Assembly: GCF_000217715.1 (NCBI RefSeq)
Contig: NC_015666.1
Location: 1,314,270-1,378,269, forward strand
From: Halopiger xanaduensis SH-6
Lineage (GTDB): Archaea > Halobacteriota > Halobacteria > Halobacteriales > Natrialbaceae
Reading direction: 5' to 3'
Length of the DNA stretch: 64,000 bases
Below the pieces are notes generated by a model, which was given only the letters and a program-made list of their open reading frames with translations, was not told where the DNA came from and made no database searches. The translations under genes were made by a program, and so were the position numbers. Of this stretch, positions 1 through 64,000 are shown in pieces (position 1 is the first letter of the stretch; each line of letters opens with the position of its first letter).

Positions 1-54
1 CGGCTGGAGAATCTCGAGAATAAAGGGGGTGAGCGTCCGTATTTGCACGACGGC

Positions 55-1062
55 TTACCGCTGCGGGGGATCGAACTCGGTGAGCTCCGACCGCGGCGGG
101 TCGCCGGTGTCGTCCCTGACGGTGCGGTAGGTGCGCCGGTAGCGGTCGATCTTCCGGTAGAGGTAGTAGCCGATCGCGAGATCGTAGACGACGACGTAGC
201 CGATGAACGCCAGTCCGAACCCGATCGGGTACATCGAGGCGATCAGGTTGGGGACGATCCCGACGGTCACGTTGTAAGTCGCGTGGATGAACGCAGCCAC
301 CAGCAACCCCTTGACGACGAGCGGCCCCGCGTGTCGGGGGTTGAACTTCGCGAGCCCGAGGTAGTAGCCGGCGATCGCGGAGTAGATGACGTGGCCCGGG
401 CCGACGAGCGCGCGAACGGTCGTGATCCCGGTCGCCGCGGTCAGCAGGCCGACGTCGGCCTCCGCGACCGTCCCGGTGATGTAGATCGCGTTCTCGATCG
501 CGGCGAAGCCGAGCCCGGCGACGGCGCCGTAGACCGCGCCGTCGATGACCGCGTCGAACGAGTTGCTTCGGTACGCGAAGGTCCGAACCGCGAGCAGTTT
601 CACGGTCTCCTCGACGGGGCCGACGATCAGGTAGAAAAAGAGCAGCGAACCGACGACCGGGATCGCCTGTAGTCGCGGGCCGATCAGCGAGTTCACGACC
701 GCTGCGAACGTCGCGAACAACACGGCGAGGACGAACGTCGCGACGAGCAACCCGAGCGGTTCGCTGGACGTGATGTCCGTGTACCAGATGAACCCGGCCA
801 GCAGCGCCGCCGGGACGATCGAGAGCCCGAAGAACGCGCCGAGCCAGGGCGTCTCGAGCGCGAGCTGTGCCGGCTGGACGAGCAACGCGATCGTGATCAA
901 AAGCGCCACGAGGAAAACGATCCCCCGCAACGTGTACCGAACTCCGGTGTAGATCGAGTGGGCGAACCGATCCACCGCGGATCGCGGCTCCCAGGTCGAT
1001 ACGTCGTAGAGGTCGGTCGACTCGTCGCTGGCTCGTTCGACCGGGTCGCGCCTGCGCTGCAT
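55..1062 (-). CDS. PrsW family intramembrane metalloprotease
   Basis: A 335-residue polytopic membrane protein with about eight hydrophobic segments after a charged N-terminal tail of some 40 residues. It carries the PrsW/CAAX-protease hallmarks: a glutamate pair with lysine (E151, E152, K155 in PVEETVK), F186-xxx-E190 in a later helix, and histidines H224 and H260 in further helices. These are the expected metal and catalytic residues in the membrane. The family includes proteases that cleave anti-sigma factors in bacteria; the archaeal substrate is unknown. It stands alone and ends at the left edge of the window. A start at one of the inner methionines is possible but would remove only the soluble tail. 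Confidence 0.85.
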   Translation of the reverse strand: MQRRRDPVERASDESTDLYDVSTWEPRSAVDRFAHSIYTGVRYTLRGIVFLVALLITIALLVQPAQLALETPWLGAFFGLSIVPAALLAGFIWYTDITSSEPLGLLVATFVLAVLFATFAAVVNSLIGPRLQAIPVVGSLLFFYLIVGPVEETVKLLAVRTFAYRSNSFDAVIDGAVYGAVAGLGFAAIENAIYITGTVAEADVGLLTAATGITTVRALVGPGHVIYSAIAGYYLGLAKFNPRHAGPLVVKGLLVAAFIHATYNVTVGIVPNLIASMYPIGFGLAFIGYVVVYDLAIGYYLYRKIDRYRRTYRTVRDDTGDPPRSELTEFDPPQR

Positions 1063-1256
1063 ATGCGTCGGTATACCTTCCCGTTTCGTAAGCGTTCGGC
1101 GGCGGCTCCTAATATCGTATTATGACGCCGCCGAATCTCAATACGCGGCAGGCTCGAGCGACGCCCGATCGACCGCCTCGAGGGCGGGACCGCAACCGAG
1201 CCCGCGAGTGCGATAGACTCGGAATCCACAAAGGGTCCCCGTCCGAACACTCGCCC

Positions 1257-1640
1257 ATGCACTTCGACCAGCGAACCCAGCGGGCGCTTCGCGACGTCGG
1301 CCTCGAGACCGACGATCTGCAGGCCGCCTCGGAGGCGATCGCCGAGGCCGTCGACGCGGACGCGGCGGCGCTCGAGGCGTTTTTCGAGCGCCACGAGACG
1401 GTCTACTCGGACATGGACATGGCCCACTCGAGCGCCGACTACCCCGAACACGCGGTCGAGTACCTCGACCTGACGACCCACGCCGACGAGCTGCGCGGCT
1501 GGCTGCGCTTCGAGACGTGGGGCGTCTACGTCGAGGACGGCCGAATTCTGGACGCCGACGAGGAGTACGTCGAACTGACGCTCGGCCCGACGGTCCACGA
1601 CCGGGTCCGGTTCGCGGCCGACCGCGGGACGCTGCGGTGA
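1257..1640 (+). CDS. Conserved haloarchaeal hypothetical protein (DUF7532-like)
   Basis: A 127-residue acidic soluble protein starting MHFDQRTQRALRDVGL. The first half is helical and ends with a His/Met/Asp-rich stretch (YSDMDMAHSS); the second half looks like beta strands. I chose the ATG at 1257 because the frame upstream is arginine-rich and lacks the haloarchaeal acidic bias. No enzyme motif is recognised. It resembles the haloarchaeal DUF7532 group from memory only. It precedes the FAU-1 gene by about 80 bases in the same direction and may be co-transcribed with it. Confidence 0.7.
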   Translation: MHFDQRTQRALRDVGLETDDLQAASEAIAEAVDADAAALEAFFERHETVYSDMDMAHSSADYPEHAVEYLDLTTHADELRGWLRFETWGVYVEDGRILDADEEYVELTLGPTVHDRVRFAADRGTLR

Positions 1641-1719
1641 TTCCCGTGCTCGAGGACGGATTCACGCGCGGTCGACGCTGGCTGCACGGCCGAGACCGAA
1701 CGCCAACGGAGGGTGACCG

Positions 1720-3174
1720 ATGACCACCGCGCGCGTTCGCGGCATCTACACCACCGCGCTCACCCGCCTCCTGAACGCGAACGGCCTCGAGATCGTCCAA
1801 GCCTCCGAGCCGATCAGAGAGCGGTTCGACGACGAGTTCGCCGCCGCGCCGGCGGACGTCCGGCTCGAGACGACCCGCGACCGACAGGGCGTCGAAGTAT
1901 CGGGTGATCCCGAGGCCGTCGCGGACGTCGTCGGCGAACTCGAGAACCTTGCGATCGACGCCTTCCGCTGGGCCGACGACGCGCCGCGGGGTGCGGTCTT
2001 CGACGCGGAAGTGATCGACGCGGGCGGCGGCAGCGGCGCGACGGTCGACCTCGGCGACGGCCGCCGCGGCTACCTCAAGTACGACGACGTCGACGGCTAC
2101 GTCGACGAGGGCAATCGCTACCGTGTCCAGATCGTCGAACCGACGCCGCCGTGGGACGACGACGAACCCCGCGTCCGGCCGACGCTCGCGGTCGAAAGCG
2201 GCCTCTGTACGCTCTCGCGGGACCGGACTGGCGTCTCGGCGGTCGGCGGCGGCGAGCGAGCCAGCGAACTCGTCGGCATGACCGACCTGCTCTCGACCGA
2301 CGTTCCCGACGGCTGGGGCCTGCGCTGGGAGCACGCCGCGGCAGACGTCGACCTCGAGGCGATGAACGCAGCCCTCGAGCGGGCCGTCGACCGCGTCGAG
2401 GCGCTCGAGGATGTCCTCTCCGATGCGCCGGCCGAACCTGGCGACCCTGGGCGCCTGGCTGCGCCGCGACGGACGGACTGGTGCTGGTTCGGCCGCGAGT
2501 CGCGGTTCGCGCTGGACGGCTACCGCCGACAGGTGGAGACGACGATGCCGGGCCACCACCGGACCAAGGCCGCCGATCGGGCCGCGAGCGCGGCGGTCGA
2601 TTTCGCGGAGGCGGTCTGTGGCTCGCTCGGCGAGGACAACAGCGACGAGGACGAGGGCGAGACGGACACCGACGAGTTCCCCTTCGCCGCCGTCGCCCGC
2701 CAGTTCGGCCCCACCGAGGGCGACCGCCTCGAGATCGGCCACGGCAAACCCGACGGCCGTCGCATCTCGCTGGGCTACGGCGACGTCACCGAGTGGGACG
2801 CCGACGGCTCGCTCACCCTCGAGCGCTCGATGCGCGGGGGCGGCACCTACGACGCGCTCGGGGTTCCCAAGGAGGAGGGCGACGTCGCCGTCACGAAGTT
2901 CCGCGAGGGCCGCTGGTGGTACCCGACGACCTACAAGGACGCCGACGGCGCGGCGAAGGGCACGTACGTCAACATCTGCACGCCCGTGGAACTGTTCCCA
3001 GACGCGGTGCGGTACGTCGACCTCTACATCGACGTGATCCGCGTCGACGGCGAGGTCGAAATCGTCGACGAAGACGAACTCGAGGACGCCGTCGATAAAG
3101 GGTTGGTCTCCGAGGAACTGGGAGATAAGGCGACGAACGTGGCCGAAGCGGTCAAACGAGCGCTCTCGAAGTAG
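1720..3174 (+). CDS. fau1: Probable ribonuclease / RNA-binding protein FAU-1 (RNase E/G-like with DUF402)
   Basis: A 484-residue protein close in length to Pyrococcus FAU-1 (about 470). The N-terminal 200 residues resemble the archaeal RNase E/G-like part with an S1-type beta-barrel (around residues 90-150, with VDLGDGRRGYLKYDDVDGYVD). The C-terminal 90 residues form the DUF402 domain (WYPTTYKD followed by a strand-rich segment with VDLYIDVIR). The family binds AU-rich RNA and has been linked to 5S rRNA maturation. A very acidic linker lies near residues 305-325. The neighbour upstream is a small hypothetical gene; the next gene converges on it. Confidence 0.82.
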   Translation: MTTARVRGIYTTALTRLLNANGLEIVQASEPIRERFDDEFAAAPADVRLETTRDRQGVEVSGDPEAVADVVGELENLAIDAFRWADDAPRGAVFDAEVIDAGGGSGATVDLGDGRRGYLKYDDVDGYVDEGNRYRVQIVEPTPPWDDDEPRVRPTLAVESGLCTLSRDRTGVSAVGGGERASELVGMTDLLSTDVPDGWGLRWEHAAADVDLEAMNAALERAVDRVEALEDVLSDAPAEPGDPGRLAAPRRTDWCWFGRESRFALDGYRRQVETTMPGHHRTKAADRAASAAVDFAEAVCGSLGEDNSDEDEGETDTDEFPFAAVARQFGPTEGDRLEIGHGKPDGRRISLGYGDVTEWDADGSLTLERSMRGGGTYDALGVPKEEGDVAVTKFREGRWWYPTTYKDADGAAKGTYVNICTPVELFPDAVRYVDLYIDVIRVDGEVEIVDEDELEDAVDKGLVSEELGDKATNVAEAVKRALSK

Positions 3175-3200
3175 TCGTCCGCCGGTCCGCTCCCGGCGAA

Positions 3201-4229
3201 CTATTCGTCGTCTTCTAGATTCCGCGTTCCCGCTTTGGAGGAGTCGCGGTCGCCCTCCCGCTTCCGGACGTCTCTCTTGTCGGTCTCGTCTTCGGTCTCC
3301 GCCGGCGACGGCGGCGTCCCCTTCCCGCCGCGCCACGTAAACAGCAGTTCGCGGGGGCTAAGCACCCGAATGTCGGGAAAGCGGCGCTGCTCGACCTGCG
3401 CGTAGTTCACCAGCGCCACGAGGAAGACGCCGCCGACGGTGTTCCCGAGGAAGACCGGCAGCCAGAACTCGTGGACGACCGCCAGCGACGCTCCGTCGAC
3501 GACGAACAGGTAGTAGAACACCTCGCACGCGGCCGTGATCACGTGGAAGAGCTCGGCCGCGGCGATCATGTAGAAGATGACGTAAATTAGCAGTAAGCGG
3601 GAGATCGTATCCCGCGACGCGTGGTCCAGCCACACGACGCCGGCGACCAGCCAGCCGGCGAACAGCGCCCGGTTGAAGACCGCCCACCAGCCGTGCTCGA
3701 GGCCGATTCGAGCGAACTCCGCGCCGACCCGCGTCGCTTCCGGGTCGAGGACCCCGCCGTTTGCGATCAGGTATGCGCCCAGCGCCGCGCCGACTACGTT
3801 CCCGATGATGACGACGATCCAGACGCGGAGCAACAGCGGCAGGCTGGCGATGCGGGCCAGGACCAGCGCGACCGGCGGCAACGTCTCCTCGGTGTAGAGT
3901 TGGTACTGGCCGAGGATGATGTAGATGAAGCCGATCGGGTAGAGGATCGCGCTCAGAAAGCTGTTCTCCGGGAACATCGTCGCGCCGATCGAGTGCCCGA
4001 GGAAGGTCAGCACGATCGCGAATCCGGCGGCGAGGCCGCTGAAGAACAGGCGTTGCTTCGAGATGGCGATCTCCTCGTCGGCGCTCGCGAGCACGCGCTC
4101 GAAGATCTCGTCGGCCGAGAACCGATCGCGGACCGCCCAGCCCGCCGCCGGCGCGCCCGAGGCTGCACGGTCTATCGACTCGCGGATTTCCTCGCCCGTG
4201 CTCTCCTCGTTCTCCTCTTTCTTGCTCAT
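3201..4229 (-). CDS. Formate/nitrite transporter family channel (FNT, YfdC-like)
   Basis: A 342-residue membrane protein with six to seven hydrophobic helices between about residues 60 and 285, followed by a charged cytoplasmic tail rich in Asp, Glu, Lys and Arg. The pattern ISKQRLFFSGLAAGFAI, then small-residue helices with IGNVVGAALGAYL and FLGNTVGGVFLVAL, is typical of the FNT fold, where two such Asn-rich broken helices line a pentameric pore for small monovalent anions. A histidine in AELFHVITAACE is a candidate pore His. The YfdC-like branch has no proven substrate, so formate or nitrite transport should not be assumed. It converges with the FAU-1 gene. Confidence 0.85.
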   Translation of the reverse strand: MSKKEENEESTGEEIRESIDRAASGAPAAGWAVRDRFSADEIFERVLASADEEIAISKQRLFFSGLAAGFAIVLTFLGHSIGATMFPENSFLSAILYPIGFIYIILGQYQLYTEETLPPVALVLARIASLPLLLRVWIVVIIGNVVGAALGAYLIANGGVLDPEATRVGAEFARIGLEHGWWAVFNRALFAGWLVAGVVWLDHASRDTISRLLLIYVIFYMIAAAELFHVITAACEVFYYLFVVDGASLAVVHEFWLPVFLGNTVGGVFLVALVNYAQVEQRRFPDIRVLSPRELLFTWRGGKGTPPSPAETEDETDKRDVRKREGDRDSSKAGTRNLEDDE

Positions 4230-4368
4230 TGAAACACTCGCCGCTCGCGACCGACGACTCCCGCGATCGCGGGTCTAGTACGCCGTGCGCCCGAGACCGC
4301 CGTAAACGACGGGCTTGCGAGAACGGAAAAGAGATCGGGGGCCCGGGTGGGGCGCGGCTCCCGCCCGC

Positions 4369-4827
4369 TCAATCCGAGGCGCTCGCGAGGGCGTCGCCGG
4401 CGCCGATCGGCAGCAGGTGGACGTAATCGTCGAGGTCGAGCGCGAACTCGCGGTCGCCGCCCGCCGAGCGAACCCAGCGGAACTCGAACTCGGCGCCGTG
4501 TTCCTCGCCGCCGTCGGTTACCGTGTGGGTCCACCGATCGCGCGGTTCGTGCACGTTCGCGTGGAAGAAGTGGCGCACGTACCGCTTGGGCGGCGACTCG
4601 CGACGCGTCCAGACGTCCGTCGAGAGGTGCTGCGCGCCGTTCAGCGTGGTGAGGCCGCTCTCCTCCATCACTTCGCGAAACAGCGCCTCTCGAGGCGTTT
4701 CGCCGGACTCGAGCGTCCCCTTCGGGATCTGGAGGCCGTCGTGACCGGGGCCCTCGAAGACGAGGAGTTCGCCGGTCCCGCGCGTGATGTAGGCGCAGGC
4801 TTTCTGGACGTACGTAACGTCGGTCAT
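4369..4827 (-). CDS. NUDIX hydrolase (Ap4A-hydrolase-like)
   Basis: A 152-residue single-domain NUDIX protein. The box is intact: G-x5-E-x7-RE-V-x-EE-x-G-L in GTLESGETPREALFREVMEE. The beginning (VQKACAYITRGTGELLVFEG) and the acidic context fit diadenosine tetraphosphate pyrophosphohydrolase-like members, but the substrate cannot be read from sequence. The start is the ATG at 4827; it lies within a 15-base palindrome that covers the likely transcript start. A T-rich stretch about 30 bases upstream (reverse strand of 4852-4862) may act as the TATA element. Confidence 0.85.
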   Translation of the reverse strand: MTDVTYVQKACAYITRGTGELLVFEGPGHDGLQIPKGTLESGETPREALFREVMEESGLTTLNGAQHLSTDVWTRRESPPKRYVRHFFHANVHEPRDRWTHTVTDGGEEHGAEFEFRWVRSAGGDREFALDLDDYVHLLPIGAGDALASASD

Positions 4828-4841
4828 GATACAATGTATCA
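4827..4841. promoter_or_regulatory. 15-base palindrome overlapping the NUDIX start codon (candidate operator)
   Basis: TGATACA-A-TGTATCA is a perfect inverted repeat with 7-base arms and a 1-base centre. It touches the start codon of the minus-strand NUDIX gene, downstream of its likely TATA box, a place where a bound repressor would block transcription. The regulator is unknown. Confidence 0.4.
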
Positions 4842-4934
4842 CACCGACCACTCGTAAAAAGCTATCTCGGAGGGGATTAAAAGAGATTAAGGGGATTTCC
4901 GGGACGGCTGCCGTCGATTCAGTCCGTAGCGCGC

Positions 4935-5924
4935 TCAGTCTGACGCGACTGCGACGTCTTCGTCCGTCGCGGGCGAGTCGCCGTCGAGGTAGGTAAACAG
5001 CGTCGCGAGCGCGGGGCCGGAGACGTTGTGCCAGACGCTAAAGAGCGCGGGGATCAGGGCGGCGCTTGCACTGAAATGTGCCGTCGCGAGGGCCACCGCG
5101 AGGCCGCTGTTCTGGAGGCCGACCTCAAACGCGCAGGCCCGCGCCCGATCCTCGGCCATTCCGGTCGCGTGCCCGACGGCGTAGCCGGAGCCGAGGCCGA
5201 GTCCGTTGTGCAGGACGACGGCGAGGAAGACGAGGGCGCCGGCGCCGAGGATCGTCTCGACGTTGAGGCCGACGACGGCCGCCACGATGGCGACGATCGC
5301 GACCACGCTGATCGCCGGGAAGATCGAGAGGCCGATCTCCGCGACGAGCGGCGCGTACCGATCGAGCAGGTAGCGCAACACGAGGCCGCCGACGACCGGT
5401 AGCAGGACGACCTGCACGATCGTCTCGGACAGCTGCCCGAACGTAACCGAAATCGACTCGCCGGCCAGCGCCACGACCCACGCGGGCATCACCAGCGGCG
5501 CGGCGATCGTCGTCACCGTCGTGATCGTCACCGACAGCGCGACGTCGCCCTTGCCGAGGTAGGTCATCACGTTCGAGGCGGTGCCGCCCGGCGCTGCACC
5601 GACGAGGATCAACCCGACGCCGATCTCCCACGGCAGTCCGAGGACGGCGACCAGCAGGTAGGCGAACAGCGGCATCAGGAGCCACTGGCTCATCGCACCG
5701 ATGAACACGTCACGCGGGCGCTCGAGGATCCGTCGGAAGTCCGCGGGCGTCAGCGTCAGCCCCATCCCGAGCATGATGATCCCCAAAAGCGGCGTAATGT
5801 AGGCCGCGATCGGGGTGAACGTCTCGGGGGTGTAGAGCGCCAGCGGAGCGGCGATCACCACCCAGAGGACGAAGTACTTGCTCGTGAACTCGCCGATTCG
5901 CTCGAGCGTCGCCTGCCAATTCAT
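4935..5924 (-). CDS. Bile acid:sodium symporter family protein (BASS/SBF)
   Basis: A 329-residue protein with nine to ten hydrophobic helices. It has the family signature in the fourth-fifth helix region, GAAPGGTASNVMTYLGKGDV, including the helix-crossover and polar residues of the sodium site, and a second crossover further on (EVGLQNSGLAVALA). The length matches prokaryotic ASBT-like transporters (about 310-330). Archaeal members probably import organic anions with sodium; the substrate is unknown. It is monocistronic, with a T-rich gap of about 100 bases to the NUDIX gene. Confidence 0.9.
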   Translation of the reverse strand: MNWQATLERIGEFTSKYFVLWVVIAAPLALYTPETFTPIAAYITPLLGIIMLGMGLTLTPADFRRILERPRDVFIGAMSQWLLMPLFAYLLVAVLGLPWEIGVGLILVGAAPGGTASNVMTYLGKGDVALSVTITTVTTIAAPLVMPAWVVALAGESISVTFGQLSETIVQVVLLPVVGGLVLRYLLDRYAPLVAEIGLSIFPAISVVAIVAIVAAVVGLNVETILGAGALVFLAVVLHNGLGLGSGYAVGHATGMAEDRARACAFEVGLQNSGLAVALATAHFSASAALIPALFSVWHNVSGPALATLFTYLDGDSPATDEDVAVASD

Positions 5925-6090
5925 GCAGGCGCTTGTCGGTCGTTATTCGGTATCAAGGCTGTGGCTTCCGCGTTCGCTCGCGCCGAGCGGCCGGTTCTCG
6001 AGACCCGCTATAACTGGGTCGCGGAGCGACCCGTCCGGCCCGTAAATAACAGGGTCAATCATTACTATCTCCCGGCGGCGAGTAGCGTCA

Positions 6091-6360
6091 ATGAGCACGT
6101 TAAACGAAGAGATGGCCGACGTCCGGTCGGAGGTCGACGACGTCCGAACGCAACTCAGGGAGGAGGTCCCCGAGTGTTTCGAGTTCGACGTCACGGTCGG
6201 AAACATCACGTACAACGCCAACAGCAACAGCGTCTCGGTCACCGTCGAGCCCAGTTCGCAAGCCCGCGAGCAACTGTCCGAGCAACTCGGCGGCGTGAAC
6301 GTCCGAACGGACGGCATGCTCGAGTTCGAATTCCGACTGACCGAGTCGAGCCGCGAGTAG
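6091..6360 (+). CDS. Small haloarchaeal hypothetical protein
   Basis: An 89-residue acidic protein. The first 30 residues form a charged amphipathic helix (MADVRSEVDDVRTQLREEV), likely a short coiled coil. The rest alternates strands (FEFDVTVGNITYNANSNSVSVTVE) and a helix, resembling a small alpha/beta sandwich. No catalytic or metal motif is present. The codon use matches the neighbours and a start context is present at 6091, so it is probably real. Function not recognised. Confidence 0.65.
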   Translation: MSTLNEEMADVRSEVDDVRTQLREEVPECFEFDVTVGNITYNANSNSVSVTVEPSSQAREQLSEQLGGVNVRTDGMLEFEFRLTESSRE

Positions 6361-6467
6361 CGGTCGCGGATTGCCTCGCACCGCCGCCGAGCTGATTTGG
6401 AGCCGAGACGCGACGGGTGACCGGCCGACTCCGAATCGTTCTTGGGCCGCCGCGGCGGACGTCTGGT

Positions 6468-6701
6468 ATGTCCGACGGTCGCCGCTCGCCTGCCCCCGCT
6501 CGAGTGCTGCTCGTCGTCGTCCTCGCCGTCGCCGTCCTCCTGCCGGTCGCCGCGACGACTCTCGAGGTGAGCCCGTACCGGGTGACGGTCGGGACGGCCG
6601 TCGTCACTGGCTTGCTGTTGATCGGCGCCGTCGCGCTCCCGGCCCTGCTGCTCGCGCGGTGGCAGGCGACCGAGCGTTCGGCCGGCGACGACGGTGGGTG
6701 A
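6468..6701 (+). CDS. Small two-helix membrane protein
   Basis: A 77-residue protein with two predicted membrane helices (VLLVVVLAVAVLLPVAA near residues 13-29 and VTGLLLIGAVALPALLLA near 45-62) joined by a short loop, with a positive N-terminus and an acidic tail. I chose the ATG at 6468 because upstream codons give an arginine-rich extension. No homologue recognised. Haloarchaeal genomes carry many such two-helix proteins. Confidence 0.5.
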   Translation: MSDGRRSPAPARVLLVVVLAVAVLLPVAATTLEVSPYRVTVGTAVVTGLLLIGAVALPALLLARWQATERSAGDDGG

Positions 6702-6806
6702 GCCCCCGGCGACCGAGACGCCCGGTAACACTCGCGTCACCCCTCGAGACGGCAAGGCGGACGGACAACCGAACCCCTATCAACGCCGCGCGCAATACCT
6801 CGGAAC

Positions 6807-7706
6807 ATGACAAAGCGGTACGTCTCGCTCCCCGAGGAGGCGGAGGCGGGGATGCGCGAGTTCATCGACGAGGTCGATCGACGGCTCTCGAGCGACGAAG
6901 ACACCTGTTCGGTCGTCGAGGACGTGCTGATCGACCTCTCGGGCGACCGCGAGGCCTACGAGCGCTGGCAGAACGGCGAGTCGGTCTCCCCGGCCGAACG
7001 CGTCCGACTGCAGAGCTACGACCCCTGTAACACCACCCTCGAGAGCGAGTACTACGCGGAGAAGGACGAAGAGAAGTTCCGCCGGTCGAAACACCTCCAG
7101 TGGCTCTGGCGGCAGTTCGACAGCCTGCCGATCGCGGACAACGTCGAGTTTGCGCTGCGATTTCGGCGGATGCTCGCCGATCATCTTTTCGAGGAGTGCG
7201 GCGACGACTGTCGGTTCTTCAAGGGGATCACGTTCACCTACGGACACAACATCACGGTCGGCGACAACACGGTGATCCACGACGACGTCCACCTGGACGA
7301 CCGCGGGAAGCTGACGATCGGCGACCGGGTCTCGATCTCCGACGGCGTCCACGTCTACAGCCACGACCACGACGTCGTCGACCAGACCGAGGTCCGCAAC
7401 TACCACACGATCGTCGAGGACGACGTTCGCCTCACCTACGACTCGATGGTCCGGGCCGGTAACAAGGTCGGCGAGAACGCCATCGTGGGCGCCCGCGGCG
7501 TCGTCCAGCACGACATCCCCGCCCACCACATCGCGGTCGGCATGCCCGCCAAAAGCGTCAAGATCAAACCCGGCTGGGAGGACGTCGCCACCCCCGTCGA
7601 CGAGGCCGGCGTCAACCGCCAGACGGAGCGGCGCATCGAGTACGACCTCCCCGACGACCTCGAGGGCTTCGACGAGTTCCAGCGCGACCTTCAACCGCCC
7701 CGATAA
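6807..7706 (+). CDS. Left-handed beta-helix acyltransferase (maltose O-acetyltransferase-like)
   Basis: A 299-residue protein. The N-terminal 110 residues are helical and acidic. Residues about 130-250 contain hexapeptide repeats of a left-handed beta-helix (FTYGHNITVGDNTVIHDDV, KLTIGDRVSISDGV, IVGARGVVQHDIPAHHIAVG), ending with the GMPAKSVK cap typical of sugar O-acetyltransferases. The HDHD segment (VYSHDHDVVDQTEV) supplies the likely catalytic His. The expected reaction is acetyl-CoA-dependent O-acetylation of a sugar or similar acceptor. The usual family length is 180-200, so the N-terminal extension is a haloarchaeal feature. A pyrimidine-poor gap of about 105 bases precedes it. Confidence 0.85.
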   Translation: MTKRYVSLPEEAEAGMREFIDEVDRRLSSDEDTCSVVEDVLIDLSGDREAYERWQNGESVSPAERVRLQSYDPCNTTLESEYYAEKDEEKFRRSKHLQWLWRQFDSLPIADNVEFALRFRRMLADHLFEECGDDCRFFKGITFTYGHNITVGDNTVIHDDVHLDDRGKLTIGDRVSISDGVHVYSHDHDVVDQTEVRNYHTIVEDDVRLTYDSMVRAGNKVGENAIVGARGVVQHDIPAHHIAVGMPAKSVKIKPGWEDVATPVDEAGVNRQTERRIEYDLPDDLEGFDEFQRDLQPPR

Positions 7707-7782
7707 GTCCTCGCGATCTGATTTTGTCGCCGTCCCGCCGGTCGGGGAATATCCAAGTAGGTTGAGAACGTATGTCACACCG

Positions 7783-8103
7783 ATGGAGCTCTGGGGATGG
7801 CTCATCGGGTACGTGGTGCTGTTCGCCCTGTTGCACCTGTTACTGTACTACGTGTATATCCGGCGGGGCGACGACCGCTCGCCCTCGCCTTCGTTCGCCG
7901 GCCCGAATCGGGCCCCGTCCCGGTCGTCGCCCGGCCCCGAGCGGTATCCGCGGGCCCCCGACGACGTCGAGGAGTCCGAGGACCACGACCCGGACCGCGA
8001 CCTCGAGGGCGAGACGATCCGGTGTCCCCACTGCGGGGCGACGAACGCGGCCGACAGTACCTTTACGTACTGCTGGCGCTGCATTTCGACGCTCCGACAG
8101 TGA
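7783..8103 (+). CDS. Membrane-anchored zinc-ribbon protein (DUF7577-like)
   Basis: A 106-residue protein: one N-terminal membrane helix (WLIGYVVLFALLHLLLYYVYI), a disordered Ser/Pro/Arg then Asp/Glu linker of about 45 residues, and a C-terminal zinc ribbon with CPHCG and CWRC cysteine pairs. This layout, a helix with a short cytoplasmic zinc knuckle, is common in haloarchaea and probably mediates protein contacts. Start at the ATG 7783, shortly before the helix. Function unknown. Confidence 0.7.
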   Translation: MELWGWLIGYVVLFALLHLLLYYVYIRRGDDRSPSPSFAGPNRAPSRSSPGPERYPRAPDDVEESEDHDPDRDLEGETIRCPHCGATNAADSTFTYCWRCISTLRQ

Positions 8104-8248
8104 CGAAACTCGAGTGGCGGTTCATTCACTATATCCGTACTTTCTACTTCTTTGTCCTACTTGATGCAATTTCGGCGCCACGTTCGGGCAGTAAGGAACG
8201 ATTACGCTTTTTACCTCTCGGGAATTGTGTGCGAGCAGACGACCCGCT

Positions 8249-8566
8249 ATGCACGGCAACACATCCCCCGCTTCATCTAATCGCCCTCCAGCAGTGTACC
8301 GGGCGGTCCACGAATTCGACGGCCCCGCGACGCTCACCACGACCGTCATCCACGCGCTGGCCGACTGCATGGGCGTCGATCCGACCGACGGCCGCATCTC
8401 GCTGTACGACTCGGTCGATCCCGACGCACTGGATCGACTCTTCCGGCCGCGCCACGACGGGACGCCCCGCTCGAGCGGCCAACTCTCGTTTGTCGTCGAC
8501 GACCACCGCGTGACGGTCCACGCGGACGGCGAGATCCTGATCGAACCGCCGACGCCGCGACGGTAA
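8249..8566 (+). CDS. HalOD1 output domain protein
   Basis: A 105-residue single-domain protein. From residue about 12 it matches the HalOD1 pattern (VYRAVHEFDGPATLTTTVIHALADCMGVDPTDGRISLYDSVDPDALDRLF... VTVHADGEILIE), shortened here in words: a beta start, a helix with ALAD, a conserved LYDSVDPDALDRLF helix, then paired strands. HalOD1 occurs at the end of haloarchaeal response regulators and as free proteins; its effector is unknown. The ATG at 8249 is preferred to the TTG upstream. Confidence 0.75.
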   Translation: MHGNTSPASSNRPPAVYRAVHEFDGPATLTTTVIHALADCMGVDPTDGRISLYDSVDPDALDRLFRPRHDGTPRSSGQLSFVVDDHRVTVHADGEILIEPPTPRR

Positions 8567-8639
8567 TCGCCTCTTACGCTCCGCTTTCGTCGTCGATGGA
8601 TCGATTGTAACAGCCACCGGTCGCAAAAACGGCCCTCGG

Positions 8640-9407
8640 CTACGCCAGCGCGTCCGCCAGCGGCTCGAGGTGGTCGATCCCGACGACGGCGACGACGTCG
8701 CCGGTCGCCTCGTCCGCGCGCAGCGTCTCGAGGCGGTCGATCATGCAGCGTTCGCGCGTCTCGTCCCGGTAGGCGAGCGCGCTGTCGTCCGTTTCGACGC
8801 TGCCGAGCAGCGCCTGGACGCCGGCGACGTGCGAGCGCTCGTGTTCGGCCTGCCGCTCGGGCGGGTCCTCGTGGCTGCACTCGTACTCGACCGGGTCGTC
8901 GCAGGCGATCGTCATCGACGTCGCGTGGGTCAGCGTCGCGGCGACCCGGCAGGTCAGCGCCTCGCGGGTCGCGCCGCCCAGGCTCGAGACGACACGCCTG
9001 GCGGTCGAAGCCGGGACGCGGTCGGCGATCAGCCGCGTCGCGAGTCGGCGGCAGAACGACCAGTTGGGCGCGTCGATCCCGACGACGTCGGCGTCGGGCG
9101 CGGCGCGGATCGCCGCGCTCATCTCACCGCCGAACCGGGGCGGGTCGTGCGGGTCCGGGTCGGTGTCACCGTCGGCGTCGTGCGCGTACGTCCGGTACAG
9201 CGGCAGCGCCGCGGCCGGCAGCTCGAGCGCGACGGTCTCGGGGTCGACCGCCTCGAGGACGCGCTGGACGCGGCCGACGCTCGCGGGGTGGTCGTGAACG
9301 ACGCCGAGGAGGTGGAGGTCGCCGGCGGGGCCGTCAACGCGACGGTAGAACCGGTCGGTGACGCGGGGGTCGTCGAGCGTGTCGGGGAGGGACGGGGACT
9401 CGTCCAT
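8640..9407 (-). CDS. TraB-like soluble domain protein
   Basis: A 255-residue protein. The segment DLHLLGVVHDHPAS followed by VDPETVALELPA matches the start of TraB/PrgY/GumN proteins (G-x-x-H-x-x-x-S and a conserved ExL). The end VVGIDHLEPLADAL matches the closing His-containing strand. Archaeal TraB proteins usually run to about 500 residues with a membrane C-terminus; this one has no membrane helix. The family is suspected to be metal-dependent and acts on peptide pheromones in Enterococcus, but no activity can be claimed here. It is divergent from the next gene, with a 280-base gap. Confidence 0.65.
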   Translation of the reverse strand: MDESPSLPDTLDDPRVTDRFYRRVDGPAGDLHLLGVVHDHPASVGRVQRVLEAVDPETVALELPAAALPLYRTYAHDADGDTDPDPHDPPRFGGEMSAAIRAAPDADVVGIDAPNWSFCRRLATRLIADRVPASTARRVVSSLGGATREALTCRVAATLTHATSMTIACDDPVEYECSHEDPPERQAEHERSHVAGVQALLGSVETDDSALAYRDETRERCMIDRLETLRADEATGDVVAVVGIDHLEPLADALA

Positions 9408-9687
9408 CGATCGAGTGGTAATACGCGACTACCGGCATAACCCTTCTGTTGTCCCGCGGTACGCGTCGCATAACGCCCCGCCGGGCGGGCGGTCCGAGTT
9501 GGCTCTTGCTGTCGATTTCCCCGCCGATCGCTCGAGCGCGCGACCCGGGAGTAACCGCTCGGTATCGCCGTACAACTGTTTCACCGGTTTATTGCACGCC
9601 CGCTCGTGGAGTGAATTGCCCCGCGAGTCCTCGAGCGGACGGTCGGCTCGATCGGCTCGGACGGGGTTCGGGAGTTCGGCGACTGCA

Positions 9688-9939
9688 ATGACACGCGAGC
9701 GCGAGACGCTGACGAAAGCCGACGAAGGGAAACGCGTTCTGAACACCGACGGCACCGAAGTCGGTCGCCTCGTCGAAGTGCACGACGGCCGCGGCTACGT
9801 CGAACCCGATCCGAGTTTCGTCGATACCCTCAAGGCGAAACTCGGCTGGGGCGAGGCGAGCGCGGACGCGCACCCGCTCGACGAGGGAAGCATCGCGGAG
9901 ATCACCGACGATGCGATCTACCTCCGCGGCACGCTCTGA
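9688..9939 (+). CDS. Small PRC-barrel-like haloarchaeal protein
   Basis: An 83-residue acidic protein with strand-rich pattern: KADEGKRVLNTDGTEVGRLVEVHDGRGYVEPDPS, then a helix, then IAEITDDAIYLRGTL. This is the layout of PRC-barrel-type small proteins of haloarchaea (a repeated D-G-x-x-V-G-x-V type hairpin). Start at ATG 9688. The upstream 280 bases hold a TATA-like GGTTTATTGC near 9585. It is followed after 120 bases by the convergent aRF1 gene. Function unknown. Confidence 0.65.
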   Translation: MTRERETLTKADEGKRVLNTDGTEVGRLVEVHDGRGYVEPDPSFVDTLKAKLGWGEASADAHPLDEGSIAEITDDAIYLRGTL

Positions 9940-10059
9940 CCGAGTCACGGCTCTACGGGCCGTGGCACTGGATCCACACGCCCGTATCCGGACACCGATC
10001 GAAGCTACCTTCCGCGGAACGAGCAGGAAGTTGGGAGTTAGGTTCCCCGGAAAACGAGC

Positions 10060-11325
10060 TTAGACGCCAGTCGAGTACCGCAGAATGCCGGCGAAGCCGC
10101 CGAAGGCGTTGTAGAGCTGTTCGCCCTTCTCGAAGTCCGTCGAGATGAACTTCGTCTCGGTGCCGCGCTGTTCGGCGATCTCGATGAGGTGGTCGATCGC
10201 GTCCTCGCGGTCCTCCTCGCCGGCCTCGACGTCGGTGCCGCAGTCGGTGCAGGTGTGGTCCGGCGTCGACTTGCGCCGGTCGATGACCTCGCGATCGGTG
10301 TTGCCACATTCGGGACAGTCGTAGGTGACGACGTCCTTGCGCAGGTCCTCGCTGATCAGCAGCCGGTCGACCGCACCCATCACGAGGTTCTGCCGGGTCT
10401 GCTCGAACCCGTAGGTGGCGAGGTCGCCCGCGTTGAGTTCCTCGAAGAACTCCTCCATCTGCTGTTTGTCCTTCATCACCTCGGCGTCGGCCAGCGCGTC
10501 CTCCGCGTTGTCGACGAGGTCGTACAGTCCCGATTCGTCGGTGTAGGCGACGTCGAACTTGCCGATCACGTTGTCCTGAATCTCGTGGTGGAGGTAGTCG
10601 CCGTCGAGGAACTCGTCTTTGGTCGGCGACGGGCCGCCGACGAGGATGCCGTCGAGTTCGTGGCGCTTGGCGACGAACAGGTCGTTCGCCATCCCGGCGA
10701 CCTCCTGGTAGAAGTTGTCGATCGCCTCGAGGCGCAGGCGGGCGAAACGCTGGGCGGACTGGCCACCTTTGCGCTGCTTGCCGGGGACCAGCGAGGAGGC
10801 GGACTTGACGGGTTCGACGCGTTTCCCCCTCAGCCAGCCGACGTTGGCCTCGCGGCGGTCGAGGACGATCAGGCCGTACAGGCCCTTGTCCGCCAGCATC
10901 TCCTCGAGCGGCTCCGTGAGAAACTCCGAGTCGCAGTGGTAGCGAAACGACTCGACGGGCTGGGGCGGACTCTCGAGGACCTTCGTGACCATCTCGGTGC
11001 GGCCGCCGCCGGAGTCGACGGCGCCGGAGAACAGCACCATGCCGTTCTCGGGCGGGTACGTGTCGTAGTAACGCAGTCGATCCTTGATGCTCGTCAGCGC
11101 GTCCTGGACGGCCGTTCGCGTCTGTTTGGACTTGATGTTGGCCGCTTCGCTGTGCTCTTGGGTGACGTGTTGCACGACGTCGCTGATCTGTCTGTCCTCC
11201 GGCACGTAGATCGTCACGAGCTGCGTTCCGGAGCCGTCGAAGTTCTTGAGGTCCTCGAGCACCTTCCGGAACTCGTACTTTTTCCGGTCGGATTGCTCTT
11301 GCTCCTGCTCGCCCTCCTGGCTCAT
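10060..11325 (-). CDS. prf1: Peptide chain release factor aRF1
   Basis: A 421-residue class-1 release factor. The stop-codon recognition motif NIKS is at residues 63-66 and the catalytic GGQ at 187-189 (PGKQRKGGQS). The C-terminal domain has the archaeal zinc-binding insertion with CPEC and CTDC pairs. It recognises all three stop codons and triggers peptidyl-tRNA hydrolysis, partnered by aEF1A and ABCE1. The ATG at 11325 begins a short Glu/Gln-rich tail; a longer frame upstream is arginine-rich and improbable. It is divergent from the MinD-like gene with a shared promoter region of 170 bases. Confidence 0.97.
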   Translation of the reverse strand: MSQEGEQEQEQSDRKKYEFRKVLEDLKNFDGSGTQLVTIYVPEDRQISDVVQHVTQEHSEAANIKSKQTRTAVQDALTSIKDRLRYYDTYPPENGMVLFSGAVDSGGGRTEMVTKVLESPPQPVESFRYHCDSEFLTEPLEEMLADKGLYGLIVLDRREANVGWLRGKRVEPVKSASSLVPGKQRKGGQSAQRFARLRLEAIDNFYQEVAGMANDLFVAKRHELDGILVGGPSPTKDEFLDGDYLHHEIQDNVIGKFDVAYTDESGLYDLVDNAEDALADAEVMKDKQQMEEFFEELNAGDLATYGFEQTRQNLVMGAVDRLLISEDLRKDVVTYDCPECGNTDREVIDRRKSTPDHTCTDCGTDVEAGEEDREDAIDHLIEIAEQRGTETKFISTDFEKGEQLYNAFGGFAGILRYSTGV

Positions 11326-11494
11326 TATCGATACAAAACGGTGCTGCGGGTAAGAATCCTTTGACACGCACGCTATCGCGGAGACAATCCCGATCGCGAA
11401 CGCGTTCGGCCCGTCGCGACGCCGCGACCTCACCGCTCGTCTCGAGGTGACGATTTAAGGTGTTGCCGTTCCACAGTCCGGACAGTACTCGAGT

Positions 11495-12421
11495 ATGTCT
11501 CAGGAGACGGTCTACGCCATCGCGAGTGGGAAGGGCGGCGTCGGGAAGACGACGACGACGGTAAACATCGGCACGGCGCTCGCGCAGGCGGGCAAGCGCG
11601 TCGCCGTCGTCGACGTCGATCTCGGCATGGCGAACCTCGCCGGGTTCGTGAGTCTCAACCCGGATTCGACGACGCTGCACGACGTGCTGGCAGGGGACGC
11701 CGAAATCGAGGACGCCACGTATCGACTGGCAGATAACATCGTCGCGGTCCCGAGCGGGACCGGTCTGGACGAGTACGCCGAGGCCTCGCCGGAGGGGCTG
11801 GGCGACGTCGTCGCGGAGCTGCGGGCGGCCTACGACTACGTCTTCCTCGACGTCGGGGCCGGGATCAGCCACGAGACCGTTCTCCCGCTCGGGCTGGCCG
11901 ACTCCGTGCTCGTCGTCTCGACGCCCGAGCCGGCCGCCGTGCAGGACTCGAAGAAGACGATCGAACTCACGGCGCGCGCCGGCGGCGAGGTCGCCGGGCT
12001 CGTCGTCACGCGTACGCACCCCCACAGCGACATCTCCTACGAGGAGATCGCCTCGCGCCTCGAGATCCCGCTGCTGGGGACGATTCCCGAGGACAGCGCG
12101 GCCCGCGAGAGCGTCTACGCCGGCACGCCGCTGGTCGTCTACGAACCCGAGGGGCCGGCAGCGATCGCCTACCGGACGCTCGCGGCGGATCTGGCGGGGA
12201 TCGAGCTGTCGGCGCCGTCGTCCGACGCTGCGCCTGACAAGACCGAGGCCGAATCCACTCCCGACTCCAAAGCGACGGCCGCGACGGGCGCTGCGGAGAC
12301 CGAAGCGAGTTCAGCTACTGACGCGGTTTCTTCGGACGACTCGAGCGCCGACGACGACGGTCGGGAGGCCGCACCCGACGACGTCTCGAGCGCGATCACC
12401 GAGGCCGAATCCGATAACTGA
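11495..12421 (+). CDS. MinD/ParA-like P-loop ATPase with acidic tail
   Basis: A 308-residue deviant Walker A ATPase: SGKGGVGKTT at residues 11-20 with the signature lysine, then VVDVDLGMANLAG (switch) and VFLDVGAG (Walker B). Core length is about 235 residues; the remaining 70 are a Ser/Thr/Ala/Asp/Glu-rich disordered tail. There is no clear amphipathic MinD membrane helix at the end. Haloarchaea have several MinD paralogues, some organising archaella and chemosensory arrays (MinD4) without a Min cell-division system, so a positioning role is likely but the cargo is unknown. A TATA-like GATTTAAGG lies about 45 bases upstream. Confidence 0.85.
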   Translation: MSQETVYAIASGKGGVGKTTTTVNIGTALAQAGKRVAVVDVDLGMANLAGFVSLNPDSTTLHDVLAGDAEIEDATYRLADNIVAVPSGTGLDEYAEASPEGLGDVVAELRAAYDYVFLDVGAGISHETVLPLGLADSVLVVSTPEPAAVQDSKKTIELTARAGGEVAGLVVTRTHPHSDISYEEIASRLEIPLLGTIPEDSAARESVYAGTPLVVYEPEGPAAIAYRTLAADLAGIELSAPSSDAAPDKTEAESTPDSKATAATGAAETEASSATDAVSSDDSSADDDGREAAPDDVSSAITEAESDN

Positions 12422-12779
12422 GGCGCCCGGCCTCGCGGTGGACGACCGACCGCGCCGACCGATCCCGACTGCCGCGAGCCGCCGATGGTGGCGACCCGCT
12501 AACGGACGGTAGGCACCGCCTGGACTGCCGATATACGGCTCGAGACGGCTATTTCTGTCGATCGCGGAGACTACGTCGGATGCGATATACTCTCGAGTAC
12601 CGGAATGTACTCGTTACTAACCAGTATCTTTCCGTACTGATTCGCCAAACCGAAATATTGGGCCTTTCAGCGGCTTTCGGGCGGTATTCGCTCTCGGAAG
12701 AACGGGTTCGTCCTCATCGTTTCACGGCTGAACTGGTACGAGCTAATTACTAATCCCCCAGTCTCTCGACCGCTCGACC
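12422..12779. other. Gene-free region upstream of a lipoprotein gene
   Basis: About 358 bases with no supported coding frame and locally higher AT than the neighbours. It contains an imperfect hairpin (CGAGTA, 8 bases, TACTCG at 12594-12613) and a TATA-like GCTAATTACTAAT at 12740-12752 which fits a promoter for the lipoprotein gene at 12780. No RNA gene recognised. Confidence 0.5.
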
Positions 12780-13337
12780 ATGGAGCGACGAAAGATCCTC
12801 CTCGGAAGTGGAGCCGCACTCGCAACCGTCCTCGCGGGCTGTTCCAGTTCCGAAACTGGCGAAGAGGAGCCCGAAAACGACAGCGAAGAATCGTTCGGCG
12901 ACGACGGCGACGATACCGGAAACGGTAGCGACGCCGACTCCGACAACGACAGCGATACCGACTCCGGCGACGGGTCCGACGGCGAGCACGACGACGTGCC
13001 CGGCGTCGAGAACGACCAGATCGAGGTCGCCGACGACACCGTGACGATCACGTCGATCGAAAAAGACGGCGACAAGCTCGACATCGTCGCCCGCACCGAC
13101 ACCACCGACATCGAAGAACTGAAGAAGGTGTTCGCGACGTTCGCCGCCGACCTCGACGGCGCGATCGAGGACGTCGAGCGGTTCATCGACGAGATCAGCT
13201 CGATCGAGTGGATCCTCGAGCACGAGGGCAGCCGCGTGCTCGCGGTCTACATCGACGTCGAGTGGGTCGTCAGCTACATCGAGGGCGAACTCTCGGACGA
13301 GGAGTTCGCGGACAAGGTCGTCTCGACGAAGGAATAA
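12780..13337 (+). CDS. Tat-type lipoprotein, DUF8159-like
   Basis: A 185-residue exported protein. The N-terminus MERRKILLGSGAALATVLAGC has an RR motif, hydrophobic core and lipobox LAGC with the lipid-attachment cysteine at residue 21. An extremely acidic Asp/Ser/Gly linker follows to about residue 75, then a compact alpha/beta domain of 105 residues (TVTITSIEKDGDKLDIVART... VLAVYIDVEWVVSYIEGEL, shortened). The domain resembles haloarchaeal DUF8159 from memory. Function unknown; probably cell-surface anchored. Converges with argS. Confidence 0.75.
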   Translation: MERRKILLGSGAALATVLAGCSSSETGEEEPENDSEESFGDDGDDTGNGSDADSDNDSDTDSGDGSDGEHDDVPGVENDQIEVADDTVTITSIEKDGDKLDIVARTDTTDIEELKKVFATFAADLDGAIEDVERFIDEISSIEWILEHEGSRVLAVYIDVEWVVSYIEGELSDEEFADKVVSTKE

Positions 13338-13428
13338 GCGATTCCGCGACGCGTTCGGCGGCCCGCACGGATTTTTCTTCGGAACTCGGGAGTGAGCTGA
13401 CGGCTTGTGCAGCGTCAGCTACCCGCCC

Positions 13429-15216
13429 CTACATCGACCGCGGCGCCTCGACGCCCAGGATCTCGAGCGAGTTGGCGATCGTGTGCTTCGAGGCGGCCAC
13501 GAGCGCGAGTCGCGCGTCCCTGACCGCGGGGTCGACGTCGTCGGCGAGCACCGGACACTCGCGGTAGAAGGCGTTGAACCGGTCCGCGAACTCGCGGGTG
13601 TAGGTCGCGATCCGGTGCGGTTCGAGGTCGTCCGCGGCCTCGTCGACGACCGCCGGGAAGCGCGCGATCGTCTCGAGGAGGTCGCGCTCGGCCTCGGTCT
13701 CGAGCAGGTCGGCGTCGAGCGACTCGAGGTCGAGGTCCTGATCGGCGATGTCGGCCTCAGGGTCGAGTCCCGCCTCTTCGAGGATGCCGCAGGTGCGCGC
13801 GTGGACGTACTGGACATAGGGCGCGGACTGGGCCTCGAAGTCCAGCGCGCGATCCCACTCGAAGGTGATCGCCTTCGTCGGCTGCTTCGAGACGATGTCG
13901 TAGCGGACCGCACCGATGCCGACCTGGTGGGCGATGCGCTCGATGTCGTCCTCGTCGAGGTCGTCGTCGCGGATGCGGTCGTCCAGCCGGTCCTCGACCT
14001 CCTGGCGCGCGCGGTCGATCGCCTCGTCGAGCAGGTCGTCTAAGTCGACGCCGGTGCCCCGGCGCGTCGACATCTTCCCCTCGGGGAGGTTGACGTAGGA
14101 GTAGAGCACCTGCTCGAGCTGGTCGGTGTCGTTGTCCAGCAGCTCGAGGGTCGTGGTCAGCTGGCGGGCCTGGAGCTTGTGGTCCTCGCCCAGCACCGTC
14201 ACCGCGCGGTCGTAGTTATCGAACTTCCACTCGTGGTGGGCCAGGTCGCGGGTCGCGTAGAGCGAGGTGTCGTCGGAGCGCAGGAAGACGAGGTTCTTGT
14301 CGATGCCGTGCTCGTCGAGCTCGAGTTGCCAGGCGTCCTCCTCGTAGACGGCCTCGTCGAGTTCCTTGAGGCGGGCGACGAGGTCGTCGGTGTCGCCGTT
14401 GCGCATGAACCGGGTCTCCTTGACGAACTCGTCGAATTCGGCGGGCAGGCGCGCGAGGCAGGCTTTCATCCCCGAGAGCACCTGGTCGACGACCTCGCTG
14501 ACCCGCTCGTAGGTCTCGTCGTCGCCTTCCTCGAGCCCCTGCATGATCGACTCGATCTCGGCCTCGGCTTCTTCGACCTCGTCTTCGGGGCCGTTCTCGA
14601 GGAACGCGTTGCCCGCGCGGTAGTAGCGCACGAGGTCGTACTCGATGCGGTCGCGCTCGGGATCGTCCTCGAGGTCGTCCTCGTCGAAGGTCTCGTAGGC
14701 CCACGTGAAGACGGCCATCTGCCGGCCCGCGTCGTTGACGTAGTAGTGGCGTTCGACGTCGTAGCCGGCGTAGTCGAGCAGGTTCGCGACGGCGTCGCCG
14801 ATGATCGGATTGCGCGCGCGGCCGACGTGGACCGGGCCGGTCGGGTTGGCGCTCGTGTGTTCGACGACGACCGACTCCTCGCGGTCTTCGAGCGCGCCGT
14901 ATGACTCGTCGGTGGCCGTCTCGAGCGTCTCCGCGAGGTAGGCGTCGCTGGGCAGGAAGTTGAGGTACGGCCCCTGCGTCTGGACCGCGGCAACGTAGGT
15001 CAGGTCGCCGACGTCGATCTCGTCGGCGATCCGGGCGGCGACCTGGGGCGGCGCCTGCCCGGCCTCGCCGGCGAGTCGGAAGGCGACGCTCGAGGCGAGC
15101 ACGCTCTCGACGTCTTCCGGCGGTTCTTCGAGCCCGAGATCGTCGGTGGGAAACTCGAGCGCCGAGAGCGCCCCCTCGAGGGCGTCCTCGACCTCGTCGC
15201 GTAGGGAGAGGAACAT
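13429..15216 (-). CDS. argS: Arginyl-tRNA synthetase
   Basis: A 595-residue class I aminoacyl-tRNA synthetase, normal length. HIGH-type motif HVGR at residues 130-133 in [20 protein letters not shown]-type motif KMSTR at 381-385; N-terminal Add1 tRNA D-loop domain (residues 1-110) and C-terminal DALR anticodon-binding domain (ending with [12 protein letters not shown]). It charges tRNA-Arg with arginine using ATP. Upstream of it, in the same direction but after a 110-base gap, lies the uridine kinase gene. Confidence 0.97.
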
Positions 15217-15329
15217 ACCCGCCCGTATTCAGGGCGACAGTAAAGGAATGTCGGGTTCGGTTTGCGTTTCGGCGGGACGAGGGCTCGAGCGACTCCCGGC
15301 GTCACTGATCCCGATCGCGCCGATTCAGG

Positions 15330-16055
15330 TCAGTCGGTCGACGGCTCCGGAAAGGGAAGCTCGCGCTCGCGGTCGGCTTCGGGATCCGGCTCCGCTTCGG
15401 TCGCACCGGCCGCGCCGCCGGCCCCGCCCGCTCCCGGCGCGTCGGTGCGCTCCGCTTCGATCTTCTCGATCAGGAGATCGACCGCCATCTGGTTCGCGCC
15501 CTCCGGGATGATCACGTCCGCGTTCTTCTTCGTCGGTTCGACGAACTGCTCGTGCATCGGCTTGACCGTCTCTAAGTACTGCTCCATGACGCCCTCGAGG
15601 TCGCGCCCGCGGTCGACGACGTCGCGCTCGATGCGCCGCAGGATGCGGACGTCGGCGTCGGTCATGACGTACACGCGCAGGTCCAGCATCTCGAGGATCT
15701 CCTCGTCGTACAGCGAGAAGATCCCCTCGAGGACGATCACGTCCGTCGGCTCGACGGTGACGCGCTCGTCCTTGCGGTTGTGGATCTCGAAGTCGTACTG
15801 GGGCATCTCGACCGGCTGGCCCATGAGCAACTGGTTCAGGTGCTCCTGGAGTAGTTCCCACTCGAACGCGTCGGGGTGGTCGTAGTTGACCTCCTTGCGC
15901 TCCTCGAACTCGAGGTGCGAGAGGTCTTCGTAGTAGTTGTCCAGCGGAATTCGGGTCACGGCCTCGCCGACGGTGTCCGCGACGGTCCGCGCGACCGTCG
16001 TCTTCCCGGCTCCCGTCCCCCCGGCGATCCCGATGACGAACGACGGGATACTCAT
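15330..16055 (-). CDS. udk: Uridine kinase
   Basis: A 241-residue P-loop nucleoside kinase with GGTGAGKTT at residues 12-20, the LDNYY and NYDHPDAFEW substrate motifs, the PQYDFEIHNRK loop and a lid with RRIERDVVDRGRD. It phosphorylates uridine and cytidine for pyrimidine salvage. The last 35 residues are a Gly/Ala then Pro/Glu-rich extension beyond the usual length of about 210. ATG at 16055 fits the family start; an in-frame ATG at 16082 would add nine residues. Confidence 0.93.
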   Translation of the reverse strand: MSIPSFVIGIAGGTGAGKTTVARTVADTVGEAVTRIPLDNYYEDLSHLEFEERKEVNYDHPDAFEWELLQEHLNQLLMGQPVEMPQYDFEIHNRKDERVTVEPTDVIVLEGIFSLYDEEILEMLDLRVYVMTDADVRILRRIERDVVDRGRDLEGVMEQYLETVKPMHEQFVEPTKKNADVIIPEGANQMAVDLLIEKIEAERTDAPGAGGAGGAAGATEAEPDPEADRERELPFPEPSTD

Positions 16056-16196
16056 CGTCAGATGCTGGTCGGGAGCGCTCATTAATCCCCTGATATCGAT
16101 CGCTCCCGTCCGCGACCTCGCCCTCGAGTCCGAGCGCCCCCGAGACGCTCACTCGAGCAGCATCGCGGCCGCTCGGAACCGCGCCTCGTGGACCGG

Positions 16197-16685
16197 TCAG
16201 AACCGCTCGTCCGCGGCGTCGAATTCCGACGGCGTCCAGAACCGCGCGTCGGCCGCGTCGCTGCCGGCCCGGGGTTCACCCGTCGTTTCGGCGCGGTCGA
16301 CGACGTAGTAGGTCATCACGACGTGTTTGTCCGCCCGCGGGGGCAGCGCCGCCGCGTCGAACACCGTGAGCGTGTCGGGGTCGACCGAAATCCCCGTCTC
16401 CTCCTCGAGTTCGCGGGCGGCCCCGACGTGGGGTTCCTCGCCGGTTTCGACGTGGCCGCCGGGGATCGTCCACTCGCCGACGCCGGGCGGGACGCCGCGC
16501 TCGACGCAGAGAACGGCCGGTTCGGGTCCCGTGCGGTCGACGACTGCGACGCCCGCGCAGGGGACCGGGTTGTGCCAGATCACCTCGCCGCAGCCCGGAC
16601 AGCGCTTGCGCTCGCGGCCGTCGAGCGCGATCGTCTCGAGTCCGTCGCCGCAGTATGGACAGTACGCGGGTGGCCGACTAACCAT
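16197..16685 (-). CDS. NUDIX hydrolase with N-terminal zinc ribbon
   Basis: A 162-residue protein: a four-cysteine zinc ribbon (C9, C12, C29, C32) followed by a NUDIX domain with an intact box (GHVETGEEPHVGAARELEEE, then TGI). This layout recalls NADH pyrophosphatase NudC and related ADP-ribose or NADH hydrolases, but the SQPWPFPxS NudC signature is absent, so NADH specificity is not supported. The gene sits between udk and the threonine-synthase-like gene, with gaps of about 140 and 100 bases. Confidence 0.85.
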   Translation of the reverse strand: MVSRPPAYCPYCGDGLETIALDGRERKRCPGCGEVIWHNPVPCAGVAVVDRTGPEPAVLCVERGVPPGVGEWTIPGGHVETGEEPHVGAARELEEETGISVDPDTLTVFDAAALPPRADKHVVMTYYVVDRAETTGEPRAGSDAADARFWTPSEFDAADERF

Positions 16686-16783
16686 CTAGCCGATCTTATA
16701 CGGGCGACGCTTCAAAAGGTGGTGTTTTCGGCGGTCGCTGCCGACTGCAGCGTCTCGACTCGTAGCTCCGGCTACGCCGCCGG

Positions 16784-17959
16784 TCACAGCGTCTTCAGCC
16801 CGCTCCCGGTCAGCGGCACGACGACCTCGTCGTCGCTCTCGAGGACGCCCGCCTCCCGGTACTGCTCGAGGGCAGCAGGGGCAGCCGCGCTCGTCGGCTC
16901 GACGTAGAAGCCGTTGCGGTGGAGCCGATCCAGCGTCGCCTCGATCGGATCCGCCCCGAGCGCGATCGCGTCGCCGTCGGTCTCGCGGATCGCCTCGAGG
17001 ATCTCGTCCTGCCGGGCGGGGTCGGCGATCTGGATGCCGTCGGCGATCGCGCTGCCGGGTTCGCCGTCGCTGGCTGTGTCGTCGCCGTCCGTCTCGAGGC
17101 CGATCCCTTCGTCCGCGAGCGCGTCGACGATCGGGGTGTAGCCGGTGGCCTGCGCGCCGAGCAGTCGGGGCATCTCGTCGGTGATGCCGGCATCCTGAAG
17201 CAGCGAAAAGCCCCGGTACGCGCCGAGGAAGAGCGTGCCGTGGCCGATCGGGAGGACGAGCGCGTCGGGGACGGTCCAGTCGCGCTGGGCGGCGATCTCG
17301 AACGCGATCGTCATCGTGCCCGCGTAGAAGGCCGGGTTCCAGGCGTGGCTGGCGTACCAGCCCCGGCCGGACTGGTGCGGTGCGCCGGCGACGTCCGCGG
17401 TATCGCCCTCGACCGCCTCGATGCAGGCGTCGGTCACGTCCTGGCGCGTTCCCTCGATCCGCACCGGCCGGGCGTCGGCCCGCTGGATCGTCATCAGCTT
17501 CGACTGCTTGACGTCGGCGGGGACGTAGATGTCCGCCTCGAGACCCGCGCGGGCCGCGTAGGTCGCGATCGCGGCGCCGGCGTTGCCCGAGGAGTCCTCG
17601 ATGACCTTCTCGACGCCGAGTTCGACCGCCCGCGAGAGGGTCGTCGTCGCGCCTCGATCCTTGAAGGAGCCCGTCGGGAAGACGTACTCGAGTTTGAACT
17701 GGGCGTTCCACTCGGATTCGGGCGCGTCGACCAGCGGCGTGAAGCCCTCGTGGAAGGTGACGTGCCGTTCGATCGGGAGGAATTCGAAGAAGGTCCACAG
17801 GCCGCGGCTGGTGTCCAGTTGCGAGAGGGGGAGCGGATCGCCCTGCGGAAGGGGCTGGTCTGCGAACTCGAGGGCGTGGCCGCAGGCGCAGCGCCACGGT
17901 TCGTCGGGGCCGGCCTCGTACGTGCGACCGCAGTCGGGACAGGAGAGATCGGCGGGCAT
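16784..17959 (-). CDS. Threonine synthase-like PLP-dependent enzyme
   Basis: A 391-residue fold-type II PLP enzyme. N-terminal zinc ribbon (CPDCG, CACG); PLP lysine K100 in PTGSFKDRGA; phosphate-binding SSGNAGAA; closing Gly-rich segment VPLTGSGLKTL. It is a ThrC-like paralogue (O-phosphohomoserine to threonine), but pairing with a deacylase gene one base upstream suggests it may act on a different amino-acid substrate such as a diaminobutyrate or ectoine breakdown product. A 40-residue Asp/Gly/Thr-rich insertion lies around residues 285-310. Operon with the gene at 17961. Confidence 0.85.
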   Translation of the reverse strand: MPADLSCPDCGRTYEAGPDEPWRCACGHALEFADQPLPQGDPLPLSQLDTSRGLWTFFEFLPIERHVTFHEGFTPLVDAPESEWNAQFKLEYVFPTGSFKDRGATTTLSRAVELGVEKVIEDSSGNAGAAIATYAARAGLEADIYVPADVKQSKLMTIQRADARPVRIEGTRQDVTDACIEAVEGDTADVAGAPHQSGRGWYASHAWNPAFYAGTMTIAFEIAAQRDWTVPDALVLPIGHGTLFLGAYRGFSLLQDAGITDEMPRLLGAQATGYTPIVDALADEGIGLETDGDDTASDGEPGSAIADGIQIADPARQDEILEAIRETDGDAIALGADPIEATLDRLHRNGFYVEPTSAAAPAALEQYREAGVLESDDEVVVPLTGSGLKTL

Positions 17960-17960
17960 G

Positions 17961-18929
17961 TCAGTAGGAGTCGATGTCGGTCCCGACCGAGCAGACGTAC
18001 TCGCCGGAGGCGACCTGCGGCAGTCGTCGGGTGCGCCAGAGGATCCCGTCGCTGTCGGCCGTCACCGTCGCTTTCGTCTCGCCGAAGGCCGTCGTCACCT
18101 CGAACAGGGTTTCGCCGCGAGCGACCCGATCGCCCAGGTCCTTCTCGAAATCGACGAGGCCGCCGTTCGGGGCGCCGTACTGTTCGAAGCCGTTGGCGCG
18201 GGTCTGGCGCTCGAGGTCGTGACTCTCCGCGAGGAAGTCGTAGTACCGGAGCACGTTGAAGACGCCCTCGACGCCCTTCCGAATGCTCGTCTCGTCCCAG
18301 CCGACGGTGCCGCCGAGTTCGGGGTCGATCGTCGGAATCCCCTCGTCGGGGGCGGCCCGGGCGAGTTGGCCGTCCGGCCCCTTCTGGTCGAGGACGTAGC
18401 CGCAGCCGAAGGCCTTCGCGAGTTCGAGACAGTCCTCGTAGAGGCGGTGGCGCTTGCCGCAGCGGACGCGCACCTCGTCGATCATCCGGCTGGTCGAACC
18501 CTGGTGGAGATCCAGAATGATGTCCGCGCGGGTCGCGACGTCGAACGTTGCGGCGGCGATCCGCTCGCTCGAGGTGCCGTTCTCGTTGCCCGGGTACGCG
18601 CGGTTCATCTTCGTGTCGTCGATCGGGTTCCGGTGCTCGGCGACCTGGAACGCGTGGTAGTTGACGATCCCGACGATCAGGATCGTCCCGGAAATCTCGG
18701 CGGGATCGAGTCGCGGAACGACGCGCTGGATGACCCCGATCCCGTTGAGTTCGTCGCCGTCGCTGACCGCCTGCATGTAGAGCGTCTTGCCCGGCGAGGC
18801 GCCGTTGACCACGGCGACGGGGAGACCGAAGGAACTGCCGTCTCGGGTTTCGCCAACCTCGAGCCGGCCCGTATCGATCTCGCCGGGGTCCGCGCTCGCC
18901 GTTCCGAGCGTCGTCGTCATGTCATCCAC
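17961..18929 (-). CDS. Succinylglutamate desuccinylase/aspartoacylase family protein
   Basis: A 322-residue M14-like zinc hydrolase. Visible family features are the VNYHAFQ, DDTKMNRAYPG, DLHQG (H142) and ELGGTVGW motifs, and a C-terminal biotinyl-lipoyl-like beta barrel (GLVDFEKDLGDRVARGETLFEV). The first zinc-ligand motif, normally H-G-D-E, reads D57-G-D-E60, so one His ligand is replaced by Asp. Relatives include DoeB (acetyl-diaminobutyrate deacetylase of ectoine breakdown). An in-frame ATG three codons in is also possible. It ends one base before the PLP-enzyme gene, so the two are co-translated and likely share a pathway. Confidence 0.8.
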   Translation of the reverse strand: MDDMTTTLGTASADPGEIDTGRLEVGETRDGSSFGLPVAVVNGASPGKTLYMQAVSDGDELNGIGVIQRVVPRLDPAEISGTILIVGIVNYHAFQVAEHRNPIDDTKMNRAYPGNENGTSSERIAAATFDVATRADIILDLHQGSTSRMIDEVRVRCGKRHRLYEDCLELAKAFGCGYVLDQKGPDGQLARAAPDEGIPTIDPELGGTVGWDETSIRKGVEGVFNVLRYYDFLAESHDLERQTRANGFEQYGAPNGGLVDFEKDLGDRVARGETLFEVTTAFGETKATVTADSDGILWRTRRLPQVASGEYVCSVGTDIDSY

Positions 18930-19031
18930 GACGGACCCGCCGGCCTTTATTGGTTCGGTGTTTCCCGGACGGAGACGCCGTGGGGCTTCGATTGTGCGGT
19001 TGCCGCCCCCGATGACGTCCGCGCGGTCGAC

Positions 19032-20556
19032 TCACAGGAAGAGCCGGTAGTAGTACGGGCTCACGAACCCCTCGATCGCCCCCGCGACGGCCAGCAGGAT
19101 CCCGATTCCGACGAGCACCCAGAACGCCCGCTCGACCCGGTCCGCGAACGTCGCTCGCCTCATCCGGCCCTGCAGGGTTCGCCAGCCGTCGACGCCCACC
19201 GACACTCCGAGCGCGCCGGCGATGAAAATCGCCGGAATCTCGAGGATTCCGTGGGGGACGACGAACGCGAGCAACTCGAGGGGCGCGACCTCGAGGCGCG
19301 CGGTGACGCCGAGCGCGAGCCCGTTGAACAGCACGGCGACGATCGCCGGGAGGACGAACGCGACCCCGCCGTAGACCGTCGTGAGCGCGACCAGCCAGTT
19401 GTTCCCGAAGAACTCGAGGGCGGCCGCCGGCGGGACGTGCCCCTCGAGGCGGGCGGCGATCGACGTTTCGACGGCGCCGACGTACGGATCGGCGGCGTAC
19501 CAGCCGGCCGCGAACGAGCCGAGGCCGAGGGCGAGGACGAGCGCGTGGGTGCCGGGCGTCGCCCGGACGAACGCGACCATTTCGGTCCAGCCGCGGCGCA
19601 GCCCGTCGACGAACTGCGCTTGCAGCGGCCGGTCAGGACTCGTCGGCGGCCGCACGCGTCCGCGATAGGTGCCGTACAGCGAGGTCTTCAGCAGATCCAG
19701 CGCCGGAAACAGCAGGACGACTCCGAGCAGGGAGGGGAACGCGACGATCTCGACCAGAGCGAAGACGCCCGACAGCGCCGAGAATCCGAGGAACACTCCG
19801 AGCGAAAGCACGTAGTAGGCGAACGCACCGCCGGGGTGCGCTCGAACGAACCCGACCGTCCGCGAGAGCGAGGCGAAGACGCCGACGTCGTCGACGACGA
19901 TCGCGACCGGCGCGAACGCGAACAGCGCGCGGACGGCGGCGAGGGCCACGATCAGCAGGAGTGCGACCAGCAGGCTGACGAGGATTCCGAACGCGCCGAC
20001 CCCCGCTGCGGAGAGGCCGCCAGCGGCGATCGCGATCGCGATTCCGCCGCCGACTAAGAGGACGGCCCACAGCAGGAACTCGAGGACGAAGAGACCCAGA
20101 AACCGGAGCCAGTGACGGCGCGCCCCCGCAAAGCCGGCGTCGACGCCCCGCTCGTCGCGCAGGCGGGCGTAACTAGCCGAGAGCTGGCCGGCGGTGACGT
20201 ACGGCCATGCCACGGCTGCGACGAGGAGCACCAGAAGGATCGCGACGAGGACGATCGCGATCGTCGTCGGCGTCACGAGTTGCTCGAAGACCGGAACGAG
20301 TCCCCTCGGCCCACCGATCGAACGCTTCGGGGTTGGCCTCGGGATCCGGCGGCGCCTCGAGGCCGGCCAGTTCCGTCCGCACGGTCGCGGGCCGGCCGGA
20401 CGTCTGGAGGTGGAGGTAGCCGACGACGGCGGCAAAAAACGGAACGACCCGGATGATCGCCGGCACGGCGGCGCCGAGCAGGTACAACGGGAGGAGATCG
20501 CCGGGTCGGCGCCGAAGTACGGCGACGACGGCGGCGAGGTGATCGGACAGAGCCAT
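19032..20556 (-). pseudogene. SpoIIM-family membrane protein, interrupted by a frameshift
   Basis: Two adjacent frames together make one protein of about 508 residues. The first (20556 down to about 20306) begins MALSDHLAAVVAVLRRRPGD with an N-terminal helix; the second continues as GLVPVFEQLVTPTTIAIVLV to the stop at 19032. Joining at the run of four G on the minus strand (20302-20305) by skipping one base restores a smooth WAEGLVPVFEQ reading. The C-terminal third has the SpoIIM (DUF95) pattern: FFGNNWLVALTTVYGG, FNGLALG, VVPHGILEIPAIFIAGALG. About eleven membrane helices in all. It may be a true pseudogene or a sequencing error in the G run. Confidence 0.75.
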
Positions 20557-20690
20557 ACGCTCGCTTCGGCCCCGTGTCAGTTAAGAGAACCTATCGGTGC
20601 GCGAACGGATCTGCGGCACTCTACACGCCGTTCCGCACCGCGTGGCACCTGCGCGCCGACGCTTAGGGCGCTCGAGCGCGTCCGTCGGCT

Positions 20691-21920
20691 ATGGTCACCA
20701 CGCTCTCCGCCGACCGCCTCGCGGAACTGCAGGACGAGGGCGCCGACTTCGTCCTCGTCGATACGCGCCCCGCGGACAGCTACGACTCGTGGCACGTGCC
20801 GGGCGCGGTCCACTTTCCGTTCGGCCCGGAGGAGGAACTCGAGGGCGCCGAGGATCGGGACGGAGATGTGGACGAAGACGACCGACTCGAGGACTTTCAG
20901 GAGACCGTCGGCGACGCCGAGCGCGTGATCACCATCTGCGCGAAGGGTATCTCCTCGGGCAACCTGGCAACGCAACTCGAGTCGGCGACCGACGAGTACG
21001 ACGTCCACACCGTCGACGGCGGGATGAAGGGCTGGAGCGGCGTCTACGACGCCGTCGAGGTCGACGTCGGCGATCCGGGGCTGACGGTCGTCCAGGTCCA
21101 GCGCCGCGCGACGGGCTGTCTCGGCTACGTCGTCGGCTGCGCGGAAACGGGCGAGGCCGTCGTCGTGGATCCGACCGACGACGTCGACGAGTTCGAGGTC
21201 GCGGCCGAGGAAGCCGGGCTCACGATCGTCGGCGTCATCGACACGCACGTCCACGCCGATCACATTTCCGGAGGGCGCGACCTCGCCGACAGCCTCGACG
21301 TACCCTACTACCTCGGCGCCCGAGCCGACGAGCGCGGCGTCGAGTACGAGTACACGCCCCTCGAGCGCAACGAGGTGCTCGCGGTCGGCGACCGCGAACT
21401 GAAGGCGCTGTTCGCGCCGGGCCACACCAGCGAGATGGTCGCCCTGTTAGTCGACGACGCCGCCGTGTTGACCGCGGATACGCTGCACGTCGCCTCGACC
21501 GGGCGGACGGAGCTCGAGTTCAGCGAGGGCAGCGAGGCGCCACGCGCCTCGAACGACTCGAGCGGTGAAACCGCGAGAGAGGGTGAGGAAGGAGCTAAAA
21601 TGCTATACGAGACGCTCCACCGAACGATCCTCGCCGAACCAGAGGGGATCGCCGTACTGCCGGGGCACGTCGCAGTCACCGATGGCGGCGAGTTCGACCA
21701 CGGGTCGCCCGGCGAGCCGATCGCGACGACCATCCGCGACGCGCGGGCCGAGATCGACCTGCTCGGTCTCGCAGAAGACGCGTTCGTCGAGCGGATGGCC
21801 GACGCCGGCGAGAAACCCTCGAACTACGAGGCGATCATCGACATCAATCGCGGTCGAACGGACGCGCCGCCAGAGGACCGCACCGAACTCGAGTTGGGGC
21901 CGAACCACTGCTCGGCGTGA
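20691..21920 (+). CDS. Rhodanese-MBL fold fusion (persulfide dioxygenase-like)
   Basis: A 409-residue fusion. Residues 1-115 form a rhodanese domain with the persulfide cysteine at C83 (ITICAKGISSGNLA). Residues 125-400 form a metallo-beta-lactamase domain of the ETHE1/glyoxalase II type with THVHADH (H186, H188, D190, H191), APGHTSE and LPGHV metal ligands. Such proteins oxidise glutathione- or thiol-bound persulfide to sulfite or move sulfane sulfur. The usual gene order is MBL then rhodanese; here the rhodanese is first. A Ser/Glu-rich insert of about 25 residues sits near residue 285. Confidence 0.85.
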   Translation: MVTTLSADRLAELQDEGADFVLVDTRPADSYDSWHVPGAVHFPFGPEEELEGAEDRDGDVDEDDRLEDFQETVGDAERVITICAKGISSGNLATQLESATDEYDVHTVDGGMKGWSGVYDAVEVDVGDPGLTVVQVQRRATGCLGYVVGCAETGEAVVVDPTDDVDEFEVAAEEAGLTIVGVIDTHVHADHISGGRDLADSLDVPYYLGARADERGVEYEYTPLERNEVLAVGDRELKALFAPGHTSEMVALLVDDAAVLTADTLHVASTGRTELEFSEGSEAPRASNDSSGETAREGEEGAKMLYETLHRTILAEPEGIAVLPGHVAVTDGGEFDHGSPGEPIATTIRDARAEIDLLGLAEDAFVERMADAGEKPSNYEAIIDINRGRTDAPPEDRTELELGPNHCSA

Positions 21921-22179
21921 GTCCTCGCGGTATCGGTCGGGCGTCGTTCAAAAGCGATTGATCGCACCTGCATCGCCCGAAAGGCCGGGAATCACCCGGC
22001 CCGTCCGCGTTCCCTGGTTGATGGTGGCGTAACCCGTATCGTGACAGGAGCGTAACTACTCCTGCAGGCCAACCGACGACGGTGTCCCGTATAACGTCTT
22101 TTCACGGGCGAGTGAGTGTTCCGAATGTGGATACGCTCAGCGAGGGCGGAGACGGGAGTCGAGACCGGACGAAGGCCGC

Positions 22180-23670
22180 TCAGAACGGGTACTCTCGCTT
22201 CTCGTGTTGCACCGAGATCCACTTCTTCTCGGTGACCTCGTCCATGATGTCGGTGCTGTTGTAGGTGCCGACGCCGGAGGCCTTCGTCCCGCTGAAGGTG
22301 ACGTGGGCCTCGTCGTTGATCGGCTGGTCGTTGACGTGGACGTTTCCGGTGTCCATCCGCTCGGCGATCTGCATCCCCGTGCCGATATCGCCCGCGTGGA
22401 CCGAGCCCGAGAGGCCGTACTGGGTCGCGTCGTGCATCTCGATCGCCTCGTCGATGTCGGAGAACGGGATGACCGGCGCGATGGGGCCGAAGTGTTCGTT
22501 ACAGGCCGCGGCCATATCGTTGGTCGCGTCCGAGATGACCGTCGGCGCCACCAGCAGCGAGTCCTCCACGCCGTCCATCGGCACCGTCTCGCCGCCCGTC
22601 TCGAGGGTCGCTCCTTGGTCGATCGTTTCCTCGACGTACTCGAGCATCTCGTCGCGCTGGGACTCGTCGATGATGGGGGCAACGACGGTGTCCTCCTCGT
22701 GGGCGCTGCCGGTCGGCAGGGACTCGGCGCGCTCGGTCAGCCGGTCGACGTACTCGTCGTAGACGTCCTCGTGGACGAGGTGGCGATTGATCGAGATGCA
22801 GACCTGGCCCTGGTGGACGAACGAGCCGAAGACCGCGGAGTCGACCGCCGCCTCGAGGTCGGCGTCGGCGGTGACGATGTGGGCGTTGTTGCCGCCCAGT
22901 TCCAGCGCCAGCTCGGAGAGGTTCTCGCCCGCCGTAGACGCGACGCCGCGGCCGACCGGCGTCGAGCCGGTGAAGGCGACGAGATCGCTCTCGGCGTGGC
23001 CGACGACGGCGTCGCCGATCTCGGACCCGTGACCGGTGACGACGTTGAGCAAGCCGTCCGGCAGCCCGGCCTCCTCGTACAGTTTCGCCATGAGGAGCCC
23101 GCCCGTGATCGGCGTGTTCGACGCCGGTTTGAGGACGACGGCGTTCCCGGTCGCGAGCGCGGGTGCGATCGCGCGCCCGGAGAGGTTCAGGGGGAAGTTC
23201 CACGGCGAAATAACCGTAATGACGCCCTGCGGTTCGCGTCGAACGAAGTTCTCCTTGCCCGGCACGTTCGATGAAATCTGCTCGCCTTTCATCCGGCGCG
23301 GGAACGTGGCCGCCTCCGCGGCCTGGTCCGAGGCGATGCTGACGGACGTCTCGCCCATGATCGGCCCGCCGCCCGCCTCGTGGGCTAACAAGTCCGTGAT
23401 TTCGTCCTCGTACTCTCCCAGCAACTGCGCAAACTGCTGGGCGACCTGCTCGCGTTCGATCGGCGGGGCCTCCTGCCACTCCTTCTGGGCGTCCGCGGCG
23501 GCCTCGTAGGCGGCCTCGACGTCACCCTCGGTCGCCGCGGGAACGCGCGCGACCTCCTCGCGCGTCGACGGATCCTCGACGGCGATCTCCTCGTCGCTTT
23601 CGGACGGCGTCCACTCGCCGTCGATGTAAAGACTGTTCCAGTCGGCCTCGATCGAGAGCTCCGGTGTCAC
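22180..23670 (-). CDS. Aldehyde dehydrogenase (NAD(P)-dependent)
   Basis: A 496-residue ALDH superfamily member of full length. Catalytic Cys291 in HQGQVCISINRH and general base Glu257 in LALELGGNN; cofactor motif FTGSTPVGRGVA and ISPWNFPLNLSGRA. It oxidises an aldehyde to the acid. The closest groups are benzaldehyde/vanillin/salicylaldehyde-type and succinate semialdehyde-type dehydrogenases, so the substrate is open. Monocistronic: about 260 bases of non-coding sequence at the 3' side and 170 at the 5' side. Confidence 0.92.
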   Translation of the reverse strand: MTPELSIEADWNSLYIDGEWTPSESDEEIAVEDPSTREEVARVPAATEGDVEAAYEAAADAQKEWQEAPPIEREQVAQQFAQLLGEYEDEITDLLAHEAGGGPIMGETSVSIASDQAAEAATFPRRMKGEQISSNVPGKENFVRREPQGVITVISPWNFPLNLSGRAIAPALATGNAVVLKPASNTPITGGLLMAKLYEEAGLPDGLLNVVTGHGSEIGDAVVGHAESDLVAFTGSTPVGRGVASTAGENLSELALELGGNNAHIVTADADLEAAVDSAVFGSFVHQGQVCISINRHLVHEDVYDEYVDRLTERAESLPTGSAHEEDTVVAPIIDESQRDEMLEYVEETIDQGATLETGGETVPMDGVEDSLLVAPTVISDATNDMAAACNEHFGPIAPVIPFSDIDEAIEMHDATQYGLSGSVHAGDIGTGMQIAERMDTGNVHVNDQPINDEAHVTFSGTKASGVGTYNSTDIMDEVTEKKWISVQHEKREYPF

Positions 23671-23843
23671 GACTCTCCGTACGCGACTCCCGCTGAAAAA
23701 CTACCTGTGCGGTGACAGGTAGTGTCCAACTCCGACGAAACACGCCTCGAGGAGAGTGTCGGCGACGCGCTCGCGGGCGGCGGCGGATTGTCCGGCCCAC
23801 TCGGAACGTCCGCGGTTACCCGCGTCCGAAGCTATCCGCAGCG

Positions 23844-24233
23844 TCACCGCCCGTACGTCTCGAGTGCGACGATTCGATCGTCCGCGATCGCGAAGAAGTC
23901 GGCGAACTCGAACAGGACGCGGTCGTCGCCGGCGTCCGTCGCGGCCTCGAGCACTCGGCCGCGAGCGGCGACGGTCCCCTCGTCCGCGACGATATCGATC
24001 ACCTCGTGCGTCGTGTTCGGATTCGGTCGTCCCTCGCGCATGAACTCGACGAACGACGCGCGGTCGTCGAACGTTCGGTCGGGCCGTCGCTGAACGAAAT
24101 CGGGTGCGAGCACCGCCTCGAGGGCGTCGTAGTCGTGGTCGTCGAGGGCGTCGTAGTAGCGGCGGACGAGAGCGCTCGCGTTCGTCGCCGCGTTCGCACT
24201 CGAGTCGCGCTCCGCGTCCGGGTCCGAATCCAT
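23844..24233 (-). CDS. NTF2/SnoaL-like protein
   Basis: A 129-residue cone-fold protein: after an acidic, disordered start, VRRYYDALDDHDYDALEAVLAPDFVQRRP is the standard helix-strand opening, and the end VLFEFADFFAIADDRIVALETYGR gives the curved sheet. SnoaL-like proteins bind small hydrophobic ligands and sometimes catalyse isomerisation or hydrolysis; no specific catalytic set can be assigned. A second, similar gene lies at 29492. It is divergent from the Rieske gene, about 105 bases apart. Confidence 0.8.
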   Translation of the reverse strand: MDSDPDAERDSSANAATNASALVRRYYDALDDHDYDALEAVLAPDFVQRRPDRTFDDRASFVEFMREGRPNPNTTHEVIDIVADEGTVAARGRVLEAATDAGDDRVLFEFADFFAIADDRIVALETYGR

Positions 24234-24337
24234 ACCCGACCTTTCGTCGCGACTCCCAAAAGTCTGTGAGATGATCGTTCGGTTACTGTAGCCGCGTGCA
24301 GGGAACGTTTACACGACTCCGTGTCATCTGCTGACGC

Positions 24338-26215
24338 ATGGCAACAGCAGACGACGCCGACGCGGACGACTTTCGCGAAGTCGTCGCGCTCGAGGACCTC
24401 GAGGAATCGGGCCGCGAACTGGCGAGCCTCGACGGGACGCCGGTCGCCGTCTTCCACCACGAGGGCGAGGTGCGCGCGGTAAACAACCGCTGTCCGCACA
24501 TGGGATTCCCGCTGGTCGAGGGCACCGTCGACGACGGCATCCTCACCTGCCACTGGCACCACGCGCGGTTCGAACTCTCCTGCGGCGACACGTTCGATCC
24601 GTGGGCCGACGACGTCCCGACCTACCCCGTCGAGGTCCGGGACGGCACCGTCTACGTGAACCCGAACCCGCCCCGCGATCTGCCGCCCGACGAGCACTGG
24701 GCGCGGCGCTTGGAGACCGGCCTCGAGGAGAACCTGCGGCTCGTCGTCGCCAAGGCGACGATCGGCCTGCTCGACGCGGACGTCGACTACCGGGAGCCGG
24801 TGGCCCGAACCCTCGAGTTCGGCACCCGATATCGAGAGTCGGGTTGGGGATCCGGGCTGACCATCCTCGGTTGCATGGCGAACGTAATCGACGACCTCGA
24901 GCCCGAGGACCGGAAGCGAGCGCTCTACACGGGCGTGCGCCACGTCGCCGACGACTGCGCCGGCGAACCGCCGAACTTCGATCAGCCGTCGTTTTCGACC
25001 CGCGACGTCGAGTTCGACCGCCTGAAGTCGTGGTTCCGCGACTGCGTCGAGGTTCGCGACGCCGACGGCGCCGAACGCTGCCTCCGCACCGCCGTCGCCG
25101 CCGGCCGCTCCGACGCCGAACTCGCCGAACTGCTCGTCGCCGCGGCGACCGACCACCCCTACCTGTCGACGGGGCACGTCCTCGATTTCGCTAACAAGGC
25201 ATTTGAGACGCTCGAGCGCGTCGGCGGAACCGGCGGGACCAGCGCTGAGGACGGCGAGCGGGACCTACGGGGCGACGCCCTCGCGAGCCTCGTCGACCCG
25301 CTCGTGACGGCCTCGCGAAGCGACGAGCAGTCGTCCTGGCGGCGGCCGATCGACCTCGTCGCGCTGCTCGAGGACGTCTACGGCGGCGACATCTCGGAGA
25401 CGAGCGGGCTCGAGACACTCGCAAAAACAGGGGGCGGAACAGACTCGTCGTGGGCGCCGCCCGACGACTTCCAGACGACGCTGCTCGGCGACGACCCCGA
25501 AGCGATCGTGGACGCGCTGGCCGGCGCCGTCCGGGCGGGGGCGACGACCGAAGCCCTCGCGAGCGAGGTCGCCCACGCGGCCGCGACGCGGGTCGCGCAG
25601 TTCGGCACCGCCAACGAGTTCGGCGACTGGAACACCGTCCACCACACCTTCACCTACGCCAACGCCGTCCGCGGGTTCGCGCGCCGGACGGACGCGCTCG
25701 AGACCTACCGCGGGGTCTTCGACGCCGCCGTCAACGTCTACCTCGATCGGTTCCTCAACACGCCGCCTGCACCGATTCCCGACTCCGGCGAGAACGAGAC
25801 CGGCCGCGATCCCGACGCCGTTCTCGAGGACCTCCTCGAGACGTTCGATACCGAGGGCGAGGTGAACGAGGCCGGCCGACTGGTCGGGGAGTTCTTCGAC
25901 TGCGGCGGCGACCCCGACGAGCTAAAGCGGACGCTCGGCCACGGCCTCCTGCGCGAGGACGCCGGTTTCCACACGCTGCAGAACCTCGAGGCGGCGGTCC
26001 AGCAGTTCGAGCTCGCATCCGAGCGGGCGGCTGCCCGCGGCGGCGGTGCTGCCGAGACGTCGGCGGGCGAACTGGACCTCGAGCGGCGTCGCCGCGTGCC
26101 GCTGATCGCGACCGCGCGCTACATGGCGGCCCACTTCCCGACGCGCAGGGAGGCCGAGCAGACGTTTTCGATCGCAGCGCGGCTCAACCGCGGGGAAGCG
26201 ATCCACGACGACTGA
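24338..26215 (+). CDS. Rieske [2Fe-2S] protein with large C-terminal domain
   Basis: A 625-residue protein. Residues 10-110 are a Rieske ferredoxin domain with C52-x-H54 (NRCPHMG) and C71-xx-H74 (CHWHH), so the cluster should form. The remaining 500 residues are mostly alpha-helical and rich in Ala, Asp and Glu, with conserved-looking His/Asp/Trp clusters (TDHPYLSTGHVLDFANKAFE and GDWNTVHHTFTYANAV). This is not a ring-hydroxylating dioxygenase catalytic domain. Similar Rieske fusions occur in actinobacteria from memory; the C-terminal function is unknown. The Tsr3 gene follows after about 80 bases. Confidence 0.75.
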   Translation: MATADDADADDFREVVALEDLEESGRELASLDGTPVAVFHHEGEVRAVNNRCPHMGFPLVEGTVDDGILTCHWHHARFELSCGDTFDPWADDVPTYPVEVRDGTVYVNPNPPRDLPPDEHWARRLETGLEENLRLVVAKATIGLLDADVDYREPVARTLEFGTRYRESGWGSGLTILGCMANVIDDLEPEDRKRALYTGVRHVADDCAGEPPNFDQPSFSTRDVEFDRLKSWFRDCVEVRDADGAERCLRTAVAAGRSDAELAELLVAAATDHPYLSTGHVLDFANKAFETLERVGGTGGTSAEDGERDLRGDALASLVDPLVTASRSDEQSSWRRPIDLVALLEDVYGGDISETSGLETLAKTGGGTDSSWAPPDDFQTTLLGDDPEAIVDALAGAVRAGATTEALASEVAHAAATRVAQFGTANEFGDWNTVHHTFTYANAVRGFARRTDALETYRGVFDAAVNVYLDRFLNTPPAPIPDSGENETGRDPDAVLEDLLETFDTEGEVNEAGRLVGEFFDCGGDPDELKRTLGHGLLREDAGFHTLQNLEAAVQQFELASERAAARGGGAAETSAGELDLERRRRVPLIATARYMAAHFPTRREAEQTFSIAARLNRGEAIHDD

Positions 26216-26293
26216 TCTGGAGGCCGACCGCTCGTCCGGTGTCGTCGGTGGCGGTCCGTCGTACTTTTCTCCCCGCTGTGCGTACGATCGCGC

Positions 26294-26821
26294 GTGGAGT
26301 TGGAGTGTCACGTCTACTACGAGGGCGACGACGACCCCGCGAAGTGCACCGCCCGCCGCCTCGAGAAGTTCGACAAGGCGACCCTCTACCGCTCGATGGG
26401 ACAGGTGCCCTACGGCGTCGTCCTCAACCCCCACGCCGATCAGGCACTTTCCCCGGCCGACGCCGAGGAGGGACTCGGCACGCTGGTCGCGCTCGACTGC
26501 TCGTGGGAGTCCGCCGAGGCGGCCTCGTTCCGGATGAACGGCGTCCACCGCGCGCTGCCGTTCCTCGTGGCCGCCAACCCGGTCAACTACGGCCGGCCGT
26601 TTCGACTCACGACCGTCGAGGCGCTGGCCGGCGCCTGCTGCATCTTCGGCGACCGGGACTGCGCCGCGGACCTCCTCGAGCCGTTCCGCTGGGGCGAGAC
26701 CTTCCTCGAACTCAACGAGGAACCGCTGCGGCGGTACGGGGAGTGTGCCGACTCGAGCGAGGTCGTCGCCGTGCAGGACGACTATCTGGCGGACGAGGAC
26801 GACGGCGCGGACGAGGAGTAA
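26294..26821 (+). CDS. tsr3: 16S rRNA aminocarboxypropyltransferase Tsr3 (DUF367)
   Basis: A 175-residue SPOUT-like enzyme with the family landmarks: [10 protein letters not shown] near the start, LDCSWESAE, the substrate-binding [17 protein letters not shown] and [10 protein letters not shown]. It transfers the aminocarboxypropyl group of S-adenosylmethionine to a small-subunit rRNA pseudouridine-derived base. The start is a GTG at 26294, which yields the canonical family N-terminus. An acidic C-terminal tail is haloarchaeal. It precedes the L40e gene by 57 bases; both are ribosome genes. Confidence 0.92.
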
Positions 26822-26878
26822 TCGAGGCGGAACGCGCCAACCACAGCGGTTAAATGCACCACGGCCGAACGCAGCGAC

Positions 26879-27028
26879 ATGCCAAGTTTCGACGCTGCCG
26901 AGAAACGAACGCTCGAGAAGATGATCTGCATGCGCTGTAACGCTCGCAACCCGAAGCGAGCCGACCGCTGTCGCAAGTGCGGCTACGAGAAGCTCCGCCC
27001 CAAGGCGAAAGAACCCCGCGCGGCATAA
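26879..27028 (+). CDS. rpl40e: 50S ribosomal protein L40e
   Basis: A 49-residue protein, [20 protein letters not shown] onward, with four zinc-binding cysteines (C17, C20, C31, C34) and a basic C-terminus, as in archaeal L40e. It is a component of the large ribosomal subunit. Very short but unmistakable. A likely TATA element (GGTTAAATGC at about 26848-26857) lies 30 bases upstream. Confidence 0.96.
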
Positions 27029-27131
27029 TCGGGCGTCTCGGTTCGTCTTCTTTCCGTTTCAGTCCGATCGACTCGAGTTGCGACGCTATCTTGCGTCGCG
27101 GTCGGGATAGTATCGTTTTCTGACGGCGCAC

Positions 27132-27743
27132 CTATTCGTCCGGATACTTCGGCTCCCGCTTCTCGGCCCGCTCGAGCGCCGTCTCGACGACGTCCCGGAC
27201 GTCGCCGTGGAAGACGCCGCCGTGGCCCGCGTACATGTGTTCGATCCCGTCGGGCATGCGCTCGAGAAGGTCATCGATGCTCCGGATGAGTCGCTCGCGG
27301 GACTGGCCGGCCATGTCGGTGCGGCCGAAGCTGCCGTAATCGAAGGCGCCGTCGTCGTGGACGACCACGTCGCCGGAGAACAGCGACGACTCGGAGACGA
27401 ACGAAACGTGATCGTCGGCGTGGCCCGGCGTGTAGACCACGTTGAACGTCTCGTCACCTATTCGGACCGTATCACCGTCCTCGAGCGCGCGGTCGCGCAG
27501 CGGGTGGTCGTCGTAGGCGTACACCTCGGGATCGAAGGCGTCGACGACGGCCTCGAGTTGCTCGACGTGGTCGCCGTGTTGGTGGGTCAGGACGACGGCG
27601 TCGAGATCGGCGGTGTGCTCGCGGATCTCGTCGACGACGCCGTCCCAGGCGCCGGCGTCGACCAGCGTGATCTCCTCGCCGAGCGCCAGAAAGGCGTTAC
27701 ACGTGAACGTCTCCGCAGGTTCGGTGACGTGGTGAACGTCCAT
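27132..27743 (-). CDS. MBL fold metallohydrolase
   Basis: A 203-residue single-domain metallo-beta-lactamase protein: LVDAG, LTHQHGDHVEQ (metal-binding HxHxDH), VVYTPGHADDHVSF and LFSGDVVVHDDG. The spacing fits the glyoxalase II-like branch. Substrate unknown. The ATG at 27743 (MDVHHVTEPAETF) begins the typical strand; the longer frame upstream reads as low-complexity Arg/Asp/Gly and is unlikely. Confidence 0.88.
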   Translation of the reverse strand: MDVHHVTEPAETFTCNAFLALGEEITLVDAGAWDGVVDEIREHTADLDAVVLTHQHGDHVEQLEAVVDAFDPEVYAYDDHPLRDRALEDGDTVRIGDETFNVVYTPGHADDHVSFVSESSLFSGDVVVHDDGAFDYGSFGRTDMAGQSRERLIRSIDDLLERMPDGIEHMYAGHGGVFHGDVRDVVETALERAEKREPKYPDE

Positions 27744-27960
27744 ACGCGTCACGTCGTCGGGAATCGACAAAATCCTGGCGTCGCCGGTTCCCGTCTTCCA
27801 GGTGTCGTCGCTCGGTCCCCGTTTTCGTTTGCCGCCGTTATCGACTCGGTCCCCATTGTCGGCTCTATCCCCACCTCGACCGTCGGATCGTTTCACTTTC
27901 AGCGCTATTGAAACATGTAACCATGGATTTTTTCACTTCCAACCGCTTATAGAGACGTGT

Positions 27961-28134
27961 ATGGGATTCGGGAGCTACGACGAATCCGAGCAACAGGAAG
28001 TAGACGCTGATTTTGACGACGACGATGCGGTGCAGTCTTCGTCGACCGATCACGACGGAACGATCGAGTTCGAAAACGGGGCCTCGAGCGACGAACTCCT
28101 CGACCGACTCAAGGAGATCAAAGACGAGGAGTAA
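27961..28134 (+). CDS. Small acidic DUF5786 family protein
   Basis: A 57-residue acidic protein starting MGFGSYDESEQQEV, which I recognise as the haloarchaeal DUF5786 signature start, with a middle Asp/Ser-rich stretch and a C-terminal helix (SSDELLDRLKEIKDEE). No catalytic residues. Its stop is 3 bases before the GTG of the DUF99 gene, so the two form an operon. A TATA-like CGCTTATAGAG at about 27944-27954 is 10 to 17 bases from the ATG, slightly close for a leaderless start. Confidence 0.8.
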   Translation: MGFGSYDESEQQEVDADFDDDDAVQSSSTDHDGTIEFENGASSDELLDRLKEIKDEE

Positions 28135-28137
28135 GCC

Positions 28138-28746
28138 GTGGTAAAGTCCGGGGCGCGGGCGCTGGGCATCGCCGAATCGTACGGCGGCGATCGCGCCGAC
28201 CGGGACGGTCGGCGTCGGAGCACCCTCGCGGCCGCGGTCGTCCGCGCCGACCGCGTCGTCGACGGCCTCGCTTACGAGGCCTGTACCGTCGGCGGTACGG
28301 ACGCGACCGCGGCCGTCCGCTCGCTGCTCGAGACGGCCGGTCGACCGGACGTGCGCTACGTGCTACTCGGCGCCGTCGCCCCTGCCTGGTACAACATTCT
28401 CGACCTCTCGCGGATTCACGAGGCCGCCGACCGGCCGGTGATCGCCGTCACCTTCGAGGAAAGCGGCGGTCTCGAGGCCGGGATTCGAGACGCCTTTTCG
28501 GATAGTGAACGCGACGAGCGGCTCGAGCGGTACCGCTCGCTGCCCGAGCGGCGGCCGGTGTCGGTCGACGGCGAGACGGTCTACGTGAGACACGTCGGCT
28601 GCGAGGTTGGCGAGGCCGAGGAGGTCGTCCGGGCGTTCACGCCGGAGGGTGGCCGTCCGGAGCCGGTTCGCGTGGCGCGGCTCGCGGCTCGAGCGGGCGA
28701 TGCGTACGCCCCTTCGGTCGACGATCACGATCCGGGCGGCGAGTGA
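28138..28746 (+). CDS. DUF99 family protein (endonuclease V-like fold)
   Basis: A 202-residue protein with the archaeal DUF99 layout: GARALGIAESYGG..., VVDGLAYEACTVGGTDAT, a hydrophobic strand ending YVLLGAVAPAWYNILDLSRIHE, then IAVTFEESGGLEAGI. DUF99 is related by fold to endonuclease V. It starts with GTG at 28138, tightly linked to the DUF5786 gene, and the family-4 uracil-DNA glycosylase gene follows 90 bases downstream, so a nucleic-acid repair role is plausible but not shown. Confidence 0.85.
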   Translation: MVKSGARALGIAESYGGDRADRDGRRRSTLAAAVVRADRVVDGLAYEACTVGGTDATAAVRSLLETAGRPDVRYVLLGAVAPAWYNILDLSRIHEAADRPVIAVTFEESGGLEAGIRDAFSDSERDERLERYRSLPERRPVSVDGETVYVRHVGCEVGEAEEVVRAFTPEGGRPEPVRVARLAARAGDAYAPSVDDHDPGGE

Positions 28747-28838
28747 CGCGAATCGGCCTCGGGCGCTCGTCGGTCCCAACCACGGCCGCGAGCGCGAAAG
28801 GCGAAAGACGTAGTAGTCGCCCGCCTGAGCGACACCAC

Positions 28839-29441
28839 ATGAGCGAGTTGAACGCGGAGGATCTCTGCGTGGAGGAGTGTACGCGCTGTCCGGCGCTGGT
28901 CGACTCCCGGAGCCGGATCGTCAACGGAACCGGCCCCGAGGACGCCGACGTCCTGTTCGTCGGCGAAGGTCCCGGCGCGCAGGAGGACGCGGAGGGCGAA
29001 CCCTTCGTCGGCCGCAGCGGCACCGTCCTCGACGACCAGCTCCGGACGGTCGGCCTCGACCGCGAGACCGTCCGGATCACCAACTGCGTGCGCTGTCGCC
29101 CGCCCGAGAACCGCGACCCCACGGACGAGGAACTCGAGAACTGCCGGGGCTACCTCGAGACCGAGATCGATCTGGTCGATCCGGACGTGATCGTCACGCT
29201 CGGGAAGGTTCCCAGCGAGCACCTGCTCGACCGCTCGGTCGCCGTAACCAAGGAGGCCGGGTCGCTCGAGGAGGTTCGAATTAACGGGGCGCCCCGCCGG
29301 CTGCTGATCTGCGTCCACCCCGCGGCGACGCTGTACGACCGCAGTCAGGAGGAGACGTTCGAGTCGGCTCTCGAGCGGGCCGCCGACCTCGCGGACGTCG
29401 ACGGCAGTGAGAGCGGGCAGACGCGGCTCGACGGGTTCTGA
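28839..29441 (+). CDS. Type-4 uracil-DNA glycosylase
   Basis: A 200-residue [4Fe-4S] UDG. Cysteines C10, C14 and C17 near the start and two more in NCVRC/ENC supply the cluster ligands; the active-site loop is VGEGPGAQEDAEGEPFVGRSG in pieces (GEGPG with Glu, FVGRSG) and the DNA-insertion loop VHPAATLYDRSQ. It removes uracil from DNA in base-excision repair. A PCNA-interaction-like tail ends the protein (QTRLDGF). The start ATG 28839 is the standard MSELNAED. Overlap with no neighbour. Confidence 0.9.
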   Translation: MSELNAEDLCVEECTRCPALVDSRSRIVNGTGPEDADVLFVGEGPGAQEDAEGEPFVGRSGTVLDDQLRTVGLDRETVRITNCVRCRPPENRDPTDEELENCRGYLETEIDLVDPDVIVTLGKVPSEHLLDRSVAVTKEAGSLEEVRINGAPRRLLICVHPAATLYDRSQEETFESALERAADLADVDGSESGQTRLDGF

Positions 29442-29491
29442 TTCTGCTTCCGCGAGCGGTTACGATACACACGACACTCGGTCCGCGTCCG

Positions 29492-29890
29492 CTACACCTC
29501 GTCCCGGTCCGTGAACGTGTAGCGCCGCGCGATCTTCCCGTCCTCGAACTCGTGGAAGTCCGCGAAGTCGAACTCGACGCGCTCGTCGCCCTGCAGGCCG
29601 GCAAAGCTCCCGCGGACGGCGACGGTGCTCCCCTCGACGACCATGTCGTGAACCTCGTGAGACCCCTCCTCGAGCGGCCGGCCGTCGAGGTAGAACTCGC
29701 GGAGCTCCTCGCGGCCGGCGATCGCGCCCTGTCCGGGGCGCTCGTACCGGATGTCCTCGGCAAAGAGGTCGACGAGGTCGTCGTACCGCTCGGCGTCGAC
29801 GTACTCGTAGTAGTCGCGGACGACGGTTTCCGGGTCGGCGCTGGTGGTGGCGTCGGAGTCGGTGTCGGTGTCGCTATCGCTGTCGACCAT
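29492..29890 (-). CDS. NTF2/SnoaL-like protein with acidic Asp/Ser leader
   Basis: A 132-residue cone-fold protein: a 25-residue D-S/D-T repeat leader, then VVRDYYEYVDAERYDDLVDLFAEDIRYERP and the closing sheet VEFDFADFHEFEDGKIARRYTF. It is a clear paralogue of the gene at 23844 in arrangement, with a similar DFADFxxFxDxxI end. Ligand unknown. The start is ATG 29890. Convergent with the UDG gene and divergent from hisH. Confidence 0.82.
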   Translation of the reverse strand: MVDSDSDTDTDSDATTSADPETVVRDYYEYVDAERYDDLVDLFAEDIRYERPGQGAIAGREELREFYLDGRPLEEGSHEVHDMVVEGSTVAVRGSFAGLQGDERVEFDFADFHEFEDGKIARRYTFTDRDEV

Positions 29891-30000
29891 ACCGGCCCTA
29901 CGTCCCCGGGATCCTAAGGACCGGGGGAAGGCGCACGGAGGACGCTCGCCCCGGTTGCGCGAATGGCAATACACTTCACCGTTCCGTCCCCAGTTCGAGT

Positions 30001-30663
30001 ATGAGCAGCGTTTCGTCCGCAGCCGACCAATCCCTCGCCTCCGTCGTCGTCGTCGACTACGGGCTGGGAAACCTCCGCAGCGTCACCCGCGGCCTCGAGC
30101 GCGCGGGCGCCGACGTCACGATCACCGACGACCCCGACGCCTTCGCCGAGGCCGACGGCGTCGTCCTCCCCGGCGTCGGCGCGTTCCGCGAGGGCGTCGA
30201 GAACGCCGCGCCGATCCGCGATCACCTTCTCGAGGTCGCCGAGCGCGACCAGCCCCTCTTTGGCATCTGTCTCGGGATGCAGATGCTGCTGACCTCGAGC
30301 GAGGAGGGAGAAACCGACGGCGAGTCCGCCGTCGAGGGGCTGGACCTGGTACCCGGCACGAACGTCCGGTTTTCGGACGGCCAGAAGGTGCCCCACATGG
30401 GCTGGAACGAACTCGACGTCCAGCGGGACCACCCGCTCGTCGAGGGCGTCGACGGCCAGTACGCCTACTTCGTCCACTCTTACTACGCGGTTCCCGACGA
30501 CGAGTTCGCGACGGTCGCCAGCACCGACTACGAATGCGAGTTCCCCTCGATCGTCGCCGACGACGCGGGCAACGTCTTCGGCACCCAGTTCCACCCCGAG
30601 AAGAGCGGCGAGACGGGGCTGCAGATTCTGCGAAACTTCGTCGAAATTTGCGCGGACGCGTAA
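30001..30663 (+). CDS. hisH: Imidazole glycerol phosphate synthase glutaminase subunit HisH
   Basis: A 220-residue class I glutamine amidotransferase. The triad is intact: Cys90 in FGICLGMQML, and His198 and Glu200 in TQFHPEKSGETG; the GVGAF and PHMGWNEL motifs are HisH-specific. With HisF it makes imidazole glycerol phosphate and AICAR in histidine biosynthesis. It is the gene on the far side of the replication origin from orc1, a placement seen in other haloarchaea from memory. Confidence 0.96.
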   Translation: MSSVSSAADQSLASVVVVDYGLGNLRSVTRGLERAGADVTITDDPDAFAEADGVVLPGVGAFREGVENAAPIRDHLLEVAERDQPLFGICLGMQMLLTSSEEGETDGESAVEGLDLVPGTNVRFSDGQKVPHMGWNELDVQRDHPLVEGVDGQYAYFVHSYYAVPDDEFATVASTDYECEFPSIVADDAGNVFGTQFHPEKSGETGLQILRNFVEICADA

Positions 30664-30690
30664 GGATCGTTTTCCCTTCGACTAACTCCT

Positions 30691-30765
30691 CTAGTTGCGG
30701 TTTCACAGCAAGTCGTCGCTAGTTGCGGTTTCACAGCGAGTCGTCGCTAGTTGCGGTTTCACAGC
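30691..30765 (+). repeat. 28-base tandem repeat, about 2.7 copies, at the hisH side of the origin
   Basis: The unit is CTAGTTGCGGTTTCACAGCR followed by AGTCGTCG. Copies start at 30691, 30719 and 30747; the first two differ at one base and the third stops after 19 bases. The third copy runs into CACAGCGCGAAATCCCGG (30760-30777), which resembles a degenerate ORB. Role unknown; it may be another initiator-binding array or a termination-linked repeat. Confidence 0.8.
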
Positions 30766-30790
30766 GCGAAATCCCGGTCGGACCGCCGGA

Positions 30791-30816
30791 GACACACCCC
30801 TCGTTGCCGCTGTATA
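30791..30816 (-). repeat. Inverted ORB-like element
   Basis: Read on the minus strand it is TATACAGCGGCAACGAGGGG then TGTGTC, almost identical to the direct copies at 31135 and 31451. It is the only copy in this orientation and lies on the opposite side of the AT-rich segment, as expected for an initiator pair. Confidence 0.85.
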
Positions 30817-30930
30817 GCCCTTCGAGAACGGTTGTAACGCCCATTTTCCGGAAGTATCCCAGATAGTAATCTCTCGAGCGAGGCACTGCGCCCGCGACGC
30901 GATCTCGCGAATGGCTCCGTTCCGGTCTCA

Positions 30931-30960
30931 GTTTCGGTATTAATAAATATGAGATCTTCG
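30931..30960. other. Candidate DNA unwinding element
   Basis: The segment around GGTATTAATAAATATGAGAT is the most AT-rich run in the window, between the inverted ORB and the direct ORB array. Position and composition fit a duplex unwinding element. A role as promoter TATA cannot be excluded. Confidence 0.65.
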
Positions 30961-30980
30961 TGATAGCCCACTAAGTGAGT

Positions 30981-31014
30981 TGAACGTCGTGACGTTCAGT
31001 CAAAATTGAACGTC
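30981..31014. repeat. Palindrome with an additional half-site inside the origin
   Basis: TGAACGTC-GT-GACGTTCA (30981-30998) is a perfect inverted repeat with 8-base arms; a third copy of TGAACGTC follows at 31007-31014. Such an arrangement suggests a dimeric binding protein with a third site. It lies just after the AT-rich segment and differs from the ORB sequence. Confidence 0.65.
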
Positions 31015-31134
31015 CGCGACCGCTCGAGTCGACTCGAGGCGCTGTTTTGACTCGGTTTTTGGCCCGTCGGGGCCGCCACCGACATGCTGGACTCGACCGA
31101 CCCCGATTTCGAGTCGACGGAACGGTCGATTCCT

Positions 31135-31532
31135 TACAGCGGCAACGCGGGGTGTGTGTCTCCGTATACAGCGGCACCGAGGGGTGGAAAACGAACCGCT
31201 CGCTTCCTATAGAAATCCTTTTCAATCAATACAGCGGAAATACGGTGTCCGTCCCGCTCCTGCCGGTTCGTGTGTGGGACGGAATCCATCGCAGACCGGG
31301 CCGTGATACAGCGGCACTCCGGGGTGGTCGGTTGCTATACAGCGGCACTCCGGGGTCTCGCCGCAACGCCGTGCCGTAATCGCGGGTTGTCCGTGACGGG
31401 TGCCGACCCGATCGCCTATACAGCGGAAATCCGGGGTCTGCTTCGGCCTATACAGCGGAAACGAGGGGTGTAGATAGGGCGACTTAGTTCTTGAATCCCT
31501 GAAATCTCGAGTATACAGCGGAACTCCGGTTC
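31135..31532 (+). repeat. Array of eight direct ORB-like repeats
   Basis: Copies begin near 31135, 31167, 31230, 31307, 31338, 31419, 31451 and 31514. The shared pattern is TATACAGCGG, then M-A-M plus two to three variable bases, then GGGGT. The copies at 31230 and 31514 are weaker in the G-rich half. All point toward orc1. The G-rich half plus conserved left half is the usual Orc1/Cdc6 recognition layout. The last copy is within 45 bases of the orc1 start, so autoregulation of orc1 is likely. Confidence 0.88.
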
Positions 31533-31574
31533 CGAACGTTTAAGAGAGCGCCGACGAATAGCTCGCATAACTGA

Positions 31575-32774
31575 ATGTCGGGCTCGACGGATTACTTCGG
31601 GAGCGAAAACGAGATCTTCCGCAACAAGGAGCTGCTGCAGGTCTCGCACCTCCCGGACGGCGATCGGATCATCGGCCGCGAGGACGAACTGACGAACCTC
31701 GCGAACGCGATCAAGCCGGCGACGCGGGGGAACACGCCCAACAACGTCCTCGTCTACGGGAAGACGGGGACCGGCAAATCGCTGTGCTCGAAGTTCATCA
31801 CGAACCAGGCGGTCGACCGCGCCAAGGGCAACGACGTCTCGATCGGCGTCGCGTACGTCGACTGCCTCCAGGAGTCGACTGAAACCCAGGCCGTCCAGTC
31901 GGCCGGCCACCAGCTCAACGACCAGGGGGAGACGGCCATCTCGATCCCCCACTCGGGGCTGAGCACCGCCGAGTACTACCGTCGCCTCTGGCAGATCATC
32001 GACACCCGCTACGACGTCGCGCTGATCATCTTGGACGAGGTGGACAAGATCGAGGACGACGACATCCTCATGCAACTCTCCCGGGCCGTCGAGTCCGGCA
32101 AGCTCACCGAGAGCACGGTCGGCGTCATCGGCATCTCGAACAAGGTCCGGTACAAGGACTCGCTGGACGAGCGGATCAAGTCCAGCCTCTGCGAGCGCGA
32201 GTACGTCTTCTCGCCGTACGACGCGACCCAGATCCGCGAGATCCTCCGCTCGCGCTCCGACGCGTTCCACGAGGGCGTCCTCGAGGACGGCGTCGTCCCG
32301 CGCGTCGCCGCGCTCGCGGCCCGCGAACACGGCGACGCGCGCAAGGCGATCGACATCCTGCGGTTTGCGGGCGAGATCGCCGAGGAGAACGATCTCGAGC
32401 GCGTCACGGAGTCCTGCGTCGATCAGGCCCACGAGCGCGAGGAGACCAGCCGGCTGGCCGAACTCATCTCCAAGAGTCCGAGCCACGCGAAGCTGGTGCT
32501 CGAGGCGATGGCCCTGCTCACCCAGCAGAAGGAGGGCGACGACGCGCCCGTAACGACCAACGAGGTGTACGATCTCTATCAGCGGCTGTGCGATCGGGAT
32601 CAGTCGGATCACCTGAAGCTCCGCCGGGTGCGGGACATTCTCTCGGAACTCGAGTTCCTCTCGATCATCGAACAGGAGCGCAAGTGGGCCGGCAAGGGGA
32701 AGGGCAACTACATGGAGAATCGGCTGATCGACGATCCGGAGGTTATCATCGCGGCCTGTAACGAGTCCGACTGA
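31575..32774 (+). CDS. orc1: Orc1/Cdc6 replication initiator
   Basis: A 399-residue AAA+ initiator with winged-helix C-terminus. Walker A GKTGTGKS at residues 62-69; Walker B LIILDEVDK with DEVD at 154-157; sensor 1 IGISNKV; sensor 2 arginine in HGDARKAIDILR. The C-terminal 100 residues match the DNA-binding winged helix (ALLTQQKEGDDAPVTTNEVYDLYQ in part). It binds the adjacent ORB array and loads the MCM helicase. Start ATG 31575. Its pairing with the origin suggests it is the cognate initiator; haloarchaea usually carry several more elsewhere. Confidence 0.96.
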   Translation: MSGSTDYFGSENEIFRNKELLQVSHLPDGDRIIGREDELTNLANAIKPATRGNTPNNVLVYGKTGTGKSLCSKFITNQAVDRAKGNDVSIGVAYVDCLQESTETQAVQSAGHQLNDQGETAISIPHSGLSTAEYYRRLWQIIDTRYDVALIILDEVDKIEDDDILMQLSRAVESGKLTESTVGVIGISNKVRYKDSLDERIKSSLCEREYVFSPYDATQIREILRSRSDAFHEGVLEDGVVPRVAALAAREHGDARKAIDILRFAGEIAEENDLERVTESCVDQAHEREETSRLAELISKSPSHAKLVLEAMALLTQQKEGDDAPVTTNEVYDLYQRLCDRDQSDHLKLRRVRDILSELEFLSIIEQERKWAGKGKGNYMENRLIDDPEVIIAACNESD

Positions 32775-32869
32775 GGTCGCCGACCGGCGCTGCATCGGAC
32801 TGCGTCGTCGTCGCCGCCCGGAATGATACTCGAGTTACACTTATTTCGGTGGCTGCCGTCGATCGGTGT

Positions 32870-33277
32870 ATGTCTCGGTCCCAACGCCGGCTCAGCCTCG
32901 GTCTCGGACTCCTGTTTCTCGCGACGTTCGCCTGGTCGCTCCGCAGTAGTTTCTCGGTCATCCTCGAGGAGCCCGGATCGCTGACGAGCATCAGTCTCGT
33001 CGCCGCCGGGGGACTGATGCTGGTCGGCAGCGCCGCGTTCGTCCTCGCCGGTCTATCGCGGCAGATTTCGATCGCCGGACGGACGCTGGCGTGGTGGCAG
33101 GTCCAGAGCGTCGGTTACGTCGCGATCGGGCTCTACCTCGCACTTTCCGGGCTGCCTCGAGGATCGCTGTCGCTGGTCAATATCGTGATGGTGGTTGGCG
33201 GACTCGGGTTTGCGGCGTTCGGCTATCTCCAGTATCGGACCGAACCGACGGCGGACGCCGCAGCAGAATCGGTGTGA
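32870..33277 (+). CDS. Four-helix membrane protein, unknown
   Basis: A 135-residue protein with four hydrophobic helices (LSLGLGLLFLATFAW, SLVAAGGLMLVGSAAFVLAG, VGYVAIGLYLALSG, LVNIVMVVGGLGFAAFGYL) and short loops. The N-terminus is basic, the tail is Ala/Glu-rich. No recognised family. ATG 32870 is preferred to the upstream GTG-type starts. A TATA-like ACACTTATTTCGG about 30 bases upstream supports transcription. Confidence 0.7.
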   Translation: MSRSQRRLSLGLGLLFLATFAWSLRSSFSVILEEPGSLTSISLVAAGGLMLVGSAAFVLAGLSRQISIAGRTLAWWQVQSVGYVAIGLYLALSGLPRGSLSLVNIVMVVGGLGFAAFGYLQYRTEPTADAAAESV

Positions 33278-33364
33278 CGCCGGTTACGGCAATCGAATAC
33301 TGGGGAGAGCGCTCGAGTGGCGTCGGCGCGGCGCCGGTCCGTTCGCGATGCTGTAACTCAAAAC

Positions 33365-33721
33365 TCAGATCAGCTCGCGCACGTCCGAGTACCACATATC
33401 GTGGTAGTCGACGTGGCCGATCCGTCGCGCGATCGCGACCGCGATCACGTGCCAGCAGAGCTCGGTCGGCTCGTCCGGATCGAGGTTGTACTCGCTGTCC
33501 TTGCAGGTACAGCCCCCATCTTCGACGATGTACTCGTCGTCATAGCCGACGACGATAGTAAAATCCCGGTAGGTCTTGACGCGGTTCTCGCCGACGGCCT
33601 CGATCGCCTGCACCCCGCGGTCGCCGTGGAGGCGCGAGATCCGGTCGACGACGTCCGGCGTCAACTCGCCCGCCTCCTCGAGATCCGCTTGCCACCGCTC
33701 GACGGGGTTGGCTTCCGACAC
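33365..33721 (-). CDS. SWIM zinc-finger protein
   Basis: A 118-residue protein. It contains the SWIM pattern C-x-C-xn-C-x-H: [20 protein letters not shown] plus H, followed by a helix ([11 protein letters not shown]). The preceding strands ([23 protein letters not shown]) complete the usual fold. SWIM domains bind nucleic acids or proteins. The start is a GTG at 33721 ([10 protein letters not shown]); the frame further upstream is arginine-rich. It is divergent from trm1, 145 bases away. Confidence 0.8.
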
Positions 33722-33866
33722 GTTCGTGACTGTGCACCCGACTGTAAAATCGGTTTGGTTGTCGCTCGACCGGAATCGCCGAGAGTCAGGCGGTGAACCG
33801 AGCGGCGGACGACGGGACCGTCGTCGAGACCACACCGTTTTTCGCCCCCTACCGACGAGACGAGGT

Positions 33867-34988
33867 ATGCGCGTCACCGAGGGCGGAATCGACCTCGAGG
33901 TCCCCGGCGAGCAGACCGAGGGCGTCGAGGAGTCGGTCTTCTACAATCCGCGCCAAGAGCTGAACCGGGATCTGACGATCGCGACGCTGCGGGCCTTCCG
34001 CGAGCGCGAGCCCCGCGCCGAGACGTACCTCGACGCGATGACGGCCAGCGGCGTCCGCGGCGTCCGGGCGGCCGCCGACGGCTGGGACGTCACCTGTTGT
34101 GACGTTGACGAGGAAGCCGTCGCCCTCGCCCGCGAGAACGTAGCGCGCAACGACTGCGCTGACCGGGCGACCGTCGAACACCGCGACGTCAACGCCCTCA
34201 TGCACGACGAACTGTTCGACGTGATCGACCTCGATCCCTACGGGACGCCGATGCCGTTCGCCGACGCCGCCTTCGCCAACTGCCGGGATCTGGTCTGCGT
34301 CACCGCGACCGACACCGCGCCGCTGTGCGGCGCGCACTTCAACAGCGGCGTCCGCTCCTATTCGGCGGTCCCGCAAAACACCGACTACCACGCCGAGATG
34401 GGCGTTCGGATACTCATCTCCGCGCTCGCGCGCAGCGCGGCCCGGTTCGACGTCGGCGTCCAGCCCCTGCTGACCCACGCGACGAGCCACTACGTGCGGA
34501 CCTACCTCGAGCTCGAGCACAAAGCCACGTCGGCCGACGCGGCCGTCGACGAGTTAGGCTACCTCTACCACTGCGAGGACTGCACGTACCGCGAGGCCGA
34601 TCCGGGGCTGATCGCCGACCCGATCGAAACCTGCCCCCACTGCGGCGGCGACCGAATCCTCGCGGCCGGCCCGGTCTGGCTCGGTCCCGTCCGCGACCGC
34701 AAGTTCGTCGCCGCGGTCCGCGACGAGATCCCCGACGCCTTCGGCACCGCCGAGAAGGGCCGCAAACTCTGCGAGACGCTCGAGGCGGAACTCGACGAGC
34801 CGACCCACTACGACCAGCACAAGCTCTGTCGAAACTGGGGGCTGCCCGCCAACGCGATGGACGACTTCCTCGCCGATCTGCGCGCGGCAGGATACGAGGC
34901 TTCGCGGGCCCACTACGGCGGGACGACGTTCAAGACGGACGCCAGCGTCGGCGAGATTCGAGCGGCGACCGAAGACGGGCTCGAGTAA
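33867..34988 (+). CDS. trm1: tRNA (guanine26-N2)-dimethyltransferase Trm1
   Basis: A 373-residue Rossmann methyltransferase. SAM motif [19 protein letters not shown]; catalytic DLDPYGTP; C-terminal zinc-binding pair (CEDC and CPHC) and the terminal [10 protein letters not shown] motif are Trm1-specific. It dimethylates G26 of most tRNAs. The ATG at 33867 gives [20 protein letters not shown], the standard start. A TATA-like TTTTTCGCCCC is close upstream. Confidence 0.96.
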
Positions 34989-35038
34989 CGTCGATCTTGA
35001 CGTGACGAAGCGTCCTTCCAATCTGTCGACTCGAAGCC

Positions 35039-35242
35039 TTACGCGTCGTCCTCGGCGTACAAGCGGACGAGTCGACATTCCGGACAACAGACGCCCTGCA
35101 GTTTCGCCCGCTGCTTGAGGCCGAGTTTTCCCAACAGTCCCTCGCGTTCGCCGGTCGCGATCGAGAGCCGCATGCTCTCGCCGTCGCGTACCGGCACCGG
35201 TTCCATCGTCACGCCGCAGTCGGGACAGCGTCGCTGCTCCAT
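35039..35242 (-). CDS. Small zinc-ribbon protein (haloarchaeal)
   Basis: A 67-residue protein with two cysteine pairs: CPDCGVTMEPVPV near the start and CCPECRLVRLYA near the end, with a central helix (LLGKLGLKQRAKLQG). This is a haloarchaeal zinc-ribbon type with about 40 residues between the pairs. Probably a nucleic-acid or protein adaptor. It converges with trm1 and is divergent from the BrkB-like gene. Confidence 0.75.
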   Translation of the reverse strand: MEQRRCPDCGVTMEPVPVRDGESMRLSIATGEREGLLGKLGLKQRAKLQGVCCPECRLVRLYAEDDA

Positions 35243-35406
35243 GGGCTTCGGTCGACGTGACAGCGAAAAATAGTTTCGACGGGCGTCGGCGATAGTCCGT
35301 CGTTGGACCGCGCGACCGAATGCGGCCGCGGTCGGTCGCGGGAGCCTTTAGGGAGCAGGCCTGTGCCACACTCGGGCATACTTCGGTTCCCGTCGTAGGC
35401 GGGGCC

Positions 35407-36858
35407 GTGATCGACCGCAGCGAAGGGCTCGACGTCGCGCGCCAAATGGCGGATCTGGCTCGCACCCAGCAGCTCACGCTGCTGGCGGCCGGGGTCGCTT
35501 TCTACGGCTTCATCTCGCTCGTGCCGCTCCTGCTGCTCGGGCTCGGCATCGCCGCGTCGATCGGCGGCGAAGCGCTCGCGGTGCGGCTCACGGTCGCCGC
35601 GAGCGACGTGCTGACGCCGGCGGCTCGCGAGTTGCTTGCCGAAACGGTCCTGGACGAGACGGGACGCCAGAGCGCGACGGTCGTCGGCGCGTTTGGCCTG
35701 CTGTGGGGCTCGAGCCGCGTCCTTCGAGGTCTCGATCGGGCTTTTTCGCAGGTGTACGGGACCGTCGGCGAGAAGTCGGTCGTCGATACGATCTGGGACG
35801 CGACGATCGTCTTCCTCGTGATCTCGGTCGGGCTCGCGCTGGTCGGTGCGCTCGAGGTCGCGATCCGGTTTGCGCCGGTGATCGGGCTCGGCTACGTCGG
35901 CCCCGTCTTCGTTCTGCTGGGATTGGTCGCGTCGTTCCTGCCGCTGTACGTCGTCTTCCCGGACGCCGACGTCGGCGTTCGGGAGGCCCTGCCAGGGACG
36001 GTCATCGCCGCAGTTGGCTGGTTCGTCCTGAGCCGGACGTTCTCGCTGTACGCCGCCGTTGCGACGGAGTACGTGGTCTACGGGGCCCTCGGCGCCGTGT
36101 TCCTCGTGCTCGTCTGGCTGTACCTCGGCGCGATCATCCTCGTGTTCGGCGCGGTCTGTAACGCCGTCCTCGCCGGCCGTGAAGTGGATCGGCAGCTACA
36201 AAGTCCCGGCCGTCGACAGATTCTGACAGAAGCGATGACTGACGACGCCACGGGTGCCGACGAGGGGGACGCGGACGCGACTGCGGGCGACGGGAACGGA
36301 ACCGAAACCGGGACCAACGGCGACGATACCCGTACTCGCGACCGGAACCGCGACCTCGAGTCGGACCGCGATCGCTCGAGTGCGGACACGGGAACGGACG
36401 CGCGCACGACCGGGACCGAAACCGGAACCGCAACCGAAACCGAAACCGAACGGCGAGACTCGCGCAGCGCTCGCACGCGGGACCGCGCCGACGATTCGGA
36501 GGCCCTCCGCGAGGAGATCGAGCGCCTGCGCGATCGCGTCGAGACCTTCGAGGACAACGTCGAGCGCCGCACCGTCGAGAAGGAGTCGCTCGAGGGCGAA
36601 CTCAAGCGCTACGTCCGGCGACGCGTGCGTCGCGGCCACGCCCACGGCTGGGGCCCGTACCTCGTCCTGCTGTACGGGACGGCCATGGCCATCGCGGCGT
36701 TTTACTTCCTGACCGGTCCCTGGGCGATCCTCGCGATGTTCGTCGTCTGGACGTCGACGCTGGGCGTCTACGTCCTGATGGTGCTGCTCGGCGCCGGCCT
36801 GTCCCTGCTCGGCGTGCCGGGTCGACTCCGGAACTGGATCGGCGAGCGACGGTCCTGA
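35407..36858 (+). CDS. YihY/BrkB family membrane protein with a low-complexity insert
   Basis: A 483-residue protein. Residues about 30-265 form the BrkB membrane domain with six helices (LTLLAAGVAFYGFISLVPLL, LLWGSSRVLRGLDRAFSQVYG, VYGALGAVFLVLVWLYLGAI). Then comes a 100-residue disordered Thr/Gly/Glu/Asp/Arg stretch encoded by a simple ACCGRA repeat, a coiled coil (SEALREEIERLRDRVETFED) and two further helices at the end. BrkB proteins are of unknown function despite the old RNase BN label. Start at the GTG 35407; upstream in-frame codons are not haloarchaeal in composition. Confidence 0.8.
   Translation: MIDRSEGLDVARQMADLARTQQLTLLAAGVAFYGFISLVPLLLLGLGIAASIGGEALAVRLTVAASDVLTPAARELLAETVLDETGRQSATVVGAFGLLWGSSRVLRGLDRAFSQVYGTVGEKSVVDTIWDATIVFLVISVGLALVGALEVAIRFAPVIGLGYVGPVFVLLGLVASFLPLYVVFPDADVGVREALPGTVIAAVGWFVLSRTFSLYAAVATEYVVYGALGAVFLVLVWLYLGAIILVFGAVCNAVLAGREVDRQLQSPGRRQILTEAMTDDATGADEGDADATAGDGNGTETGTNGDDTRTRDRNRDLESDRDRSSADTGTDARTTGTETGTATETETERRDSRSARTRDRADDSEALREEIERLRDRVETFEDNVERRTVEKESLEGELKRYVRRRVRRGHAHGWGPYLVLLYGTAMAIAAFYFLTGPWAILAMFVVWTSTLGVYVLMVLLGAGLSLLGVPGRLRNWIGERRS
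36410..36452 (+). repeat. ACCGRA simple repeat inside the BrkB-like gene
   Basis: About seven imperfect copies of a six-base unit (ACCGGG, ACCGAA, ACCGGA, ACCGCA, ACCGAA ...) encoding a Thr-Gly/Glu series. Slippage would change the protein in steps of two residues without a frameshift. Confidence 0.7.
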
Positions 36859-37048
36859 TCGCTCACTCCCTTCCTCCTTCGTCCCGCAGCCTGGTGGCTA
36901 CGTTCCCCCTCGTTCGCCCTGCCGTCGACGAGCCGCGCTTCGTCGTTGCGGTCGCTCTCCGTCGATCGCCGTCCACTGCCGTGACGAGGCTGCTGCTCAC
37001 TGTCGCGACGAGAGACGAAAGAGAAATCGAAGCGAGCCGTCCGCCGAC

Positions 37049-38404
37049 TTAGAACGTCTCGAGGTAGCGGTCGAGTTCCCACTGGGAGACGTCGACGAGG
37101 TACTCCTCGAACTCCTGGCGCTTGGCCTCGACGAACTTGGGCGCGACGTGTTCGCCGAGCGCGTTGTAGATCGCTTCGTCCTCCTCGAGCGCGTCGACGG
37201 CCTGCCCGAGGTTCGACGGCAGGGTTTCGATGCCGTACTCGTCGCGCTTCTGCTCGTCGAACTCGTAGATGTTCTCCCGAACCGGGTCGGGACAGTCGAG
37301 GTCCTGCTCGATGCCGTCCAGCCCCGCGTGGATCATCGCGGCGAACGCGAGGTACGGGTTACAGGACGGGTCCGGCGAGCGCAGTTCGATGCGCGAAGCT
37401 GCAGGGACGCGCGCGGCCGGCTTGCGGATCAGCGCCGAGCGGTTGCGGTCCGACCAAGCGACGTAGACCGGCGCCTCGTAGCCCGGCACCAGGCGCTTGT
37501 AGCTGTTCACGGTGGGGTTCGCGACCGCCGTGATCGCCGGCGCGTGCTCGAGGATGCCGGCGGTGAAGGCGTGGGCTTCCTCCGAGAGGTTGAACTCGTC
37601 GTCCTCGTCGTGGAAGGCGTTCTCGCCGTCCTCGGTGAACAGGGAGAGGTGGGTGTGCATGCCGGAGCCGTTGATGCGCGGGATCGGCTTGGGCATGAAG
37701 GTCGCGTGGTAGTCGTGCTGGGCGGCGATGGCGCGCACGACGGTCCGGAAGGTCGCGACGTTGTCGGCCGTCGCGAGCGCATCGTCGTAGGTGAAGTTGA
37801 TCTCGTGTTGGCCCTCGGCGACCTCGTGGTGGCTGGCCTCGATCTCGAAGCCCATCTCCTCGAGGCCGTAGATGATGTCGCGGCGGACGTCGCTGGCGAG
37901 GTCCTTGGGCGCGACGTCGAAGTAGCCGCCGGCGTCGTTGGTCTCGGTCGTCGCGCGACCCTCCTCGTCCTCCTCGAAGAGGAAGAACTCCGGTTCGGGG
38001 GCAGCGTTGACGGTGTAGCCCATCTCCTCGGCGCGCTCGAGGGCGTTCTTCAGCACGCGGCGCGGGTCGCCCTCGAACGGTTCGTCCGTCGAGGTGTCGT
38101 AGACGTCGCAGATCATCCGGGCCGCGGCGCTGTCCTCGTCGTTGCGCCACGGGAGGATCGCGAAGGTATCCGGGTCCGGGACGAGGCGCATGTCCGATTC
38201 CTGAATGCGGACGAAGCCCTCGATCGAGGAGCCGTCGAAGTAGATCCCCTCGGTGAAGGCCTTCTCGGCCTGCCGGGCCGGCACGGCGACGTTCTTGACC
38301 GTGCCCAGAATGTCAGTAAACTGCAGGCGGAGGAAGTCGACGTCCTGCGCTTCGATCTCGTCGAGTACGGCTTGTTCAGCCTCGCTGATGTTTCCGCTTG
38401 TCAT
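37049..38404 (-). CDS. glnA: Glutamine synthetase, type I
   Basis: A 451-residue GSI. Motifs: [16 protein letters not shown] (beta-Grasp to catalytic domain join), [32 protein letters not shown] and [18 protein letters not shown]. It makes glutamine from glutamate and ammonia. It lacks the adenylylation-site context of GSI-beta enzymes and is of the GSI-alpha length. ATG 38404 is preferred over the upstream in-frame GTG/ATG. It is divergent from lrp, with which it shares a short promoter region, as in Halobacterium where Lrp is known to influence glnA. Confidence 0.97.
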
Positions 38405-38530
38405 TTTTCCAGTCGTCCTTCTCAAGAATCTCTGCTATTAAAACCCTGCTGCTCTGAGCAAATATCCCCTCTCTCCACTGAAATTGTATATTCGTAAATT
38501 TCTAAAGGCTAGGCTGAGTTGTTTGATGTG
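38405..38530. promoter_or_regulatory. Divergent glnA/lrp promoter region
   Basis: On the minus strand a TATA-like GTTTTAATAG (38435-38444) lies about 30-40 bases before the glnA ATG. On the plus strand CGTAAATTTCTAAAG (38492-38506) lies about 25-38 bases before the lrp ATG. The whole region is AT-rich for this genome. Confidence 0.65.
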
Positions 38531-38992
38531 ATGACCTACGAAAATCTCGACGCGAAACTAGTGAATGCCCTCCTCGGCGACGGCCGCGCCAGCCTCCGCA
38601 GCCTCGCCGAGGACTTGGACGTCTCCGTCACAACCGTCTCGAATCACCTCTCCGATCTCGAGGAGGACGGCGTCATCGAGGGCTACACGCCGCGGCTCGA
38701 CTACGACGCGCTCGGCTACGACGTCACCGCCGTTATCCAGCTGCAGGTCGAGGGGAACGCCCTGCCCGACATCACGGACACGCTGAAGGACCACCGACAG
38801 ATGATCAGCGTCTACGAGGTCACCGGCGACTACGACGTCATCGCCATCGGCAAGTTCCAGGACACGGACGAGATGAACGACAACATCAAGCAACTGCTGA
38901 CCGATCCGGACATCAAGTCCTCGAACACCAGCGTCGTGCTCAACGCCGTCAGCGAAAACGAACAGTTCGAACTCGACGTCGACGATACCTGA
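38531..38992 (+). CDS. lrp: Lrp/AsnC family transcriptional regulator
   Basis: A 153-residue Lrp protein: N-terminal helix-turn-helix ([33 protein letters not shown]) and C-terminal RAM ligand-binding domain ([22 protein letters not shown] in part and [20 protein letters not shown] in part). It probably senses an amino acid and controls nitrogen metabolism. It lies back-to-back with glnA. ATG 38531 gives [19 protein letters not shown], the standard start. Confidence 0.95.
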
Positions 38993-39116
38993 GTATTCGG
39001 GCATTCGGTATCGGTCGCCCGATCGTGCGATCGGTAGCTTCCCCGCTCGAGTTTCGTACGGCCGTCCAGCATCGTCGCTCGCAACTCACCGCTCGCAACT
39101 CACAACTCGCCGCTCG

Positions 39117-41036
39117 TCAATCGTCGACGAGCGCCTCGGCGGCCGCCTCCCGGTCGCCCGCCTGCGCGCGCCACAGCGTCGCGTACTGGCCGTCCCGCTC
39201 GAGCAGGTCCTCGTGGGTTCCCCGCTCGACGATCTCGCCGTCCGCCATGACGAGTATGGTGTCGGCGTCCTTGACCGTCGACAGCCGGTGGGCGATCGCC
39301 AGCGTCGTCCGGTCCTCGGTGAGCCGGTCGATCGACCGCTGGATCAGCAGTTCGGTCTTCGTGTCGACCGCACTGGTCGCCTCGTCTAGGATTAATACTT
39401 CGGGATCGTCGAGGACGGTCCGCGCGAGCGCGATCCGCTGGCGCTGCCCGCCGGAGAGTTTGACGCCGCGCTCGCCGACGCGGGTGTCGTAGCCGTCCTC
39501 GAGACCGCTGATGAACTCGTGGGCCTGCGCGGCTTTGGCGGCTTCCCGGACCGCCTCGTCGGAGGCGTCGAACTGGCCGTACCGGATGTTGTCCGCGATG
39601 GTGCCGTCGAAGAGGAACGTGTCCTGACTGACGTAGCCGACCGCGGACCGCAGGTCCGCGAGCCTGACGTCCCGAACGTCGTGGCCGTCGAGCTTCACCG
39701 CCCCCTCCTGCACGTCGTACAGCCGGAGCAGCAGTTTGAGGGCCGTCGACTTCCCGGCGCCGGTCGGGCCGACCAGCGCGACGGTGTCGCCGGGCTTGGC
39801 CTCGAAGGAGACGTCCTCGATGACCGTCTCCTCGAAGGCCTTCTCGTCGTCGCTCGTCGCCCGCACCTCGCTGTCGGCGTAGCTGAACGAGACGTTCTCG
39901 TACGCCACGCGACCGTCGACCGGGTCGATCTCTGCGGGGTCCTCGGGGTCGTCGACGTGGACCGGGATGTCCATCAACCCGAAGATGCGCTCGCTCGAGG
40001 CCTTGGCGTTCTCGTACTGGTCGACGATGCTCGAGACCTCCGCGAGCGGGTCGACGATCCGCTGGGTGAGGGTGAGGAAGATGACAAATTCCCCGACCGA
40101 CAGCTCGCCGGTGAACGGCCCCGGCGCGGTGCCGATCGTCAGCCAGTAGCCGCCGACGAAGAAGGTCGCGGCGAAGGCGACGCCGGCGAGCAGTTCCATC
40201 CCGGGCCGGTAGAAGTAGCTCAGTTTGAGCACGTCCATCGTCCGCTCGAACAGGTTCTTCGAGGAGTCGCGCACCCGTTCGCGTTCGTAGGCTTCGCTCG
40301 AGGACGTCTTGGTCAGCGCCATGCCCGCGATGGCGTTCTCGAGGCGGGTGTTGAGCCGCCCGACCGCCGAGCGCTCGCGGACGTACCGCGGCTCGACGGC
40401 GCGCATGAACCAGATCGTAAAGGCGACCATCGCCGGCACCGCGAACAGCGTGACGACGGCCAGTTGCCAGTTCAGGTAGAAGAGCACGCCCGCGATGCCG
40501 CCGACCATCACGATGAGCCGCGCGGAGTTCATCAGCGCGTTGTCGAGGAATCGCTCCAAGTTCTGCGTGTCGTTGTTGAGGACGGCCATGACCTCGCCGG
40601 TCTGTTTCTCGTCGAAGAAGGACATGTCCAAGCGCTGCATCTTCCGGAAGGAGTCGACCCGGACGGTGTGCATCACGTCGTGGGCGAACAGGTTGGCGGT
40701 GACGCCGTAGATCCAGGTCAGAACCGCCGTCGCGAGGAACGAGGCGACGATCGCGGCGACGGCGAACCGGAACTGCGGGATCGACTCGTCCGGCAACCAG
40801 GCGTTGGGGACGACCGGCAGTTCGAACGGCCCCGCGCCGACGAAGATCGCGTCGATGGCGGCCCCGAGCACCAACGGCGGCACGAGACTCGCCATGCGGG
40901 CGAGAAAGTTCGCGACCATCCCGATCGCGAAGTAGCCGAGTCGGCCCGGTGCGTACTCGCGGAACAACCTCGTCAACGGTCGATCGACGTCTTCGCGGTA
41001 GGCGTCGAACGGCGTCTCATCCGTGTCAGCACTCAC
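39117..41036 (-). CDS. ABC transporter, fused permease and ATPase (MsbA/MDR type)
   Basis: A 639-residue half-transporter, working as a homodimer. Six-helix ABC-type-1 domain (residues about 40-340) and ATPase domain with Walker A GPTGAGKST, Q-loop YVSQDTFLFDG, signature LSGGQRQRIALARTVLDDP and Walker B VLILDEATSAVD. Likely exports a lipid or hydrophobic compound. I prefer the GTG at 41036 (SADTDETPF), as the upstream 11 codons (IYVSKRY) overlap a probable promoter with CATAAATCACTAG. Substrate unknown. Confidence 0.93.
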   Translation of the reverse strand: MSADTDETPFDAYREDVDRPLTRLFREYAPGRLGYFAIGMVANFLARMASLVPPLVLGAAIDAIFVGAGPFELPVVPNAWLPDESIPQFRFAVAAIVASFLATAVLTWIYGVTANLFAHDVMHTVRVDSFRKMQRLDMSFFDEKQTGEVMAVLNNDTQNLERFLDNALMNSARLIVMVGGIAGVLFYLNWQLAVVTLFAVPAMVAFTIWFMRAVEPRYVRERSAVGRLNTRLENAIAGMALTKTSSSEAYERERVRDSSKNLFERTMDVLKLSYFYRPGMELLAGVAFAATFFVGGYWLTIGTAPGPFTGELSVGEFVIFLTLTQRIVDPLAEVSSIVDQYENAKASSERIFGLMDIPVHVDDPEDPAEIDPVDGRVAYENVSFSYADSEVRATSDDEKAFEETVIEDVSFEAKPGDTVALVGPTGAGKSTALKLLLRLYDVQEGAVKLDGHDVRDVRLADLRSAVGYVSQDTFLFDGTIADNIRYGQFDASDEAVREAAKAAQAHEFISGLEDGYDTRVGERGVKLSGGQRQRIALARTVLDDPEVLILDEATSAVDTKTELLIQRSIDRLTEDRTTLAIAHRLSTVKDADTILVMADGEIVERGTHEDLLERDGQYATLWRAQAGDREAAAEALVDD

Positions 41037-41133
41037 GCCCGTCCGATATCGTTTGGAAACATAAATCACTAGTGTTGGCGGGAAGGCGGGCCGCTTTTCG
41101 GCGCCCGTTGCGGACGGGGGACTCTCAACCGGG

Positions 41134-42297
41134 TCACGCGGCGTAGTTAAACACCCAGTAGCCGGCGTACAGCGCGAGCAGGAGGACGCCGCCGGCGCGG
41201 GTGACGCGGCTGCGCGCTAACATCGCCGTCGCGACGAGCAGGCACGCGCCGAAAAACGGCCAGTGGACGGTCATCACCGCGCCGCCGGTGTCGACGGGGT
41301 GCAACAGCGCGATCAGGCCGACGTTCGCGGTCATGTAGAAGACCGTACTCCCGACGACGTTCCCCACGGCGAGGTGGGGCCGCCCCTGTCGGACGGGCTC
41401 GAGGGTCAGCGCCAGTTCCTCGATCGAAGCGATGAAGCTCAACACCGTCGCGCCGAAGGCCAGCCCCGAGATGCCGAAGGCGACGAACAGGCGCTCGGCG
41501 CTGCCGACGGTGATAAAGGAGCCCAGCGTCATCCCGACGGTCGCGAGGACGGCGACGCCGAGGGTGACCCGGCCGCTGCGGTCCTCGAGGTCGGGGACGA
41601 ACTCGTCGAGGTCAAGATCGAGGTCCAGGTCGCGGTTCGAATCCGACTCGAGCACGGACTCGCCCCGTTCGTCGTCACCGTCGGCTGTCGACTCGTGGTC
41701 CGTACGTGATCCGTCCCCGTTCGTGGCCACCGCGTCGTCGCCGGTCGGCTCGGCCGCCGACGGTTTAGCATCGGCCTCGAGGTCGTCGTCGACGTCGATC
41801 GCCTCCTCGACCTCTCCGGAGAGCAGGTACGTCGTTTCCGAGCGCCGCTCGCGCCAGAAGATGTAGCCGAGCAAGGGGACGAACGCCGCCAGCAGCGCCG
41901 CGCCGTACGCGGCGTCGATCGTGCCGCCCAGCGACATCGCGAACGCCGGCAGCGGGACGAGTAGAAGCATGGCCAGGTAGGCCCGCGGTACGTCCATCTC
42001 GAAGGGAACGAACACCCCCGCGAGTCCGAGCGCGACCGCGAGGACGAACAGCGACTCGCCGAAGACCGTCCCCAGGGCGAGATCCGGCAGGGCGACGACG
42101 GCGGCCGTCACCCCCAGTGCGGCGTTCTCGAGGTCGATACCGGCCAGGATCACCGCGAGGAAGAAGCCCGAAATCCCGAGCGAGACGGCGCTCTGTGCGA
42201 CCGCTTCGATGAACACCTCGACGCACCAGATGACCAGTACCACCCCGACGAGAAACGCGGCGCCGAACAGCGCGAGCTCGAGGCCCGATGCGACCAT
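41134..42297 (-). CDS. Cation/calcium exchanger family protein (CaCA-type)
   Basis: A 387-residue membrane protein of ten or so helices, in two inverted halves separated by an acidic loop of about 80 residues (VDDDLEADAKPSAAEPTGDD, then LDLDLDLDEF). The alpha repeats are recognised in SGFFLAVILAGIDLENAALG and SGLAFGATVLSFIASIEELA; the Glu in each is a likely cation ligand. This places it in the sodium/calcium exchanger superfamily, in a divergent haloarchaeal branch. ATG 42297 is chosen because the frame upstream is basic. Confidence 0.82.
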   Translation of the reverse strand: MVASGLELALFGAAFLVGVVLVIWCVEVFIEAVAQSAVSLGISGFFLAVILAGIDLENAALGVTAAVVALPDLALGTVFGESLFVLAVALGLAGVFVPFEMDVPRAYLAMLLLVPLPAFAMSLGGTIDAAYGAALLAAFVPLLGYIFWRERRSETTYLLSGEVEEAIDVDDDLEADAKPSAAEPTGDDAVATNGDGSRTDHESTADGDDERGESVLESDSNRDLDLDLDLDEFVPDLEDRSGRVTLGVAVLATVGMTLGSFITVGSAERLFVAFGISGLAFGATVLSFIASIEELALTLEPVRQGRPHLAVGNVVGSTVFYMTANVGLIALLHPVDTGGAVMTVHWPFFGACLLVATAMLARSRVTRAGGVLLLALYAGYWVFNYAA

Positions 42298-42452
42298 GCC
42301 GCCACGAACAACGTTCGCCCACTTAGTTTTCCGACCGGTACGCGGTCCGACGACGGCTTCGGACACCGTCGATCGGCCTGATACTGTCGCGGTATCGTCG
42401 TGTTCGGACTGGACTGCCCTTCACGCCGTCCCGCGTGCGCTCAGGCTCGTGC

Positions 42453-42596
42453 TCACTGACGGTATATCAATAGCGTCACTCCGAGGACCAGAAACAGCAC
42501 CCCCCACCACAGCGAGTCGCCGGGGAGGACTTTGAGGATGAGCGTCACGATGCCGGAGGAGAGCAGGGACCACCCGAGGGTCGTTCGGAATGCCAT
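42453..42596 (-). CDS. Small membrane protein, 47 residues
   Basis: MAFRTTLGWSLLSSGIVTLI onward; two hydrophobic helices (SLLSSGIVTLILKVL and SLWWGVLFLVLGVTLLIYRQ). The ATG at 42596 gives a compact protein of a kind common in haloarchaea. No function recognised. Confidence 0.55.
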   Translation of the reverse strand: MAFRTTLGWSLLSSGIVTLILKVLPGDSLWWGVLFLVLGVTLLIYRQ

Positions 42597-42764
42597 ACGA
42601 ACGGTACGCCGCCCAACCCAATAGATCATTTGAACGTCAGATTCAGTGTGAATCCGACTGCGTGATGTGACCGGTACGATCCCCACGCGACACCAGCCGC
42701 TGTTCCTAGCTCAAGCCCTTCAGTTACCAAAAGTACGTATATAAGAACCACATATTAACAACGC

Positions 42765-43154
42765 ATGCGTACGAGCCTCAACGTCCCCGACGACCTCCTC
42801 TCGCGCTTCGACGACATCTGGCAGGAACAGGGACTCGAGTCGCGGTCTCGCGGCGTTCGCGAAGCGATGCGGGAGTACGTCGAAGCGCACACGCGTCTCG
42901 AGGACGTCGACGGCGATATCGTGGCCATCGTCGCCTTCGATTACGACCACGAGTCGGTGATCGAGGATCTCCACGACATCCAGCACGAGTTTCAGGACGT
43001 CGTTACGACCACGACCCACACCCACGAGGGCGAGTGGTGTCTCGAGACGGTGTTCTGTCGCGGTGCCGCTGAACGGATTCGAACGTTTGCGTACCGTCTC
43101 CGCGACTTCGACGCCGTACGGCGGGTGAAACTGCTGTTGCTCGCCGACCGATGA
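42765..43154 (+). CDS. NikR-like ribbon-helix-helix metal-responsive regulator (1)
   Basis: A 129-residue protein: N-terminal ribbon-helix-helix (MRTSLNVPDDLLSRFDDIWQ ... RGVREAMREYV) and C-terminal ACT-like metal domain. The NikR metal site can be lined up as H74 with H85, H87 and C92 (THTHEGEWCLE), matching E. coli H76, H87, H89 and C95. It may sense nickel or another transition metal; its place beside COG0523 and znu genes suggests zinc. A TATATAAG element at 42738-42745 lies 27 bases from the ATG, so the mRNA is leaderless. Confidence 0.87.
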   Translation: MRTSLNVPDDLLSRFDDIWQEQGLESRSRGVREAMREYVEAHTRLEDVDGDIVAIVAFDYDHESVIEDLHDIQHEFQDVVTTTTHTHEGEWCLETVFCRGAAERIRTFAYRLRDFDAVRRVKLLLLADR

Positions 43155-43158
43155 TCGC

Positions 43159-43602
43159 TTACGTCTCGAGGGATAGCGCCGACGATCCGGCCCGGAGCGA
43201 CGCGATCGAGTAGTCGACCCGGCGAACCGCCGGTACCGATCGTACCGTATGCACGAAGCCGCCGATCGCGTCGACGGGCCCGACCAGCACGAACACTTCG
43301 AGGCAGTACCGGTCGTCGACGTGGGCGTGCGTCGTTCCGGTAACGAGGGAGTCGTGTTCGTGGCGGAGTTCCGTGAGCCGCCGCTGTACGGCCGTTTCGC
43401 AGTAGTCGTAGACGACCGTCACCGTGCAGGTGCGGTGTGGGGACTGTGCGTCCGAATTTCTGTCCGCCGCGTCGAACTCCTCGAGCAGGCCGCGAGCGGC
43501 TTCGCGGAGCACTTCGCTGCGGCCGCTGTACCCGTGGTCGCTCGCGAAGCGATCGATGCGGTCCAGCAGGGTCTCGGGCATGGAGACGCTGACGACGCTC
43601 AT
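43159..43602 (-). CDS. NikR-like ribbon-helix-helix metal-responsive regulator (2)
   Basis: A 147-residue paralogue of the gene at 42765, converging on it with a 4-base gap. Start MSVVSVSMPETLLDRIDRFA (ribbon strand and first helix), second helix GRSEVLREAARGLLEEF. Metal ligands line up as H83, H92, H94 and C100 (THAHVDDRYCLEV). The two share the domain layout but are divergent in sequence. Divergently placed to the COG0523 GTPase gene, so the inverted repeat between them may be its operator. Confidence 0.87.
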   Translation of the reverse strand: MSVVSVSMPETLLDRIDRFASDHGYSGRSEVLREAARGLLEEFDAADRNSDAQSPHRTCTVTVVYDYCETAVQRRLTELRHEHDSLVTGTTHAHVDDRYCLEVFVLVGPVDAIGGFVHTVRSVPAVRRVDYSIASLRAGSSALSLET

Positions 43603-43623
43603 ACGCAACTCACCCGACACCGG

Positions 43624-43657
43624 CTAATAGGGTTTGTTATGAATTGGGGCCTATTAG
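43624..43657. promoter_or_regulatory. NikR-style inverted repeat between regulator 2 and the COG0523 gene
   Basis: CTAATAGG (43624-43631), 18 bases, CCTATTAG (43650-43657): a perfect 8-base inverted repeat. The half-site spacing is like the E. coli NikR operator (GTATGA-N16-TCATAC), which is unusual for most repressors. It overlaps the likely promoters of both divergent genes. This is a candidate operator for one of the adjacent NikR-like proteins. Confidence 0.65.
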
Positions 43658-43700
43658 GGTAATAATTAATATTTTAGTGTAGTATATTCACAACTCGGCT

Positions 43701-44918
43701 ATGGTCTCGAGCGACACCCCGATTCCGGTGACGATCCTGAGCGGTAGTCTCGGCGCCGGGAAAACGACGACGCTCAATCACGTACTGAACGCCGATCGCG
43801 AACTGAACGCGGCCGTCGTGGTCAACGACATGGGCGAGGTCAACGTCGACGCCGACCTCGTCGAGCGCGAGTCCGCGCTCAGTCAGGCGGACGAGGATAT
43901 CATCGAACTCTCGAACGGCTGTATCTGCTGCCGGCTCCGCGGCGATATGCTCGACCAGCTCGGCCGGCTGGCTGATCGGCGGGACTTCGACTACCTGCTC
44001 GTCGAAGCCTCCGGGATCAGCGAGCCGATTCCGGTCGCCCAGACGTTCGTCCGCGGCTTCGAGGACGCGACGTTCGACCCGACCGGTGTCTACGAGCTCG
44101 ACACGATGGTCAGCGTCGTCGACGCGTACAGCTTCTGGCAGGGGTTCGACTCGGGACGGACGCTTATGGACGACTCTATCGACCCGCAGGGTAACCGCGT
44201 TCCGGAGGCGGTCCTGCTCGATCAGATCGAGTTCTGCGACGTCCTCCTGCTGAACAAGTGCGACCTCGTCCCCGACGACCGCCTCGAGGAGATGGAGGCG
44301 GTCATCAGTGCGCTGCAGCCGCGCGCGGAGATCGTTCGGACCGAACACGGCCGGGTCGATCCCGACGAGATTCTGCACACGGGTCGGTTCGACTTCGAGC
44401 GCGCGAGCCAGTCGGCCGGCTGGAAGCGCGAACTACGGGAGGGCCACTACCACGACGCCGCGGCCGAGGAACACGGCGTGACGTCGTTCGTCTTCGACGC
44501 GGACAGGCCGTTCCACCCGGCGCGTATCGCCGACTCCCTCTCCGATCTTCCGGACGGCGTCATCCGGGCGAAGGGCTTCTTCTGGTCGGCCGGCCGCGAG
44601 GACGTCGCGATGGGATTGGACAAGGCCGGTCAGTCCGTCAGGGCCGGCCCGAGCGGGACTTGGCTTGCCACCCTCCCCGAGGAGCAACGCGAGCAGTACT
44701 TCGCGGCCAGACCCGGCATCGAGGAGGACTGGGACGAAGAGTGGGGCGACCGCGGCATCGAACTCGTGTTCATCGGCCGCGAGTTCGACCGCGACGCGCT
44801 CGTCGACCGCCTCGAGGGCTGCCTGCTCTCGGATGCGGAGATGAGCGAGGACTGGAGCCGGTATCCCGACCCGTTCGGCACCGACGACCAGCGCGAGTTG
44901 GCGCTGGCCGACGACTAA
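43701..44918 (+). CDS. COG0523/CobW family GTPase, metallochaperone-like
   Basis: A 405-residue G3E GTPase. Walker A GSLGAGKTT at 15-23; CxCC motif CICC at 74-77; NKCDLV guanine-specificity motif; and a CobW C-terminal domain (GVIRAKGFFWSAGREDVAM). COG0523 proteins of the ZigA/YjiA/ZNG1 type deliver zinc to a client enzyme under zinc limitation and are typically Zur-regulated in bacteria. Here the znu operon follows and NikR-like regulators precede, supporting the same role. A TATA-like stretch AATTAATATTTTAG is about 35 bases upstream. Confidence 0.92.
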   Translation: MVSSDTPIPVTILSGSLGAGKTTTLNHVLNADRELNAAVVVNDMGEVNVDADLVERESALSQADEDIIELSNGCICCRLRGDMLDQLGRLADRRDFDYLLVEASGISEPIPVAQTFVRGFEDATFDPTGVYELDTMVSVVDAYSFWQGFDSGRTLMDDSIDPQGNRVPEAVLLDQIEFCDVLLLNKCDLVPDDRLEEMEAVISALQPRAEIVRTEHGRVDPDEILHTGRFDFERASQSAGWKRELREGHYHDAAAEEHGVTSFVFDADRPFHPARIADSLSDLPDGVIRAKGFFWSAGREDVAMGLDKAGQSVRAGPSGTWLATLPEEQREQYFAARPGIEEDWDEEWGDRGIELVFIGREFDRDALVDRLEGCLLSDAEMSEDWSRYPDPFGTDDQRELALADD

Positions 44919-45111
44919 CGCGGCTCGCAACCGAGATCGGACGCACCGGGTCGCGACTCGCGGAGGCAACGGCATCGGAGTACCGATACTGATTCTCGTA
45001 CGGTCGTCGTCGATCGCATTCCACCGCCATAGTGCTCGTCGTGGCCGCGCTCGAGTCCGTGACCTCGTTACGGCCGATTCTGCACTCGCTCCGATTGCGC
45101 CGCGTGAATCT

Positions 45112-45153
45112 CTAGTATTAACATCATAGTCTTGAATCACAGCTATTATTAAC
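45112..45153 (+). promoter_or_regulatory. Direct repeat in the znuA promoter
   Basis: CTAGTATTAAC (45112-45122) and CTATTATTAAC (45143-45153) differ at one base and are 31 bases apart, about three helical turns. A related TATTAAC lies before regulator 1 (42753-42759). These could be binding half-sites or promoter elements (TATA boxes) for znuA, which starts at 45177. Confidence 0.4.
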
Positions 45154-45176
45154 TACTGGCGGAGAGTTAGCAACAC

Positions 45177-46283
45177 ATGCCTCGATACACTCGACGACAA
45201 CTCGTCGCGACCGGTGCCAGCGCCGCCACGATCGGCGCGTTCGCCGGTTGCGTCTCGAACGAGTCGAGCAACGGCGGATCGAACGACGCGGGCGACGGTT
45301 CGGGCCCGAGGGCCCAGGCCTCGTTTTTCGTGTTCGGCGATTTCGCGGCCGCGGTCGCGGGCGACACCGCGCGGGCCGAGACGCTGGTGCCGATCGGCCA
45401 GCACGGCCACGGGTGGGAACCCGGACCGCAGATTCAAGGCACCGTCCTCGAGTCGGACCTGTTCGTCTCCGTCGTGCACGGCTTCCAGCCCTGGGCGGAC
45501 GATCTCGTGACGAGCCTCCGGGACGACGACGCTGCCGTTCACATCGTCGCCGCCGGCGCGGAGGTGGACCTGCTCGAGAGTGAGGGTGGCCACGATTACG
45601 GTCACGACGACGGGGACGGCCACGATCACGGGAACGACGAAGAACACGACCACGAGGAGGGGGGAGAACACAACCGTAGCGAGGACGGAGACGATCACGA
45701 CCACGAGCACAACGGTTCCGACGACGGCGACCACGAGCACGACCGCGGGACCGCCGACCCCCACTTCTGGCTCGACCCGGTGCGAGCAAAGCGAGCCGTC
45801 GACGCCATCGAAGACGGGTTTGCAACCGTCGATAGCGACAACGCCGACGCGTACGCCGCCAACGCCGACGAGTTCCGCAGCCGACTGGACGACCTCGACG
45901 AAACGTTCCGCTCGACGCTCGAGGACGCCGAACGCGACGTCGTCCTCGTCGCCGGTCACGACCCGTTCGCGTACCTCGAGAACCGCTACGGCTTCGAGAT
46001 CGAGACGCTGACCGGACTCACCCCCGACGAACAGCCCACGCCGGCGGATATCGAGCGCGCGCAGACGGTCATCGACGAGTACGATCTCGAGTACGTCTGT
46101 GCGGACCCGCTCGAACCGCAGGACGCCGCCGAGCAGTTGATCGCCGAAACCGACGCGAACGAGGTGTTGCCGCTGACGCCGATCGCCGGCCAGACGCAGG
46201 AGTGGGCCGACGAAGGCTGGGGGTACGTCGAGATCATGGAGGAGATCAACCTCGCGACGCTCGAGCGAGCGCTCGACGCATGA
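45177..46283 (+). CDS. znuA: Zinc (metal) ABC transporter substrate-binding lipoprotein
   Basis: A 368-residue cluster A-I binding protein. Tat lipoprotein signal with RRQLVATG and lipobox FAGC (C at residue about 24). Metal ligands: the G-Q-H-G-H-G motif near residue 75, DPHFWLDPV, AGHDPFAYLEN and the closing D(A/E)NEVLP strand. A very His/Asp-rich loop of about 55 residues (45577-45750) is characteristic of high-affinity zinc ZnuA proteins. The stop TGA overlaps the ATG of the next small gene. Confidence 0.93.
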   Translation: MPRYTRRQLVATGASAATIGAFAGCVSNESSNGGSNDAGDGSGPRAQASFFVFGDFAAAVAGDTARAETLVPIGQHGHGWEPGPQIQGTVLESDLFVSVVHGFQPWADDLVTSLRDDDAAVHIVAAGAEVDLLESEGGHDYGHDDGDGHDHGNDEEHDHEEGGEHNRSEDGDDHDHEHNGSDDGDHEHDRGTADPHFWLDPVRAKRAVDAIEDGFATVDSDNADAYAANADEFRSRLDDLDETFRSTLEDAERDVVLVAGHDPFAYLENRYGFEIETLTGLTPDEQPTPADIERAQTVIDEYDLEYVCADPLEPQDAAEQLIAETDANEVLPLTPIAGQTQEWADEGWGYVEIMEEINLATLERALDA

Positions 46284-46522
46284 GTGCGAACGATCCCGAA
46301 TCCGACGCCGACGAAGCCGTCGGCCCCGACTGGAACGGCGCGGAAACGCCGGACCCCTCCGAATCCCCGCGCTCGACGTTGCTGTCGGTCGTCGTCAAAT
46401 CCGGATCCGAGGGACGGCCGATCTGCACCATCTACCCGCCGGACGTAGCCGCCCCCTACCGGACGACGACCCGGATAACGGCCCGCAGCGACGCGTTCGT
46501 GACCCTCGAGGAGTGGCGATGA
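46280..46522 (+). CDS. Small DUF7511-like protein inside the znu operon
   Basis: An 80-residue protein whose ATG overlaps the znuA stop (ATGA) and whose stop overlaps the znuC start (ATGA), so it is fixed in the operon by translational coupling. The first 30 residues are acidic and disordered, the rest are strands (LLSVVVKSGSEGRPICTIYP ... FVTLEEWR) resembling haloarchaeal DUF7511 from memory. A single Cys is present. A role in metal uptake is suggested only by position. Confidence 0.75.
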   Translation: MSANDPESDADEAVGPDWNGAETPDPSESPRSTLLSVVVKSGSEGRPICTIYPPDVAAPYRTTTRITARSDAFVTLEEWR

Positions 46523-47295
46523 TGAGCGGCCACGAATCGACCGACACTCCCGCCGACGAACCCGCCGTCAGCGTCGCCAACGTAACCTTCGGCTACGGCG
46601 ACCGCCCGGTACTCGAGGACGTCTCGATCGACGTCGAACCCGGGACCTTCCTCGGCCTCGTCGGGCCGAACGGGAGCGGCAAGAGCACGCTGCTCGAGTT
46701 GCTGCTCGGCCTCCGCCGTCCGGACGAAGGAACGGTGCAACTGTTCGGCGAGCCGGCACACGCGTTCGCGGCCGGCGACCGGATCGGCTACGTCCCGCAG
46801 GACGTGACGACCGCCGCTCGAGAAATGCCGATGACGGTCCGCGAAGTCGTCGCAATGGGTCGGTACCCACATCGGCTCGTCGGCCGCTTCTCGCGGACCG
46901 ATCGACGCGCGGTCGACGAGGCGATGGTGCGAGTCGGCATCGACGACCTCGCGTCGCGTCGCATCGGCCGCCTCTCGGGCGGTCAGCGCCAGCGCGTGTT
47001 CATCGCCCGCGCGCTCGCGTCCGAAGCCGACCTCCTCGCGCTCGACGAGCCGACCGTCGGCGTCGACGCGGAGTCCCGCGAGGCGTTCTACGACCTCCTC
47101 AGCGAGTTGAACGCGGCGGGGATGACGATCGTCCTGATCGAGCACGACATCGGCGTCGTCACGACGTACGCGACGGAGACCGCCTGCCTCAACCGCCGGT
47201 TGCACTTCGACGGCGCGCCGGAGGAGTTCGTCGAGACCGACGCCCTCGCGCAGGCGTACGGAACGGACCAACACGTCGTTCGGCACGATCACTGA
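46519..47295 (+). CDS. znuC: Zinc ABC transporter ATP-binding protein
   Basis: A 258-residue ATPase. Walker A GPNGSGKST, Q-loop YVPQDV, signature LSGGQRQRVFIARALASEAD, Walker B LLALDEPTVGVD, and switch His in IEHDIGVV. The start is one of two adjacent ATGs (46519 or 46522); the first overlaps the previous stop. It converts ATP hydrolysis into metal import with ZnuB. Starts the ATGA-coupled tail of the operon. Confidence 0.94.
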   Translation: MMSGHESTDTPADEPAVSVANVTFGYGDRPVLEDVSIDVEPGTFLGLVGPNGSGKSTLLELLLGLRRPDEGTVQLFGEPAHAFAAGDRIGYVPQDVTTAAREMPMTVREVVAMGRYPHRLVGRFSRTDRRAVDEAMVRVGIDDLASRRIGRLSGGQRQRVFIARALASEADLLALDEPTVGVDAESREAFYDLLSELNAAGMTIVLIEHDIGVVTTYATETACLNRRLHFDGAPEEFVETDALAQAYGTDQHVVRHDH

Positions 47296-47296
47296 C

Positions 47297-48283
47297 ATGC
47301 TCGGCCAGTTCACCCTCCTCGGCGCGGACGGCCCGTCCGCCGTCGCCGCGATGCAACTCCTCGACGTCCCGTACGGAATCTTCGAGTGGTTCCTCGAGGA
47401 CGCGTACGGCACCAGAATGGACCGCCTCGGGGAGTACCTGGGCGTGCGGATGCTCGGCTACCCGTACATGCAGCGGGCCTACCTCGCCGCGGTCTGTATC
47501 GCCGTCATCGGGCCGCTCGTCGGGACCTTTCTCGTCCACCGCGAGATCTCGATGATCGGCGACACGCTCGCCCACACGGCCTTCGCGGGCGTCGCCGTCG
47601 GCCTGTTCCTCAACGCGACGCTGTCGCTCTCGCTGTCCCCGCTGCTGACCGCGTTCGTGACGGCCGTCGTGACGGCCCTCCTCGTCGAACTCCTCATCGA
47701 GCACGGCGGCGCCTACAGCGACACCTCGCTGGCGATCGTCCTGACGGGCGGGTTCGCCCTCGGCAGCGTCCTCATCACGGCGACCGACGGCGGTATCGCC
47801 GTCGGTATCGACGCCTACCTCTTCGGGAGCCTCGCAACCGTCTCGCGGGCGGACGTCGCACTCCTGGTCGCGATGTGCCTCCTCGTCGGCGGGCTCGTCA
47901 CACTGGCCTACCGCCCGCTGCTGTACGTCACCTTTGACACGACCGGCGCTCGAGCGGCGCGGCTCAACGTCCGCCTGTACAAGCGGCTCATGGTCGTTCT
48001 GACGGCGCTCGTCGTGGTGAGCGCGATGCAGATCATGGGCGTCATTCTGGTCGCCGCGATGCTGGTCGTCCCCGTCGCCGCCGCGGCGCTGGTCGCCCGG
48101 AGCTTCAAGCGGTCGATCCTGCTCGCGATCCTCGTCGCCGAGTTCGCGGCCGTCGCGGGCGTCACCGTCTCGTACAGCTATGGGATCGCAGCCGGTGGGT
48201 CGATCGTCCTCGCTGCAATCGCGATATACGCCGCCGTGCTCGTCGGTCGAGCGTTTCCACTCGAGCGGTTGAGAGCACAGTAA
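47297..48283 (+). CDS. znuB: Zinc ABC transporter permease
   Basis: A 328-residue ABC-3 family permease with about eight to nine helices. The cytoplasmic NBD-contacting region is visible in the second half (DTTGARAARLNVRLYKRLMV), where the ABC-3 permeases have the G-x-x-x-x-x-L contact segment. An N-terminal extension of about 55 residues (FTLLGADGPSAVAAMQLLDV) precedes the first helix. It begins one base after the znuC stop. Together with ZnuA and ZnuC it completes the importer. Confidence 0.93.
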   Translation: MLGQFTLLGADGPSAVAAMQLLDVPYGIFEWFLEDAYGTRMDRLGEYLGVRMLGYPYMQRAYLAAVCIAVIGPLVGTFLVHREISMIGDTLAHTAFAGVAVGLFLNATLSLSLSPLLTAFVTAVVTALLVELLIEHGGAYSDTSLAIVLTGGFALGSVLITATDGGIAVGIDAYLFGSLATVSRADVALLVAMCLLVGGLVTLAYRPLLYVTFDTTGARAARLNVRLYKRLMVVLTALVVVSAMQIMGVILVAAMLVVPVAAAALVARSFKRSILLAILVAEFAAVAGVTVSYSYGIAAGGSIVLAAIAIYAAVLVGRAFPLERLRAQ

Positions 48284-48486
48284 ATCCGACCCCTCTACGA
48301 AAATTCGACAATTCGACAGCATCGACATCGAACGTGCGAGACGACGAACGAGCGCGTCAGGAAAGCGAAAACGGAGCGAGCGACAAAAGAAAGCGAGTCA
48401 GGACGTCAACCCTGAGGATGGGCGAGCGGTGCGATCTGCAAACGGCGAATCAGCGTGAGTTGAGTGGCGCGTGCGACGGAGACGGC

Positions 48487-50157
48487 TTACATCATGCCGC
48501 CCATGCCGCCGCCCATGCCGCCCATGCCGCCGGCACCGCCGGGGGCGCCGCCCTCTTCGTCGCCGCCCTTGTCGGTCGAGAGGTCGCCGGCGGAGATGAT
48601 GTCGTCGATCTTGAGCACGAGGTTCGCGGCCTCGGCAGCGGAGGTGACGGCCTGCTCCTTGGCGTGGGCCGGTTCGACGACGCCGGCCTCGTAGGTGTCT
48701 TCGACGTCGCCCGTGAAGACGTTCAGACCGGCTTCGATGTCGCCGTCCTCGTGGGCCGCGCGGAGGTCGACGAGCGTGTCGATGGAGTCGAGGCCGGCGT
48801 TCTCGGCGAGCACGCGCGGGACGAGCTCGAGCGAGTCGGCGAAGGCTTCGACGGCCAGCTGCTCGCGGCCGGAGACGGAGTCGGCGTAGTCGCGCAGGCG
48901 CGAGGCGAGTTCGACTTCGATGGCGCCGCCGCCCGCGAGGACGCGGCCGTCGGAGACGGTCTGGGCGACGACGTCGAGCGCGTCGTTGACGCCGCGCTCG
49001 AGTTCGTCGACGACGTGGTCGGTCGAGCCGCGCAGCAGGAGGGTGACGCCGTGGGCGTCCTCGCCGGTGACGTAGAACAGCTCGTCCTCCTCGTCGCGGG
49101 TGACGTCACCGAAGCCGAGGTCGTCTTCGGTGGCGCTGTCGAGGTCGGAGACGACCGTCGCGCCGACGACCTCCTGCAGGAACTCGAGGTCGGACTTCTT
49201 GGCGCGGCGGACGGCGAGGATGCCTTCCTTCGCGAGGTAGTGCTGGGCCAGGTCGTCGATGCCCTTCTGGCAGAAGACGACGTCGGCGCCGAGGGCCGCG
49301 ATCTGGTCGACCTTCTCGCGGAGCTGCTCCTCCTCGCGGTCGAGGAACTTCTGGAGCTGGTCGGGGTCCGTCACGGAGACTTCGGTGTCGACGTCGGTCT
49401 CCTCGACCTCGATCGGCTCGTTCAGCAGCAGGATGTCGGCGTCCGTGGCCTCGGTGGGCATGTTGTCGTGGACGGGGTCCTTGTCCACGATGCCGCCCTC
49501 GAGGAGGTCGGACTCGCCGGCCGAGCGGCCGGTCTGGGTCTCGATGTTGAGGAACTCGAGGTCGACGACGTTGTCGCCGTTCTCGTCCTCGACGGTGACC
49601 TGCTTGACCGCGTCGATGATGAGCTGGGAGAGGTGCTCCTTGTTGACCTCGGTGCCCTTGCCGGTCATCGAGGTCTCGGCGACCGAGCGCAGGAGCTCCT
49701 CGTCGTCGGTGTCGACGTCCTGGGCGATGTCGTCGATCTCGTCGCGGGCCTGCTCGGAGGCCATGTGGAAGCCCTTGATGATCGCCGTCGGGTGGATGTC
49801 CTGCTCGAGGAGGTCCTCGGCGTTCTTCAGCAGTTCGCCGGCGATCGCGACGGCCGTCGTGGTGCCGTCGCCGGCCTCGTCCTCCTGCGTTTCGGCGACC
49901 TCGATGATCATCTCGGCCGTCGGGTTGTCGATGTCCATCTCCTGGAGGATGGTGACGCCGTCGTTGGTGATGGTGACCGATCCCATCGAGTCGACGAGCA
50001 TTTTGTCCATCCCCTTCGGACCGAGGGTCGAGCGGACGGCTTCAGCGACCGCGCGGGCGGCGCTGATGTTGTAGTCCTGCGCGTCCTTGTCCTTGACGCG
50101 CTGGGAGTCCTCGCTCATTACGATCATCGGCTGTCCCTGCTGCATTCGCTGGCTCAT
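48487..50157 (-). CDS. thsA: Thermosome subunit (group II chaperonin)
   Basis: A 556-residue chaperonin with intact ATPase motifs: TLGPKGMDKMLVD, NDGVTILQEMDI, GDGTTTAVAIAGELL; apical domain in the middle, GGGAIEVELA near the end, and the haloarchaeal C-terminal GGM-rich tail that lines the chamber. It folds cytosolic proteins under ATP. ATG 50157 (MSQRMQQGQPMIV) is the canonical start. A TATA-like element CATTTATGT on the minus strand (about 50187-50195) lies about 35 bases upstream. Confidence 0.97.
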   Translation of the reverse strand: MSQRMQQGQPMIVMSEDSQRVKDKDAQDYNISAARAVAEAVRSTLGPKGMDKMLVDSMGSVTITNDGVTILQEMDIDNPTAEMIIEVAETQEDEAGDGTTTAVAIAGELLKNAEDLLEQDIHPTAIIKGFHMASEQARDEIDDIAQDVDTDDEELLRSVAETSMTGKGTEVNKEHLSQLIIDAVKQVTVEDENGDNVVDLEFLNIETQTGRSAGESDLLEGGIVDKDPVHDNMPTEATDADILLLNEPIEVEETDVDTEVSVTDPDQLQKFLDREEEQLREKVDQIAALGADVVFCQKGIDDLAQHYLAKEGILAVRRAKKSDLEFLQEVVGATVVSDLDSATEDDLGFGDVTRDEEDELFYVTGEDAHGVTLLLRGSTDHVVDELERGVNDALDVVAQTVSDGRVLAGGGAIEVELASRLRDYADSVSGREQLAVEAFADSLELVPRVLAENAGLDSIDTLVDLRAAHEDGDIEAGLNVFTGDVEDTYEAGVVEPAHAKEQAVTSAAEAANLVLKIDDIISAGDLSTDKGGDEEGGAPGGAGGMGGMGGGMGGMM

Positions 50158-50172
50158 AGTCGGTCGAATCAT

Positions 50173-50538
50173 TGATTGTGATTCTACATAAATGTACCGT
50201 TATCTCGAGCCCGCGGCGGTCGCCGATCGACGACCGCGGAGATCGAAAACCGCCGGAGTGCGCGCCGATACCGCGCGCTTGTGGGACGTGGTACCACTCG
50301 AGCGACCGGTACGGAATGCGACGTTCTCCGCCATATTTAAGTAAATCCGATTTGCGCGACGGGGTCGGCGGCGCTCGCGACGAGCGACGGGCCGCGTCGG
50401 TGGCGGCGATACGTCGACGGCGCCGGTCCGTCAGCCACTGCCTCGAGCCGAGCGACGGCTACTCGAGGGGCCTCCGGCGCGGAACCGAGCGTCGGCGTCA
50501 AAGCGAACAATTAACCGGCTCTCGCCGAACCCACCGGT
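50173..50538. other. Gene-free region between the thermosome and epimerase genes
   Basis: 366 bases. The left part holds the thermosome promoter. The right part contains CCATATTTAAGTAAATCCG (50331-50349), a strong TATA-like run that could drive a short transcript to the right, but it is 190 bases from the epimerase ATG. No supported frame and no RNA gene recognised; a small RNA or leader cannot be excluded. Confidence 0.5.
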
Positions 50539-51480
50539 ATGACCGTTTCAGACGGCCGCATCCTCGTCACTGGCGGGGCCGGGTTCATCGGCTCGCACCT
50601 CGCCGAACGTCTGCTCGCGGACGGCGCCGACGTAACGATCGTGGACGACCTTTCGAACGGGGCCGCCGATCGCGTCCCCGACGCGGCCGAGTTCGTCGAG
50701 GCCGACCTGACCTCGATCGCGGCCGACGCGCTCGCGGATCACCTCGAGGGCGTCGACCTCGTCTTCCACCTCGCGGCGTCGAAACACGTCGACACCGATC
50801 GTCCGCACGGCCAGTTCGAGGACAACACGCGGATGACCCGCACCGTCCTCGAGGCGATGGCCGAGGCGGACGTCACCGACATCGCCTACACCTCCTCCTC
50901 GACGGTCTACGGCGAGGCGCCGCGGCCGACGCCCGAGGACTACGCGCCGCTCGAGCCGATCAGCGCCTACGGCGCGAGCAAGTTGGCGGACGAAGGACTC
51001 CTTTCGGCGCGCACGCACAGCCACGACCTCACCGTGTGGAACTTCCGCTTCGCGAACGTCGTCGGCCCGCGCCTTCGCGGCGCGGTGATTCCCGACTTCA
51101 TCGAGAAGCTGCAGGACGACCCCGAAACGCTCACCATCCTCGGCAACGGCCGTCAGGAGAAGTCTTACCTCCACGTGGAGGACTGCCTGGACGCCATGCT
51201 GCACGTCATCGAACGCGCCGACGCCGCGGTGAACACCTACAACCTCGGCACGCGCACGACCACTTCGGTCGACCGCATCGCGGCTATCGTCGCCGACGAG
51301 ATGGGCCTCGAGCCCGACTTCGAGTACACCGGCGGCGACCGGGGCTGGACCGGCGACGTACCGAAGATGCGCCTCTCGATCGAGAAGCTCGCGGCGCTCG
51401 GCTGGGAGCCGACGCGCTCGAGCGACGAGGCGGTGCGGCGGGCGACGCGTGAGATTCTCGCCGAGTACGACGACCGCTGA
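50539..51480 (+). CDS. NAD-dependent epimerase/dehydratase (UDP-glucose 4-epimerase-like)
   Basis: A 313-residue extended SDR. NAD-binding GGAGFIGSHLAERLLADGAD; catalytic Ser (TSSSTVYGEA) with Y-x-x-x-K in YGASK; C-terminal substrate segment VNTYNLGTRTTTSVDRIAA. Substrate is a nucleotide-sugar, probably UDP-linked. It is the first gene of the surface-glycan region that follows, though no iron box was seen in front of it. It ends 121 bases before the flippase gene. Confidence 0.9.
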   Translation: MTVSDGRILVTGGAGFIGSHLAERLLADGADVTIVDDLSNGAADRVPDAAEFVEADLTSIAADALADHLEGVDLVFHLAASKHVDTDRPHGQFEDNTRMTRTVLEAMAEADVTDIAYTSSSTVYGEAPRPTPEDYAPLEPISAYGASKLADEGLLSARTHSHDLTVWNFRFANVVGPRLRGAVIPDFIEKLQDDPETLTILGNGRQEKSYLHVEDCLDAMLHVIERADAAVNTYNLGTRTTTSVDRIAAIVADEMGLEPDFEYTGGDRGWTGDVPKMRLSIEKLAALGWEPTRSSDEAVRRATREILAEYDDR

Positions 51481-51560
51481 CGCCGCGCCGTCGGTTCTCG
51501 GTCCTTTTCTGTCGCCGAAATCTCTCCCGAGCGCACTCGAGGGCTCCGCTCGATCGCGTT

Positions 51561-51574
51561 TTAGGTGGGCTTAA
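51561..51574. promoter_or_regulatory. DtxR/IdeR-type iron box 1 (flippase-like gene)
   Basis: TTAGGTGGGCTTAA; one base departs from the palindrome TTAGGNNNNCCTAA. It overlaps the likely TATA (CTTAAATATC) 27 bases before the ATG at 51601. It is the weakest of the five boxes. Confidence 0.7.
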
Positions 51575-51600
51575 ATATCTGGCTGCACGAGCACTCGAGC

Positions 51601-52782
51601 ATGCACGACGGCGACGACCGGGGGACGTCGCAGGTACCGAATACCCGCTCGGCGAGCGCCGACACTGGCGCCCTCGGCGCGGCGCTAACCCGCCGCCGGC
51701 TGACGATCGCGGGAACGGCGTTGGTCGTCCTCGGGCTCGTCGTCGCGGCCCGGGAACTCGACCTCGAGGCGGTCGTCGCCGACGCCGCGAGCGCCGATCC
51801 GCGGCTGCTCGCCCTCGCGATCGCCGTCTACGCCGTCTCGTGGCCGATCCGCGGTCGCCGGTACGGGGACGTCCTGAGCGCGACGGGCCACCGCGCCGGC
51901 ACGGGACTGCTCACGGCGGCCGTCTTCGTCAGCCAGACGGCCAACCTCGCGATTCCGGCGCGAGCCGGCGACGCCGCTCGCGCGTACGTGGTCAACGAGC
52001 GCGCAAACGTTCCCTACACCGCCGGGTTCGCCGGGCTGGCCGTCGAGCGGCTCTTCGATCTGGCGACGATCGCCGTGCTGGCCGGCGGCGCCACGGCGTG
52101 GCTCGCGATCAGCGGTAACGTGGGCCCGCTCGAGATCGCGGCCGAGGCCGGCGGCGCGCGGGTCGCGTTCGTCGGCGCAGCCGTCGTCAGTACGGCGACC
52201 GTCGGCGTCGGCCTCGCCGTTGCGACCACGGCCCGCTCGGGCTACGGCCCGCGGATCGCCGCGCGGCTGCGGACGCTCGCCGACGGCTCCCCGCGGCTCG
52301 AGGGGGCGCTCGAGGCCGCGCTCCGGTTCGCAGCGGACGTCGGCGTCGTCGCCCGACGGCCGCGAGTGCTCGCCGCCGTCGCCGGAACGAGCCTGCTCGT
52401 CTGGGCGCTCGACGTGCTCACGGCGGTGCTCGTCCTCGCGGCGCTGGACAGCGGCCTCGCGCTCGGCCCGCTACTGGCTGTCGGGACACTCGCGGTCAGC
52501 GTCGGCAACCTCGCGAAGGTGCTGCCGCTCTCGCAGGGCGGCGTCGGCCTCTACGAGGCCGCGTTCACGGCGCTTGTCGTCGGACTCGCGCCCGTCGGCG
52601 CGAGCACGGCGCTGGCCGCCGCGGTCGTCGATCACGCGCTGAAAAACGGCGTCACGCTGGCCGGGGGCGCCGCGGCTGTCGCCGCGTTCGGGGTGTCGTT
52701 CGCGGACGCGACGAACGCGACCGCCGCCGATGCGACCGGGGAGGGCCGCCCGGTCTCGAGCGAGGACCGACGGATTTTTTAG
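51601..52782 (+). CDS. Lysylphosphatidylglycerol synthase TM-like (flippase-like domain) protein
   Basis: A 393-residue membrane protein with about nine helices after an acidic N-terminus. It matches the LPG_synthase_TM (UPF0104) fold: SWPIRGRRYGDVLSATGHRAG, NLAIPARAGDAARAYVVNER, the VLPLSQGGVGLYEAAFTALV end motif. Relatives include AglD-like dolichol-linked glycosylation enzymes and proposed lipid flippases, so it may translocate or modify a lipid-linked saccharide. Its stop codon overlaps the second iron box. Confidence 0.85.
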   Translation: MHDGDDRGTSQVPNTRSASADTGALGAALTRRRLTIAGTALVVLGLVVAARELDLEAVVADAASADPRLLALAIAVYAVSWPIRGRRYGDVLSATGHRAGTGLLTAAVFVSQTANLAIPARAGDAARAYVVNERANVPYTAGFAGLAVERLFDLATIAVLAGGATAWLAISGNVGPLEIAAEAGGARVAFVGAAVVSTATVGVGLAVATTARSGYGPRIAARLRTLADGSPRLEGALEAALRFAADVGVVARRPRVLAAVAGTSLLVWALDVLTAVLVLAALDSGLALGPLLAVGTLAVSVGNLAKVLPLSQGGVGLYEAAFTALVVGLAPVGASTALAAAVVDHALKNGVTLAGGAAAVAAFGVSFADATNATAADATGEGRPVSSEDRRIF

Positions 52783-52792
52783 GTCTGCCTAA
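52779..52792. promoter_or_regulatory. DtxR/IdeR-type iron box 2 (GT75-like gene)
   Basis: TTAGGTCTGCCTAA, a perfect TTAGG/CCTAA palindrome with a 4-base centre. It lies 14-27 bases before the ATG at 52806, over the TATA-like TTTTTTAGG, and overlaps the stop of the preceding gene. Confidence 0.85.
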
Positions 52793-52805
52793 AGATTGGC
52801 AGGCA

Positions 52806-53978
52806 ATGAGTCAGGACATTTGCGTCGTCGTGCCGACGATCCGGGAGTACGAGTGCATGCGCTCGTACTTCGACAACGCGCGCGAGCACGGGTTCGACCT
52901 CTCGCGGCTCCACGTCGTGCTCGTCACCGAGGACTTCTGCGAGACCGACGAGATGGAACGGATGCTCGAGGAGGAGGGCGTCTCCGGCGAGGTCTTCGAC
53001 GGCTCCCGTCGCGAGGAGTGGTACGAAGCTCACGGTGTCGAGGAGTACGGCCACATCGTTCCCGCGGCGAGCCACGCCGAGACGAGCTTCGGCCTCCTCT
53101 ATATGTGGGCCCACGACGAGTTCGACTACGGCTTCTTCATCGACGACGACACCCTTCCGCACCCCGAGGAGGACTTCTTCGGCACGCACATGGACAACCT
53201 CGCGTTCGAGGGCGGGATCGAGGAAGTCTCCTCCGACGAGCAGTGGGTCAACGTCCTCTACCAGAACGCAGACGAGCACGGCCTCTACCCGCGGGGCTAC
53301 CCCTACTCGGCGATGGGCGAAACCGTCGAGACCGGCACGACCGAAATCGAGGCCGGCGAGGTCGTCGCCTCGCAGGGTCTGTGGACGAACGTCCCCGACT
53401 TGGACGCCGTCCGCATTCTGATGGACGGCGACCTCGAGGGGCAGGCCCAGACCCGCACCTCGCGGGACGACTTCGGCGACGACTTCGTCGCGGCCCGCGG
53501 CAACTATCTGACCGTCTGCTCGATGAACCTCGCCTTCCGCCGCGAGGTCATTCCGGCGTTCTACCAGCTCCCGATGGACGACAACGAGTGGGAGGTCGGC
53601 CGCTTCGACGACATCTGGTCGGGCGTCTTCCTCAAACGGGCCTGCGACGTCCTCGACAAGCGCATCTACAACGGCGCGCCCCTCTGTGAACACAACAAGG
53701 CGCCCCGCAGCACCTTCGACGACCTCAACAACGAGGTGCCCGGCCTCGAGCTCAACGAGCACCTCTGGCGCGTGATCGACGACGTCGGCGCTGACGCGGA
53801 CTCCTACGCCGACGTCTTCGAGGCGATGGCTCGAGAACTCGTCGACGGCGACTGGTCGGACTACAACAACGGGGCCTTCTTCAACTACGTCGGCGAACAC
53901 ATGCTCGACTGGCTCGAGTGTCTGTCGACGCTGTCGACGCGGGCGAGCGAACCCGTTCGGATCGCCGCCGACAGTTAA
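52806..53978 (+). CDS. GT75-like glycosyltransferase (reversibly glycosylated polypeptide family)
   Basis: A 390-residue protein. It starts SQDICVVVPTIREYECMRSY and carries the DDD metal motif at residues 113-115 (FFIDDDTLPHP), as in plant RGP/UDP-arabinopyranose mutases and archaeal proteins named alpha-1,4-glucan-protein synthase. A later W/R-rich segment (GDDFVAARGNYLTVCSMNLA) is a family feature. It likely isomerises or transfers a nucleotide-linked sugar; the product is unknown. Preceded by a perfect iron box, unusual for a glycosyltransferase. Confidence 0.85.
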   Translation: MSQDICVVVPTIREYECMRSYFDNAREHGFDLSRLHVVLVTEDFCETDEMERMLEEEGVSGEVFDGSRREEWYEAHGVEEYGHIVPAASHAETSFGLLYMWAHDEFDYGFFIDDDTLPHPEEDFFGTHMDNLAFEGGIEEVSSDEQWVNVLYQNADEHGLYPRGYPYSAMGETVETGTTEIEAGEVVASQGLWTNVPDLDAVRILMDGDLEGQAQTRTSRDDFGDDFVAARGNYLTVCSMNLAFRREVIPAFYQLPMDDNEWEVGRFDDIWSGVFLKRACDVLDKRIYNGAPLCEHNKAPRSTFDDLNNEVPGLELNEHLWRVIDDVGADADSYADVFEAMARELVDGDWSDYNNGAFFNYVGEHMLDWLECLSTLSTRASEPVRIAADS

Positions 53979-53996
53979 ACCGTCATCTATAAGTTT

Positions 53997-54010
53997 TTAG
54001 GCTGGCCTAA
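53997..54010. promoter_or_regulatory. DtxR/IdeR-type iron box 3 (ferric ABC transporter)
   Basis: TTAGGCTGGCCTAA, a perfect palindrome. A TATA-like TCTATAAG (53987-53994) lies just before it, and the box sits 8-21 bases before the ATG at 54018, where binding would block polymerase access. Confidence 0.88.
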
Positions 54011-54017
54011 ATCGGAT

Positions 54018-55181
54018 ATGGAAGACGACAGTGATAGCGACGCGGTTTCGCGCCGGAAAGCGCTGCAGATCGGGTCTGCGCTCGGCGTCACGTCCGTTGC
54101 GGGCTGTTTAGACATGCTCAACGGGGGCGGCGAGAGCGCCGAGATTCCGGAACTCTCGACGTTCCGCGGCTCCGGCGCGTTGGCCGAGGGACGTCCCGCT
54201 CCGGGCGGGACGTCGATCGAAGAGCTTCCCGATCTGTCGGGCGAACTCTCGCTCTACATCGGCGGCGGGGAAGGGGGTATCTACTACGAGTTCGTGAACA
54301 TGCTCCAGGAGATTTACCCCGACTTCGAGGTCTATCCCAACGACGACAGTTCCGCGTCGCTGGCACAGACGATCGTCGAGGAGGTCGACTCCGGCGCCGC
54401 CCAGGCCGACGTGTTCTGGTCGATCGATGCCAGTTCGCTGGGCTTCGTCGCGGACAACGACGCCTACGAGCCCCTGTCGGACGAGGCGGTCGAAGCGGTC
54501 GGGAACGCCCAGTTCGTCGGCGACGACAACGCCTGGGCCGGCGTCGCCGGACGCGCGCGTGCGGTCCCGTACAACACCGAGGAGTTGAGCGAGTCCGACA
54601 TCCCGAACACCGTTCAGGACTTCCCCGGAACTGAGGCTCTCCAGGGAACGATGGGCTGGGCGCCGACCTACGGCGCGTTCAAGTCGTTCGTGACCGCCAT
54701 GCGGCTGATTCAGGACGAGGACGCGACCCGCCAGTGGCTGGTCGACATGCGCGAAGCCGGGACCGAACGGTACGGCAACGAGTACGCCGTCTCGCAGAAC
54801 GTCGCCAGCGGCTCGCTCGCAGCCGGCTTCGCTAACCACTACTACGCGATGCGCGTCAAGAACCAACAGCCCGACGCCCCGATCGATCTGGCCTTCACCG
54901 AAGGCGACGCCGGCGCCCTGATCAACGTCGCCGGCGCGCTGAAGGTTCAGGGCACGCAGCGGGGCGAACTCGTCGACAACTTCGTCCGCCACCTGCTGTC
55001 CGCGGAGGCCCAGGAGTACTTCACGACGGTCAGCTTCGCCTACCCGATGATCGAGGGCGTCGAGCCCGTCGGCGGCCTGCCGACGGTCGACGAACTGAGT
55101 CCGCCGGATATCGACCTCGCGGAGCTGTCCGACCTCGAGCCGACACTCGAGCTGATGGAGGACGCCGGCGTCTCGGGATGA
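54018..55181 (+). CDS. Ferric iron ABC transporter substrate-binding lipoprotein (FbpA-like)
   Basis: A 387-residue Tat lipoprotein: SRRKALQIG with R12 R13 and lipobox VAGC (C30). The body is a class II binding fold of the FbpA/thiamine type: LSLYIGGGEGGIYYEFVNML in part, DVFWSIDASSLGFVADNDAY, and a region with Asn, Tyr and His residues that could hold Fe(III). Iron specificity is inferred from the iron box and the matching permease. The stop overlaps the permease ATG (ATGA), so they are translationally coupled. Confidence 0.88.
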   Translation: MEDDSDSDAVSRRKALQIGSALGVTSVAGCLDMLNGGGESAEIPELSTFRGSGALAEGRPAPGGTSIEELPDLSGELSLYIGGGEGGIYYEFVNMLQEIYPDFEVYPNDDSSASLAQTIVEEVDSGAAQADVFWSIDASSLGFVADNDAYEPLSDEAVEAVGNAQFVGDDNAWAGVAGRARAVPYNTEELSESDIPNTVQDFPGTEALQGTMGWAPTYGAFKSFVTAMRLIQDEDATRQWLVDMREAGTERYGNEYAVSQNVASGSLAAGFANHYYAMRVKNQQPDAPIDLAFTEGDAGALINVAGALKVQGTQRGELVDNFVRHLLSAEAQEYFTTVSFAYPMIEGVEPVGGLPTVDELSPPDIDLAELSDLEPTLELMEDAGVSG

Positions 55182-56788
55182 CCCTCCGGAAGCGGCTCTC
55201 GAGGACCCTCGAGCGGGGTGCCGACGGCGACGACGCCGCCGGCGTCGGCCTCACGCTGCTCGCGGCAGCTATCGCTGCCGTACTCGTGCTGCCGCTCCTG
55301 TGGCTCGTCTTCGACGCCGCTGCGCTCGGCGGCCGCGCCCTCGAGCTCGCCGTCGCGCCGCAGACCCTCGAGGTGCTGGTACGCAGCGTCGGCCTCGTGG
55401 CCGTCGTTACCGGAGCGAGCATCCTCATCGGCGTCCCGCTCGCGCTGTTGACCGTCCAGGGATCGATCCCGTTCTCGCGCTTTTGGACCGTCCTCATCGC
55501 GCTCCCGCTCGCGGTGCCGAGCTACCTGGGCGCGTTCGCGTTCGTCTCCGCGTTCGGTCCGGAGGGCGAGTTCGCCGACCTGCTGGCGCCGCTCGGCGTC
55601 GAATCGGTGCCCTCGATCTACGGATTCGCCGGCGCCGCGTTCGTCCTGACCCTTTATACCTACCCCTACGTCTTCCTCACGACGCGGGCCTCGCTGCTCT
55701 CGCTCGACGGCTCGCTCGTCGAGGCGGCCCGAACGCTCAACGCCGGCCGCTGGGAGGCGTTCCGGCGGATCACGCTACCCCAGATCCTGCCCGGAATCAC
55801 CGCCGGGGCCTTGCTCGTGGCGCTGTACGCGCTCGCGGACTTCGGGACGCCAAACATCATGCGCGTCGAGGTGTTCACCCAGTTCATCTACGCCCGGTAC
55901 AACGCCTTCGCCCGCGACTACGCCGCCCTGCTGTCGCTCCAGTTGCTGACAGTGACGGCGGTCATCCTCGCCCTCGAGTCGCGGATCGGCGCTGACGAAT
56001 CGGGCGCTTACGAGAGCAGCGGCCACCGCGGCACCGCCGACCTCGAGCTCGGCCGCTGGCGGTACGCGGCGCTGGTGTTGCCGACGGCGATCGCTCTGCT
56101 GGCGATCGCCCTTCCGATCGCCATCTTCGGGCTGTGGCTGGTCACCGGCGGTCCCGGCTACCAGGTCGGTCGGCTCACCTTCGACTGGGAGTACGGGTTC
56201 AACTCGGCGTACGTCGCTCTACTGGCCGCGATCGCCTCGGTGCTCGTCGCCTTGCCGATCGCGATCGGCTCGGCGACGTCGGACTCGAGGCTGGCGGCGC
56301 TGGCCGACCGCGCACCCTACGTCGGCTACGCGACGCCCGGGATCGTGCTGGCGATCGCGCTGTTGAGTTTCACCCTCGACGTGCTGCCGGCGATCTACAA
56401 GACCGTGCCGCTGCTGGTGTTCGCCTACGTCGTCCGATTCATGCCCCAGGCGATCGGCTCGATCCGAACGTCGACCCTGCAGGTGGACCGGCGCCTCGTT
56501 GAGGCGGCCCGCACGCTCGGGCGCTCGCGGCTGAACACGTTCCGGTCGGTGACACTGCCGCTGATCCTGCCGGGGGTGGTGACCGGTGCCGCGCTCGTCT
56601 TCCTCACGACGATGAAGGAACTGCCCGCGACGCTGATGTTGCGCCCGCTCGGGTTCGAGACGCTCGTCACCTTCATCTGGCGGGTCGAGGAGGCCGGCCT
56701 GTACGGGCAGGCCGCGGTACCGGCGCTCGTGCTGGTCGTCGTCTCGGGGCTGTCGATGGCCGTGATGTTAGCACAGGAAGGTCGATGA
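55178..56788 (+). CDS. Ferric iron ABC transporter permease (two fused permease domains)
   Basis: A 536-residue permease with twelve helices. Two EAA loops are visible: EAARTLNAGRWEAFRRITLP (residues about 182-201) and EAARTLGRSRLNTFRSVTLP (440-459), each followed by ILPG. This FbpB/SfuB duplicated architecture is diagnostic of ferric iron importers. The expected ATP-binding partner FbpC is not in this window; a glycosyltransferase gene follows instead. Confidence 0.93.
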   Translation: MTLRKRLSRTLERGADGDDAAGVGLTLLAAAIAAVLVLPLLWLVFDAAALGGRALELAVAPQTLEVLVRSVGLVAVVTGASILIGVPLALLTVQGSIPFSRFWTVLIALPLAVPSYLGAFAFVSAFGPEGEFADLLAPLGVESVPSIYGFAGAAFVLTLYTYPYVFLTTRASLLSLDGSLVEAARTLNAGRWEAFRRITLPQILPGITAGALLVALYALADFGTPNIMRVEVFTQFIYARYNAFARDYAALLSLQLLTVTAVILALESRIGADESGAYESSGHRGTADLELGRWRYAALVLPTAIALLAIALPIAIFGLWLVTGGPGYQVGRLTFDWEYGFNSAYVALLAAIASVLVALPIAIGSATSDSRLAALADRAPYVGYATPGIVLAIALLSFTLDVLPAIYKTVPLLVFAYVVRFMPQAIGSIRTSTLQVDRRLVEAARTLGRSRLNTFRSVTLPLILPGVVTGAALVFLTTMKELPATLMLRPLGFETLVTFIWRVEEAGLYGQAAVPALVLVVVSGLSMAVMLAQEGR

Positions 56789-56794
56789 TCCGCA

Positions 56795-58888
56795 ATGAAC
56801 CTCGATGAGCCGCGCAGTCGGAAGATGAACCGCCGAACCTGGTACGCCGCGGTCGCCGTCGTCGCCCTCGTCGGCGCCGTCGCCGTCTGGCTGCTCGCGA
56901 CCCGGACCTTCCAGTACCACTCGCTCAACCACGACGAGGGGGTCTACCTCCAGCAGGCGGCGATGCTGCTGGACGGGAACCTGTTCCTCGAGCCGCCCGT
57001 CGAGGACGCCTTCCGCCCGTGGTTCTTCGTCGAGGACGGCGACCGGCTCTACCCGAAGTACGCGCCCGTCCCCGCGGCGATTTTCGCGCTCGGCGAACTG
57101 GTCTGGAGCTACCGGCTCGCGCTGCCCGCGATCGCCGCCGCGATCCTCGCGCTGGTCGCGCTGGTCGTTCGGGAGGCGTTCGACGGGCGTACCGGTATCG
57201 CGGCGGCCGTCGCCGTGCTCTGTTCGCCGCTGTTCCTCCTCGAGTCGGCCGTCTACCTTCCCTACGCGCCGACGACGATGTGCAATCTGGCCTTCGCCTA
57301 CTGCTACTTCCGCGCCGATCGCACTGACGACGTCCGCTGGGCCGCCGGCGCCGGCGCGGCGATCGGCCTCGCCTTCTTCGCGCGACCCTACACCGCCGTC
57401 CTGTTCGCCGCGCCGTTCATCGTCCACGCGTGCTGGACCCTGTGGCGCGATCCTCGAGCGGCCCTGCCCCGACAACTCGCGACGGCGACGCTCGGCCTCG
57501 CCGGGGTCGCGCTCGCGCTGGCCTACAACGCCGTCGTGACCGGCTCGCCGCTGGTGTTCCCCTACCAGGCGTTCGCCCCGCACGACGGGCCCGGATTCGG
57601 CCACCGACAGATCCTCGGACACGAAGCGGAGTACACCGTCGAACTGGCGCTGCGCTCGAACGCCCTGGTCCTTCGGTCGTTCGCGACCGAGTGGATCGCG
57701 GGCGGCCTCCTCGGCGCAGCGGCCGCCGCCGTCGGGTTCGTCGCGACCGTTCGGCGCGGCCTCTCGCCCCGACAGGCCGTCCTCGCCGGCGTCGCCCCGA
57801 GCGTCGTCGTCGGCAACGTCTTCTTCTGGGGCAACTTCAACATCCTCGGCGCCCTCGAGGTCGCCGACGACGGATTGATCGCGACTCACGGCCCGTACTA
57901 CCACTTCGACCTGCTGGTGCCGTTCGCGGCCTTCGGCGCCGTCGGCGCGCTGGCGCTGGCGACGGGTCTGCGACGGACGCTCCGTCGGCGGACCCTCACC
58001 CCTCGAGTCGCCCGCGCGACGCTCGTCGCAGTCCTCCTCGTTGGCGCCCTCGCCGCCGGCGGCGTGACGGCCGCGAGTTTCGACGAGAAAGTCGACCGCA
58101 ACGCCGCCGCGACCGACACCTACGAGCGGGTCTACGAGCCGCTCGAGGACGCGCCGGCGCCGGACGAGCGGGCGGTCGTCTTCCTCCCGACGCCGTACGG
58201 CGACTGGCTCAACCACCCGTTCCAGCCGTTCCGGAACGATCCCGATTTCGACGGACAGCGCGTGTACGCCCTCGGCGACCGGCCGTTCGCCGTCGCGGAC
58301 GCCTACCCCGATCGCTCGCTCTACCGGTTCGCGTACCGCGGCGCGTGGTCGCCGCAGGCCGGCTCGCCCCACGCGTCGCGGCTGCAGCCGGTCGACCACG
58401 TCGCCGGCGACGCGGTGCGGTTGAACGCGACCGTCGCCGTTCCCGACGCGGCGTCGGGGGCCACCGTAACCCTCACCGCGGCCGACGGGAGCGCAACGTC
58501 CGTCGCCTCGAACGCCTCGGGGTCGACGAGCCTGTGGGTGACCGTCACCAACGATACCGTCAGCGTACGGGGAGACGGCGGGAACGTCGACGACTCGCTC
58601 CCCGTCGCCGACCGAGAGGACGTCACCCTGACCGTGTTCGTCGACCGCGGCCCCGGGAGCAGTTTCAGCTACCGGTTCGAGCTGCCGGTCCGCACGGACG
58701 GCGACGCCGCCGCGCTGACACCCCGCGTCGAACGCTGCACCGCGATCCGCGACTGCGGCGGCGAGGCGGCGTACATTCCGGACGAGTCACCCGACGGCAC
58801 CGGCGGCGACGTACGGACCGATCTCGTCGCGCTCGAGGGCGACGAGTTCGGGACCGAAAACGAAACGGCGGGAGCGACCGACCCGTGA
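56795..58888 (+). CDS. GT39-like multi-helix membrane glycosyltransferase (DUF7846-like)
   Basis: A 697-residue membrane protein with about ten to eleven helices in the first 420 residues. HSLNHDEGVYLQ early on has the D-E of GT-C/PMT-type catalytic loops, and FNILGALEVADDG is further on. The last 220 residues form an extracellular beta-rich domain rich in Asp, Ala and Thr with one Cys pair (RCTAIRDCGG). It probably uses a polyprenyl-phosphate sugar to glycosylate an acceptor outside the cell. ATG 56795 or the in-frame ATG at 56825 are both possible. Confidence 0.78.
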   Translation: MNLDEPRSRKMNRRTWYAAVAVVALVGAVAVWLLATRTFQYHSLNHDEGVYLQQAAMLLDGNLFLEPPVEDAFRPWFFVEDGDRLYPKYAPVPAAIFALGELVWSYRLALPAIAAAILALVALVVREAFDGRTGIAAAVAVLCSPLFLLESAVYLPYAPTTMCNLAFAYCYFRADRTDDVRWAAGAGAAIGLAFFARPYTAVLFAAPFIVHACWTLWRDPRAALPRQLATATLGLAGVALALAYNAVVTGSPLVFPYQAFAPHDGPGFGHRQILGHEAEYTVELALRSNALVLRSFATEWIAGGLLGAAAAAVGFVATVRRGLSPRQAVLAGVAPSVVVGNVFFWGNFNILGALEVADDGLIATHGPYYHFDLLVPFAAFGAVGALALATGLRRTLRRRTLTPRVARATLVAVLLVGALAAGGVTAASFDEKVDRNAAATDTYERVYEPLEDAPAPDERAVVFLPTPYGDWLNHPFQPFRNDPDFDGQRVYALGDRPFAVADAYPDRSLYRFAYRGAWSPQAGSPHASRLQPVDHVAGDAVRLNATVAVPDAASGATVTLTAADGSATSVASNASGSTSLWVTVTNDTVSVRGDGGNVDDSLPVADREDVTLTVFVDRGPGSSFSYRFELPVRTDGDAAALTPRVERCTAIRDCGGEAAYIPDESPDGTGGDVRTDLVALEGDEFGTENETAGATDP

Positions 58889-58890
58889 CT

Positions 58891-59424
58891 ATGGAACTCA
58901 CGCGACGGGACGCGATCGCGGCGCTCGGCGCCGCCGGTATCGCCGGCGCCGGCGCTCTCGCGCTGTCGTCGTCCGACGAGCGGGACCGCGGCCTCGCGGA
59001 CGGAGACCTCGAGACGATGGTCGCCGCCGCCGAGGTGCTGTACCCGTCGGCCGTCGACGGCGTTCGGGAGTTCGTCGAGTCGTACGTCGGCGATCGCGCG
59101 GCCGCCGACGAAGCGTGGGCCGGCGAGGTCGCCGACGTCGTCGCGTACCTCGACGACTACGCCGACGCGTGGTACGACGGGTCGTTCGCGTCGTTGTCGC
59201 CCGAGAACCGGGACGCGGCGCTTCGGCGGATGGGCGCGGACGCGGCCGCGTCGGACCCCGACGGCGGCTCCGTCGAGCGGGTCCGCTACTACGTCGTCAA
59301 CGAACTGCTGTTCGCGCTGTACGCGTCGCCGACCGGCGGCGAACTGGTCGGCCTCGAGAACCCGCAGGGCCACCCGGGCGGGACGGACAGTTACCGGCGG
59401 GGGCCGTCCGGCTCGTCGGAGTGA
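58891..59424 (+). CDS. Gluconate 2-dehydrogenase subunit 3-like, Tat-exported
   Basis: A 177-residue small subunit with an N-terminal Tat signal: TRRDAIAALGAAGIAGAGAL (R5 R6). The body is helical (LETMVAAAEVLYPSAVDGVREFVE; EPGRY-like YVVNELLFALYASPTGGELV). In known two- or three-subunit dehydrogenases this subunit escorts a GMC flavoprotein through the Tat system. A GMC gene lies 3.1 kb away at 62018, in the opposite direction. The subunit is the last gene of the ferric-transport operon. Confidence 0.82.
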   Translation: MELTRRDAIAALGAAGIAGAGALALSSSDERDRGLADGDLETMVAAAEVLYPSAVDGVREFVESYVGDRAAADEAWAGEVADVVAYLDDYADAWYDGSFASLSPENRDAALRRMGADAAASDPDGGSVERVRYYVVNELLFALYASPTGGELVGLENPQGHPGGTDSYRRGPSGSSE

Positions 59425-59544
59425 TCGGTCGACGGCGACCGCGAACCCGGACTACGGATCACGGACCGCGGGCCACGGGCCGCAGGCTACAGGCGCGCAT
59501 TTCAGGCACTACCGTTAGGAGCACTGCGCACCACGGGCCTGTAG

Positions 59545-60591
59545 ATGACGCCGCCGACGGACCGATGCGGACACGTCACGACCAGCAGCGGCGTCAACGA
59601 CGCCGGCGCGATCTGTTGCTACCGGCCGACGTGGCGCGACGCCGACCGCTGCCTCTGGCACACCGAGACCGTCGTCCCGACGCCGGCCTACGAGGAGCAC
59701 GCGCCGACCGCGGGCGAGCGCCTCGACGGCGCGAACTTCCGCGAAGCGACGCTGAGCGATACCTCGTTTCTCGCGGGCTGTTCGCTCGTCGAAGCCGATT
59801 TCACGGACGCGGTGCTCGACGGCGCCGACCTCTCCGAGACCGACCTCCGCCGCGCCACGTTCCGGGACGTCGACGCCCACGGCACTTCCTTTCGCGCGGC
59901 CAATCTCCACGACGCCGCGTTCGTCTTCGCCGACCTCCGCGGCGCCGACTTCCGGGACGCCCGGCTCTACCGCGCGGCCCTGACCGACGTTCGGCTCAAT
60001 CTCGAGACCGAGTTCGGCGACCGAACCGTTTACGAGGACGAATTCGCCGCTGCGACGGGCGACGATACGATGGCTCAGGCGGACTCCGCGCAGTGGGTGT
60101 ATCGGGAACTACAGCGCGTCTACGCCGAGAACGCCTTCCCCGAGCGCGTCCACGCGTACTACCTCCGCGAGAAGAACTTTCGGCGCCGCCACGCCTGGCG
60201 GACCGGCTCCTACCTGCGGGCGATCAAACTCGCGGGCTCGCGGTGGATCATGCACTACGGCACCAGCCCGTGGCGCGTCGTGGCGACCTCGCTGTTGCTG
60301 ATCGTCGTCTGCGCCGGGTTGTACCCGCTGACGGGCGGCGTCAAGGAGGTCGGGACCGACAGCGCCGTCACGTACGCGATCGAGGATCCCGCCGACACGC
60401 CCGGCCGCGTCCTCGTCCGGGCGTTCCTCAAGAGTCTCTACTTCAGCGTCGTCACCTTCGCGACGCTGGGCTACGGCGACATCCAGCCGGTCGGCCAGTG
60501 GGCGCGGGCTATCGCGAGCGTCGAGACCCTGCTCGGCTCGCTGCTGATGGCGCTGCTCGTGTTCGTCCTCACGCAGAGCGTGGAATCCTAA
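59545..60591 (+). CDS. Pentapeptide repeat protein fused to an ion channel
   Basis: A 348-residue fusion. An N-terminal segment with three cysteine pairs, CGHV, CC, C...H, may bind zinc. Residues about 55-150 are pentapeptide repeats, A-(D/N/F)-L-x-x (ADFTDAVLDGADLSETDLRR and similar) forming a right-handed beta-helix. Residues about 230-348 are a two-helix potassium-channel domain with filter TLGYGD (FATLGYGDIQP). Pentapeptide-channel fusions are known in cyanobacteria and haloarchaea. It may be a ligand-gated cation channel. Not preceded by an iron box. Confidence 0.88.
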   Translation: MTPPTDRCGHVTTSSGVNDAGAICCYRPTWRDADRCLWHTETVVPTPAYEEHAPTAGERLDGANFREATLSDTSFLAGCSLVEADFTDAVLDGADLSETDLRRATFRDVDAHGTSFRAANLHDAAFVFADLRGADFRDARLYRAALTDVRLNLETEFGDRTVYEDEFAAATGDDTMAQADSAQWVYRELQRVYAENAFPERVHAYYLREKNFRRRHAWRTGSYLRAIKLAGSRWIMHYGTSPWRVVATSLLLIVVCAGLYPLTGGVKEVGTDSAVTYAIEDPADTPGRVLVRAFLKSLYFSVVTFATLGYGDIQPVGQWARAIASVETLLGSLLMALLVFVLTQSVES

Positions 60592-60685
60592 CCGTCCGTC
60601 GTCCGTGCCCCGTCCACTTCCCTACGAACTCGAGCCACCCCACCCCTTCTAAGTGCATCTCGAGCGTACGTTCCCGTGATCCCGT

Positions 60686-61156
60686 ATGCTCGAGTCCCGC
60701 AGCCAGCGATCGGCGTCCGATACCGACGCGATCGACCGGTCTCCAACTGACGGCGAGGGAACGCCCTCGAAACCGCTCCCCCGGAGGACGGCCGTCCGGC
60801 TGGGGCGGCTGCTGTACGGCGGCGTGCTCGCGGCGATGGCGGTCGACGGACTGATGAACACCGAGGAGCGCGCCGAGTACGCGGCGGCGAAGGGCGTTCC
60901 GATGCCCGCCCTCGCGAACGTTGGGGCGCACGCGCTCTTACTGCTCGGCGGACTCGGCGTTGCGCTCTGGCGGGTGCCGGCGATTGCGGCGAGCGCAGCC
61001 GCCACGTTCTTCCTGGGCGTGACGCCGGCGATGCACGACTTCTGGACCGTCGACGATCCCGAACAACGACAGCAACAGCAGATCAACTTCCTCAAGAACG
61101 TGGCGCTGCTCGGGACGGCGCTGGCGTTTCTCGGGATCGCGAACGAGAGCGAATAG
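60686..61156 (+). CDS. DoxX-like membrane protein
   Basis: A 156-residue protein with four hydrophobic helices after a 30-residue disordered, acidic start. The pattern RLLYGGVLAAMAVDGLMNTE, PMPALANVGAHALLLLGGLG, AATFFLGVTPAMHDFW is DoxX-family-like. Function uncertain; in other organisms DoxX acts near thiosulfate:quinone oxidoreductase or superoxide protection. Convergent with the GT2 gene. Confidence 0.75.
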   Translation: MLESRSQRSASDTDAIDRSPTDGEGTPSKPLPRRTAVRLGRLLYGGVLAAMAVDGLMNTEERAEYAAAKGVPMPALANVGAHALLLLGGLGVALWRVPAIAASAAATFFLGVTPAMHDFWTVDDPEQRQQQQINFLKNVALLGTALAFLGIANESE

Positions 61157-61210
61157 CTCGTTCCGCCGTCCCCGGACTCGTACTCGGCTGTCGGCCGCTG
61201 GTGCCGACCG

Positions 61211-61954
61211 TTAGCGGAACCGCTCCTCGAGACAGACTTTGACGATCGACTTCGCGATTTCGGCGCCGCCCTTGAGCGGGTCGAGCTTCGTCTCGCCGGC
61301 GCGCTCGCGGTACTCGATCGGGTGCTCGCGGACGTCGTAGCCCCGCATCAGCGGCCGGATCAGCAGCTCGGCCGAGAGCCCGGTGTTCTCGGTCCACGCG
61401 ATGGATTCGACGACATCGCGGCGGTAGGCCCGCATCCCCGTGGTCGTGTCGTGGACGCGCGTGCCCATCAGGACGCTCGCGATGGCGGCGAAGGCGTGGT
61501 TGCCGAAGCGGTTGAACGCCGGCATCGCCTCCGCGCCGTGGTAGAGCCGGTCGCCGCTGACGACGTCGTACCCCTCGTTGATCAACTCGAGGAACTCCGG
61601 GAGCTGCTCCATGGGGTAGGTGTCGTCGCAGTCGGTGGTCACGACGATCGGTCGGTCGGGCTCCAGAATGGCTGCCCGGACGGCGACGCCGTACCCCTGC
61701 GGGCGCTGTTCGACGACCGTCGCGCCGTGCTCGCGGGCGATCTCGGGCGTGCGGTCCGAGGAGCCGTCGACGCAGACGACCTCGGCCTTCCCGTCGGTCA
61801 CCTCCTCGATGTCCGAGAGCACTTTGCCGATCGCTTCCTCCTCGTTGTAGGTCCCCATGACGACGCTGAGATCCTCGAAGGTGTACTCGTGATCGCCCCG
61901 GTCGTCGGTCTCGCTACTCGTCGCCTCCGATTCGGTCTGATCCCCGCTACTCAT
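61211..61954 (-). CDS. Family 2 glycosyltransferase (dolichyl-phosphate sugar synthase-like)
   Basis: A 247-residue GT2: NEEEAIGKVLSDI, metal motif TTDCDDTYPM (D-x-D), DVVSGDRL and the H/T-rich MRAYRRDVVE. It has no membrane helices in the C-terminus, so it acts in the cytosol at the membrane face, making dolichyl-phosphate-hexose for GT-C enzymes. Iron box 4 lies just upstream. It could supply the sugar used by the GT39-like gene. Confidence 0.9.
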   Translation of the reverse strand: MSSGDQTESEATSSETDDRGDHEYTFEDLSVVMGTYNEEEAIGKVLSDIEEVTDGKAEVVCVDGSSDRTPEIAREHGATVVEQRPQGYGVAVRAAILEPDRPIVVTTDCDDTYPMEQLPEFLELINEGYDVVSGDRLYHGAEAMPAFNRFGNHAFAAIASVLMGTRVHDTTTGMRAYRRDVVESIAWTENTGLSAELLIRPLMRGYDVREHPIEYRERAGETKLDPLKGGAEIAKSIVKVCLEERFR

Positions 61955-61987
61955 GGGTGCTACTCGCCACCGATCCCATTTATAGTT

Positions 61988-62001
61988 TTAGGTCTACCTA
62001 A
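61988..62001. promoter_or_regulatory. DtxR/IdeR-type iron box 4 (GT2 gene)
   Basis: TTAGGTCTACCTAA, a perfect palindrome, 34-47 bases before the ATG of the minus-strand GT2 gene at 61954. A TATA-like AACTATAAATGG (minus strand, 61976-61987) lies on the gene side, so here the box is upstream of TATA, unlike the other boxes. Confidence 0.85.
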
Positions 62002-62017
62002 AATATGGTCGAAGTAT

Positions 62018-63649
62018 CTACAGGTTTCCGTGGACGTGATCGGCCGCCTTCAGCGCGAGCGCCGCGATCGTCAGCGTCGGGTTCATCGCGCCGGCGGTCG
62101 GGAAGACGCTGCTCGAGGCGATCCAGCAGTTCTCAAGGTCGTGAGTCCGCAGGCGGGCGTTCACCACGCTTTCCGCGGGATCGTCCCCCATCCGTGTCGT
62201 CCCCATGTGGTGGTAGGCCGGACCCGTGTTGTCGGGGCCGACCTGCCAGGTGATCTCGGCGCCCAGTTCCTCGAGGATCCGCTCCTGAATCTCGTTGACC
62301 CGCTCGATGGTCCGCAGCGCCCGGTCGCCCACGTTCCAGTGGACGTCCGGCACGGGATTGCCGCGGTCGTCGGTCGTCGACCGGTCGAGGCCGACGTAGC
62401 TGTCTTCGCGGGGGAGTTGCTCGACCAGCGCGCCCATCCCGATGTGGTTGCCGTACTCCGATCCGAGGCGCTCGAGCAGGTCGTCGCCCCAGTCCTCGCC
62501 GGTCAGGGCCATCTCGACGGGAGAGGGGCCGTCGTAGTTGAAGAACTCGAGTTTGAAGGGCGCGTACTCGTCGTCGGCCTCGTCGTAGAACTGGTGGGAC
62601 TCGCTGGTGAGGAAGCCGACGTGGTTCTGGCGCGTGCGTTCGTCGAGCACGCCGCCCGTACCGGCGAACAGGTGGTCCATGAAGAACTGTCCCACGAGGC
62701 CGCTCGAGTTCGCCAGCCCGTCGGGATAGTCGCTCGATTCCGAGAGCAGGAGCAGGCGGGGCGTCTCGACGCCCCCGCAGGCGACGACGAAGGCGTCGGC
62801 CTCCTGCCGCTGTTCTTCGTCCTCGGGCGTCGCGTAAACGGCCGCCTCGATTCGATCGGCACCGTGCTCGAGTCGCTGGACCGGCGCGCGGTCGATCACC
62901 GTCGTCCCCTTCGACTCGGCGCGCTCGACGTGGACCGTCGCGTCGTACTTCGCGCCGGCGGGACAGACTGGCTGGCAGGTGCCGTAGCCGACGCAGGCGC
63001 TGCGGTCGTCGTAGGCCTCCGAGTTGCGCGCGTTCGGCACCGAGTGCATCGCGACCCCCACCTCCTCGCAGGCCTCGGCGAACAGCGAGTCGCTGTAGGA
63101 CGGCTCGAACGCGGGCATCGGGTGCGGTTCCTCGCGGGGCGGCGCGAAGGGGTTGTCGCTGGCGCCGGCGACGCCGAGTTCGCGCTCGGCCTCGGCGTAG
63201 TAGGGACGCAAATCCGGGTAGTCGATCGGCCAGTCCGTACCGACGCCGCGGGCGCTTTCGGAGTTGAAATCGTCCTCGTGGAGGCGCATCACCATCCCCT
63301 GCCAGTGGAGCGTCGAGCCGCCGACGCCCTTCACGCGGGCGTGGTTCAGCGGGTAGTACCACTCGCCCGACGCCGAGTGGGCGTCCCGCTCGGGGTCGCC
63401 GTCCCAGACGTCCGGCCGGTCGTACGCCGGCCGGATCGCCCGTTCCTGACGCGCGAGTCGGTCCTCGGAGTCGAACCGCGGCCCGGCCTCGAGGACGACG
63501 ACCTCGTGACCCGCGTCGGCGAGTCGGTCGGCCACGAGTCCGCCGGCCGGTCCCGCGCCGATCACGCAGACGTCGGCGTCCGGAACCGGCGTTCGGTCGA
63601 TGTCATCGACCGGTTCGGCGCTCTCCGCCGGCGGTCTGTCGCCGTTCAC
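62018..63649 (-). CDS. GMC family oxidoreductase (FAD-dependent)
   Basis: A 543-residue flavoprotein. FAD motif DADVCVIGAGPAGGLVADRL; GMC motifs (GVGGSTLHWQGM, where His is usually the catalytic neighbourhood), and the end segment HHMGTTRMGDDP with NPTLTIAALALKAADHVHGN. It oxidises a primary alcohol or sugar. No signal peptide is seen, but a Tat-exported partner (58891) may carry it out. The GTG start at 63649 overlaps the stop of a 26-residue frame, so translation is coupled to that. Confidence 0.9.
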   Translation of the reverse strand: MNGDRPPAESAEPVDDIDRTPVPDADVCVIGAGPAGGLVADRLADAGHEVVVLEAGPRFDSEDRLARQERAIRPAYDRPDVWDGDPERDAHSASGEWYYPLNHARVKGVGGSTLHWQGMVMRLHEDDFNSESARGVGTDWPIDYPDLRPYYAEAERELGVAGASDNPFAPPREEPHPMPAFEPSYSDSLFAEACEEVGVAMHSVPNARNSEAYDDRSACVGYGTCQPVCPAGAKYDATVHVERAESKGTTVIDRAPVQRLEHGADRIEAAVYATPEDEEQRQEADAFVVACGGVETPRLLLLSESSDYPDGLANSSGLVGQFFMDHLFAGTGGVLDERTRQNHVGFLTSESHQFYDEADDEYAPFKLEFFNYDGPSPVEMALTGEDWGDDLLERLGSEYGNHIGMGALVEQLPREDSYVGLDRSTTDDRGNPVPDVHWNVGDRALRTIERVNEIQERILEELGAEITWQVGPDNTGPAYHHMGTTRMGDDPAESVVNARLRTHDLENCWIASSSVFPTAGAMNPTLTIAALALKAADHVHGNL

Positions 63650-63726
63650 GGCGTTCCCCTCCGCCGATCGGTCGCCTCGTTCGGACGGGCGAGCGCCGCG
63701 GTCGCGTCGCGCCGTCTCCGTTTCAT
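63646..63726 (-). CDS. 26-residue leader-like ORF upstream of the GMC gene
   Basis: The frame MKRRRRDATAALARPNEATD, then RRRGTP, starts at the first ATG after iron box 5 and its TATA (GTATAAGG at about 63750-63757), 27-29 bases away, so a leaderless mRNA would start with it. Its stop overlaps the GMC GTG. The RRDATAAL segment closely matches the Tat start of the subunit at 58891. It may be a leader peptide or a decayed relic of a subunit-3 gene. Confidence 0.5.
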   Translation of the reverse strand: MKRRRRDATAALARPNEATDRRRGTP

Positions 63727-63735
63727 GTGGCCGGA

Positions 63736-63749
63736 TTAGGCGAGCCTAA
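63736..63749. promoter_or_regulatory. DtxR/IdeR-type iron box 5 (GMC gene)
   Basis: TTAGGCGAGCCTAA, a perfect palindrome on the minus-strand promoter of the leader ORF and the GMC gene. It sits between a TATA-like GTATAAGG and the ATG at 63726, that is 10-23 bases before it. Confidence 0.87.
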
Positions 63750-63801
63750 TCCTTATACCCGTTGGAACGAGTCGCGCCCGCCCGCGGTGAAGAACCCGTC
63801 C

Positions 63802-63999
63802 TCACGCCGTCTCGAGCGGCTCGAGCAGCGACGGATCGTCGTTCGACGGATCGTTGACCGCCGTCGACACCGGGTACGCCCGCATCTCGTCGGCCGGATA
63901 GGGTTCGAGCAGCCCTTCGGCTTTGGGATCGTCGGCGGTCAACCACTCCCGCTCGCGGTCCGGCTCGAGGATGACGGCCATCCGGTGGTGCAGGTCGGC
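63802..63999 (-). CDS. SRAP (SOS response-associated peptidase/HMCES-like), 3' part only
   Basis: The last 65 residues of a gene that runs out of the right edge. LHHRMAVILEPD contains the conserved SRAP His; LLEPYPADEMRAYPVSTAVN and NDDPSLLEP are the standard family C-terminus. SRAP proteins form a covalent bond with abasic sites in single-stranded DNA through an N-terminal Cys2, which is outside the window. It is not part of the iron-box group. Confidence 0.88.
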   Translation of the reverse strand, partial: ADLHHRMAVILEPDREREWLTADDPKAEGLLEPYPADEMRAYPVSTAVNDPSNDDPSLLEPLETA

Positions 64000-64000
64000 C

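Follow-up and report, generated by a model that had tools for sequence, protein, structure and literature searches.

Our comparison of homologous loci points to what is probably a conserved NikR-type operator and, with it, a predicted metal-uptake regulon in Halobacteria. The starting point is the window, by which we mean the whole 64-kb stretch of Halopiger xanaduensis SH-6 DNA that was analysed, and in it a module of genes whose relatives, by protein, are haloarchaeal:

42765–43154, plus strand: regulator 1, the second NikR-family protein, of a separate clade (129 aa; NikR_C, 2.6e-21)
43159–43602, minus strand: regulator 2, with a ribbon-helix-helix N-terminus (RHH_1 by Pfam) and NikR_C (147 aa; NikR_C, 2.8e-22)
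43701–44918, plus strand: COG0523 GTPase of the zinc-chaperone type (405 aa; nearest NCBIfam model ZigA, 425 bits against a cut-off of 600)
45177–46283, plus strand: His-rich ZnuA-type metal-binding lipoprotein (Pfam ZnuA, 2.4e-58)
46513–47295, plus strand: ZnuC-type ATPase (Pfam and NCBIfam matches)
47297–48283, plus strand: ZnuB-type permease (Pfam and NCBIfam matches)

A sequence-only reading of this DNA had proposed that a NikR-type operator lies between the divergent regulator 2 and COG0523 genes, and had identified it with a perfect 8-bp inverted repeat. The place and the protein class were right; the bases were wrong. The repeat itself exists as described:

43624–43657, no strand assigned: inverted repeat CTAATAGG-N18-CCTATTAG, an exact match, in this genome only

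It sits within the 98 bases that separate the two start codons (ATG at 43602 on the minus strand and at 43701) and, with up to three mismatches allowed, is the single match in the window. The genome-wide search that had been suggested found no other copy in 4.36 Mb at the same tolerance, at which the reversed control pattern gives nine matches per strand. Among 5,000 dinucleotide shuffles of the 104-base region, 241 have a perfect 8-bp inverted repeat of some kind whose gap is 4–30, and 13 have one whose gap is exactly 18. The window has 166 perfect 8-bp inverted repeats with gaps of 4–30, and only the CTAATAGG arm has at least five A/T. Measured against chance, the repeat is modestly unusual, not overwhelmingly so.

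Conservation in relatives, which had also been proposed as a test, is where the repeat fails. From two COG0523 protein searches (30 loci among the matches listed in one; 78 loci from the best 80 of 258 relatives in the other) we collected 57 distinct intergenic regions, the window's included, across which a NikR-family gene diverges from COG0523; loci without a divergent NikR gene beside COG0523 and paralogues of 55–58% were omitted, and identical regions were counted once. The best of the 56 other regions differs from CTAATAGG-N18-CCTATTAG at 5 of 16 positions and the rest at 6 to 9. Of 212 records in a plasmid search, four span 80% or more of the query. The first had been included before (L067); the remaining three, from Haloarcula halophila, Halocatena salina and Halorubrum ezzemoulense, show 8, 8 and 6 mismatches. 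Being conserved in none of the 56 homologous regions or three plasmid loci, the repeat was rejected as the operator.

That it might nevertheless be an operator newly evolved in this lineage deserves very little credence. The repeat is perfect, unique in the genome, AT-rich and in the right place, and G009, the only further genome of this genus that was searched, contains no close match of the module's genes. Besides its absence elsewhere, its geometry speaks against it: the spacing had been likened to that of NikR, a loose likeness, as the centres of the 8-bp arms are 26 bp apart compared with 22 bp for GTATGA-N16-TCATAC. Cores of 5 bp picked inside the arms could be 23–29 bp apart, so spacing alone is not decisive. 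Finally, a perfect 8-bp repeat turns up in the 241 shuffles and also, with other sequences, in seven of the 56 other regions; two of the seven correspond to the conserved box described below, exactly or in shifted form. The left arm occupies the position of an AT-rich element that relatives have about 26 bp before the regulator ATG, and the right arm falls mostly in poorly conserved columns of the relatives' intergenic alignment and profile.

What relatives do conserve is a different pair of half-sites, which overlaps the repeat and sits between two probable TATA elements, both assigned from their position:

43624–43633, minus strand: probable TATA region of the regulator 2 gene, some 26 bp upstream of the ATG; holds the left arm CTAATAGG; relatives conserve an AT-rich element here
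43636–43666, no strand assigned: predicted NikR-type operator GTTATGA-N17-TAATAAT, conserved in homologous regions and like the box before ZnuA-type genes
43636–43642, plus strand: left half-site GTTATGA, with TAT invariant and the final A in at least 90% of 18 aligned rows
43660–43666, plus strand: right half-site TAATAAT, with TAATAA invariant in the 18 aligned rows
43670–43676, plus strand: TATTTTA, the probable TATA element for COG0523, some 28 bp upstream of the ATG and conserved in the 18-row alignment

Across these 18 rows, the 17 relatives keep a TTATGA-like left element and a variable spacer, followed by TAATAATTAGTATTTTA. The consensus is roughly GTTATKA-N16/17-TAATAAY, and in named Halobacteria belonging to several families it recurs where a NikR-like gene and a COG0523 gene diverge; the three plasmid loci also carry the half-site pair. 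Measured from TATK to TAATA, the core spacing is 17 in 31 of the 57 loci, 16 in 11 and 19 in one, and 14 loci have no scorable pair. Scored by 8-mers, the best gap is 15 in 28 of the 57 loci, 14 in 11 and another value in 18, with the gap-14 placements in L101 and L116 looking spurious. The 5-bp cores are 21 bp apart at promoters of the znuA type and 22 bp apart at many COG0523 promoters, within the roughly two helical turns (20–22 bp) expected of NikR. In the 57 distinct loci a NikR-family gene diverges from COG0523 across the box; a divergent NikR is missing from nine loci that have a close COG0523 gene. Both neighbouring regulators carry NikR_C, and a NikR-type operator in this gap is very probably real.

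Two limits bear on how the box was defined. In the information profile, 7 of the 38 distant rows lack the anchor, and conservation at the right half-site is in part imposed by that anchor; what the profile offers is therefore mainly support for the left half-site and evidence against the CCTATTAG arm. In the window's own genome, the loose form TTAWKA-N14..18-TMWTAA gives one match compared with seven for the reversed control; the signal thus comes from comparison and not from this genome alone. A motif search confined to this genome was rejected as a basis, since it yields one exact site and the control yields more matches. As a separate observation, TTCACAAC stands at 43687–43694, just before the COG0523 ATG, and many relatives have TTCATAAC or TTCACAAC there; the element resembles an inverted GTTATGA and could be a third half-site, an initiator or a translation signal.

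The same box recurs upstream of transporter genes. The pattern GTTATK-N16..18-TAATAAY has 151 strand matches in 76 of 125 family genomes, whereas the reversed control has 49 in 38. Genes of the ZnuA, COG0523 or regulator 1 type could be assigned to 80 of the 121 sites listed: 42 precede ZnuA-type genes (one, L167, added by hand, its locus being cut), 34 precede COG0523 genes of the window's type, three the second COG0523 paralogue and one a regulator 1-type gene. Nine of the 34 were fetched with their divergent NikR gene and 25 were assigned by coordinates, lying 40–83 bases from the COG0523 gene with a NikR gene beside at least 19. Where the distance to a ZnuA-type start was measured, the centre of the box is 45–46 bp before it in 32 of 41 cases. 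The clearest sites are close to perfect, one of them reading GTTATTAAC-N12-ATAATAAC, then CTTTTA. Pfam confirmed one of the ZnuA-type proteins (1.4e-45). ZnuA-type genes played no part in defining the box, and its presence before them speaks for a NikR-type operator. The other 41 sites listed, G049:C2 among them, have no assigned gene; read by eye, they include NikA- or NikB-like ABC genes at four loci and a His-rich ZnuC-like gene about 240 bp away at two. At six loci (L182, L204, L212, L214, L215 and L226), again by eye, the box stands before FAD/NAD(P)-binding-like genes (products beginning IVGGGxHG) that may also belong to the metal regulon.

Over the whole order, the stricter palindrome RTTATKA-N16-TMATAAY occurs at 123 sites in 104 of 392 genomes, compared with 26 for the reversed control (sums made by hand). 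We read 30 of the 123 loci and found 14 ZnuA-type genes, one ZnuC-type gene, six genes for an NMT1-like ABC binding protein (one of the six checked by Pfam) and nine loci with nothing recognised. At the second COG0523 paralogue, GTTAATA-N16-TAATAAC, with a variant half-site, lies at exactly -57 in 6 of 25 loci (L134–L136, L139–L141), and the other 19 gave no match to the loose box.

The window's own znuA gene has a degenerate version of the box, predicted to be a weaker operator:

45114–45143, no strand assigned: AGTATTA-N16-TCACAGC, predicted weaker znuA operator, its place and spacing kept in 13 of 15 znuA promoters

In these 13 of the module's 15 znuA promoters, the window's included, ..TA-N16-TCAYA lies at exactly -63, with the spacing of the E. 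coli operator. A similar kind of box is thus present before both the ZnuABC and the COG0523 genes, which one regulator may control. In the Haloarcula halophila plasmid, the promoter of an NMT1-type ABC operon (L280, 1200–1300) carries AGTATTA-N16-TCACAG, with half-sites like those of the window's znuA promoter.

Could this conservation reflect two facing core promoters (BRE plus TATA) with no regulator at all? We hold this to be distinctly unlikely. The half-sites do abut both TATA regions, and the right half-site is conserved together with its TATA. However, ZnuA-type genes are preceded by a box of the same bipartite build, its symmetric half-sites separated by 16 bp, and most of their loci have no divergent gene within 250 bp (among the families tested). 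Nor do TATA and BRE explain the half-site far from the gene.

We infer instead that the box is bound by a NikR-family protein. Both regulators of the module have a NikR_C domain with H, H-x-H and C at aligned positions, columns that we take to be the metal ligands of NikR (the nickel ones). RHH_1 was not reported by Pfam for regulator 1; its residues 2 to 125 align with the solved NikR structure 2bj1, presumably that of Pyrococcus. Both proteins fall just below the NCBIfam NikR cut-offs and are to be read as related: regulator 2 scores 80.7 bits against 83 (equivalog NF002815) and regulator 1 scores 106.8 against 111 (subfamily NF002169). In an alignment with H. pylori NikR, SVSM in the regulator 2 ribbon pairs with SVSL, and the H...H-x-H...C positions match up as well.

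The genome has a third NikR_C gene (G000:C3:1924772-1925164), and NikR_C occurs in 380 of the 392 genomes of the order and in 343 of the 345 good ones, whereas the exact order-wide site is found in only 104. Five genomes with a ZnuA-type site (G028, G032, G042, G112 and G115) have a single NikR_C gene, so the box could be served by this near-universal NikR. Its ribbon reads MAVVSVSMP in 22 of 26 rows and is close to the commonest regulator 2 types (MPVVSVSMP and MSVVSISMP); that of regulator 1 differs (MRTSFNIP). In a tree of 114 NikR proteins the regulator 1 types form a separate clade (100/100); the regulator 2 types do not all group together, and the universal type stands apart from them. 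This tree has few columns, an unsettled bootstrap and long branches, the window's regulator 2 among them. On these sequences, the binder could be either the adjacent regulator 2 or the near-universal haloarchaeal NikR. None of the 12 genomes that lack NikR_C has the box, a weak result, as the box is found in just 104 of the 392 genomes in any case and most of the 12 are incomplete.

AT-rich palindromes are bound by several transcription factors, and another one, for example of the DtxR/MntR type, might bind the box. A DtxR-like regulator, ZntR, has been predicted for the zinc genes of Methanosarcina (PMC2770081, available part). Judged from the NikR side alone, such a binder seems unlikely: the box adjoins NikR genes in differing gene orders, its spacing is the NikR spacing, and in the five ZnuA-site genomes the one NikR_C gene would suffice.

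For a NikR-family binder there are close precedents. The operator of E. coli NikR, GTATGA-N16-TCATAC, has 5-bp cores 21 bp apart (PMC7055735, in the part available) and shares with the haloarchaeal box short inverted half-sites, a TATGA core, the 16-bp spacer of the znuA-type box and a NikR-family gene alongside. The haloarchaeal half-sites are AT-richer (TATTA/TAATA), the spacer is 17 at many COG0523 promoters, and the box sits on an archaeal TATA/BRE promoter before zinc-type genes. The H. pylori operator is given, in the accessible text of its source, as TRTTA-N15-TAWTA, 20 nt centre to centre (PMC5385501); it resembles the box in its AT-rich pentamers near TATTA/TAATA, and its regulator in the aligned SVS ribbon, but has a spacer of 15, rather than 16–17, and nickel and urease targets.

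In its targets, the regulon resembles that of bacterial Zur, which includes a ZnuABC-type transporter and a COG0523 GTPase (PMC2770081, available part). The adjacent regulators at the module, however, are NikR-family, ribbon-helix-helix proteins and not Fur-family ones. Methanosarcina ZntR is a further archaeal candidate regulator of znuABC and COG0523 in the available part of the same paper; it is DtxR-like, from a different protein family, and the likeness lies in the predicted targets.

Which metal is sensed is a closer call, with zinc most likely, ahead of nickel or cobalt but not by far. It is a serious possibility, though we lean against it, that the same operator and proteins govern a nickel or cobalt regulon in which the ZnuA-like transporters carry Ni/Co. 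The aligned NikR ligand positions would fit this, as would a cluster in relatives that joins ECF transporter genes of the CbiM/CbiQ type, a cobalt-factor II methyltransferase and cobalamin genes with up to four NikR-family genes, the nickel-type ABC permeases of one plasmid and the NikA- or NikB-like genes noted above. The window's transporter, however, matches Pfam ZnuA, its ZnuA is His-rich, and its proteins match the zinc models AztA/B/C best in NCBIfam, albeit below cut-off; the COG0523 protein is nearest to ZigA. In bacteria, the pairing of COG0523 and znuABC points to zinc (PMC2770081, available part). In addition, the near-universal presence of NikR_C in the order contrasts with a 2009 survey, whose table, in the part available, scores nickel use in three of five Halobacteriales (PMC2667541).

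In the Haloarcula halophila plasmid (L280, 676–19365), and also in L065 and L282, a metal island carries four NikR-family genes, an NMT1-type ABC transporter, an ECF transporter of the cobalt/nickel type, two COG0523 genes, MoaB-type, SufU-type and cobalt-factor II methyltransferase genes, and ZnuABC. In Halorubrum ezzemoulense (L282, 3933–5554), an IS200/IS605 tnpA and a TnpB-type gene lie between the ECF transporter and regulator 2, in the place that regulator 1 has in relatives.

We consider it likely that NikR tetramers on GTTATGA-N17-TAATAAT repress regulator 2, the COG0523 gene and, through the weaker site, znuA, with zinc the most likely metal. One ribbon-helix-helix dimer would contact each half-site, about two helical turns apart. 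As the predicted operator lies between back-to-back core promoters, binding would block TFB/TBP at both, which would repress regulator 2 (autoregulation) as well as the COG0523 gene; the site at znuA would act in the same way. When metal is plentiful, metal-loaded NikR would bind and repress; when it is scarce, ZnuABC uptake and the chaperone would be made. The sign of regulation, and which of the three NikR proteins acts, are parts of this model that we infer.

More broadly, and tentatively, haloarchaeal NikR and its paralogues may be zinc-uptake repressors and not primarily nickel regulators, an archaeal counterpart of Zur with GTTATTA-N16-TAATAAC as its box. This reading would accommodate the box on the TATA before znuABC, COG0523 and NikR genes, and the plasmid-borne islands with up to four NikR paralogues. 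We found no such NikR/zinc regulon among the titles listed on NikR, COG0523 or haloarchaeal zinc, a search that left the subscription literature mostly outside and is no proof of absence. Fur and Zur were lacking in the archaeal genomes known in 2009, according to the available part of Haas et al. (PMC2770081), and a Haloferax paper has as its subject, in the part available, an sRNA acting on znuC1 and no repressor (PMC8155600). With a box, a protein family and predicted targets in hand, the question of how haloarchaea sense zinc becomes testable in Haloferax or Haloarcula. The predicted regulon also carries a warning, as annotation as a 'nickel-responsive regulator' may hide service to another metal.
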